Positions 1-40,795 of a DNA stretch of 40,795 nt are shown piece after piece. The stretch comes from an uncultured cyanobacterium (GTDB lineage: Bacteria > Cyanobacteriota > Cyanobacteriia > CACIAM-69d), in contig CALGDE010000120.1 of assembly GCA_937883785.1 (NCBI GenBank), positions 1 to 40,795 on the forward strand, given 5' to 3'. The notes below the pieces were generated by a model. It was not told the origin of the DNA and ran no database searches. It saw only the letters and a list, made by a program, of their open reading frames with translations. A program made the position numbers and the translations under genes. How positions within the stretch are numbered: position 1 is the first letter of the stretch; each line of letters opens with the position of its first letter.

Positions 1-55
1 AAGGGCTAAGAGGAAGATACAGGAAGCCTTTTAGCCTTCTTGTCACCCCGTCAGG
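1..55. mobile_element. Terminal fragment of an insertion sequence (left edge)
   Basis: Bases 41-55 read TGTCACCCCGTCAGG, the exact reverse complement of the 15 bases at 40743-40757. Directly to the right, a histidine kinase reading frame begins mid-domain, as expected if an element inserted there. The inner sequences of the two edges are similar but not identical, which fits the two different ends of one element. The family is not recognised and no transposase is in view. Confidence 0.6.
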
Positions 56-724
56 CGTCGCATTCAACAAATTGTGGCGTCGTTGCGTAACTTTTCTCGC
101 CTAGATGAAACGGGGGCGAAAGAGGCGGATATCCACGAAGGGCTGGACAGTAGCGTTGAAATGTTGAGCGATCGGATCATGGCGGCGTCCAGTACTCAGT
201 CGGTGGACTTACAAAAGAGCTATGGGCAAGAAATCCCTGCTTTTGAATGCTATCCCGGTCCATTGAACCAGGTATTTTTTAACTTGCTTTCCAACGGCAT
301 TGAGGCGATCGAAGAACGACTTGCCAGCGGTGACAAATTTGCTCCGGTGTTGAGAATTGAAACCCAGCTTCTTCGCGGAGGGCGATCGGGGGGAATGGAA
401 GTTGCTGGAGAAGACTCAAGTCCTTCCCAAAACTATGTGCAAGTTCGCTTTTTAGATAATGGACAGGGAATTGCTGATGCCGTTCAAGAACTAATGTTTG
501 ACCCTTTCTTCACCACAAAGCCTGTGGGGCAGGGCACGGGACTGGGGCTTTCTCAAGCCTATAAAGTTGTGGTGGAACAACATCGTGGAAAGCTCTTATA
601 TGAGCTGCGCGAGCCCGACCTGAAAGTGTTTACGGTCCAACTTCCTGTGTCGATCGCCGAAGCTCCTGATGCTGCTGAAGCTCCTAATGCTGTGGAGTCC
701 CAAGATCCCCTGTGTCTCACCTGA
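56..724 (+). pseudogene. Histidine kinase, 3' remnant cut by an IS end
   Basis: This is the C-terminal part of a sensor histidine kinase. The frame opens directly after the IS end with RRIQQIVASLRNFSRLDE, the end of the HisKA/DHp region. It then shows the N box (NQVFFNLLSNGIEA), the G1 box (DNGQGIAD), the F box (FDPFFTTKP) and the G2 box (GQGTGLGLS) of the ATP-binding domain. The phospho-acceptor H box and every sensor domain are missing. An in-frame TAG at 32-34 lies inside the IS sequence, so nothing upstream can be joined. The GTG at 74 is the first in-frame start codon but is unlikely to be used. The core closely resembles those of the Amt-kinase (842-3700) and the 1114-residue kinase (31065-34409), so it belongs to the same expanded cyanobacterial group. 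It is probably non-functional. Confidence 0.8.
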
Positions 725-768
725 GAAAAACAATATGTGGGGCAAGTGGCAAATTGGGTGAATAAGTG

Positions 769-796
769 GCCCCCCTGGGACGTTGCGGGCTTTTTT
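769..796 (+). terminator. Weak terminator-like hairpin after the kinase remnant
   Basis: GCCC (769-772) can pair with GGGC (787-790), followed directly by six T (791-796). The stem is short, so this is only a weak candidate. It lies between the convergent kinase remnant and Amt-kinase genes. Confidence 0.35.
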
Positions 797-841
797 GAAT
801 AGGCGGTTATGCATAGGCGGCTGGACTGTCTATTGGATTGT

Positions 842-3700
842 CTATCTATGGATGGGGCGCGTTTTGGGTTTTCCTTGGCGACTGGGGATTTTAATCGTAA
901 ATGTGGTGGATTTGCCGGGGACTGAATCAACCGTTAGCTGCCCCTGATGTTCGTCAACCACCACTTGGTAGCTGACCGCTAGCCCTAATCCAGTGCCCTC
1001 TCCAACTTCCTTAGTGGTGTAAAACGGGTCAAAAATTCGACCCAAATTGCCGCTGCTAATGCCGATGCCGTTGTCCTGGATGCGAATCACCACATTAGGG
1101 TTTGCTTTAGTGGCTTCGTAGTCCGTTGAAATCGTTAGGATTAGGGGCGATCGCGCCCCTTTCATGCCCGCCAACGCTTCCACCGCATTGGAAATAATAT
1201 TGAAAAACACCTGGGTTAAATCACCAATAAAGCATTCAACCAGGGGCAAGTCGCAGTAGTTGCGCACCACCTGAACCTTGTTTGCTTTCAGTAAATATTC
1301 CGTCAACAACAGCGTGCTATCCAGGGCTTCATGGATATCGGCTTCTTTCAGGCTGGACTCGTCTAAGCGCGAAAAGGTTTTTAAGCTGTTGACGATGGCG
1401 CGAATTCGCTCCGAGCCATTAGTAATCGACTGCAAAAGGTTGGGCATATCCTTTTGAATGAACGGAAAATCAATCGTGTCAATGGCCGCGTCAATTTGGG
1501 GAGAAGATTCCGGCAGATGCTCCTGGTACAGGGCGATTAACGAAAGCAAATCATCAGTGTAGGAGCGGAGATGGCTAATATTGCCGTTAATAAAGCTAAT
1601 GGGATTATTCAGCTCGTGGCTAATGCCGGCCACCATGCGTCCTAGGGCCGATATTTTTTCGCTTTGAACCAGCTGAGATTGGCTGTGACGTAATTGATCC
1701 AAAGCCTCCTTCAGGCGCTCATTGCGAGTATGCATTTCGAGGGCGGTACGTCGTAATGTGCGCTCTTTCAATACGTCGCTGAGAATGAAAATAAAGGTGG
1801 TTTGTCTGCCTTCCTGGCACAGGGCCGCCCGTAATTCCATCGGAAAATATTCACCATCACGGCGACGACCCACCAGCTCGATGCGGGTTCCTTCCTTAAT
1901 CCAAGCTTTGACGTTATCCCAAAAAATCTCCTGTTCATCCTGGGGCTGTGGGTCATGAATGGGAGCTTCGGCGGTCAGTAATTGGGGCAGGGTCTCAGAG
2001 GATAGGGCCCCCTCCGTAGGAGCGGCGGATAGGGGGGAGGCAGAGGACATTTCCGGGGAAGAGCCATTCTCTGCCCGCAGATTGTCAAGGGATAGTTTTT
2101 CCAGGGCAAAAAGATCCACCACCGACGTGCCGATTAAATCACCTTCATCGCAGCGGAACATTTCCAGGGCAACGGCGCTGGCGGTTTTGATCATGCGACT
2201 TCCCGGAGACACAGACAAAATAGCTTCCGATGCCGTGTCAACGATGGCTTGGGTACGTGCCGTGGCTGCTTCTAAAGAGGCAATTAGCTGGTTATAGCGC
2301 AGGGCAAGCTGCCCCACCTCCGTGAAAGGTTCAGCGGGCACTCGCAGGCTAAGGTCACCGGTTTTTTTGTGGGTGGTCATTACGTCAAACAGTTCCACCA
2401 AGTCGGAGCGAGCACCATGTTCTACCATGTTGAGCCCGAGCAGTTCTTCTCGCCGGGACACCCTCAGGGGCATAAATCGTGACAGTGTCCACAGGGTTGC
2501 GATCGTGGTGGTGCTCACCCAAAGTAAGCTGGCGCCGACGCCCAGCAGTTGCACCCCAAACTGGGTAAAGGAATTTAGTCCTGTGCCAATCAGATCAGGA
2601 TCGCCGAAGAGGGCTACCGCCAGGGTTCCCCAAATGCCGCCGCCCAGGTGGACGGGCACAGAGCCCACGGCGTCGTCGATACGGTATCGCAACAGTACGT
2701 AATCAAACCCCAGCATCACCAATCCGCCGATCGCCCCAATAACAATGGCGTCCGTTGGGGTAATCACGTAGCACGGTGCTGTAACGGAAACTAAACCTGC
2801 TAGGCATCCGTTGGTGAGCCATTCTACTTTGGCGGGTTTTCTCTGGATTGCCGTCAAAAGTAGCGGGAACAGCAACCCACTGGCTCCGCCCACAATTGTG
2901 TTGATAAGAATTTGGGGAACGCTGTCGTTTAACGCCAAGGTGCTGCCGCCGTTAAAGCCCAACCAGCCCAACCAAAGAATCAAAGCTCCCAGAATAGTTC
3001 TAGGGGGATCGCTACCATTAACGGACTGGGGCGGCAGGTTTTTGCGGAAGCGATCGCGCCGGGGACCCACAATTAGCAGCACTACCAGAGCCACCGCGCC
3101 GCCGAGACCGTGCACCACCATGGACCCCGCAAAATCCACAAAGCCTAGGGAGTTCAACCAGCCATCAGCGGTGCCCCCCTGGAGCCCATTCCATGACCAG
3201 TGGCCAAATACGGGATAGATTAGCCCCGAAATTACAGCAGACAGGGCCACGTAGGCGTAAAAGTGCATCCGCTCAGCGATCGCCCCAGACACAATGGTGA
3301 CCGCCGTGCCACAAAAAACCGCCTGGAACAGAAAGAAAATCATCTGATCCGTGTCTAAGTCGAACGGCCACTGTGCCCAGCTTGTCCACCATCCATTGGC
3401 CGTAGCCCCAAACATCAAGCCATAGCCCACCACCCAAAACAGCAAAACGGAAACAGCAAAATCTGTGATGTTCTTCAGGGCCACATTAATGCTGTTTTTC
3501 CGGCGCGTTGCCCCTGCTTCAAGACACAAAAATCCCGCTTGCATCAAAAAAACTAGGATCGAACAACCTATGATCCATAGCCGGTTAATCAGAACCTGTT
3601 CCATCGCTTTCGTAATGGGTAAAAGGATATAAAAGTAGACCGTTTCAAGAGGTAGTAAGTAGCACCCTGTTGGCACTGAATAAGTCTGAAACTCAATCAT
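842..3700 (-). CDS. Ammonium transporter (Amt) domain fused to a PAS histidine kinase
   Basis: A 952-residue membrane sensor kinase. Residues 34-412 form a full Amt/MEP/Rh-type domain, starting LWIIGCSILVFLMQAGF. Expected ligand-site residues are present: Asp189 in VDFAGS, the twin histidines His197 and His351, the Phe pair in FQAVF (125-129), and LGWLGFNGGS. A HAMP-like linker (about 435-480) follows, then a PAS domain (about 480-648) split by a low-complexity Ser/Pro/Glu stretch (545-590), a coiled coil, and a HisKA domain with His695 in AGISHELNNP. The ATPase domain has QVFFNIISNAVEA, DNGIGIS, FDPFYTTKE and GEGTGLGL. Amt-kinase fusions are known as ammonium sensors, so sensing of ammonium at the membrane is inferred. 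There is no adjacent response regulator and no NtcA-type GTA-N8-TAC site was seen upstream. Met33 (ATG at 3604) is an alternative start matching the usual Amt N-terminus; neither start has a clear ribosome binding site. Confidence 0.93.
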   Translation of the reverse strand: MIEFQTYSVPTGCYLLPLETVYFYILLPITKAMEQVLINRLWIIGCSILVFLMQAGFLCLEAGATRRKNSINVALKNITDFAVSVLLFWVVGYGLMFGATANGWWTSWAQWPFDLDTDQMIFFLFQAVFCGTAVTIVSGAIAERMHFYAYVALSAVISGLIYPVFGHWSWNGLQGGTADGWLNSLGFVDFAGSMVVHGLGGAVALVVLLIVGPRRDRFRKNLPPQSVNGSDPPRTILGALILWLGWLGFNGGSTLALNDSVPQILINTIVGGASGLLFPLLLTAIQRKPAKVEWLTNGCLAGLVSVTAPCYVITPTDAIVIGAIGGLVMLGFDYVLLRYRIDDAVGSVPVHLGGGIWGTLAVALFGDPDLIGTGLNSFTQFGVQLLGVGASLLWVSTTTIATLWTLSRFMPLRVSRREELLGLNMVEHGARSDLVELFDVMTTHKKTGDLSLRVPAEPFTEVGQLALRYNQLIASLEAATARTQAIVDTASEAILSVSPGSRMIKTASAVALEMFRCDEGDLIGTSVVDLFALEKLSLDNLRAENGSSPEMSSASPLSAAPTEGALSSETLPQLLTAEAPIHDPQPQDEQEIFWDNVKAWIKEGTRIELVGRRRDGEYFPMELRAALCQEGRQTTFIFILSDVLKERTLRRTALEMHTRNERLKEALDQLRHSQSQLVQSEKISALGRMVAGISHELNNPISFINGNISHLRSYTDDLLSLIALYQEHLPESSPQIDAAIDTIDFPFIQKDMPNLLQSITNGSERIRAIVNSLKTFSRLDESSLKEADIHEALDSTLLLTEYLLKANKVQVVRNYCDLPLVECFIGDLTQVFFNIISNAVEALAGMKGARSPLILTISTDYEATKANPNVVIRIQDNGIGISSGNLGRIFDPFYTTKEVGEGTGLGLAVSYQVVVDEHQGQLTVDSVPGKSTTFTIKIPSRQGKPKTRPIHR

Positions 3701-4113
3701 TCCATAGTTCAGACCATGTCATCAATTACATCCCAAAGGGCTTACCCATAAGGAAATCAAGCCGTTGCCCAACGAAACGTAGATTAAAAGCTTAATCGTG
3801 TGTAGCTTCAGACTTTTGCGACCTTGACGTAAAAATGGCACTAAATCTGCCATTCTTGTTTGCCAATTTAAAACAGCAACATGTTTATAAATGTATACGC
3901 GGCTTCATCTTTGAATTGGTTTAAGGTGGGCGTTCGAAATATCAACCTATTCTGATGCTCTCCTTTGCTTTCAGGCAAAGGATTGTGGCAATTTCAGGGT
4001 GAGCAATATAAGAAGTTAGAATGAGTTTTATTAGCTGCACTAATAATTGAACTGAATATTGAAGTAGTGCGGTACATTAACGAGGCTAACCGGTAGCTTT
4101 TTACTAACTACTA
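3701..4113. other. Intergenic region between the Amt-kinase and leuS
   Basis: About 410 bases with no credible gene. The one clear structure is a perfect 7-base inverted repeat, CCTTTGC (3962-3968) and GCAAAGG (3975-3981), with a 6-base loop and no T tract on either side. The promoters of the two divergent genes must lie here, but I could not identify convincing boxes. Confidence 0.5.
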
Positions 4114-4237
4114 GGAGCTGTCATAAATTAAATTTCAAAGTCAAAAGCTGTAAGGGTTTTAGTTTTTAGTGCTTTTCGCCTTTAGCAAATACGTACTCTT
4201 CATTGCGTAATGTTGGCGCTAAGTTGATGACACGCCC
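4114..4237. repeat. MITE-like element, degenerate copy A
   Basis: A 124-base stretch resembling the element at 28772-28898 in order and length. It starts GGAGCTGTCAT and ends ATGACACGCCC, so the ends are an imperfect inverted repeat of the GGGGCTGTCAT type. Shared internal blocks include TTCAAAG, GCTG.AAGGGTTT and TTGATGACA. It has no coding capacity. It ends 35 bases before the chosen leuS start and so probably forms part of its promoter or leader. Confidence 0.65.
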
Positions 4238-4272
4238 TAATCGCGCCCTAGTATTCGGGAGGATTGATCGCT

Positions 4273-6852
4273 GTGGATGCTCGCTATAACCCCAATATTG
4301 TTGATGCCAAGTGGCAGAAGATCTGGGCGGAGCAGAACGCGGATCTAACTTCCGAGGATGCGGACAAGCCGAAGTTTTACGCCCTGTCCATGTTTCCTTA
4401 TCCCTCGGGAAATTTGCACATGGGGCACGTACGTAACTATACGATTACGGATGCGATCGCCCGGGTAAAGAGAATGCAGGGCTATCGGGTGTTGCATCCG
4501 ATGGGATGGGACGCCTTTGGATTGCCGGCGGAAAATGCGGCGATTGATCGGGGCATTCACCCGGCGGAGTGGACGGAGAGCAATATTAAGGAGATGAAAA
4601 CCCAGTTGGGAGCGCTGGGGTTGTCTTATGACTGGAGTCGGGAGGTGGCTACCTGTCGTCCTGACTATTACAAGTGGACCCAGTGGATTTTTCAGCAGTT
4701 TTTAGAGGCGGGGCTGGCTTATCAGAAGGAAGCCACGGTGAATTGGGATCCCGTTGACCAGACGGTGTTGGCTAATGAGCAGGTGGATAGTGAGGGGCGA
4801 TCGTGGCGTTCTGGGGCGCTGGTGGAGCGGCGGCAATTGCGCCAGTGGTTTTTCAAAATTACCGACTACGCTGAGCAGCTTTTGCAGGATTTGGACACCT
4901 TGAACGGTTGGCCGGAGCGGGTAAAAACCATGCAGGCGAACTGGATTGGTAAGTCCACGGGAGCCTATTTGGAGTTTCCCATTGTGGGTAATGCGGCGCT
5001 GGAGGGACAGACCATTGCCGTGTTCACCACGCGCCCCGATACGGTTTATGGGGTGACCTATGTGGTGTTGGCTCCGGAGCATCCGTTGACGGCGCAGGTG
5101 ACTACGGAGAGTCGAAAAGCAGCGGTAGAAGCTTTCGTAGAAGAAATTGGCAAGGAAAGCGAAATTGATCGCACCGCTGAAGACCGTCCCAAACGGGGCA
5201 TTCCTACGGGCGGCGTGGCGCTAAATCCCTTTACTGGCGAAGAAATTCCTATTTGGATTGCCGATTACGTTCTATTTGAGTACGGCACTGGCGCGGTGAT
5301 GGGCGTTCCCACCCACGACCAGCGGGATTTCCAGTTTGCAAAGCAAAATGACCTGCCTTTGAAAGTGGTGATTGCTGCGGACAAGGATGCCAGCACTGAT
5401 CCAGCAGAGATGACCGAGGCTTACACCGACGCGGGGGTGTTGGTGAATTCCGGTGAGTTCAACGGTTTACCCTCGGCGGAGGGCAAGGCAAAAATTATTG
5501 AGTACGCCGAGACCCAAGGCTATGGTCGCGCCAAGGTGCAATATCGGTTGCGGGATTGGTTAATTTCTCGCCAGCGCTATTGGGGCGTACCCATTCCGGT
5601 GATTCACTGTCCCAACTGCGGCGCGGTGCCGGTGCCTCAGGATGAGCTGCCGGTGGAGCTGCCCAGTAATGTGGAGTTTTCCGGTCGCGGTCCGTCACCT
5701 TTGGCTCAGCTTGAGGATTGGATTAACGTGCCCTGCCCCAACTGCGACACTCCGGGAAGGCGCGAGACTGACACCATGGATACGTTTATCGATTCCTCCT
5801 GGTATTTCTTACGCTATCCCGATGCCAACAACGCAGACGCTGCCTTTGACCCCGAGAAGACCAATGATTGGGCTCCCGTAGATCAGTATGTGGGCGGTAT
5901 TGAGCATGCCATTTTGCACCTGCTGTACTCGCGATTTTTTACCAAGGTGCTGCGCGATCGCGGTCTAGTAAATTTCGGCGAACCCTTTAAGCGGCTCCTC
6001 ACCCAGGGCATGGTGGAATCCATGGCTTATAAAAATATCGAAACCGGCAAGTATGTGGCTCCGGCTGATGTGGATTCAAGCGATCCTGACGCGCCGAAGG
6101 AAGCTGCTACGGGCGCGGCATTACAGCCGGTGTTCGAGAAGATGTCCAAGTCCAAGTACAACGGCGTAGATCCTGGTGCGGTGCTGGATAAGTACGGTGC
6201 GGATACGGCGCGGATGTTCATCCTGTTCAAAGCGCCGCCGGAAAAGGGTTTGGAATGGGATGATGCCGACGTTGAAGGGCAGTTTCGCTTTTTAAATCGC
6301 GTGTGGCGCTTAGCTGGAAATTATCTGGAAGCAAAGGGCGGTGACCCTCAGAAAGTGGACGAGAAGTCGGAGAAAGAATTACGTCGAGCAATTCACACCG
6401 CCATCAAGGAAATCAGTGAAGATTTAGACGGTGATTATCAGTTCAATACCGCTATTTCTGAGCTAATGAAGCTGAGTAATACTCTTAATGATTATAAGGT
6501 GAAAACCTCGCCTGTGTATCAAGAAGGGGTGATCACTTTAATTTCATTGTTGGCTCCGTTCTCTCCCCATATTGCCGAAGAGATTTGGGAGCAATTGGGC
6601 AATAAAAACTCTGTTCACCAAGCGCCCTGGCCGAAATTAGATGAGTCGGCTTTGGTGGCGGATGAAATGACCATTGTGATTCAAATTAAGGGTAAAACGC
6701 GGGGCACGATTCAAATGCCGGCGGGGTGCGATCACGCCGAACAGGAAAAATTCGCCACCGAAAGCGACGTTGCCCAAAAATACATTGCCGGGAAGGACGT
6801 AAAGAAAGTCATCGTCGTCCCCGGTCGCCTGGTGAATTTCGTGGTGGTTTGA
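4273..6852 (+). CDS. leuS: Leucyl-tRNA synthetase
   Basis: Charges tRNA-Leu with leucine in the cytoplasm; a class I synthetase of about 859 residues, normal for bacteria. The HIGH-type motif is [11 protein letters not shown] (residues 42-52). The CP1 editing domain carries [12 protein letters not shown] near residue 250, and KMSKS is at 623-627. The C-terminal anticodon-binding region and the final LeuRS-specific domain are both present. I chose GTG at 4273 because GGGAGG (4257-4262) sits 10 bases upstream and the N-terminus becomes (M)DARYNP, typical of cyanobacterial LeuRS. The earlier TTG at 4264 leaves no room for a ribosome binding site. A MITE-like repeat ends just upstream. Confidence 0.97.
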
Positions 6853-6973
6853 AGCTCAGATTTCGGGCACAAAAACTTGAGGGTCTGGGGACTTTGCCCA
6901 TTGTTAAAGTTCCGTTGACGCCCAGAAACTCGACGTATCATTGTTGACCATAAACCTAGCCAGGTCAGGAACT

Positions 6974-7642
6974 ATGCTGCGTCGTGGAAGTGCTCTGCTG
7001 ATTCTTCTTGCTTTAACCGCTTGCACCAACTCAGCGCCTTCATCGGACGCAGAAGCGTTGCCTGCTGCCCAAGGGGCCGCTGCATCTAGTTCTCCACAGC
7101 AAAGTGCGGAAGCCAGCCCTTCAGAAGGATTAAGCTACGACAACTTCCTGACCCTATCCTTCGATGATTCCCTGGAAAGGGTGCAGGAAAAACTGGGTAT
7201 GGACGGGGAATTGTCGGGCACTGCCAATCCCGAAACTGGGCTTGGAGATACCTACGCTTTTCCCAACCGTGATGCGATCGCCCAAGGTGGCATCCCCTTT
7301 GTCAGTGTCTCTTTCGACAACGAAGGTAAATTGCTGTCAACGCAACAGTACGGTCTCGCCATTCCCCAAGGAAATATCAAACTAGAGCAATTTAATCAGG
7401 TCAAAGTGGGAGAAATGAAACGCCAGGACGTTGAAAAAATCTTTGGTGTTTCGGGCGTTCTCGGGGGCAAAACTCGCCCAGATAAAAATGCGATCGCCAC
7501 CTATGGGGACGAAATTGGCAACAATTTCAACTACCAATTTATGAGTTCTGACGGTTCTTTAGCGGTGATTTCCGTCGACGACAATGACCTAGTAACCAAT
7601 CAGGTTCAGGAAAATACGAAATATCAGCCGCCTGCTCAATAG
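6974..7642 (+). CDS. Lipoprotein with two BamE/BLIP-like repeats
   Basis: A 222-residue exported protein. The N-terminus MLRRGSALLILLALTAC is a lipoprotein signal with lipobox LTAC, so Cys17 is the likely lipidation site. A low-complexity Ala/Ser/Pro linker follows. Two similar modules come next, each with a short helix of the form (x)VQEKLG or DVEKIFG, then strands ending in (F)DNEGKL or SSDGSL. This resembles the SmpA/OmlA (BamE) and beta-lactamase-inhibitor-like fold, so a binding or assembly role at a membrane is inferred; the actual partner is unknown. ATG at 6974 was chosen because it follows CAGGA and places the signal peptide at the start; the in-frame TTG at 6941 only adds 11 residues before it. 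It lies 121 bases after leuS. Confidence 0.7.
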   Translation: MLRRGSALLILLALTACTNSAPSSDAEALPAAQGAAASSSPQQSAEASPSEGLSYDNFLTLSFDDSLERVQEKLGMDGELSGTANPETGLGDTYAFPNRDAIAQGGIPFVSVSFDNEGKLLSTQQYGLAIPQGNIKLEQFNQVKVGEMKRQDVEKIFGVSGVLGGKTRPDKNAIATYGDEIGNNFNYQFMSSDGSLAVISVDDNDLVTNQVQENTKYQPPAQ

Positions 7643-7669
7643 CCTGGTTTAAAACCAACGGCAGAGATT

Positions 7670-7706
7670 CTACAGCGTGAATTTTTCGTTTTGTTTTGCG
7701 CTGTAG
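7670..7706 (+). terminator. Stem-loop after the lipoprotein gene
   Basis: CTACAGCG (7670-7677) and CGCTGTAG (7699-7706) are a perfect 8-base inverted repeat around a T-rich 21-base loop. It begins 27 bases after the lipoprotein stop. There is no T tract after the stem, so Rho-independent termination is uncertain; it may instead protect the mRNA end. Confidence 0.4.
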
Positions 7707-7771
7707 GAAAAGACTGGCGATTAGCGATCGCCTGAGCGAAATAGAAATTGCAGGTTTTCTACCGGTGATCT

Positions 7772-8317
7772 ATGGCAACTCAACGGCTCGATGGTTTGGA
7801 TGTGGCGGCGGTGTAAACCAGTGATGACGCAACTCCCAAAGAGGTGGCGGCGACTGGGGTGGCATGGCTTAAGCAGCAATTGGTTGAATTGCGATCGCAG
7901 CTAGAAATCGAGCGAGCAGAGGGCGTGCCGGATTTGGCAACCTTGGAAGCGAGGTTGACCAAGGCGGATCGGAAGGCGGAAAAGCTAGCGACGAAGGTAA
8001 TCAAAACCAAGCAACAGTCTAAGCAGCGGAAGGCAGAAATTGCGGAGTGGAAGCTTTGGTACGACGGCATCGGCAAGCTGGATAAATCCGAGGAACATAC
8101 AAAATCACTGGCGGAAACTTGGTGGCGGTCTGAGGCGATCGCCACCCTGGAATCCAAAATTATTCAGCTTGAGGCGGAGCAGTTGGAAGCGCTGACAGTG
8201 GTGGAGAAAATTGAGGCGGTGAAAGCGGGAGTTTATGCGTTGCCTGTGGATCAAGATCCTCGAGTTGTGGAGCTGGAAGGGGCGATCGCTACGATGGAGC
8301 AGTTGGGTTGGGTTTAG
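7772..8317 (+). pseudogene. Coiled-coil protein gene with an in-frame stop at codon 15
   Basis: The frame starts with ATG at 7772 (MATQRLDGLDVAAV), meets TAA at 7814-7816, and continues open to 8317 in the same frame. The downstream part is Lys/Glu/Gln-rich and predicted to be largely helical coiled coil (LKQQLVELRSQLEIE onward), ending VVELEGAIATMEQLGWV. The only in-frame start after the stop is GTG at 7844, which has no separated ribosome binding site. The gene is therefore either inactivated by a nonsense mutation, expressed from a weak internal start, or read through. Its 3' end overlaps the end of the convergent oxidoreductase gene by 29 bases. The family was not recognised. Confidence 0.5.
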
Positions 8318-9554
8318 CGCCTGATCCGTAGGCAAAAGACAGGCTCGGCTTTGTGATAGCAGGGACAATGCCGTTGGAAGCCAATTTACCTCCATATAAA
8401 TTCCGAGCCACCGGTCCCACCTGCAATGCGGTCCACGGACCCATCACAAAAAGTTCACAGCCGGGCCAGCGCAGATGCTTGTCCAACAGCGGTAACCCAT
8501 GGACTGTTTCGATTGGATATTGTGCCAAAACATCCGCCAATAGGGGCTCCGTCTGGATATCTAGCGTTGTGCCCGTGGCGAGCCAGATGCGGTGAATAGG
8601 TTGATGGGCCAGACATTGATGGACCTCCTGGGTTCCACAACACACTGTCCAAGCATCCCCACGCCAATGGGCATCGGAAACCTGACAGTGTTCGTACAAG
8701 GTGATGTGTCCCTGGCGTTGCAATCGCCGAAGTTGCATCATCATGGCAGGCGTCACCGAACCACCATCCCGAGCCTGCTGCACCATTTGCCAGCGAGTTT
8801 CCATATCAGGCTCAGCATAGAATCCCTTTAAATACTTGGGACCCAGCCACCCGGGCTCCGCATCAAATATCTTTTCTCGAAACGTTCGTCGTGCCATCAT
8901 CAGCACCTTTGCACCTCGCTTCACCGCCCCGATCGCCAAATGCCCACTGGATAATCCACTGCCCACAATCAGCACCGTTTCACCGGTCAGGTCTCCCAAC
9001 TCCGGCAGTCGCACTTGATAGGCGTGGCGTAATTTTCCTGACGGGTTTGCCTGAATGGCAGTTTGTGCCCAGCGAGGATAACGAGGCTGACCACCGCCCG
9101 TTGCCAGCACAACGCGCCGCGCTAACACTGTGGCTCCCGTGGACAGGGTCAGTTGAAATCGTGAAGGTTGACTGGATAGGGGCTCTAAACGGACAACTCG
9201 TGCGGAAACCACGTGATTTTGCAACTGCCAACGTTTCACTAGGCGTTGGCAAAATTCTTGGAACAGACCAGTGCCGGGGCGATCGTAGGGAGGATGGAGT
9301 TCCTGGGGGCGTCTTTCGGCGAAGTTGCGCAAAGCATAAGCGTTTGGATCCGGGTGATGGACGGCGGGCGATCGCAACTCGTCAATTTCCTGGGCTGCAA
9401 ATTGCTGGTGCCACTGGGTCATCCAAGTGCCGCTGGGGTCGAATACTTTGATGCGATCGCGCAGTTTCGCCTTTTTTTGCAACACGTGGGTCACCAAGGT
9501 CAACGCCTGGGGACCGGCACCAATAACGGCGATATCGGTTTGCAACTGCGCCAT
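8289..9554 (-). CDS. FAD-dependent oxidoreductase, lysine/ornithine N-monooxygenase-like
   Basis: A 421-residue flavoprotein. The N-terminal dinucleotide site is VIGAGPQALTL (residues 10-20). A second nucleotide-binding motif, VLIVGSGLSSGHLA, lies near residue 195, and ATG-type motifs appear as VLATGGG and IWLATGT. This two-nucleotide layout matches flavin monooxygenases of the SidA/IucD/PvdA type and relatives, which use NADPH and FAD to hydroxylate a substrate; the substrate here cannot be told. The start is the ATG at 9554, preceded by GAAGA. It is transcribed away from the G3E GTPase gene, with a Fur/Zur-type palindrome 55 bases before its start, so metal-starvation control is likely. Confidence 0.75.
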   Translation of the reverse strand: MAQLQTDIAVIGAGPQALTLVTHVLQKKAKLRDRIKVFDPSGTWMTQWHQQFAAQEIDELRSPAVHHPDPNAYALRNFAERRPQELHPPYDRPGTGLFQEFCQRLVKRWQLQNHVVSARVVRLEPLSSQPSRFQLTLSTGATVLARRVVLATGGGQPRYPRWAQTAIQANPSGKLRHAYQVRLPELGDLTGETVLIVGSGLSSGHLAIGAVKRGAKVLMMARRTFREKIFDAEPGWLGPKYLKGFYAEPDMETRWQMVQQARDGGSVTPAMMMQLRRLQRQGHITLYEHCQVSDAHWRGDAWTVCCGTQEVHQCLAHQPIHRIWLATGTTLDIQTEPLLADVLAQYPIETVHGLPLLDKHLRWPGCELFVMGPWTALQVGPVARNLYGGKLASNGIVPAITKPSLSFAYGSGAKPNPTAPS

Positions 9555-9608
9555 AGTCTTCTTTCGATTTAAACCCGAATCGGTTCAGGGAAACTGAATT
9601 ACTATGGG

Positions 9609-9627
9609 AATGATAATCATTCTCATT
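9609..9627. promoter_or_regulatory. Fur/Zur-type operator between divergent genes
   Basis: The 19-mer AATGATAATCATTCTCATT contains the perfect 13-base palindrome AATGATAATCATT (9609-9621). Shifted two bases left, GGGAATGATAATCATTCTC (9607-9625) matches the classical Fur box GATAATGATAATCATTATC at 16 of 19 positions. Cyanobacterial Zur sites look nearly the same, so the regulator cannot be told from sequence. It lies between the starts of the oxidoreductase (9554, minus) and the G3E GTPase (9791, plus) and could control both. Confidence 0.8.
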
Positions 9628-9790
9628 CTTGTTTTGCAAGTCCGTAATTACCGTCTTTAGCTGTGGAGCTGCATTCAGAATTTTGCGAAACCATATCACC
9701 GTTCAGCAGCGCCGATTTTGAGAATGACTCTCCCTTGTTGCTCCTGTGTTCGTGCCAGTGAGCGTTGCCGTTTTTTCAACAACTAGAGTT

Positions 9791-10975
9791 ATGAATCGGA
9801 TTCCCACCGTTGCTCTCTGCGGCTTCCTTGGCTCAGGGAAAACGACCCTGATTCGGCGTTGGCAATGCGACGAAGCCTTGCGTGACGCAGCATTGATTGT
9901 TCACGATCTCAGCGAGTTCGCCGTTGACGCCGAGTTGCTTTCAATAGAGGAGTTAATGCCTACTGCAGGTCGCTTCGCTGCTCGCGTGGCGGCTCTGCAT
10001 GGCGTCCATGCACGGGAACGTCTTCACGCCTCCGTAGGAAAAACTCTTAATGAGATCTCTGAATTTGATCCTGTCCCGCCTCTCGTCCTATGCGAAAGCA
10101 CTGGTGCTGCCCGCCCGTGGCCACTGATCAAAGCCCTCACGCAGAATAAGCAATTTTTTCTAAGACATTTCATTGTCACTGTCGACGCTCTGAACCTCCA
10201 TCGCGATTTTGCGGATGGCCGCGTTTTCACTGGCGAGTCCTCTGGTTCTCAAGATGTGGCGCTTCGTCATGCCGCCGATATTCTTGTTGAGCAGATTGCC
10301 TTCGCTACCGTGATCATCCTCACCAAGATCGACACCATTCCGCAGTCCGCTGTCGATGCTCAGGTGCGCACTCTGCAAAAGTTCCAGCCACGGGCAGCGA
10401 TCGGGCTATCGGCCCATGCCGGACTGCTTCTGCCGCAGCTTGAGGAAACCCCAGCACCAAAGCTCTCCGCTTTAAAGAAGTTGGCAAAACAGCTCGATCT
10501 GCCTCAAAAAGCCTCCACCGCCGCCGATATTGAAACCCTGGTCCTGCGCGATCCGCGACCGTTCCATCCAGAGCGCTTGCACGAAGTTTGCCGCAGCGAA
10601 TTGAGCACTGGAGTTTACCGCACCAAGGGTTTTCTGTGGCTCGCTTCGCGCCCCGGTCATTCCTTACTTTGGGAGCAATCTGGCAGTCAGATCACCCTTG
10701 AAATCAGAGGATTTTGGCGATCAGAAATTGCCCTTAATCGGGAAGGGAAGCTGTTTGCTGATGAAGCTGAGCAGATGAGGGCGGAACTCAAAAACGAGCA
10801 TCCTATCTTTGGCGATCGCCACAATGAGCTTACGTTTATCGGTCTCAAGACGGCGATCGAATCCTTCTCCTCTGCCCTTGAGGACGCCCTCTGCACCGAC
10901 GAAGAAATCACCGCCTGGCAAAACGGTGAAACCTTTCCAGACCCGTGGCCCCAATCCATTCGCAATATCAAGTGA
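9791..10975 (+). CDS. G3E-family (COG0523/CobW-like) GTPase without the CxCC motif
   Basis: A 394-residue P-loop GTPase of the family that delivers metals, mainly zinc and cobalt, to client proteins. Walker A is GFLGSGKTT (11-19), the ESTGAA block is at 102-107, and the guanine-specificity motif is TKID (168-171). The C-terminal CobW_C domain has HPERL, YRTKGFLWLA and GDRHNELTFIG. The metal-binding CxCC motif, normally about 30-50 residues after Walker A, is absent: the region around residues 50-75 has no cysteine at all. ATG at 9791 gives MNRIPTVALCGFLG, the normal family start; a GTG at 9746 would only add 15 residues. The Fur/Zur-type box upstream suggests expression under zinc or iron shortage. 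Confidence 0.88.
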   Translation: MNRIPTVALCGFLGSGKTTLIRRWQCDEALRDAALIVHDLSEFAVDAELLSIEELMPTAGRFAARVAALHGVHARERLHASVGKTLNEISEFDPVPPLVLCESTGAARPWPLIKALTQNKQFFLRHFIVTVDALNLHRDFADGRVFTGESSGSQDVALRHAADILVEQIAFATVIILTKIDTIPQSAVDAQVRTLQKFQPRAAIGLSAHAGLLLPQLEETPAPKLSALKKLAKQLDLPQKASTAADIETLVLRDPRPFHPERLHEVCRSELSTGVYRTKGFLWLASRPGHSLLWEQSGSQITLEIRGFWRSEIALNREGKLFADEAEQMRAELKNEHPIFGDRHNELTFIGLKTAIESFSSALEDALCTDEEITAWQNGETFPDPWPQSIRNIK

Positions 10976-11214
10976 TCTGCGAAAGAAAACAAGTAAATGA
11001 CGGCGATCGCTAGGTGGCGGGTGTGAGCGTATTGGTCGGGAACCGGAGCAATCTATGCCCTGTATGGCTCTTACACCAATGCCATTAATTCCCGCACGGT
11101 GAAGTATGGTGATCGCTTCAAAGGCTCAGGTCGAGGATTTGGACAGAGATAGGATGGTGGGCGATCACCTCTAACGTCAAGATTTTCTCACCCCATTGTT
11201 GGTGGAGAAAAATC

Positions 11215-12321
11215 TTATTTTCCTTTGAGATTCTCCAGATACTCCTTGTATTTCTTCCGACAATCATCAACCAAATCACTGTAAGTCTTAAGCTGGCAAC
11301 TCTTTCTGATTCTGGCTAGAGCTTTAGCTTCCTCTGTGAATTGTTTACCAATTAATATCCCCTCAAATTTCTTGCTAGAAAATCTCATTCCTAGACATAG
11401 ATATTCCTCTAATTGATCAATTTCTTTCTTCCCGACCTTCAGTGAAGGGCGCTTTATCTCAACAATTGTGACTTTAGAGCCCTTCTCAAAACACACAAAA
11501 TCTGGACGGAGACTACTTCCCTCAAAGTCTGCTTTTGCTCCTAAGTGGCTAATCATCGTTGAACGTAAGGTTCTGTTGGACTGAAATTCCAGGTAAGAGT
11601 CGCTAATTAACCACATATTATTCTCTAAGGTGTGATGAATAGATCCATCACCTCTAAGCTCATACACGCTATCGTCTCTAACGAGCTTGCTCATTAACTC
11701 AATAACATCTAGCCTGTTTTTAATAATATTGGTCGTCGAAGTGATTTGAGCCAGATTCCATGACTCCATCAGTTCTGATAGTTCCTCAATTCCTTGTGAA
11801 CTTTCATCTTGGGATAGCTTCTGTAAGATTTCGGAGAATTTTTCTCTTACCTTTCTTGAAAGGCTGCTTGACAGTTCTTCGAGTCGAGGTATTGCCTCTC
11901 GAATAAAGTCTTGTTCTGTCTGATTAGTGCTTGGCTGTGAGGAGATTATTTCCTCTTGTCCAGAGTTGCAACTTGTAGGCTCTAGATCCTTCCGGTCTTT
12001 GTAGGGCTTAATCTCACCTGCCGGGAAATCCCAGTTCAGCTCCTCTGCTCCTCTCTTAAGCATCTCCAATATGGTGGATAAAGCCCGTTGGTCTGCAATT
12101 TTGAACCAATTGCCAGGCGAGATTAAGCGCAGCACCTTATTGTCATCAACCTTATGTCTAGCGAGATTGAGGTTCAGGTAACGATATCCCGGAATTGGTC
12201 TACGGAGAACTGCGAGTACTTTATAGTTTGCTTTGAATCCAGAACGCTTTTTCTTTTTCTTCTCCTTCACTCCCTGAAGCTGATCCTGAGGTCGACTATC
12301 TTTGGGGTTAGAAGAGGTCAT
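11215..12321 (-). CDS. PD-(D/E)XK nuclease-like protein, possible Shedu relative
   Basis: A 368-residue protein with a putative nuclease core in its C-terminal third. Numbering from the in-frame TTG at 12339, the core reads ENNMWLISDSYLEF (239-252), then RPDF with Asp280, then VEIKRP with Glu294 and Lys296, the spacing of a PD-(D/E)XK active site. Comparable ENxWL...RPD...VEIKRP patterns occur in Shedu/DUF4263 proteins and related accessory nucleases, many of them antiviral; that link is inference. The N-terminus is Lys-rich (KEKKKKKR), followed by a small domain of unknown fold (about 38-108) and a helical linker. ATG at 12321 was preferred to TTG at 12339. The gene is visibly AT-richer than its neighbours (23 G/C in the 60 bases from 11221), suggesting horizontal transfer. 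It diverges from the direct-repeat locus. Confidence 0.65.
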   Translation of the reverse strand: MTSSNPKDSRPQDQLQGVKEKKKKKRSGFKANYKVLAVLRRPIPGYRYLNLNLARHKVDDNKVLRLISPGNWFKIADQRALSTILEMLKRGAEELNWDFPAGEIKPYKDRKDLEPTSCNSGQEEIISSQPSTNQTEQDFIREAIPRLEELSSSLSRKVREKFSEILQKLSQDESSQGIEELSELMESWNLAQITSTTNIIKNRLDVIELMSKLVRDDSVYELRGDGSIHHTLENNMWLISDSYLEFQSNRTLRSTMISHLGAKADFEGSSLRPDFVCFEKGSKVTIVEIKRPSLKVGKKEIDQLEEYLCLGMRFSSKKFEGILIGKQFTEEAKALARIRKSCQLKTYSDLVDDCRKKYKEYLENLKGK

Positions 12322-12387
12322 ATTTTGTCTGGCACTCAAGTGATATTTGCTTATGGTAAGTCAACCACTGATAGCTTGCACGCCCCG

Positions 12388-12661
12388 CTTGTTAAGTTGA
12401 ATTTCGTGCCCCTGTGATTCGGAAAATTGCAGCGGATACCCTGGATTGACGTGCCTACCTTTTCAATCCAGTGGGAGAGTCTCCATGGTGAACTTTACCG
12501 AGATCAAAGAGCAGATTGCGGCGAGTTTTGATGGTGGTAAGGGATTTCCAGAAGACTTGGCGTTGGATGTGCCGACGGTGGGGGAATTTCTCGCGGCGCT
12601 GGAGTTGGATGGTAAGTCCGTTGAGTTTTCCCAGCCTGATGAGCAGAGTTTGGCGATCGCC
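12388..12661 (+). repeat. Long direct repeat, copy 1
   Basis: A 274-base segment repeated 1047 bases downstream at 13435-13707 with only scattered differences. It starts CTTGTTAAGTTGAATTTCG and ends GGCGATCGCC. It includes a leader, a stem-loop, a ribosome binding site and nearly all of a 62-codon gene. The sequences outside the two copies are unrelated. Confidence 0.95.
12441..12471 (+). promoter_or_regulatory. Leader stem-loop in repeat copy 1
   Basis: CTGGATTGA (12441-12449) and TCAATCCAG (12463-12471) form a perfect 9-base stem with a 13-base loop. It ends next to the GGGAGAG ribosome binding site of the 62-codon gene, so folding could affect translation. It is unchanged in copy 2. Confidence 0.6.
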
Positions 12662-12673
12662 CGCTATTCCTAA
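12485..12673 (+). CDS. Small 62-residue protein of unknown function
   Basis: The protein begins MVNFTEIKEQIAASFDGG and contains the block ALDVPTVGEFLAALELDGKS. It is acidic, with no membrane segment or recognised motif. ATG at 12485 follows GGGAGAG with 5 bases of spacing, a good ribosome binding site, which favours a real gene over a chance frame. A second copy with the same leader lies at 13532 and is frameshifted. The gene diverges from the nuclease gene and its end abuts the convergent 120-residue gene. No function can be assigned. Confidence 0.6.
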   Translation: MVNFTEIKEQIAASFDGGKGFPEDLALDVPTVGEFLAALELDGKSVEFSQPDEQSLAIARYS

Positions 12674-12674
12674 C

Positions 12675-13037
12675 TCAAGCTGATAGGGCGTACTCCTGGA
12701 GCAGGCGATCGCTCCATCGCTGAGCCAGGTTTGCCATTTCTTCGCGCTTTTGCTCGTCTTCCCACCAATCCCTCCAACTGAGCTTCCAGCGACTCAGCAC
12801 CCTTTGTAAGTCAACCAACTCAGCTGCCCGAGCTGCATCGGATTCCAAGTTAATATCCACCACCATCCACTCGATAAAAAACTGACTTTCCCTAACAAGA
12901 TGTTGAGCGACAGATTCCCCCGTGCCACTATTAGCAAAAACTTGAATACGCGTTAGATTCAAAGCGAGACTATCGAGCTGAACAGCCGGATCAGCCTGAA
13001 GGAAATGCGTTTTGAGAATATCCCAATCTACTCCCAT
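12675..13037 (-). CDS. Hypothetical 120-residue protein, partner of the DUF5674 gene
   Basis: Starts MGVDWDILKTHFLQADPAVQL and has a Trp/Arg-rich helical C-terminal half (WKLSWRDWWEDEQKREEM). No family was recognised. Its ATG overlaps the last 10 bases of the DUF5674 gene, and AAGGAG lies about 10 bases before the start, so the two are almost certainly translated together. The pair sits between the two long direct repeats. A toxin-antitoxin-like arrangement is possible from gene size and overlap, but nothing in the sequence demonstrates it. Confidence 0.6.
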   Translation of the reverse strand: MGVDWDILKTHFLQADPAVQLDSLALNLTRIQVFANSGTGESVAQHLVRESQFFIEWMVVDINLESDAARAAELVDLQRVLSRWKLSWRDWWEDEQKREEMANLAQRWSDRLLQEYALSA

Positions 13038-13378
13038 TGAAATTGGACTCCTTCTAGATAATCTCTGACAATCTTTTCCACTTTTTGACGTATCTCAACG
13101 TCTTGAATTTCCATCGAACGGTTGTTTGCACTGGGACGAATATTGATAATTGACTCGAAGCCTACCGTCTGATTAGTGGGGTACCAGTCTGCTCCCCAAA
13201 CATTACTTTGTGAACTACCATCGTCGAGCAACACTAACTCGCAATCAGCGTGTAGTTCGCCGCCTCCAGCCAAGACTTCACGATCCACATCCACTGCCAT
13301 TTTAATGTAAATGCTCAGAGCCTCTAGCATCTGGGTGATTTGCTCAGAAGTAGCACGCCCTTTGATGATCACAATCAT
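13028..13378 (-). CDS. DUF5674-family protein
   Basis: A 116-residue protein recognised by its block of IKMAVDVDREVLAGGGELHADCE, followed by VLLDDGSSQSNVWGADWYP and INIRPSANNRSMEI. These match the pattern of DUF5674, a small conserved family without known biochemical role. The clustered His/Asp/Cys/Glu in GGGELHADCE could be a ligand or active site, but that is inference. ATG at 13378 has no obvious ribosome binding site. It is the first gene of a two-gene unit with the overlapping 12675-13037 gene. Confidence 0.75.
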   Translation of the reverse strand: MIVIIKGRATSEQITQMLEALSIYIKMAVDVDREVLAGGGELHADCELVLLDDGSSQSNVWGADWYPTNQTVGFESIINIRPSANNRSMEIQDVEIRQKVEKIVRDYLEGVQFQWE

Positions 13379-13434
13379 GGTTTATTAGCCATAGTCCTGC
13401 CATAACCTAAGCATCTTTATCGATGCCAGGACCA

Positions 13435-13707
13435 CTTGTTAAGTTGAATTTCGTGCCCCTGTGATTCGGAAAATTGCGGCGGATAACCTGGATTGACGTG
13501 CCTACCTTTTCAATCCAGTGGGAGAGTCTCCGTGGTGAACTTTACCGAAATCAAAGAGCAGATTACGGCAAGTTTGAGCACGGTGAGGGGTTTCCGACGG
13601 ATTTAGCGTTGGATGTGCCGACGGTGGGGGAATTTCTTGCGGCGTTGGATTTGGGTGGTGAGTCTGTCGCGTTTTCCCGGCCCGATAGGCAGAGTTTGGC
13701 GATCGCC
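13435..13707 (+). repeat. Long direct repeat, copy 2
   Basis: A 273-base copy of 12388-12661, one base shorter because a TTTT run has become TTT in the coding part. It begins right after the region upstream of the DUF5674 gene, so the two copies bracket the DUF5674 module. Confidence 0.95.
13488..13518 (+). promoter_or_regulatory. Leader stem-loop in repeat copy 2
   Basis: The same CTGGATTGA / TCAATCCAG stem as in copy 1, fully preserved although the gene behind it is frameshifted. Confidence 0.55.
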
Positions 13708-13779
13708 TCCACAAAATCCCAAAAGCCCGGGCGTCCTTCCCGGAAAACTAACCCTCGAATTCCTGCCCCTACCCCTTAG
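13532..13779 (+). pseudogene. Frameshifted second copy of the 62-codon gene
   Basis: From GTG at 13532 the frame reads VVNFTEIKEQITASL and then leaves the ancestral frame, ending at TAG 13604-13606. The original protein continues in another frame as GEGFPTDLALDVPTVGEFLAAL and so on. The cause is one lost T relative to copy 1 (GAGTTTTGA versus AAGTTTGA). The 3' end beyond 13707 is unrelated to copy 1. Confidence 0.75.
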
Positions 13780-14320
13780 CCAAATCAAGGGGGATAAGCT
13801 GAATGTAGCGGGTTACTTTAAGCGCAAGCCGTCCCAGAAACGGTTGGAACGAGGGCGTTAGTTTTACTAATAGCAGTTGAATTTGCCTTAGAGACAGTAT
13901 TCAGCGACGTGTCAACGTTGTACCGACCAAATATCCAGATTCAAAAGAGCTGACTAGGAAAGATTGACACTTTTGAGGGCGATCCCCGCAGCATTCGATA
14001 GCTTCAATAGCGATCGCCCCTTAAATGCCACTTGAAATCGCCCCGGCGATTGTTCAAACTACTAAACGAGCAGTAAAAGGCGCTAGCTTTGCTTCTCGAC
14101 TATGCAGGATCTACGTTCTGGGCGATCCGCTGCTCGAAATCATTGTTGCTTGAAGTCTATTGATAACCTACGGCAATAACAGGAATGACAGTTCTGTAAC
14201 GTTATTTCAAGCAAATACGGTCACCTCAATTAACTTTTGTAAATGAGATTTGCTAGGCTAAGTGTGTAGCAACCGCATTACCAGTTCGGCTTGTTTGTTG
14301 GCCAGGTTAGGTTCGTGCTT
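13780..14320. other. Intergenic region before the DUF2993 gene
   Basis: About 540 bases with no convincing gene. A short frame ending at 13861 (LNVAGYFKRKPSQKRLERGR) looks like the tail of a lost gene. No tRNA, CRISPR array or clear terminator was seen. Confidence 0.4.
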
Positions 14321-15130
14321 ATGTTTAGCGGCGCAATTATGTTTCCGAATAGCTCTCCGGAGTGGGGCAAGCAGCTCATTAATACTGTGGCTACCGAGGC
14401 TTTGCGGCGCATGTTCTCGGCTAGTGATTCTTTGAGTGTTGATGTGCGGTGCCAGTCTCCAGCACAGTTGCTGCAAGGTAGCCTGGACGGCTTCCGTATG
14501 GAAGGCGCTGGGTTAGTTATCCGTCGTCAGTTTCGCACCCAGTCTATGAATTTTGAGACTGATGCGGTGGCTGTGGATTTTGGCGCGGTGATGCAGGGGC
14601 GCTTGGCTCTGAAAAATGGCACTCAGGCGATCGCTCAGGTCACCCTTGCAGAGGCAGATTTAAATCAGGCGTTTCGTGCCCCTTTGGTCACCCAGCATTT
14701 AGTAAATCGCCAGGAGCCAGCCCTTTTGGAGGCATCCGGTGGACAGCCCGTGTCCTTCGGCGGTATCAAGCTGACCCTGAACGAGAACAATTCAGTGCGG
14801 CTGTCGGCGGTGGTTGAGGCGATTGGTATGGAAGCCATTCCCGTAACTTTGGACGCCACTGTGGAGGTGGTGCGCCGCCGCCGCATTATTTTCGGTAATC
14901 AGAAGTTTGTGGAGTCGGAAACGCCTGCGGAGCTTCGTGATCGCGCAACGGTGTTCGCCAAAGTGCTCGGCGACCTGTTGGACAATATGGTGGACCTAGA
15001 CCGGTTCGGGCTAGATGGATTGACCCTACGCTTAAACCGTTTGGAAACTCGAGACAAGACTTTAGTCTTTAGCGGTTATGCCCAAATTGAGTACATTCCC
15101 AAGGTGAATCAGCAGTCTGTGGCTGCCTAA
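14321..15130 (+). CDS. DUF2993 (LmeA-like) protein
   Basis: A protein of about 269 residues matching the DUF2993 pattern common in cyanobacteria and actinobacteria: long beta-rich stretches, a central VRLSAVVEAIGMEAIPVTLDATVEVVRR-type region, and a C-terminal LDRFGLDGLTLRLNRLE. In actinobacteria a member (LmeA) binds phospholipids and acts in cell-envelope glycolipid synthesis; the cyanobacterial role is not known. No signal peptide is evident here. ATG at 14321 has TTAGG 9 bases upstream; ATG at 14339 (MFPNSSPEW) and GTG or TTG codons further upstream are alternatives. It is followed by a terminator-like hairpin, so it is probably transcribed apart from chlI. Confidence 0.75.
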   Translation: MFSGAIMFPNSSPEWGKQLINTVATEALRRMFSASDSLSVDVRCQSPAQLLQGSLDGFRMEGAGLVIRRQFRTQSMNFETDAVAVDFGAVMQGRLALKNGTQAIAQVTLAEADLNQAFRAPLVTQHLVNRQEPALLEASGGQPVSFGGIKLTLNENNSVRLSAVVEAIGMEAIPVTLDATVEVVRRRRIIFGNQKFVESETPAELRDRATVFAKVLGDLLDNMVDLDRFGLDGLTLRLNRLETRDKTLVFSGYAQIEYIPKVNQQSVAA

Positions 15131-15293
15131 GATTTGTCTATTGCTGTGTGCTGGGGTAGGCGTTTGGAGCGCTGCCGGTAGCGAACATTGGCTAGGTGCT
15201 CGATAAATGCTATCGCTAAGGGCCTTCGGGGTATTTGTTGAGCATTTAGGCTGATGAGCCCTGTTCGTTATGGCAAAATAAGTCTCTAGGTTG

Positions 15294-15330
15294 TCCATCC
15301 TGGTAGTTCTGGGATGGATTTTGTTTTTTC
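15294..15330 (+). terminator. Rho-independent terminator after the DUF2993 gene
   Basis: TCCATCC (15294-15300) and GGATGGA (15312-15318) form a 7-base stem with an 11-base loop, followed by TTTTGTTTTTTC. It lies about 160 bases after the DUF2993 stop and 45 bases before chlI. Confidence 0.7.
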
Positions 15331-15374
15331 TTTGCTTTTATTTTCTGCTGTAAAAATTATTATTGAGGATTGCC

Positions 15375-16469
15375 GTGACCACTGCCGTTGCCACCCCACC
15401 CGCAGCTAATTCTTCTGACTCCATTGAAAAGCGTCGCGCTGTTTTTCCCTTTACGGCGATCGTTGGGCAAGAGGAAATGAAGCTTGCTTTGATGCTCAAT
15501 ATCATTGACCCCAAAATTGGTGGGGTGATGATTATGGGCGATCGCGGCACCGGTAAGTCCACCACCATTCGTGCCTTGGCGGACCTGCTGCCGGAAATTG
15601 AAATGGTGGCAGATGATCCCTTCGGCAGCGATCCTCAGGATGTGGAATTGATGAGCGACGAGGTGCGCGATCGCCTAGCAAACGGCGAGTCCCTGCCCAC
15701 CGCCATGAAAAAAGTGCAAATGGTGGACCTGCCCCTGGGCGCAACGGAAGACCGGGTTTGCGGCACCATCGATATTGAAAAAGCGCTGGCGGAGGGAATC
15801 AAAGCCTTCGAGCCAGGGCTGTTGGCCAAGGCAAATCGCGGCATTTTGTACGTGGACGAGGTGAACCTGCTGGACGACCACTTGGTAGATGTGCTGCTAG
15901 ATTCGGCGGCGTCGGGCTGGAACACCGTGGAGCGCGAAGGTATTTCCATTCGCCACCCGGCACGGTTTGTTTTGGTGGGCTCCGGTAACCCTGAGGAGGG
16001 CGAGCTACGTCCCCAGCTATTAGACCGTTTTGGGATGCACGCGGAAATTCGCACGGTGAAAGAGCCGGATTTGCGGGTGCAAATTGTTGAAGAGCGTGGC
16101 GAGTTTGATAGCAACCCCACCGATTATCTGAAGAACCACCAGACGGAGCAGGATGCGCTGCAGTTAAAGCTGGTGCAGGCGCGGGACTTGCTGAAGTCGG
16201 TGGACATTGACCGTGACCTGAAGGTGCAAATTTCCCAGGTGTGCGCCGAGCTGGATGTGGACGGTTTGCGAGGCGATATTGTTACCAACCGTGCGGCGAA
16301 GGCTTTGGCGGCATTTGAAGGGCGCACCGAGGTGACCGTTAATGATATTAAGCGAGTGATTGTGCTGTGCCTACGTCACCGCCTGCGCAAGGACCCGTTG
16401 GAAACCATCGATTCCGGTGACAAAGTACAGCAGGTGTTCGGCACCATTTTCGGTATGGATTTGGATTAG
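15375..16469 (+). CDS. chlI: Magnesium chelatase subunit ChlI
   Basis: The AAA+ ATPase subunit of Mg-protoporphyrin chelatase, which with ChlD and ChlH inserts Mg into protoporphyrin IX, the first committed step to chlorophyll. About 364 residues. Walker A is GDRGTGKST (55-63), Walker B is in [10 protein letters not shown], sensor 1 in [12 protein letters not shown] and the arginine finger region in RPQLLDRFG. The C-terminal helical lid ends in [18 protein letters not shown] at 15375 was chosen because GAGG sits 6 bases upstream; the TTG at 15363 overlaps that ribosome binding site. It stands alone, with hairpin terminators on both sides. Confidence 0.97.
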
Positions 16470-16512
16470 TTCAGAACGGCGAAAAAGTAATCGCACTCGT
16501 TGATTTTGCTGG

Positions 16513-16542
16513 GGCTGCCCTTGGGGGCAGCCTTACGTTTTT
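16513..16542 (+). terminator. Rho-independent terminator after chlI
   Basis: GGCTGCCC (16513-16520) and GGGCAGCC (16525-16532) form a perfect 8-base GC-rich stem with a TTGG loop, followed by TTACGTTTTT. It lies 43 bases after the chlI stop. Confidence 0.85.
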
Positions 16543-16626
16543 AGGCTTTTTCCGACTGAGGGCAGCGGTGGGGCGATTAGAATGGGGCTGGTAGCGCATT
16601 AGATCGCCTCGCCCTTCGCCAACTTT

Positions 16627-17448
16627 ATGACAGAAAATTTTTCCCGGTCCCAAAAAGCTAAAGTCCATGAGGGTGCCCTCGGCATTGTGTCGACGGCGAG
16701 CTTTCCGGCGATCGTGGGAACAGCAGATATGATGCTGAAGTCGTCAGGGGTGACCCTGGTGGGCTTTGAGAAAATTGGCAGTGGGCATTGTTCGGCGATC
16801 GTCCGGGGTGGTATTGCCGATGTGCGCATCGCGGTGGAGGCGGGGGCGGAAACGGCGCAGAATTTTGGGCAGTTAATGGGCAAGACGATTATTTCTCGCC
16901 CAGAAAACAACATGGAGGCGATCTTTCCCATTAGCCGCCGGTTTATGGAGATAGCGTTTGACCCTCGAGAAAGCCCATTTGCCAATCAGGCGGTGGGGCT
17001 GTTGGAAACGCGGGGGTTTCCTGCCATGGTGGGGGCTGCCGATGCCATGCTTAAGGCGGCTGAAATTCAGCTTTCTTCCTATGAAGCCACAGGGGAAGGG
17101 CTGGTGACCGCGATCGTGCGAGGATCGATCGCCAATGTGGCCGTGGCCATCGAAGTGGGCATGATGGAGGCGGAAAAAATCGGGGAACTGCACGCCATGA
17201 TGGTGATTCCTCGCGCCTTGGGAGATTTGGAGCAAACTTTGCCGCTGGCGCAACATTGGCTCGACGAAATTGCCGCCAATCGCCCCGTCCCCGTGGCGCT
17301 GCCCATTTCTATCAAGCAGCCTGAACGGGAAGAAATTGCCCTGCCGGAGTTACAAAGTCAGGAACAGGTGATCGCCCGCCCCCTACCTGAACTCCAGGCT
17401 CCGGAACCGGTCCTGGAAGAAATCGAAGACCGATCCTTGGAAGAGTAA
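16627..17448 (+). CDS. ccmO: Carboxysome shell protein CcmO, double BMC domain
   Basis: A 273-residue beta-carboxysome shell protein with two tandem bacterial-microcompartment domains. The first is at about 17-100 (GALGIVSTASFPAIVGTADM, VRGGIADVRIAVEAG) and the second at about 120-205 (AVGLLETRGFPAMVGAADAM, VRGSIANVAVAIEVG). The Pro/Glu-rich C-terminal tail (about 225-273) carries repeated LPELQ-type units. Double-BMC proteins form pseudohexameric shell tiles; CcmO is needed for beta-carboxysome assembly. In many cyanobacteria ccmO lies away from the main ccmKLMN cluster, as here, where no other carboxysome gene is in view. No clear ribosome binding site precedes the ATG. Confidence 0.93.
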   Translation: MTENFSRSQKAKVHEGALGIVSTASFPAIVGTADMMLKSSGVTLVGFEKIGSGHCSAIVRGGIADVRIAVEAGAETAQNFGQLMGKTIISRPENNMEAIFPISRRFMEIAFDPRESPFANQAVGLLETRGFPAMVGAADAMLKAAEIQLSSYEATGEGLVTAIVRGSIANVAVAIEVGMMEAEKIGELHAMMVIPRALGDLEQTLPLAQHWLDEIAANRPVPVALPISIKQPEREEIALPELQSQEQVIARPLPELQAPEPVLEEIEDRSLEE

Positions 17449-17480
17449 CTCAGGGCTGATGCCCATAAACTGTCTACGAT

Positions 17481-17525
17481 TCCTATGAACAGTTTTCCTA
17501 CCAACAGCTTTCCTACGAACAGCCA
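17481..17525. repeat. Three tandem 15-base repeats
   Basis: TCCTATGAACAGTTT, TCCTACCAACAGCTT and TCCTACGAACAGCCA follow one another. They span the junction between ccmO and the end of the convergent RTX gene, and the last unit includes its final codons. Confidence 0.7.
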
Positions 17526-19309
17526 CTGGCAGAGGCGCTCAGGGCCGAAGATAAATCAGGCGATAGGGTTACGGTGTAATCAAAAGGCGACGATCCTGAG
17601 CAGTTGAAGCGAGTGCGATCCGCGCGCAGGGGCGAGAAAAACGAACTGGCATTGACCACCACATTGCCGCTGCCGTCAAAACTTAAGTTATTCACCCGTA
17701 AAGTGTTGGTGCGCCCGCTGCTCAATTCTGCCCGTAAGTAAGTGGCCTGTTCAATGGCTCCTGTGTTGGGGTTAAGCCTGGCCAGCACCGACACTGAAGG
17801 ACCACCGCCATTGCCATAGCTGTTTATCCAGCCGCTGCCAGAAAAGCGTCGGAAATCCGGCGCCTGTGCCCCGTCGATACTAAACACCGCATATAAATCC
17901 CTTCCGCCATCCCACAGCAATCCTCGGGCGACGCTGTCCGCGCCACCGCTTTCGTAGTTATCGCCCCCAAGCCAAGTGCGTACTCCGTTATCGAATCGGG
18001 CAATACGCGGATTTTGATTGTTACCGCTCACTTGGGCATAGCCCGCCACAAAGGTGGTGTTGCCTTGGGAGACTGCTGCGTTGCCGCGACTGGTTAAAGC
18101 GCCCAAAGAGTCGCCGTTGTTAAGAAGATTGGCTCCGCCCACATCAGCAAGGGATGCGCCACCGGGGGCGGGGGTTGGGTTGGGCGTGGGTATTGGGGTT
18201 GGTGGGGTAGATGTCGGAGTGGGAGTAGAAGCGGGGGCTGGGGATCCGCCGCCGCCAGGGATACTGCCAGGAGCGGCAGTTCCACCGGAGGTGGCGCCGC
18301 CACTCGGGGCAGAGTTGGGTGTAGAAATTCCGCCGGAAATAGGAGTGCCACCGGTTGCGGGGGGTGGGGAAGCGCCGGGAATGGGGGCGGAACCGTAATT
18401 GGGCAATGTGGTGGGTTCACCAAAGTCCACGCCGGCAAGCTGAGTATTGATGGTATTTCGAATAACCCCCAGAATTTCACCGGTGGCAATCTGTCGAACA
18501 ACGGTGCTGTTGGGAAGGGCTGCGCTGGGTTCCAGGATTACGTCGCGCAAGGTAATGCCACCTCCTAGCTGGATTTGGTCAACACCCCGCTCAAAGTCCG
18601 CCACCATATCGCTCAGAAGTTCGGTTTGGTCGCCAGCTCCTGGTCTCAGCACAAAGCGATCGCTCCCTGCCCCTCCAAAAAGGGTGTCCTGCCCTAAATC
18701 CCCGGACAGCAGGTCACCGCCCAAATCCCCATAAATGAGGTCATTACCTTTACCGCCAAATACGGAATCGCTATCTCGCCCGCCAAATACCGTATCGTCG
18801 CCTCGGTTTCCTCCCACAAAATCGTTGCCCAAATTGCCGTTAATCAAATCACCATCGCGCCCGCCCAGGAGAAAATCCTCATCCCGCCCGCCAAAAATGG
18901 AATCATTGCCTTGATTGCCGAACAGGGAGTCGCTTTCGCGATTGCCAAACAAAATATCAGCCCCTTCTAATCCCAAAGCAGAATCATTGCCGCTGCCCCC
19001 AATAATGGTGTCGTTAGCGGCAGTGCCCGTTAAAACATCGTCGTTGCTAGTGCCGGTGGTGTTGAGATTGCGGCGATCGCCCGCCGACAGCGATCGGCGC
19101 TCCCCTAATACAGGAGGCAAAATAGCATGATTTTCATCATCGGCAAACACGGTAATAGGCGTTAATAAAGACACCCCATGTACGGAAGTATTGCCGTCGA
19201 GCCAGATGTTAAATCCCACTGCTGAAGATGGTGTTGAGTCCCACTCTGTCCCCGCTGTGGTGGCGCGGGTGGACGGGGCTGGAGACGATGTTAGGTTGAG
19301 GAAATCCAC
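17513..19309 (-). CDS. RTX (hemolysin-type calcium-binding repeat) protein, paralog 1
   Basis: A 598-residue acidic protein. Residues from about 88 to 225 are a run of Gly/Asp nonapeptides of the GGxGxDxLF type (IIGGSGNDSALGLEGADILF and following), which fold as a calcium-binding beta-roll. A region RFVLRPGAGDQTELLSDMVADFERG follows, then a linker rich in Pro, Gly, Ser and Thr (about 310-385), and a C-terminal domain of about 190 residues with two cysteines (FNCSG and the final GCS). There is no Sec signal; RTX proteins usually leave by type I secretion, but no such exporter is nearby. The start is GTG at 19309. It is 569 bases from, and clearly a duplicate of, the gene at 19878-21521. Nothing shows toxicity. 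Confidence 0.88.
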   Translation of the reverse strand: MDFLNLTSSPAPSTRATTAGTEWDSTPSSAVGFNIWLDGNTSVHGVSLLTPITVFADDENHAILPPVLGERRSLSAGDRRNLNTTGTSNDDVLTGTAANDTIIGGSGNDSALGLEGADILFGNRESDSLFGNQGNDSIFGGRDEDFLLGGRDGDLINGNLGNDFVGGNRGDDTVFGGRDSDSVFGGKGNDLIYGDLGGDLLSGDLGQDTLFGGAGSDRFVLRPGAGDQTELLSDMVADFERGVDQIQLGGGITLRDVILEPSAALPNSTVVRQIATGEILGVIRNTINTQLAGVDFGEPTTLPNYGSAPIPGASPPPATGGTPISGGISTPNSAPSGGATSGGTAAPGSIPGGGGSPAPASTPTPTSTPPTPIPTPNPTPAPGGASLADVGGANLLNNGDSLGALTSRGNAAVSQGNTTFVAGYAQVSGNNQNPRIARFDNGVRTWLGGDNYESGGADSVARGLLWDGGRDLYAVFSIDGAQAPDFRRFSGSGWINSYGNGGGPSVSVLARLNPNTGAIEQATYLRAELSSGRTNTLRVNNLSFDGSGNVVVNASSFFSPLRADRTRFNCSGSSPFDYTVTLSPDLSSALSASASGCS

Positions 19310-19387
19310 AGAAATAGTACTCGCAAAGGATAAATAGCACCGATCTAGAACACACCCCTGTGGGATTGCCGATGGGGCAAAGTCCCG

Positions 19388-19410
19388 CTGGCGTTAAGCA
19401 TAAACGCCAG
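19388..19410 (-). promoter_or_regulatory. Stem-loop upstream of RTX gene 1
   Basis: CTGGCGTT (19388-19395) and AACGCCAG (19403-19410) form a perfect 8-base stem with a 7-base loop, about 80 bases before the RTX start. It may lie in the leader of the transcript. No T tract follows, so it is not a normal terminator. Confidence 0.45.
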
Positions 19411-19776
19411 GAAAACAATACTCCGGCGATCGCGGTCTAAATGTGATATTCACTACGACTAACTTTGCGAAAGAATCAAGGTGTTTTCAGGAAGATCCTT
19501 CGGCAGTTTTGTGAAGATCTGTCGATGAAAAAGTGCGATTTTCGAACGCCCAGATGGACATCCCTTGCATCACTTTTGCTAAGGAGCTTCTATTTAGACA
19601 GGACCTAAGCAAGATATGCCGTTTGAGTCCAAAAACAAACGTTGCATCGGCTTCCCCCTCAGTCCACCCTCGATAAAGGGACTTTGCGTAAGTCCTGCTA
19701 GATTCGCCATGCCCTTGCGTGTTATCCACTGAGTGCCAGAAGCTTTACGCAGTGGGCAGTATACGCCCTTTCAAAA
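19411..19776. other. Intergenic region between the two RTX genes
   Basis: About 365 bases without a convincing gene. A minus-strand open frame of 80 codons here (19487-19729) has no ribosome binding site or recognisable motif and was not called. The promoter of RTX gene 1 probably lies in the lower part. Confidence 0.4.
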
Positions 19777-19827
19777 CAAAAAATATTAACTCTCAAAACC
19801 TCTACAGCTAAAGGCTTTGAGAGTTAA
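19777..19827 (-). terminator. Rho-independent terminator of RTX gene 2
   Basis: TTAACTCTCAAA (19786-19797) and TTTGAGAGTTAA (19816-19827) form a perfect 12-base stem with an 18-base loop. On the minus strand the stem is followed by TATTTTTTGTTTT. It begins 51 bases after the stop of the RTX gene at 19878, so it is well placed to end that transcript. Confidence 0.85.
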
Positions 19828-19877
19828 ATGCTGACAGTCCCCAATTGGTGGGGCTAACTGAGAGTGATCCCTGCCGC

Positions 19878-21521
19878 TTAGGTGCAGCGATCCGCCGAAG
19901 CGCTAATGGCGGTGGATAAATCGGGCGATAGGGTCAAGGTGTAGTTAAAGCCCGACGGTCCGGTGCAATTAAAGGGACTACGATCCACCCGCAGCGGTGA
20001 AAATGCCGTCACGGCGTTCACCACCACATTGCCGCTGCCGTCGAAGCCCAAGCCGTTCACCGTTAGGGTATTGGTGCGGCCACTGCCCAACTGAGCTCGC
20101 AGGTAGGTGGCTGACTGGATATTCCCCGTTGCCGCATCCAGGCGAGCCAACACCGCTGCTCGAGGTCCGCCGCCAATGCCGTAGTTATTCAGCCAGCCGT
20201 TGGTGGCGAACCGTCGGAAATCTTGGCTGGCATCGCCCTGGGCGCCGTCAATGGTAAACACCGCGTATAAATCATTGGCACCGTTCCACAGCAAACCGTG
20301 CCCCCGACTATCGGCACCGGTGGTTTCATAGGTGTTCCCTAGCCAGGTCAAATTGCCGTTATCAAACCGTGCTAAGCGCGGATCCTGGTTGTCCGCATTC
20401 ACTTGAATAAAGCCCGCCGCAAAACTGGTGGCGCCCTGGGAGGCGATCGCATTGCCCTGACTGCTCAAGGTGGTTAACGACTCCGCCCCGCTTAAGGGCT
20501 CCGAGTCGGGATCATTTACGCTAGCTAGCACCGTAGGTGTCGGTGCGGGAGCTGGTGTGGGCGCAGGCGTCGGGGCGGGCGCAGGCATAAAACCGGGCGG
20601 CGGCGGACCGAAATTGAGGGTCGCCGTGGGTTGTCCAAAGTCTGCCCCCGTAAACTGCACATTAACGGTGTTTTGAATAACCCCCAACGCTTCCCCGGTG
20701 GAAATTTGCCGCACCACCGTATTGCCCGTATTGGAAGCACTAAATTCCAAAATTATGTCGCTGAGGTTCACACCCCCCCCCAGCTCAATAATGTCGGCTC
20801 CCCGCTCAAAGTCCGCCACCAAATCGCTTAGGGTATCCAGGGGATCCCCTGCCCCTGGCCGCAGCACAAAGCGATCGCGCCCCGGTCCCCCAAAAAGGGT
20901 ATCCCGTCCCAAGTCACCGGATACCAGGTCATCCCCCAGATCCCCAAACACTAAATCATCCCCCTGACCGCCAAATACGGAATCATTATCGCGCCCGCCA
21001 AACACGGAATCATTACCTAGGTTGCCGCCCACAAAATCATCACCCAGGTTGCCGTTAATGATGTCGCCATCGCGCCCCCCCAGCAGAAAGTCCCCATCCA
21101 TACCACCAAAGATCGAGTCATTGCCTTGGTTGCCAAACAGGGAATCGCGCCCACGATTGCCAAATAAAATATCCGCGCTTTCTAAACCGCGCACAAAGTC
21201 ATCACCGCTGCCGCCAAAAACGGTGTCGTTAAAGGCGGTACCCGTCAGCACATCATTGCCATCGGTGCCGATGCTATTTAAATTGCGGCGCTCCCCCGAG
21301 AGCCCCCGCCGATCTTCCCCAGGGACCAGCAAATTCAGATCATCACCGTCCGCGCTTATGGGAATAGGGGTAATTAAAATATCTGGGGCAATTGCCCGGT
21401 CTGTGTGGGATTCGGACCCCGCTGAAAATGGATCCAGTATTCCATCAGTGCCCGTTGAGGTGGCGCGGCTAGAGGGGCTAGAAGCAGCGCTTGGAGAAAG
21501 TGCAAAATCAAAGAAGCTCAC
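19878..21521 (-). CDS. RTX (hemolysin-type calcium-binding repeat) protein, paralog 2
   Basis: A 547-residue duplicate of the 17513-19309 protein. Order is the same: a short variable N-terminus, Gly/Asp nonapeptides (about 85-225, for example DVLTGTAFNDTVFGGSGDD), a FVLRPGAGDPLDTLSDLVADF segment, a Pro/Ala/Thr linker and the same C-terminal domain of about 190 residues. The two cysteines (FNCTG and the final RCT) are kept. The linker is shorter and made of PAPTPAPTP units, which explains most of the length difference. GTG at 21521 is preceded by GAGG, a good ribosome binding site. A strong terminator follows, so it is transcribed apart from paralog 1. An exported calcium-dependent surface protein is the best guess. 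Confidence 0.88.
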   Translation of the reverse strand: MSFFDFALSPSAASSPSSRATSTGTDGILDPFSAGSESHTDRAIAPDILITPIPISADGDDLNLLVPGEDRRGLSGERRNLNSIGTDGNDVLTGTAFNDTVFGGSGDDFVRGLESADILFGNRGRDSLFGNQGNDSIFGGMDGDFLLGGRDGDIINGNLGDDFVGGNLGNDSVFGGRDNDSVFGGQGDDLVFGDLGDDLVSGDLGRDTLFGGPGRDRFVLRPGAGDPLDTLSDLVADFERGADIIELGGGVNLSDIILEFSASNTGNTVVRQISTGEALGVIQNTVNVQFTGADFGQPTATLNFGPPPPGFMPAPAPTPAPTPAPAPTPTVLASVNDPDSEPLSGAESLTTLSSQGNAIASQGATSFAAGFIQVNADNQDPRLARFDNGNLTWLGNTYETTGADSRGHGLLWNGANDLYAVFTIDGAQGDASQDFRRFATNGWLNNYGIGGGPRAAVLARLDAATGNIQSATYLRAQLGSGRTNTLTVNGLGFDGSGNVVVNAVTAFSPLRVDRSPFNCTGPSGFNYTLTLSPDLSTAISASADRCT

Positions 21522-21775
21522 AGAATTACCTCAAAACAAGCGACGAACACTGCAAAAACTAAAAGTTAGAAACTAGGACCCGTTTCTTTTGGCAGATCAC
21601 AAACTGCTGGAAGTCCTTATCTCCAGCCTCTTCCCAGGACGGAGGGCAACGCCGGTTGCTTTATCCGTTCGTGAGAGAGACTGAGGTGAAAACATATCCA
21701 GAAACATACCCAGCTCGCGGAATCCCTGTAAGAAATGCTTCCGCGATTCTAAGCGGTTCCATCCCTTATAGACGG

Positions 21776-23167
21776 TTATTTCCATCGAGCTTTAGCTAAC
21801 GACAGATCAAAATAAAACGTGCTGCCCCGATGCGGTTCGCTAATTGCGACGATTTTTCCTCCGTGACGTTCCACAAGCTGCTTAGTAATGGCTAATCCAA
21901 TACCAGCTCCACTGGTGCGTTTGGAGGAACTTTCTAGGGACATGCCCGGTTCAACCTGGCGATCGCGAGCCAAATCCCCCCGCCAAAACCGTTCAAATAT
22001 ATAAGGCAAACTTTCCGCCCCGATCCCTTCCCCCGTATCAGTCACCCCCAGCCACAGACTTGGATCATTTTTTTTGCCGTCACCTTGTTTTTCACTATTC
22101 CCACGGGGCAACTGAGCGGGGTGATTAAACTCGGGAGGCAATCGCCGCGCCCATATTGTCACCGTTCCCAAGGGGGTATGGCGCAGGGCATTGCTCAGTA
22201 AATTCACCAAAATCTGATGGAGGCGATCGCCATCGGCCGCCACCGTCGGTAACTCTTCTGGCAAATCCATCGCCAGCGTCAGATCCTTATCCACTACCTG
22301 ATCCCGCAGCTGATCCACCAACCCCACAATCAGCTCCCCTAGCGACTCCCCCGGAATCGCCCGAATATCCAGCGGCAAATGTCCCGCCTCCACCTTCGAC
22401 AGCTCCTGGGTATCCCGCACCAACCGCTCTAGCCGCCGAGTTTCTCGAACCAGGCGGCCGTACAGTTCCGGCGACGGCTCAATGACATCACTGGCGAGCT
22501 CCTCCAGGTAACCTCGCATTACCGTTAAGGGCGATCGCAGCTCATGGGTTAAATCCCCCACCAACTGTCGCCGCCGCTGTTCCACCCCCGCCAAACTATC
22601 TGCCATGCCGTTAAAGCTTTGCCCCACCTGATCCAGCTCCGCAATATCGTAAGCCCGCACCCGCGCCCCTAAATCCCCTGCCGCCAACTGCCGCGTCACC
22701 GCCTCCATTTCCTTGAGCGGCTTCACAATGCGCCGGGACGCCCAAAAGCTTACCCCCCCCGCCGTGGCGGCTCCCGCGATCGCCGACCAAAAACTACTTT
22801 GCCGCCACACCAAATCAAAGCCGCGAATTAACTGCCGCCGCGCCCGAGAAATCTGAAACCCCGCAATCTCCAGACGCTCCAACTGCACCACAAATAACTG
22901 AGGCGACGACACCAGCCCCACCCCCACAAAAATCCCCAACCCCACCACCAGCACCGTTAAATGGGACAACAAAAGCCGTGTTTGCAGGTTTCGCCGCCTT
23001 AAACGGCCCCTCCCTAGAGATTTCAACGGTTCGACAGGGAGATGTCTAATGGAAGAACGCCCACCGCTTTGCACCGGACGTTCCCCAGTTTTTTTAGGGT
23101 CTTCAAAGGGGCTATGGGATGGATGACCATTGGGGCGATCGCGACGTTCCTTCACAGCACCACACAC
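21776..23167 (-). CDS. BaeS-like membrane sensor histidine kinase
   Basis: A 463-residue kinase. After a basic cytoplasmic N-terminus of about 60 residues come two membrane segments (about 64-86 and 126-144) flanking a very short periplasmic loop of about 40 residues, then a HAMP domain (about 145-197). HisKA has His208 in LVGDLTHELRSPL. The ATPase domain has the N box QILVNLLSNALRHTP, G1 DTGEGIG, F box IFERFWRGD and G2 SGAGIGLAI. Between N and G1 sits a charged insert (about 348-370). The layout is that of BaeS-type kinases; a cyanobacterial relative senses manganese, but the small sensor loop here does not identify a signal. GTG at 23167 is preceded by GGAGAG. No response regulator is adjacent. 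Confidence 0.9.
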   Translation of the reverse strand: MCGAVKERRDRPNGHPSHSPFEDPKKTGERPVQSGGRSSIRHLPVEPLKSLGRGRLRRRNLQTRLLLSHLTVLVVGLGIFVGVGLVSSPQLFVVQLERLEIAGFQISRARRQLIRGFDLVWRQSSFWSAIAGAATAGGVSFWASRRIVKPLKEMEAVTRQLAAGDLGARVRAYDIAELDQVGQSFNGMADSLAGVEQRRRQLVGDLTHELRSPLTVMRGYLEELASDVIEPSPELYGRLVRETRRLERLVRDTQELSKVEAGHLPLDIRAIPGESLGELIVGLVDQLRDQVVDKDLTLAMDLPEELPTVAADGDRLHQILVNLLSNALRHTPLGTVTIWARRLPPEFNHPAQLPRGNSEKQGDGKKNDPSLWLGVTDTGEGIGAESLPYIFERFWRGDLARDRQVEPGMSLESSSKRTSGAGIGLAITKQLVERHGGKIVAISEPHRGSTFYFDLSLAKARWK

Positions 23168-23540
23168 AAAAACTCTCCAATCCCCACCATAAGACCCAGA
23201 TCCGGAAAACCCAGCTCAGCCCCCTCTTTTTTCTCTAATCTTTTACTCCTGGTTTTTAGCCTTTCTAATCCGCCTGTATGCTACGCAGGCTTAATCTCTA
23301 TTGCGAAAGGATCCCAACTGTTAACAATGTAAAGCGAGGAATCAGCCTCTAAATCGGCAATTTTAGCCCTGCTGAACCCTAGAAATAATCAGGGAATGAG
23401 CAATTTTGTCCCTTTTTTCTGCTGTGTTACGTTAAAGCAGCAAAGGTAGATACTGAGCCACGGTTATAGAAATTACATCGCCACAATAAAGTTCTGTGAC
23501 AGTCCTGTTGCCAACTATTCTCAGCTATGTTCAAATGAGT

Positions 23541-23559
23541 TCTAATGAATTTTATTCTC
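23541..23559. promoter_or_regulatory. Possible Fur box upstream of isiA
   Basis: TCTAATGAATTTTATTCTC matches the 19-base Fur box at 12 positions, keeping the TAATGA and ATT-TC halves. isiA is a well-known Fur target in cyanobacteria, which supports a moderate call. It lies about 90 bases before the isiA start, close to a leader hairpin. Confidence 0.45.
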
Positions 23560-23593
23560 AATAAGGCAAGGAAAACTTGTTTTCCCATTGAGA
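23556..23593 (+). promoter_or_regulatory. Two-part stem-loop in the isiA leader
   Basis: An inner stem GGAAAA (23570-23575) / TTTTCC (23580-23585) with a CTTG loop is enclosed by an outer pair TCTCAAT (23556-23562) / ATTGAGA (23587-23593). The left outer arm overlaps the possible Fur box. The structure ends 56 bases before the ATG and could act in the transcript leader. Confidence 0.5.
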
Positions 23594-23649
23594 GTCAATT
23601 CAGGTCCTAATCTTCTTAGATACTTTCTGCGAATCCTTGGAGGATCCTG

Positions 23650-24672
23650 ATGCAGACATATGATAATCCCAAAGTCACTTATGACTGGTGGGCCGGCAAC
23701 GCCCGGTTTGCCCAGTTGTCGGGGCTTTTCATTGGTGCTCACGTGGCGCAAGCGGCGTTGATCACCTTTTGGGCAGGCTCTTTTACCTTGTTCGAGCTGT
23801 CCCGCTTCGACGCCACCCTACCCATGGGTGAGCAAAACCTAATTCTTCTGCCCCACCTAGCAACCCTTGGCTTAGGCGTTGGCGATGGTGGAATGATTGT
23901 TGATACTTATCCTTACCTGGTGGTAGGTGCTGTACACCTAATCTCCTCCGCCGTATTGGGCGCTGGTGGTTTGTACCACACCCTAAAAGGTCCTGAGGAT
24001 CTAGGCACCGCCACCGGTCGTGCCAAGAAGTTCGACTTCGATTGGGGCGATCCCAAGAAGCTCGGCTTTATCTTGGGTCATCACCTACTATTCCTTGGCT
24101 TCGGTGCTTTGTTGCTGGCTGGCAAGGGCATGTATTGGGGTGGTCTTTACGACTCCGTAACCCAAACGGTACACACCGTTACCCCGAATTTGAACCCTGC
24201 CACCATTTATGGCTATCAAACCCACTTTGCTACCATCACCAGCCTAGAAGACCTCGTTGGTGGTCACGTATACGTGGGCTTTATGTTGATTGGCGGCGGT
24301 GTCTGGCACATCGTGGTTCCCCCCATGAAGTGGGCGAAGCGGGTGCTTACCTTCTCCGGTGAAGCGATTCTGTCCTATTCCTTGGGCGGTATTGCGTTGG
24401 CTGGTTTCGTTGCGGCATATTTCTGCGCTGTGAATACCTTGGCGTATCCCCCTGAGTTCTACGGCGCTACGTTGCAGGTGAAGCTTGGGGTTGTGCCCTA
24501 TTTTGCTGATACGGTTGATTTAGGCGTAGGTCAGCACTCTGCTCGTTGCTGGTTGGCTAATGCCCACTTCTTCTTGGCGTTCTTCTTCTTGCAGGGGCAC
24601 CTCTGGCACGCTTTGCGCGCTTTGGGCTTCGATTTCCGCCGCATTGAGCGGGCTCTGGACGCTACTTCTTAA
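23650..24672 (+). CDS. isiA: Iron-stress-induced chlorophyll-binding protein IsiA (CP43')
   Basis: A 340-residue thylakoid chlorophyll a-binding protein of the CP43/Pcb family with six membrane helices. Under iron shortage IsiA forms antenna rings around photosystem I and disperses excess excitation. Conserved chlorophyll-ligand histidines appear within the helices: [50 protein letters not shown] and [13 protein letters not shown]. It lacks the large lumenal loop of true CP43, as expected for IsiA. ATG at 23650 follows GGAGGA with 6 bases of spacing. isiB follows 124 bases later, the usual isiAB order, which separates it from a pcb antenna gene. Confidence 0.95.
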
Positions 24673-24745
24673 GTATTGGTTCAGGTATCGCTACAAATTT
24701 GCAATAGACTTTCGGCACAGGCGATCGTTAAACTAAGTAAAGAAA

Positions 24746-24765
24746 GTTCGTTAAGTTAAGCGAAC
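24746..24765 (+). promoter_or_regulatory. Small stem-loop between isiA and isiB
   Basis: GTTCG (24746-24750) and CGAAC (24761-24765) enclose a TTAAGTTAAG loop. It may be one reason why isiA and isiB mRNA levels differ, as seen in other cyanobacteria, but a 5-base stem is weak evidence. Confidence 0.3.
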
Positions 24766-24796
24766 ACTTTGAAGTAAAACAGTTCAGGATAATTTC

Positions 24797-25309
24797 ATGG
24801 CTAAGGTTGGACTATTTTTCGATACCCAAACGGGAAAAACTGCAGATATCGCTGAGCAGATTCAGTCTGCCCTCGGTGGTGACTCTGTTGTTGAGCTAAA
24901 CGACATCAACGATGTTGAGCTTGACAAGCTTAGCGAGTACGAGTGCCTGATTGTTGGATCGCCTACCTGGAACGTTGGAGAGCTACCTGATGGTTGGGGT
25001 GGCGTCGTCGACGATCTCTCCGGCTTGGAATTGGCAGGTAAGAAGATCGCTTACTTTGGCGTGGGCGACCAAATTGGTTACGCCGACAACTTCTTGGATG
25101 CCATGGGAATCCTTGAGAAGGAGCTTGCAGAAGCAGGTGCTGAGACTGTTGTGAATTGGTCCACTGATGGCTATGAGTTTGAGGCCTCCGAGGCTCAGCG
25201 CGGCGACGTATTCGTCGGCTTGGGCTTGGATGAGGATAACCAGCCTGAGAAGACCGAAGAGCGTATTGCTGCGTGGTCTGAGCAAGTTAAGACCGCTTTC
25301 AGCCTGTAA
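24797..25309 (+). CDS. isiB: Flavodoxin
   Basis: A 170-residue long-chain flavodoxin, an FMN electron carrier that replaces ferredoxin under iron limitation. The phosphate-binding loop is TQTGKT (10-15), the Trp-containing FMN loop is SPTWNVGELPDGW (about 55-67), and the second loop is GVGDQIGYADNF (about 87-98). The inserted strand region typical of long-chain members is at about 120-140. The ribosome binding site AGGA lies 8-9 bases before the ATG. It belongs with the preceding isiA in the iron-stress operon and is followed by an unusual set of overlapping hairpins. Confidence 0.97.
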   Translation: MAKVGLFFDTQTGKTADIAEQIQSALGGDSVVELNDINDVELDKLSEYECLIVGSPTWNVGELPDGWGGVVDDLSGLELAGKKIAYFGVGDQIGYADNFLDAMGILEKELAEAGAETVVNWSTDGYEFEASEAQRGDVFVGLGLDEDNQPEKTEERIAAWSEQVKTAFSL

Positions 25310-25321
25310 GCCTTAGGTTTC

Positions 25322-25408
25322 GGGAACCAATGCAATGGATTTTGGAAGTTAGTCCAAAAGGTTGCCATCGTATTGGTTCCCAAGCTTGCTTGAGTTTGAA
25401 CCAATACG
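25322..25408 (+). promoter_or_regulatory. Two mutually exclusive hairpins after isiB
   Basis: Stem A pairs GGGAACCAAT (25322-25331) with ATTGGTTCCC (25372-25381), 10 perfect bases. Stem B pairs CGTATTGGTTC (25369-25379) with GAACCAATACG (25398-25408), 11 perfect bases. The segment 25369-25381 takes part in both, so only one can form at a time. This begins 12 bases after the flavodoxin stop. Confidence 0.65.
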
Positions 25409-25483
25409 TACGTCGCGTTGTTCTCTTGGATTGACTTTCTTCTCTCTGAAAGGTCACGGGTAGCAGTAGGTGAAGTGCAAGCA

Positions 25484-25508
25484 AGCAACACTTATTGCTA
25501 CTTTTTTT
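25484..25508 (+). terminator. Probable Rho-independent terminator of isiAB
   Basis: AGCAA (25484-25488) and TTGCT (25495-25499) form a 5-base stem with a 6-base loop, followed by seven T (25502-25508). It is downstream of the alternative hairpins. The stem is short but the T tract is strong. Confidence 0.6.
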
Positions 25509-25943
25509 ATTGGGTCGCTTTGATTGAGCTTCCTTCGTAAGTGATTTTCTCGTAGGACTTCGAGCCTAATTAATGACACCTCACCTTTAGGGGGTTACGA
25601 GGTTCCTAAGTAGACCTAACTCTAAATGACTCTCTCGTTTTGGATGATTTAAGTGTTGGGTTGTCGAAAAAAAGTAATTTCTTTATCGCCTTTTTTGTGG
25701 ATTGCTGGTCCATGGCATTGGGTGGCTAGCGATGAAGCGCTGGAAGGCATGGAGTTTTCTCAAAGTTTACTAGCGGGTCCGAGTGTTGACGGAGAACAGG
25801 AAGGTTATTGAGCGTATTTTTTAGGGCTTTTCTAGAGATGCCCCTATGTTGTCTATTGACTAGCTTCGTTTGAGCAAGCTTTTTGACACCGTTTCTTGCC
25901 TTTTTTGACTGTCGTTCTTCTGTGTCGTTTTTGTTACGGTCTT
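25509..25943. other. Intergenic region before the CRP/FNR gene
   Basis: About 435 bases with T-rich stretches and no gene that I can support. Promoter elements for the downstream regulator must lie here but none stands out. Confidence 0.4.
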
Positions 25944-26609
25944 ATGTCAACTGCTCATTTTCGATCGCGCCCTAATTACCGTCAGCCTGCCTCTGGGCTG
26001 GAGCTGGTGCCGGAGCGTTTGGTGCCTGGTCGGCGATCAGCGATCGCTGGGGGATCGATGAGGGAATCAGAGTCTTGGAAAACCCTGGAACGGACCTTTG
26101 TGCGGCGATCAATTTTGCCGCTAGCGTCGAAGCAACTTTGGCGCATTGATCAGGGTATTGTGCGCACGCTGGCCCATTCCGGCACCGATGAGATGGCGAT
26201 GGTGCTGGGTTTTTGGGGAGAGGGGAGCGTTGTGGGATTGCCCCTGGCTGGAGACGTGGCACTACAGGTGGAGTGTTTGACGAAGGTTAAGGCGTCGCTG
26301 GTTACAACGGAAATTTTTACGGATCCCCAAGTGCTACTGTCCCATTTGCAGCAGCAAAGTCGGCTAATGGCAATTCTGCGCCGGGGACGTATGGGCGATC
26401 GCCTACTGGAATTTTTAACGTGGTTTGCCCAGGAATTTGGCTACTCCACCCCTCAAGGTTGGTCAGTGCCATCGTTGCTGACCCACCAAGAGTTGGCAGA
26501 AACTTTAAATTGCTCTCGGGTGACGGTAACTCGTCTCCTTAACACGGCAGTTAAGGAAGGGAAGGTGCTGCGATCGCGCGGTGAACTGATTATTCCTGCT
26601 GAAGCGTAG
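25944..26609 (+). CDS. CRP/FNR-family transcriptional regulator
   Basis: A 221-residue regulator. Residues about 55-140 form a shortened, divergent cyclic-nucleotide-binding-like beta domain; the phosphate-binding cassette of true cAMP receptors is not recognisable. A dimerisation helix (about 135-162) follows, then a winged helix with the helix-turn-helix LTHQELAETLNCSRVTVTRLL (about 179-199). The SRVTVTR recognition helix resembles that of NtcA-type factors, but the N-terminal domain does not fit NtcA. ATG at 25944 was chosen; an in-frame upstream TTG would add only a hydrophobic 16-residue extension. It follows isiAB in the same direction after a terminator, so a link to iron control is only suggested by position. 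Confidence 0.82.
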   Translation: MSTAHFRSRPNYRQPASGLELVPERLVPGRRSAIAGGSMRESESWKTLERTFVRRSILPLASKQLWRIDQGIVRTLAHSGTDEMAMVLGFWGEGSVVGLPLAGDVALQVECLTKVKASLVTTEIFTDPQVLLSHLQQQSRLMAILRRGRMGDRLLEFLTWFAQEFGYSTPQGWSVPSLLTHQELAETLNCSRVTVTRLLNTAVKEGKVLRSRGELIIPAEA

Positions 26610-26710
26610 TTCTTGCCGAATGCTTTGCAGTCTATAGTTGAATCCTTTTCTCCAGGTAACCCTCTATTTGGCTCGTTGGAGATAAAAGCAGTAAGGCGCT
26701 GGGCGACTCA

Positions 26711-26728
26711 AAACTCTAGTCAGAGTTT
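26711..26728. terminator. Hairpin between convergent genes
   Basis: AAACTCT (26711-26717) and AGAGTTT (26722-26728) form a perfect 7-base stem with an AGTC loop, directly against the TPR gene stop codon. Its A/T-rich arms could work in both directions. No long T tract follows on either strand. Confidence 0.45.
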
Positions 26729-26729
26729 C

Positions 26730-28178
26730 TTAAATGGGTTCGCCCGGCGTTTCTGCCAGCTGGTAAAAGTTGGCGAGCTGGCTGGCGAGTTCGATTTTGC
26801 GCTCCGTAGAGGTAGCTTCTCGGGTTAACTGGCGCAATAGCTCTGTGCCCTGTTGCAGGTACGTTTGCATTGGAACAGGGCAGTGGGCGTCGCGGCAGGT
26901 GATGATCGCATCTTGCAAAACTTGGAGGTGCCACTGGGTATGTTGATCGGGCGTTAGGATGCTTAGTGCCTGGTCAAAACAAGCGATCGCTGCTTGCCAA
27001 TATTCCAGGGGATGGTCCTGGGTAGGCGCAAATTGACCGTGCCCGCGCCCCTTGTGATACAGCAACATGCCGGCTCCCAGGCGATAGTCGGGCTGAATGC
27101 TGCGCAATACGGTTAGTCCCGTTTCCCAATTTTCAATGGCAACGCCGTAGCCTTGATCTTTCCACAGGCTCCAGCCTCGGTTGACCCATGCTCGCCAATA
27201 CTGGCGATCGCTCAAAATTAATGCCCGATCAAATGCTTGAATGGCTCGGCGCACATCACCGAGTCCATCCAACGCCAGCCCGTAGTTATTCCACACATCT
27301 GGACGACGATCATCGCAGGCAAGGGAATGCTCAAAAGCGTGCAGGGCATCAGACCAGTTTTCCTGGTGTTCCAGAGCAATGCCGCGATTGTTCCAAGCGT
27401 CGCCGTAGGTGTCGTCAAGGGCGATCGCCTGGTCATAGCAGTTCAACGCTTCCTGGTGGCGATATTGATCTTCCAGCAACACCCCCTGGTAATTCCAAGC
27501 TTCCTTATAGTTGGGATCCAGCGCCAAAACCCGTCCATAGGACGATAGGGCTTCTTCCGGCTGCTGATTACGGCGGCATAGGGTGGCGTAGCCGTACCAG
27601 GATTCAATAAGGGATTCGTCTAAGTTGAGGGCCTGGCGGTAGGCTTGCTGGGCGGCACTGCCATCGTTCAACACCTGATAAGTTTTTCCCAAATGCTGCC
27701 AGGCGATCGCCCAGTCTGGCTGAAGCTTTAAACACTGTTGATAGGCCCGCAGCGCTTCCCCGTGGCGCTCTAAGCCGGACAAAGCATGTCCATAGTTTCC
27801 CCAAACATTGGGATCCCGCGGGGTTTGAGCTAGAAGATCTTCTAAAACCGGCACCGCCGCCGCAAAGGATCCGAGCCCATTGTGGGCGATCGCCTGACCG
27901 TGGAGCGCAGGCACTGCGGTGGGATCAATGGTCAAAGCCTCATGAAACGCCTCCAACGCCAAGTCCCAGGCCTGAGTTTGACAGCGCTCCCATCCCAACA
28001 TTAGCCACTGGTCAAAAAGCCACGCTTCCTCCGGTGGCTGTTCATCAAGAGGAACGTTAATTAAGGCGTCGCCGAAGGAAGAAGCAGAAGAATTTAAATC
28101 ATCCTTCCAAGGATCGTTGCGATTTGCTCCCCAATTCTTCGGTTGTTTTGCGTTATTAAAGTCGTGGTTAGCGTCCAT
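26730..28178 (-). CDS. Tetratricopeptide-repeat (TPR) protein
   Basis: A soluble protein of about 482 residues made mainly of TPR units. From about residue 45 onward, 34-residue repeats show the W/L-G-Y-A-F-A-P pattern: VWGNYGHALSGLERHGEAL, AWQHLGKTYQVL, SWYGYATLCRR, AWNYQGVLLEDQYRHQEAL, AWNNRGIALEHQ, VWNNYGLALDGL and more, roughly nine to ten units. TPR arrays are protein-binding scaffolds; the partner cannot be inferred. There is no signal peptide or membrane segment. ATG at 28178 (MDANHDFNNAKQ) was preferred to TTG at 28202. It is convergent with the CRP/FNR gene. Confidence 0.88.
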   Translation of the reverse strand: MDANHDFNNAKQPKNWGANRNDPWKDDLNSSASSFGDALINVPLDEQPPEEAWLFDQWLMLGWERCQTQAWDLALEAFHEALTIDPTAVPALHGQAIAHNGLGSFAAAVPVLEDLLAQTPRDPNVWGNYGHALSGLERHGEALRAYQQCLKLQPDWAIAWQHLGKTYQVLNDGSAAQQAYRQALNLDESLIESWYGYATLCRRNQQPEEALSSYGRVLALDPNYKEAWNYQGVLLEDQYRHQEALNCYDQAIALDDTYGDAWNNRGIALEHQENWSDALHAFEHSLACDDRRPDVWNNYGLALDGLGDVRRAIQAFDRALILSDRQYWRAWVNRGWSLWKDQGYGVAIENWETGLTVLRSIQPDYRLGAGMLLYHKGRGHGQFAPTQDHPLEYWQAAIACFDQALSILTPDQHTQWHLQVLQDAIITCRDAHCPVPMQTYLQQGTELLRQLTREATSTERKIELASQLANFYQLAETPGEPI

Positions 28179-28202
28179 GGACAAATTCGTCAGCGATTTC
28201 AA

Positions 28203-28771
28203 ACTGGCTTGTAAGCTAGCGTCACCCCATCATCAGCGACTAATACCTTGAAGCTTATCCACTTTGGATCCCTTTGCCGTCACGGGTATCGCCCCGCAAT
28301 TTTAAATTGAGGCAACCCTTCCAGCGATGAACCAATCAAGAAGCTTTGATTGGTTACATCTATCAAGGAGTTCTTTTTTGGGGTATTCAGCGCTGTTGCT
28401 TATGGATAGTGACTTTGCAACTGTGAAGTAAGTGCCTATTTGAGGTGTTTACTGGAAAACTCACCCTGACTCAGAACGGTTTTTGAAATTTTAGAGCCGC
28501 TAATTATGACGACTTAGTCTTTTAGTGTAGGCAACTGCAAGTTCGTATTCCCCACTAAAGACAGCGACTAGCCAATTAATCGTGTGGGACTAATTCCCTT
28601 GGTTTTCACCATGGCTAACGTAGCGACTCGGATTTCAACGTTCATCGCCCATTGTATCTAGGGTGTGCCATCAGTTAAACCTTGAACTCCACCGCTAAAA
28701 GGCTGCACTTTATGGGGGGGTTACTTTTGGGAGCGTGTGCCCCTTGCTGCGTGAGACTCTTGGGGGTTATG
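28203..28771. other. Long intergenic region with one stem-loop
   Basis: About 570 bases with no supported gene. The main structure is a perfect 10-base inverted repeat, AACCAATCAA (28330-28339) and TTGATTGGTT (28346-28355), around a GAAGCT loop, about 150 bases before the TPR start. A plus-strand open frame from 28682 runs into the MITE-like element and was not called. Confidence 0.5.
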
Positions 28772-28898
28772 GGGGCTGTCATGACTCAAACTTCAAAGCC
28801 AGTGGCTGCAAGGGTTTCAGCCCCTAATATGCTTCGTTTTGAAAGGGCGTGGATTCTCCATTGTGTCGAGCTTTTGACGCTTAATTGATGACAGCCCC
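28772..28898. repeat. MITE-like element, copy B with perfect terminal inverted repeats
   Basis: A 127-base element starting GGGGCTGTCAT (28772-28782) and ending ATGACAGCCCC (28888-28898), perfect 11-base inverted ends. It resembles 4114-4237 in length, ends and inner blocks. It has no coding capacity, so a full-length element elsewhere would have to mobilise it. A target duplication could not be fixed. Confidence 0.75.
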
Positions 28899-28934
28899 TA
28901 ATAAGACGCCAGTGTGGCAATTATTCCGTCAAAG

Positions 28935-29705
28935 TTAGTAGCGACGACGAGGGGGGCGACGATCGCTAGAGCGGGGCGATCGCCCGGAACGGGGGCGCAA
29001 ACCGGACTTTTGGGAACGTTGACGCTGGGATCGTTGAACACGCTGGGGCGATCGCGATCGACTGCGGGGAAACACCTGCTCAGCAATATCTAAAAACGCA
29101 TCCCGCTGCACACAGGGATAGTCACTAACCCAGATTCGCCGTGTGGGAACGTATAAATCACCCACAACGCCAATACGTCCCAGGTCTGCGTCATTGGAAA
29201 ACACCACCATTTCTGCCCGCTGTCCAGGGACAACGCCTTTGTGATCCCGCCGCAGGGGAGCCTGTACCGTCACCTCAAAGCCCGCTTCGTCGCACACCAC
29301 CACGTTGATACAGCGCTCCCGGTTTTCCACAATTACCAGGTCGCCGATGGGGTTAACCGTTTCCTGTTCATTGAGCAGCTCTTCGGTAACGAAGGTTTCC
29401 ACCACCTTGGCCGACAGCATGCCGCAGTAGCGGTATTTGCGATAGTCACCGTTACGGCGACTGGCGAGGAAAACCGGTACCCAGAACCAGTAAAGCGCCG
29501 CTGCAAAGCCTAGGGCAAACGTTAATCCGCTAACCCCTTCCCCTAAAATTAAGCCCACAACCCATACCACCACCAGCGCTACGGTGGAAATGGCGAGCCG
29601 CCGTAAAAAATCCGACGCTTTGCCCCAGTAGTGACGATATTGGTCATAGGTGGCAATGCGCGGAACCAGTTGCTCAAAGGCGTCGTTAGTTAAAGGAATC
29701 AGCAT
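28935..29705 (-). CDS. Conserved membrane protein with an Arg/Ser-rich tail
   Basis: A 256-residue protein. Two membrane segments lie close together (about 35-55 and 59-80), followed by a soluble domain (about 85-205) with a beta-rich pattern (IGDLVIVENRERCINVVV, GFEVTVQAPLRRDHKG, ADLGRIGVVGDLYVPTRRIWV). The last 45 residues are almost entirely Arg, Ser, Pro and Gln in RS and QR units, an unusual basic tail that could bind nucleic acid or acidic lipid. Proteins like this occur in cyanobacteria and have at times been labelled phosphate transporter permease, which the sequence does not support. ATG at 29705. The function is unknown. Confidence 0.72.
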   Translation of the reverse strand: MLIPLTNDAFEQLVPRIATYDQYRHYWGKASDFLRRLAISTVALVVVWVVGLILGEGVSGLTFALGFAAALYWFWVPVFLASRRNGDYRKYRYCGMLSAKVVETFVTEELLNEQETVNPIGDLVIVENRERCINVVVCDEAGFEVTVQAPLRRDHKGVVPGQRAEMVVFSNDADLGRIGVVGDLYVPTRRIWVSDYPCVQRDAFLDIAEQVFPRSRSRSPQRVQRSQRQRSQKSGLRPRSGRSPRSSDRRPPRRRY

Positions 29706-29784
29706 TGATTAGGACACGTTGCAAAGACCTATCAACAGCATAGGTATAAACAGTGATCGACGCTCACAGGAGTTAGAACCATTT

Positions 29785-29807
29785 GCCCCTACTCTGGCAA
29801 AAGGGGC
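29785..29807. terminator. Stem-loop between dapB and the membrane protein gene
   Basis: GCCCCT (29785-29790) and AGGGGC (29802-29807) form a 6-base stem with an 11-base loop, followed on the plus strand by TTTATT. On the minus strand, where dapB ends at 29854, the stem is followed by AAATGG, so termination of dapB is doubtful. Confidence 0.35.
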
Positions 29808-29853
29808 TTTATTGGGCGCTAACCTTGAGTCTCTTGCATAACGATTGGCTTGT

Positions 29854-30681
29854 CTAAAGGAGCTTTTCGAGGCCATATACCAAACACTTTAGGTCCATAA
29901 TTTTGCGAATGGTGAGCAACACCCCCGGCATATAGCAGGCGCGATCGCTGGTGTCGTGGCGCAGGGTATAAATTTGCCCAGGCGCCCCGAACAACACTTC
30001 CTGGTGAGCGATTAGTCCCGGCAATCGAACGCTGTGCACGTTGATATTGTCTGGGCTGGTACTACCCCGCGCGCCGGTCCAATGTTCGGTCTCTTTAACC
30101 TGTGCCGGGTTGAACGCTTTGCCCGCCATTAGTTGGGCCGTTTGAATGGCAGTGCCGCTGGGGGCGTCAGCTTTTTGGTTATGGTGCAGCTCGATAATTT
30201 CCGCATGGTCAAAATATTGGGACGCCCGCACTGCCGCCTCTTGCAGCAGCACCATACCAATGGAGAAATTGGGGATAATGGCGCATCCGGTGCTGGCTTT
30301 GTCCGCAAAGTCCGCCAGCTCTTGCAGTTGCTGATCGCTTAAACCCGTTGTGCCCACCACTGGACGGATACCGTAGGCGATCGCCGATCGCACGTTGTCA
30401 TAAACTCCGTCAGGATGGGTGAAATCCACCATGGCTCCCAGGCGTGGCTCCTGACCCGCCATGGCTAAGGTTTCTTCCAGTCCATTCAGGATCGGCACTT
30501 CCAAGGCTTCGCAGCCAGCCACCTCTCCAGCGTCCTGCCCCAAAAGCGCAGGATTGGTATCCACCGCCCCCAGCAGCTTCATATCCTCAGCGGCGGCGAT
30601 CGCTTTAATAACTTCGCGCCCCATTTTGCCCCCAGCGCCACTTACCACCACGGGAATCGGCAAATCCTCTCGTCCAGCCAA
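29854..30681 (-). CDS. dapB: 4-hydroxy-tetrahydrodipicolinate reductase
   Basis: Reduces 4-hydroxy-tetrahydrodipicolinate with NAD(P)H in the diaminopimelate/lysine pathway, which also feeds peptidoglycan. The nucleotide-binding site is [11 protein letters not shown] near residue 15, VDFTHPDG and VGTTGLS are typical, and the catalytic block is [18 protein letters not shown] at 30681 was chosen: AGGAG lies 6 bases upstream and the protein becomes 275 residues, the usual cyanobacterial size. The first in-frame TTG at 30714 would add 11 residues without a ribosome binding site. It is transcribed alone. Confidence 0.95.
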
Positions 30682-30993
30682 TGTCCACTCCTGACGCGCC
30701 GTCGCCTGCGTCAATAAAGGTTAGAAAACAACAAAAATACCTTGCCCTAAAATACAGGCGGCACTGATCAGGGGCAAGGGACCTTAGCCAATAGCGCCCG
30801 TAGCTAACCTCTTGTTTGGATCAATTTCGGATCAATTATGGTCAGCCTGATAAAAGAACAGGGCAGTTTTGAGTCCCGCAATGAAGCTGAATCCGCCCTA
30901 TCGGCTTTGCCAACCCTTCGCGAACAATGCCCCTCAGGATCGCTGACGGCTCTACTCATTCAAAAGTCGACTATGGCCATCAAAAAACGATAG
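30682..30993. other. Intergenic region between dapB and the 1114-residue kinase gene
   Basis: About 310 bases with no supported gene. It should contain the dapB promoter, but no clear boxes were found; the kinase terminator lies at its upper end. Confidence 0.4.
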
Positions 30994-31014
30994 AAAAAAA
31001 GGCTCCCCGGAACC
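30994..31014 (-). terminator. Rho-independent terminator of the 1114-residue kinase
   Basis: On the minus strand GGTTC and GAGCC (within 31001-31014) pair across a CGGG loop, followed directly by seven T (complement of 30994-31000). It lies about 50 bases after the kinase stop. Confidence 0.7.
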
Positions 31015-31064
31015 TATTTTAGAGTGGTTTATTCGTGAACTCTTGAGTTTTAATGATCCATCTA

Positions 31065-34000
31065 TCACTGTTGCATAGTGATAGGTAAATCCACCGTGAA
31101 TACCGCACCTTCCCCTGGGGTAGAGTCACAGGAAAGGTTGCCATCATGGTTGCCAGTGACAATTTGGTAGCTAATAGCAAGCCCCATTCCTGTGCCCACG
31201 CCAACGGGCTTGGTGGTAAAAAAGGGATCGAATATTTTTGCCTTGGTTTCTTCCTCAATGCCGGTGCCATTATCTTGAACGGTAATGCAAACTCGATCAT
31301 TGGGAGCAATCTCGGTTTTGATGGTTATTTCCCCCTCAAAGTTTGGCGCGCTGGAGCCTTTTTGACGATCATTAACTGCATCAGCGGCGTTAGAAATTAA
31401 GTTCATAAACACTTGATTCAAGGGACCTGCCAGGCACTCAACCGCTGGAAGATTCTCATCGTATTGTTTGATCAGTCGAATTTTATGGGTGCCTGTACTC
31501 CCGTCTAAACGACTAGCCACAATCGTTAAGATATTGTCAATGCTGTCGTGCAAATTGATTCTCTTTCGAGAAGACTCATCGAGGCGCGAGAAGACTCTCA
31601 AAGATTGCACAATGGTTTGAATTCGACTTGCCCCATTCCTCATGGATTGAACTAGTTTAGGGAAGTCCTCCATTAAATATTCAACGTCGTTTTCTTTGAT
31701 AAATGCGTCAATTTCACCCGCAGTATCAGGGTGATAAACTTCGTACAGCCGCAGTAGTTTAGTTAGGGTTTCAAAGTAGGCCGAGGCTGGGCTGAGGTTG
31801 CCATAAATAAAACTAACGGGGTTGTTGATTTCGTGGGCAATACCAGCTACCAATTGCCCTAACCCAGACATTTTTTCTGCTTGAACTAGCTGTAGCTGGG
31901 TTTCTTTAAGCTTTTCGTAGGATCGCTCTATTTCTTGAGTTTTCCCTTGGGATTCTTTATAAAGCTGTGATTGATTGATAGCGATCGCCACCTGAACCCC
32001 AACTTCCTCTAATAAATTAATCGACTCTGAATCCCAACTGTTCGTATCAGCAATACGCCCCAAATGTAAGAGCCCTATGCGTCCACCGTAGGTGCGAATG
32101 GGGACACAAAGATAGTTTGAAATCCCCAAATCGTCAAAGAAAGACCGGGGCAATTGATCATCATTTTCATTGCCCTCAATAACTGTATCAATCGACTGAC
32201 ATTGGTAAATTTCGGCGGCGGCGATCGCCTCCAAAAGCGACTCGTAGGGATTCAGTACATAGTCCCCTATCCAGGTGGGAATTTCGGACACTTTCGATTC
32301 CACTACCACGGACCATGCCTTTCGCGAAGCGCCATATTCGTACCAGCCAAAGGCGCAAATATCAGCGTCAACTTTTTCAAATAAAGCTTCCACCGTATTG
32401 CGCAAAATCGTATCTAAATCTAGAGAAGCACGTATGGCAAAACTAACTTCGTGCAGTAACTGCGTTTTATTTAATAGGATTCGCAGTTTATCTTCTGATT
32501 GTTTGCGTTGGGTGATGTCTCGGCACACACAAATAATCAGCCCCTTTTCTAGACGGGTGACGGAAAATTCTTGGAGAAACGTAGATCCATCTTTTTTGGT
32601 GGCGATCGCCTCCCCCTGCCAAAGCCCTGTTGTGTTTAGACTTGACATCATGTCACGGGAAAGCCGCTCATTTTCCTCTGGAGAGTAGAGCTTGGTATAT
32701 GAAGACCCCACCAGTTCGCTGGGGTCTTCATAGCCAAATAACTTCAGGTGAGCTCGGTTGACGTACAAAAATCGACAGTCCTTTAAAATACCGATCCCCT
32801 CAACGGAAGCTTCGATCGCCGCTAACTGCCGAGCGATCGCCTGCTCCGCTTCCTTACGCTCCGTTATATTCTGAAAAATTCCCACCAACCCCATAACGTC
32901 CCCCTCTAAGTTCCGTAGAGGAGCCTTGTTCGTTTCGATATATAAGGTTTTGTCATCCGGCGTTTGGATGTTTTCAACGATACCCAACTTGGGCTGCCCT
33001 GACTCCATGACGGCGCGATCATCCGACTGATAATTAGCCGCCATCTTTTCTGTGGCAGAAAAGTCAAAATCTGTTTTGCCAATCATGGCCTCGGGCGATT
33101 CCAACCCCAACTGCTCTGCCGATGCCTTGTTTCCACCAACAAATACCGATTGACGATCCTTCCAAAAAATCGGCATCGGCACCGTGTCGAACACCGTTTG
33201 CATAAACTGCTGTTGCTCCTGAAGCTCCACCGTACGTTCGCGCACTTTGTCTTCCAGATCCTGGTTCAAGGCGGCTAACTCCGCCTCAGCTTCCTGGCGT
33301 CGTTTGAGCTCCTCCTGAGCTTCTTCATAGGCGAAGGTTTGCTGAATAGCGATCGCCGTGTGTTTTGCGAGCTGTCGAGACCAGGAGATTTCATCAGCTT
33401 TCCACTGACGAGGCACATCCTGGTAACTGCTGATCATCAGCCCCCACAGCTTTTCATTCACCACAATGGGCACCATCAATTTGGCGCGAATATCCAGCCC
33501 CGTCAGCAGTTCCTGATGACACATACTCATGGCTGCCTCACGGATATCGCTTACAATGCGCACCCGCCCCTGGCGATAGGGCTCCAGCCATTCCGGCACG
33601 ATGCAGGGATCGTGGGCTTCAGAGTAGAGCAGCGATCGCCCCCCTTCGATAATCGATTCCGCCACCACCACGCCGCTTAGGTCCGGACGCAGTTCGTAAA
33701 TAATGACGCGATCGCACCCCAACAGCCGCCGCATCTCCGTCACCGTCGTATCCAGAATCGCCGGTAAATCTGAAGACGAATAAATTTGCCCAATAATTTT
33801 CGACAGGGCGTTTTCCCGCGCCGCCAAAATTTCCAGCACCTCAGTCAACTGCTCCATTCCCAAAGTGCCATCGCCTGGTTGGGCCGAGCTAAAACGCTGA
33901 AAAATTAGTGCCTGCCGCAAACACTCATCACTCAAAAGCCCCGTCAAAGCCCCATCCTGCCCCACCACCGGCACATAACTTGCCCGGTGATATCGAAGAA

Positions 34001-34409
34001 AATCATAGGTGGTGGCTAAATCCGTCAAATACTCTTCCCGCAGCACCAGCGCCGGAGTTTTAACCACGTCTTTCACCTGCGTATGCCAAAAGGGCACCGA
34101 GTCCGCCCCCAACTGCATCAGGTCCTGGGTGGTTAAAATTCCTAGCACCTGGCGGTCATAGTTCATCACCACCACGCAGTCCGTGCAGGCTTTACCGTGT
34201 AGCTCTTGAATGGCTGTTGCGGACAGAGCGCCGGGAAATCCCAGATTTTCGTCCAGGTAGCTGGCAGAATCTTGGGGGATCAACGCTATACGCTGCTTTT
34301 CCAGCATGCTGGCCACGTCGGACAGAAACACTTGGGCAGAGATTGACACAGGGTTTCTGGTGATCGCCCAGCTGGGAAAGGAATTATCAGATGACATAGA
34401 CAATGACAC
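31065..34409 (-). CDS. CBS-GAF(cyanobacteriochrome-like)-PAS-PAS-GAF histidine kinase
   Basis: A soluble 1114-residue kinase. Two CBS domains lie at about 15-170 and the first GAF domain at about 195-357. That GAF carries DPCI with Cys269 and the canonical MCHQELL with Cys297-His298, in the context [12 protein letters not shown]...LMVPIVV...LWGLM...PRQW, which is the bilin-binding GAF pattern of cyanobacteriochromes. A coiled coil (355-400), two PAS domains (about 401-520 and 521-640) and a second GAF (about 650-812) without the CH motif follow. HisKA has His859 in [10 protein letters not shown]; the ATPase has [30 protein letters not shown] and [10 protein letters not shown] light-sensing kinase is inferred. 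There is no response regulator beside it. The sequence contains SYQD where most bilin-binding GAFs have HQC. Confidence 0.9.
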
Positions 34410-35062
34410 GATGTGAGAGCCGGTGGAATCAGCTGACGATGTAAATGTTGATGACCTTTACTAACCCAGCGACACCTCAAAGGAAGTTTATAGAGTGTTC
34501 CCCAAGGAGCACGCCCAAAAATCATCATCGAAAATCACGACAGTTAATTTTTCGATGGAATGCAATCGACAAAACGGAAGCGAACACTTACTTTTACTCA
34601 ATCAAATCCTGTGCCATTGATCGCCCTATCAGAATTACCTGGCGACCGCCCTAATGCTGTATTCGGTCCTTTTTCATTTGTAACAGCAATGGCAGAAATA
34701 TTTCGAGTACGGCAAATCTATGCAACAAAGAATTGGGTAACTCTGTTAGGGTTGCTAACCTCAGATTTCAATCTTTTGGATGAGATTGTTCGGAAACATT
34801 ATTAGTCCGCTCTTCGCTTTTCAATGGGATGGTTGCCGCTATATGTATTAAGGCTCCATTTCAAAGTCCTACATGGGGCGATTTGAGTTGGTTTAATTGT
34901 GCAAAATTATACGACGCCTGAGTTGGGTTTCCCATGTTCTTTGTGTGCGAACTTTCAGGGCGTCTGAGGGGGCGGCTCGCGGGATGCTAACCTGCGATCG
35001 CGATAAATTTTCCTGGGGTTTCCTGGGGTTGGAAATGTTGTGTCACTTTTTGGGAGGGTGCC
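34410..35062. other. Intergenic region before the membrane protein gene
   Basis: About 650 bases with no supported gene. Short open frames on the plus strand (near 34445-34805) have no ribosome binding site or recognisable motif. A 10-base unit TCCTGGGGTT occurs twice in tandem at 35011-35030. A good ribosome binding site, GGAGGGTG, lies just before the next gene. Confidence 0.4.
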
Positions 35063-36562
35063 ATGGGCACAGCCAGCTCTAATCGTCGATTTGCTCTTTC
35101 GCCTCGCCTTTTAATTGAGCGGGGATTGATTCTACTGGCGTGGCTAAATTTAGGTCTGGTGGCGTTTAACGTTTCCTATGTGCCCTTGCGCTCCCTCTAT
35201 CTACGCGCCGCTTTGTATTTGCGCGATCGCGGTGAGGAGCAACCTTGGTTGGGGGAGATTGTGGGACCGCCGGGGGAAGTGTCTTTGTTTTACGATCCCA
35301 TTAAAGGTATCGAGCCGGAGCGGGACACTCAGCGCTACCTGCGAGCGGTGAACACACTGACGGAAACTCTAGAGCTGAAAGGGTTGGAGTCGGAGGAAAT
35401 TCCGCCTCTTCTGCGGGATTTACAGACGATGAGCGCGGAAATTATTTCTCAGAATCCCTTTGCGATCGCCGATAAAACCGGCACCCTAGAGCAAATTAAA
35501 AACCGCATGAGCGAGCATATGGAGATTGAGTCCTCCAGCCGCGCTTTTAATCGGTTTTGGAGCACCTCCAACCTAAAGCAAAAGGGATGGCAGGACGAAC
35601 TGGAATTTTTCAACAGTGAAATCCGGTTTCCGATGCAAACCAACTACTTTCGGAAAACGGGAGAAGATGGAAACCCTGCGGACTTTTTCGGCATTATTGA
35701 TACGCCGTTTGTCATTATTTTCGCGATCGACTTTCTGTTTAGAACCCTCAGAACCAAGCGACGTTACAAGGATCTATCCTGGTCCTCTGCGGCATTTAGT
35801 CACTGGCAAGATTTACTATTTTTGCTGCCGTTCCTACGCTGGTCGCGAATCATCCCCGTAATTACCCGCAGTAACGAAGCAAATTTCCCAAACTTGGAGC
35901 CGGTTCGAAAGCTAGTGGGACGTAGCTTTGTGGCTAGTTTTGCGGCGGAGTTAACGGAAGTAGTAGTTGTAGAAGTGGTGAGTAGCGTCCAGCGCACGGT
36001 GAAGTCCGGAGTGATTTCCGAGCAGTTGCTGAACACCACCAGCGGCAGCTATGTGGAAATCAACGACGTTAACGAGGTACAGGCAATTACTGATCGCATC
36101 CTTACCCTTTGTGTCAATGATGTTTTGCCAGAAATTCGACCAGAATTAGAGGCATTTTTAAGTCAACAAATTCAGTATGCAATGTCCCAGTTGCCGGCAT
36201 ATCAAGGATTATCCGCATTGCCGGGAATGGGGCAGTTACCGGTTCATCTTGCCCAGCAGTTAGCCAGCAGTTTAGCAATGGTGGCAACGGGAGTTCCTAA
36301 GGTTGCCTATGAAACGGTAACAAGTCCTTTGGATCCCAAGTCCCAGGAGCTGCTTGATGAGCTGATTGAAAACGGTGGAGATGCATTTCGGACACAGCTA
36401 ACGAAGCCAGAAACCCAGGAAGAATTGCAGGGGCTAATTTGGGATTTGCTGGAGGAGCTGAAGTTAAGCTATGTGAGGCGATCGCCCGAAACAGTGGACT
36501 CTTTGGAACTTCTTGAGCAAACGGCTCAACTGCGCCGAAAAGCCAAAACTAAAAAGGCATGA
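35063..36562 (+). CDS. Conserved membrane protein with a channel-like helix pair
   Basis: A 499-residue protein. One membrane helix is near the N-terminus (about 18-40). After a large charged region come two more helices (about 208-226, FFGIIDTPFVIIFAIDF, and 246-266) followed by FLRWSRIIPVITRS. The FAIDFLFR... and WxDLLFLLPFLRWSRIIPVI pattern recalls helices S3 and S4 of voltage-sensing ion channels, but there is no pore helix or selectivity filter, so a channel cannot be claimed. The C-terminal 200 residues are helical and soluble, ending in RRKAKTKKA. ATG at 35063 follows GGAGGGTG. It probably is a cyanobacterial family of unknown function. Confidence 0.72.
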   Translation: MGTASSNRRFALSPRLLIERGLILLAWLNLGLVAFNVSYVPLRSLYLRAALYLRDRGEEQPWLGEIVGPPGEVSLFYDPIKGIEPERDTQRYLRAVNTLTETLELKGLESEEIPPLLRDLQTMSAEIISQNPFAIADKTGTLEQIKNRMSEHMEIESSSRAFNRFWSTSNLKQKGWQDELEFFNSEIRFPMQTNYFRKTGEDGNPADFFGIIDTPFVIIFAIDFLFRTLRTKRRYKDLSWSSAAFSHWQDLLFLLPFLRWSRIIPVITRSNEANFPNLEPVRKLVGRSFVASFAAELTEVVVVEVVSSVQRTVKSGVISEQLLNTTSGSYVEINDVNEVQAITDRILTLCVNDVLPEIRPELEAFLSQQIQYAMSQLPAYQGLSALPGMGQLPVHLAQQLASSLAMVATGVPKVAYETVTSPLDPKSQELLDELIENGGDAFRTQLTKPETQEELQGLIWDLLEELKLSYVRRSPETVDSLELLEQTAQLRRKAKTKKA

Positions 36563-36585
36563 TTTTTTCACAGTTGCCTGTCAAT

Positions 36586-37416
36586 TTATAACAGTTGAAT
36601 CGGACGGGCATTACTGGGAAAATGGGACCTATATCGACTTAAGTTCTCCGTACTAAGGGTTAATGGGGTACGGAAAATAATCCATTCAACGCTCTCTGAA
36701 CAGGGGGGCGTTGTTAAAGAGCCTGAATAACGGAAAAAATGGCGATCGCGAGGCAATATTTTCGCCAAATGCACCGACGGAATGAGTTTGGTATCAACGC
36801 CGTCTTTGAAAAATCCCCACAGGGGCTCCAAATCTTTTTCAAAATCGCTCATGCCCTGTCCCTGGCGATTTTTATTTTCCTCAATCATCAGGGCCACCAC
36901 GGCAAATTCCCCAGCCTCGTTTTGGTGTACTAAATGCATTTCCATCGCTGAGGCGTTGCTATTCAGTTGATGCTCGCTGGGGGTATGGAAATGGAACTGT
37001 TTAAGTTCGTAAGCTTCACGACCTAGCTCCAAGTAAAGTCCCGCGCCAACGTTTGCCTGTAGCGTATAGCCCGCATCAAAAGCTTCTAAATTAACAGGAC
37101 CATATCGAAAATAAATTTCCTCGGGATATCCTTCAAAAAATCCAACTTTTCGCCGATCTGATACCTTTAACGTTTCATTTTCCAGTAGCTCCACGTTAAT
37201 GGGAGATTGTCGTTTTCCCCACTGACAAATTTGATAATTGTCAGACACCTCATGCCAGTGGTTAGGATCGTTTTCGCCGATATAACCCCACTGCAGCTTT
37301 CTGGATTTTTGAGCGCTGGAATTGGTAGCGGCGATCGCCCGCTCCACGGACAAACTTTGCCCGATTAATGCCCCTAAACTTACGCCTAATCTTGTGAGTA
37401 ACTGCCGCCGCTTCAT
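36586..37416 (-). CDS. ecaA: Alpha-type carbonic anhydrase (EcaA-like)
   Basis: Interconverts CO2 and bicarbonate, probably in the periplasm. A 276-residue protein whose zinc ligands are His142 and His144 in QFHFH and His161 in EMHLVH, the classic alpha-class set; SLTTPPCSE carries the Thr of the gatekeeper pair, and Cys64 with the Cys in PPC can form the usual disulfide. The N-terminus MKRRQLLTRLGVSLGALIG has twin Arg and a hydrophobic stretch ending at AIAA, fitting a Tat-type signal. It starts 5 bases after the rsmH stop, so the two are probably one transcript. Confidence 0.93.
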   Translation of the reverse strand: MKRRQLLTRLGVSLGALIGQSLSVERAIAATNSSAQKSRKLQWGYIGENDPNHWHEVSDNYQICQWGKRQSPINVELLENETLKVSDRRKVGFFEGYPEEIYFRYGPVNLEAFDAGYTLQANVGAGLYLELGREAYELKQFHFHTPSEHQLNSNASAMEMHLVHQNEAGEFAVVALMIEENKNRQGQGMSDFEKDLEPLWGFFKDGVDTKLIPSVHLAKILPRDRHFFRYSGSLTTPPCSESVEWIIFRTPLTLSTENLSRYRSHFPSNARPIQLL

Positions 37417-37421
37417 GGGTT

Positions 37422-38405
37422 TTAATCGCCTTCTAAACGGTAGGCAATGCGTAATTTTGCTGAACGGGATCGCCCGTTTTCTCGAATCTCTTCCTCGGTG
37501 GGATATAAAGGCTTTTTCGTAATCACTTTCAGTAGAGGATTCCCCTTTAATCGATGCTTAAGAATGCGATCTTCCAAGCTGTGAAAGCTAATTCCCGCAA
37601 TTCTGCCGCCGGGGACTAGCCACTGGGGCGATCGCTCCAGAAAATTTTCCAGCACATCCAGTTCACCGTTCACCGCAATGCGCAACGCTTGAAAGGTGCG
37701 CGTGGCTGGGTGGATGCGACCGTGGCGATATTTTCCCGGCACGCACCCGCTAATGGCATGGGCTAATTCCGTCGTGCTGTGCCAAGGGCGACGCTGCAAA
37801 ATTGTGCGAGCAATGCGGCGGGACAGTCGCTCTTCGCCATATTGGTAAATCGTATTCGCCAAGGTGGTTTCATCCCAAGTGTTGACGATATCGGCGGCGG
37901 TCAACTCCTGACGATCATCCATACGCATATCCAACGGCGCTTCGTGACGAAAGCTAAAACCCCGCTCCGGCGTATCAAACTGCATGGAGCTAACGCCTAA
38001 ATCTGCTAACACGCCATTAAAATTCGCCGCTGGGAATCCGTGGGACTCGGGGTCGAAGGTGGAAAAATTGGACCGAATGGGCTGGAAGCGATCGCCATAT
38101 TCCGCCAGCCGCTCCTGGGCGATCGCCAACGCCCGCCCGTCACAATCAAGCCCCACCACGCGCACCGTGGCATCCGCCGCCAAAATTGCTCGGGAATGCC
38201 CCCCCGCTCCCAACGTCGCATCGAGATACATCCCCCCCGGCTGCAAATCCAACGCCGCCACGCACTCGTCACGCATCACCGAATAATGTCCCCAAGCTTC
38301 TCCAGTATGTCGATCTACCTTGGCTTTACTGTCTTGAGCAATTCCTTCCCCCTCGAGAGATAAAGGCAGCGAATCAGAAGAATCAGAGGATACAGACGAC
38401 GACAT
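37422..38405 (-). CDS. rsmH: 16S rRNA (cytosine-1402-N4)-methyltransferase
   Basis: Methylates N4 of C1402 in the 16S rRNA decoding centre. The SAM-binding motif is YLDATLGAGGHS, followed by VVGLDCDGRAL; the family motifs NGVLADLGVSSMQFD, ERGFSFRHEAPLDMRMD and the C-terminal HSLEDRILKHRLKG are present. The first 40 residues form a Ser/Asp/Glu-rich extension not needed for the fold; the ATG at 38405 has no clear ribosome binding site, so a later start cannot be excluded. The gene diverges from ndhH over 137 bases and is followed by the carbonic anhydrase gene. Confidence 0.95.
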   Translation of the reverse strand: MSSSVSSDSSDSLPLSLEGEGIAQDSKAKVDRHTGEAWGHYSVMRDECVAALDLQPGGMYLDATLGAGGHSRAILAADATVRVVGLDCDGRALAIAQERLAEYGDRFQPIRSNFSTFDPESHGFPAANFNGVLADLGVSSMQFDTPERGFSFRHEAPLDMRMDDRQELTAADIVNTWDETTLANTIYQYGEERLSRRIARTILQRRPWHSTTELAHAISGCVPGKYRHGRIHPATRTFQALRIAVNGELDVLENFLERSPQWLVPGGRIAGISFHSLEDRILKHRLKGNPLLKVITKKPLYPTEEEIRENGRSRSAKLRIAYRLEGD

Positions 38406-38542
38406 AAAGACTGAGAGACATTAATTAGGTAATAATAATAAAAGTTCACTGAGCCATTTGAACAGCACGGTAGTTTGCGTTTGGGTCAATTCAGTGAATA
38501 ATTTTAAACGTTGGGATACGAGAGGGGACTCAAGCCGGATCT

Positions 38543-39727
38543 ATGGCCAGGATTGAAACCAAAACTCAGCCCATGACCATCAACATGGGCCCGCAACACC
38601 CGTCAATGCACGGCGTATTGCGGCTAATTGTCACACTTGACGGCGAGAACGTTGTCGACTGTGAGCCGGTTATTGGCTATTTGCACCGGGGGATGGAAAA
38701 AATCGCTGAAAGCCGCACCAACGTTATGTTTGTGCCCTACGTCAGCCGATGGGATTACGCCGCCGGAATGTTCAACGAGGCAATTACGGTAAACGCCCCC
38801 GAGAAGCTGGCCGGCATTGAAGTCCCCCGCCGCGCCAGCTACATCCGCATGATCATGCTGGAGCTAAACCGTATTGCCAACCACCTACTGTGGCTGGGAC
38901 CCTTCCTGGCAGACGTGGGCGCCCAAACTCCCTTCTTCTACATTTTCCGTGAGCGGGAAATGATTTATGACCTGTGGGAGGCAGCTACGGGGTCTCGCCT
39001 AATCAATAACAACTATTTCCGTATGGGAGGCGTTGCTGCAGACCTGCCTTACGGTTGGGTGGATAAGTGCGAAGATTTCTGCGACCACTTTGACCCCAAG
39101 GTGGATGAGTACGAAAAGCTAATTACCAATAACCCCATTTTTCGCCGCCGTGTGGAAGGGGTGGGTACCATTAGCCGTGAAGAAGCCATTAACTGGGGTT
39201 TGTCCGGTCCTATGCTGCGGGGATCTGGCGTTAACTGGGACCTGCGTAAGGTTGACAAATACGAGTGCTACGACGAACTGGATTGGGATGTGCACTGGGA
39301 AACCGGGGGCGATTGCCTAGCGCGGTATCTGGTGCGAGTGCGAGAAATGCGCGAGTCGAACAAAATGATTCGTCAATGTTTGAAGCAGCTTCCTGGTGGT
39401 CCTTACGAGAACTTGGAAGCGAAGCGCATTGCCTCTGGTCCTAAGTCCGAGTGGAACGAGTTTGACTATCAATTTATTGGTAAGAAGCTGGCCCCCACCT
39501 TCAAAATTCCTGAGGGTGAACACTATGTGCGTCTGGAAAGCGGCAAGGGCGAGCTAGGCATTTACCTGGTGGGCAACAACAACGTGTTCCCTTGGCGTTG
39601 GAAGATTCGCGCTCCGGACTTCTGCAACTTGCAGATTTTGCCCCAGCTTTTAAAGGGCGTCAAGGTCGCCGATATTATGGCGATTTTGGGCAGCATTGAC
39701 GTGATTATGGGATCCGTTGATCGCTAG
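38543..39727 (+). CDS. ndhH: NAD(P)H-quinone oxidoreductase subunit H
   Basis: A 394-residue subunit of the thylakoid NDH-1 complex, homologous to the 49-kDa (NuoD) subunit near the quinone site. It acts in cyclic electron flow, respiration and CO2 uptake. Conserved blocks include [30 protein letters not shown]-type regions replaced by [14 protein letters not shown], and a C-terminal [18 protein letters not shown] ending. Length is the normal cyanobacterial and chloroplast value. It stands alone, ends at a strong terminator and has no other ndh genes in view. Confidence 0.97.
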
Positions 39728-39754
39728 AGAATTAGTCCATACTTTACTTTCTAC

Positions 39755-39805
39755 ATCTCGCCTTGGATTTAGTTCAAAGGCGAGATTATTTTTACTTATT
39801 TTTGG
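39755..39805 (+). terminator. Rho-independent terminator after ndhH
   Basis: ATCTCGCCTT (39755-39764) and AAGGCGAGAT (39777-39786) form a perfect 10-base stem with a 12-base loop, followed by TATTTTTACTTATTTTT. It lies 28 bases after the ndhH stop. Confidence 0.9.
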
Positions 39806-39912
39806 GGATTGCCAGAGACTGCTTTTTCTGGGCAGACTGCTTGAGAGCGTTACACGAAGATTGCCCAAAAAATTCTTCCCAAATGCGAACAGAATAAATC
39901 GATCTGCACGTC

Positions 39913-40743
39913 ATGCTAACAATTGAAAAGTTTAGAGGGTGCGTTATTGGGCAGTGTGTTGGGGACACGCTGGGGATGTCCGTTGAGAAGCAACCATTAG
40001 CCATTTGTACGGAATATGCTGCCCAACTACAACGGGGTAACTTAGATGTGTGGTGTCATCCGAACTTTGCTTTTGGGCAGTACACAGATGACTCGCAGCT
40101 AATGCGAGAAATGCTGATTAGCTTTGTGGCTTGCGAAGGTCTTAGTCCTGATGATTATGGACGTCGTATCGGGAGGCTGTATGCCAACAACACGATAGTT
40201 GGCTCTAGTCGAGCTGGCAGAAAAGTTGCTGAGAGAATTAATGGGGGAATGCCGTGGAAAGAGTCAGGAACACCAGCGCCCTACGCCAGTAATGGCAGCT
40301 CCATGCGGGCAGCTCCCATCGACTTATTTTTCGGCAAGGCCCCTGAAAAATTGATCCAAGCAGCCTGCGAACAGGGATATATTACCCATCAGGATCCTCG
40401 TGCCTCTGCTGGCGCGGTGGTGATCGCCGGTGCAGTGGCGATTGCAATTCAGAGTCAGGAGATCGTCCCAGGTCAGTTTCTTCAGAATCTGAAACCGTTA
40501 GTGCAAAAGGTTGATAGCTCCTTTGGAGAGGCTTTAGAGCAGTTATCAAACGTCATTGATTTGCCCCTAGGTGCCGCTCGCGAGAAGATTGCCCGTATGG
40601 GAAATCCACCGCCGCGATATAAGTCTTGGGAAGGAATCTCGCCCTGGGTGATTCCCAGCGTTTTGTGGAGCCTGTATTCATTTCTCCAGTCTCCCCACGA
40701 CCATTGGGAAACGATTTGCACGGCGATTTCTGGTGGTGGCGAC
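39913..40743 (+). pseudogene. ADP-ribosylglycohydrolase (DraG-like), 3' end cut by an IS
   Basis: A protein of the family that removes ADP-ribose from protein or nucleotide substrates using two Mg ions. It reads GQCVGDTLG (Gly-rich start), YTDDSQL, SNGSSMRAAP and THQDPRAS, all typical family motifs. The last conserved element should be GGDxDT, where the second Asp and Thr complete the metal site. Here it reaches ISGGGD at 40743 and then enters the IS end, giving LTG and a stop at 40755. About the last 40 residues are lost. Enzyme activity is therefore doubtful. ATG at 39913 has no strong ribosome binding site. Confidence 0.75.
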
Positions 40744-40795
40744 CTGACGGGGTGACAGAGTAGGTGAAAGCCTTTTTAGCCATGACTTACAGCAT
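40743..40795. mobile_element. Terminal fragment of an insertion sequence (right edge)
   Basis: The 15 bases CCTGACGGGGTGACA at 40743-40757 are the inverted copy of 41-55. They interrupt the ADP-ribosylglycohydrolase gene just at its GGD motif. A short open stretch with an ATG at 40782 could be the start of a transposase, but only 14 bases of it are in view. The IS family is not recognised. Confidence 0.6.

Follow-up and report, generated by a model that had tools for sequence, protein, structure and literature searches.

Does a single kinase of an uncultured cyanobacterium respond both to light and to the energy state of the cell, and if so, by what kind of photoreceptor? The question is raised by a gene in a 40,795-nucleotide stretch of DNA, here termed the window, which the initial annotation, made from the sequence alone, had read as encoding a kinase with a probable dual-cysteine cyanobacteriochrome GAF domain and a pair of CBS domains. 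This anatomy was backed by every test run.

Architecture and genomic setting of the kinase

The reading frame at 31065-34409 lies on the minus strand, as do all features of the kinase given below, and is open without disruption. A start at the ATG at 34397, yielding a gene of 31065-34397 and a protein of 1110 amino acids, is more likely than the longer alternative at the GTG at 34409, because the alignable protein of a same-genus orthologue likewise starts MSSD. The domain order is CBS-CBS-GAF-PAS-PAS-GAF-HisKA-HATPase; two GAF domains, two PAS domains, HisKA and HATPase_c are recovered by Pfam, with the CBS domains scoring weakly. Downstream of the first GAF domain (GAF1), the PAS domains span residues 407-520 and 538-634 (32508-33191) and are followed by a second GAF domain (approximately residues 650-826; 31932-32462) that is devoid of a bilin Cys-His motif, and then by HisKA and HATPase_c (31080-31859). 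The HisKA histidine is His859 (31833-31835) and the N and G boxes are intact, such that both domains and the catalytic motifs of a sensor histidine kinase are present. Comparison with the same-genus orthologue establishes strong purifying selection over the whole protein, with a dN/dS of 0.107 overall, 0.060 in the kinase and 0.077 in GAF1, the lowest value among the sensory domains.

Inspection by eye of the open reading frame lists of 20 loci revealed no evident adjacent response regulator or conserved neighbour. The neighbours instead vary between genomes and, with no adjacent response regulator seen, the kinase is probably an orphan. Within the window, positions 35063-36562 encode a 499-residue protein with zero Pfam matches that is conserved at the same position in a same-genus genome. 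Further away, a gene for a CP43/IsiA-type photosystem II protein is followed by those for a flavodoxin, an arrangement resembling the isiA-isiB genes of iron stress, and a Crp-family regulator (23650-26609), and the products of two adjoining genes (17513-21521) contain RTX calcium-binding repeats. In a same-genus metagenome assembly (L074:5455-8814), the orthologue has an in-frame TAA directly after the GAF core (QWKSD*), which severs CBS-GAF from PAS-PAS-GAF-kinase and represents either an assembly error or a real split.

A dual-cysteine cyanobacteriochrome domain

GAF1 (approximately residues 190-360; 33330-33842) is identified as a cyanobacteriochrome-type bilin domain by sequence and predicted fold. 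Its best sequence relatives among solved structures are bilin-binding cyanobacteriochromes, including the chemotaxis receptor TePixJ (Tlr0569; PDB 4glq/3vv4), with which it shares 41% identity. TePixJ, unlike the protein studied here, is no kinase. In an AlphaFold2 model covering residues 5-370 (pLDDT 78 on average), GAF1 superimposes on TePixJ 4glq with a TM score of 0.88 and a deviation of 1.7 Å, and VIA-align matches it to the bilin-binding GAF domains of phytochromes and cyanobacteriochromes with Z scores of about 22 and rmsd values of about 2 Å over 160-175 residues. The canonical bilin cysteine, Cys297 (33519-33521), aligns with TePixJ Cys522 and is followed by His298, so that homology to cyanobacteriochromes is joined by the Cys-His pair. 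The second, DXCF-position cysteine is Cys269 (33603-33605), the counterpart of TePixJ Cys494. The 28-residue distance that the initial annotation had pointed out between the cysteines of DPCI and MCHQ equals, in the alignment, that between the DPCF and ECH motifs of TePixJ. The Asp, Trp and Cys-His residues are likewise common to both proteins, and the pocket residues Asp267, Trp274, Tyr278 and His298 are all retained in GAF1. Chance cysteine spacing, also considered, was ruled out by the alignment and a tree, since the arrangement is conserved in 26 GAF domains of many genera and the domain is under purifying selection. Three bilin-reductase genes are present in the genome (a 4.84 Mb cyanobacterial assembly) and a supply of phycocyanobilin is therefore expected.

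The phenylalanine of the DXCF motif, Phe495 in TePixJ, is isoleucine in GAF1, as had been remarked from the sequence alone; the exchange is real and extends, as I, V or M, across the whole clade described below. Because of this, GAF1 is filed, on sequence grounds, as a DXCF-like dual-cysteine variant and not as a strict DXCF domain. Membership of the DXCIP lineage, which is defined by a D-X-C-I-P motif and the absence of the canonical cysteine (PMC5578081), was also considered. Despite sharing the isoleucine after the second cysteine, GAF1 reads DPCIVP and keeps Cys297, which rules out this assignment. On another contig of the same genome (C157, approximately 7300-10200; L008-L016), an open reading frame of about 1440 residues contains at least five similar tandem GAF domains, in several of which the two cysteine positions read D-D-C-D and C-Y.

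An altered ring-D pocket shared by a clade

The photoproduct colour of cyanobacteriochromes is set by contacts to ring D of the bilin. His553 of TePixJ occupies the D-ring histidine position, which we take, following established phytochrome alignments, to be equivalent to that of His290 in Cph1. The latter residue hydrogen-bonds ring D (PMC12420706), and in crystals of TePixJ the side chain of a further contact, Asn535, reorients as ring D turns (PMC6955287). Both positions are exchanged in GAF1, where Asn535 aligns with Lys310 (33480-33482) and His553 with Ser328 (33426-33428). The replacement of the usual HQC had been recognised by the initial annotation, and the A-H-Q-C stretch of cyanobacteriochromes does read S-S-Y-Q here. 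That annotation had the loss of the histidine only; the change of the D-ring asparagine to lysine is the other half of the altered pocket. By counting, the Lys310 position (Cys + 13 residues) is also that of Tyr334 of AnPixJg2, a residue listed in PMC7727823.

For phylogenetic analysis, 158 GAF domains were collected, partly by a contig scan with a [KN] pattern that biases the sample towards K or N at the ring-D position. Within the tree, GAF1 belongs to a monophyletic clade of 26 domains (FastTree local support 0.997; 49/50 bootstrap resamplings), with Microcoleus, Lyngbya, Tychonema, Phormidium, Geitlerinema and Spirulina among the genera represented. The 26 were chosen by both cysteines, an I, V or M residue and the serine, and their common ancestor covers exactly these domains and no others. 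All 26 have the cysteines at a spacing of 28 and serine at the His553 position, with Ile (12), Val (10) or Met (4) in place of the DXCF phenylalanine; lysine at the Asn535 position, which was not a criterion of choice, also occurs in every one. Among 134 dual-cysteine GAF domains, lysine is paired with histidine in 0 of 43 Lys-type domains and asparagine with histidine in 74 of 81 Asn-type domains, counts that are phylogenetically non-independent and drawn from a scan favouring K and N. On account of this disparity, the two ring-D positions appear to change together.

The CBS pair and its precedents

The presence of CBS domains, claimed from the sequence alone, was confirmed by profile, by matches to solved structures and by predicted fold. 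The pair (residues 13-168; 33906-34373) corresponds to the first of the two CBS pairs found in related proteins. A profile of these relatives, from which the window protein and its paralogue had been left out, scored the N-terminus of the kinase at 67.9 bits for the first CBS pair and 33.7 for the second, and the family profile matched solved CBS structures with a best E value of 1e-20. A separate model of the pair (pLDDT 85) found its closest fold matches among CBS pairs, including the AMP-bound structures 4gqy and 9s4v, so that homology and fold both identify a CBS (Bateman) pair. As the N-terminus scores as a first pair and the relatives carry four CBS domains, the second pair has probably been lost in the lineage of the window.

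The G-h-x-T-x-x-D motif forms the nucleotide contacts of CBS domains. It is present in the first CBS domain as T93-T-Q-D96 (34122-34133), and both the same-genus orthologue and the four-CBS relatives retain it; in the second domain, the corresponding residues are S160-D-E-C163 and the aspartate is absent. The same genome encodes a 661-residue paralogue of CBS-CBS-GAF-kinase architecture (L066:5259-7244, contig C128), with DPCV and CHQ motifs, which is also present in a sister genome (L073). Here T-N-R-Q replaces T-T-Q-D, such that the nucleotide motif is lost and neither CBS domain has one.

The suggestion of the initial annotation that the joining of CBS domains to a photoreceptor is unusual did not hold: CBS domains lie upstream in the same frame of 71 of the 158 related GAF domains, including 41 of the 43 Lys-type domains, and the same is true of the probable Tlr0924/SesA, a studied blue/green cyanobacteriochrome (PMC4067208; SesA in PMC8846402). 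One genome (G089) has a GAF domain matching TePixJ with 100% identity along 138 residues, and also a locus (L160) encoding CBS domains, PAS, a DPCF/CY GAF and GGDEF, 14.6 kb from another dual-cysteine cyanobacteriochrome. This locus is almost certainly Tlr0924/SesA, because output domain and map position agree. The combination of CBS domains and a DXCF cyanobacteriochrome is thus already known, and the distinctive part of the kinase is its altered D-ring pocket and not its established architecture. In common with the kinase, the L160 protein has CBS domains ahead of a dual-cysteine GAF domain; however, it has four of them, a PAS domain before the GAF, a GGDEF output, DPCF/CY motifs and a normal His-containing D-ring stretch, and its GAF is only 35% identical to GAF1. 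The four-CBS cyanobacteriochrome kinases of the clade genera are closer, with GAF domains 51-63% identical to GAF1 and a kinase output where scanned, but have two CBS pairs as opposed to one and other PAS, GAF and receiver content. Plasmid records yielded nothing closer than distant relatives of 39% identity at best, and a search of part of the photoreceptor literature found no description of this CBS-linked GAF clade and no spectra or binding data.

A proposed photocycle and competing readings

We consider it likely that the gene encodes a light-gated, soluble orphan histidine kinase with a dual-cysteine photocycle, possibly modulated through its CBS pair by adenine nucleotides. GAF1 would attach phycocyanobilin covalently via Cys297, and Cys269 would add to C10 of the bilin and be released upon C15 isomerisation. 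The dark state would then absorb blue light and the photoproduct longer wavelengths, as in DXCF cyanobacteriochromes, with Lys310 and Ser328, in place of Asn and His at ring D, expected to make the photoproduct differ in colour or stability. The signal could reach the kinase through the helical linkers of PAS-PAS-GAF2. In the weakest step of the scheme, the CBS pair before GAF1 probably retains one adenine-nucleotide site and may set kinase output or dimer geometry. As judged by homology, the dual-cysteine photocycle in GAF1 is well supported, and adenylate modulation weakly so. Several points count against this reading: photoconversion could suffer from the missing D-ring His and Asn; the kinase may manage without nucleotide sensing, because the second CBS domain has no aspartate and the paralogue has the motif in neither; and no adjacent response regulator is evident.

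The altered pocket also admits a different photocycle, in which the bilin is held by Cys297 and the reversible C10 adduct usual for Cys269 fails to form. The rebuilt pocket would then give a single-linkage photocycle with a different colour, or else a fluorescent state of low photoactivity. The exchange of the DXCF Phe, the D-ring His and the D-ring Asn throughout the clade speaks for this, as does the DXCIP lineage, in which the cysteine before isoleucine is put to a different use (PMC5578081). However, the canonical cysteine that DXCIP proteins are missing is present in GAF1, and Cys269 is matched at the exact TePixJ position in 26/26 clade domains; the cysteines were a selection criterion, but no member under the common ancestor is devoid of them. 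We regard this photocycle as improbable. Far more so is a GAF1 that binds no bilin and acts as a light-independent domain: GAF domains of this type without the cysteines do exist in the same genome, so that such losses happen, but the pocket Cys-His, Asp, Trp and Tyr are retained in GAF1 at a dN/dS of 0.08.

The role of the CBS pair is more finely balanced. It may serve structurally, in dimerisation or as a spacer, or bind another ligand, with the kinase sensing light alone. The weak Pfam score, the single intact motif of two and the TNRQ of the paralogue in place of TTQD argue for such a role, and retention of the first motif in the same-genus orthologue and the four-CBS relatives argues against it; we place its likelihood slightly below even. 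It is possible, if rather doubtful, that the kinase represents an uncharacterised lineage of CBS-linked dual-cysteine cyanobacteriochromes that hold ring D by Lys and a non-His residue in place of Asn and His, and that couple a photocycle unlike that of DXCF members to adenylate level in one kinase.

A clade that keeps both thioether cysteines and has both ring-D residues swapped provides a natural test of how dual-cysteine photocycles are tuned. If the CBS pair does bind adenylates, these kinases would also give a direct view of how light input is integrated with energy state, and the two kinases of this genome, one with the nucleotide motif kept and the other with it lost, form a natural control.
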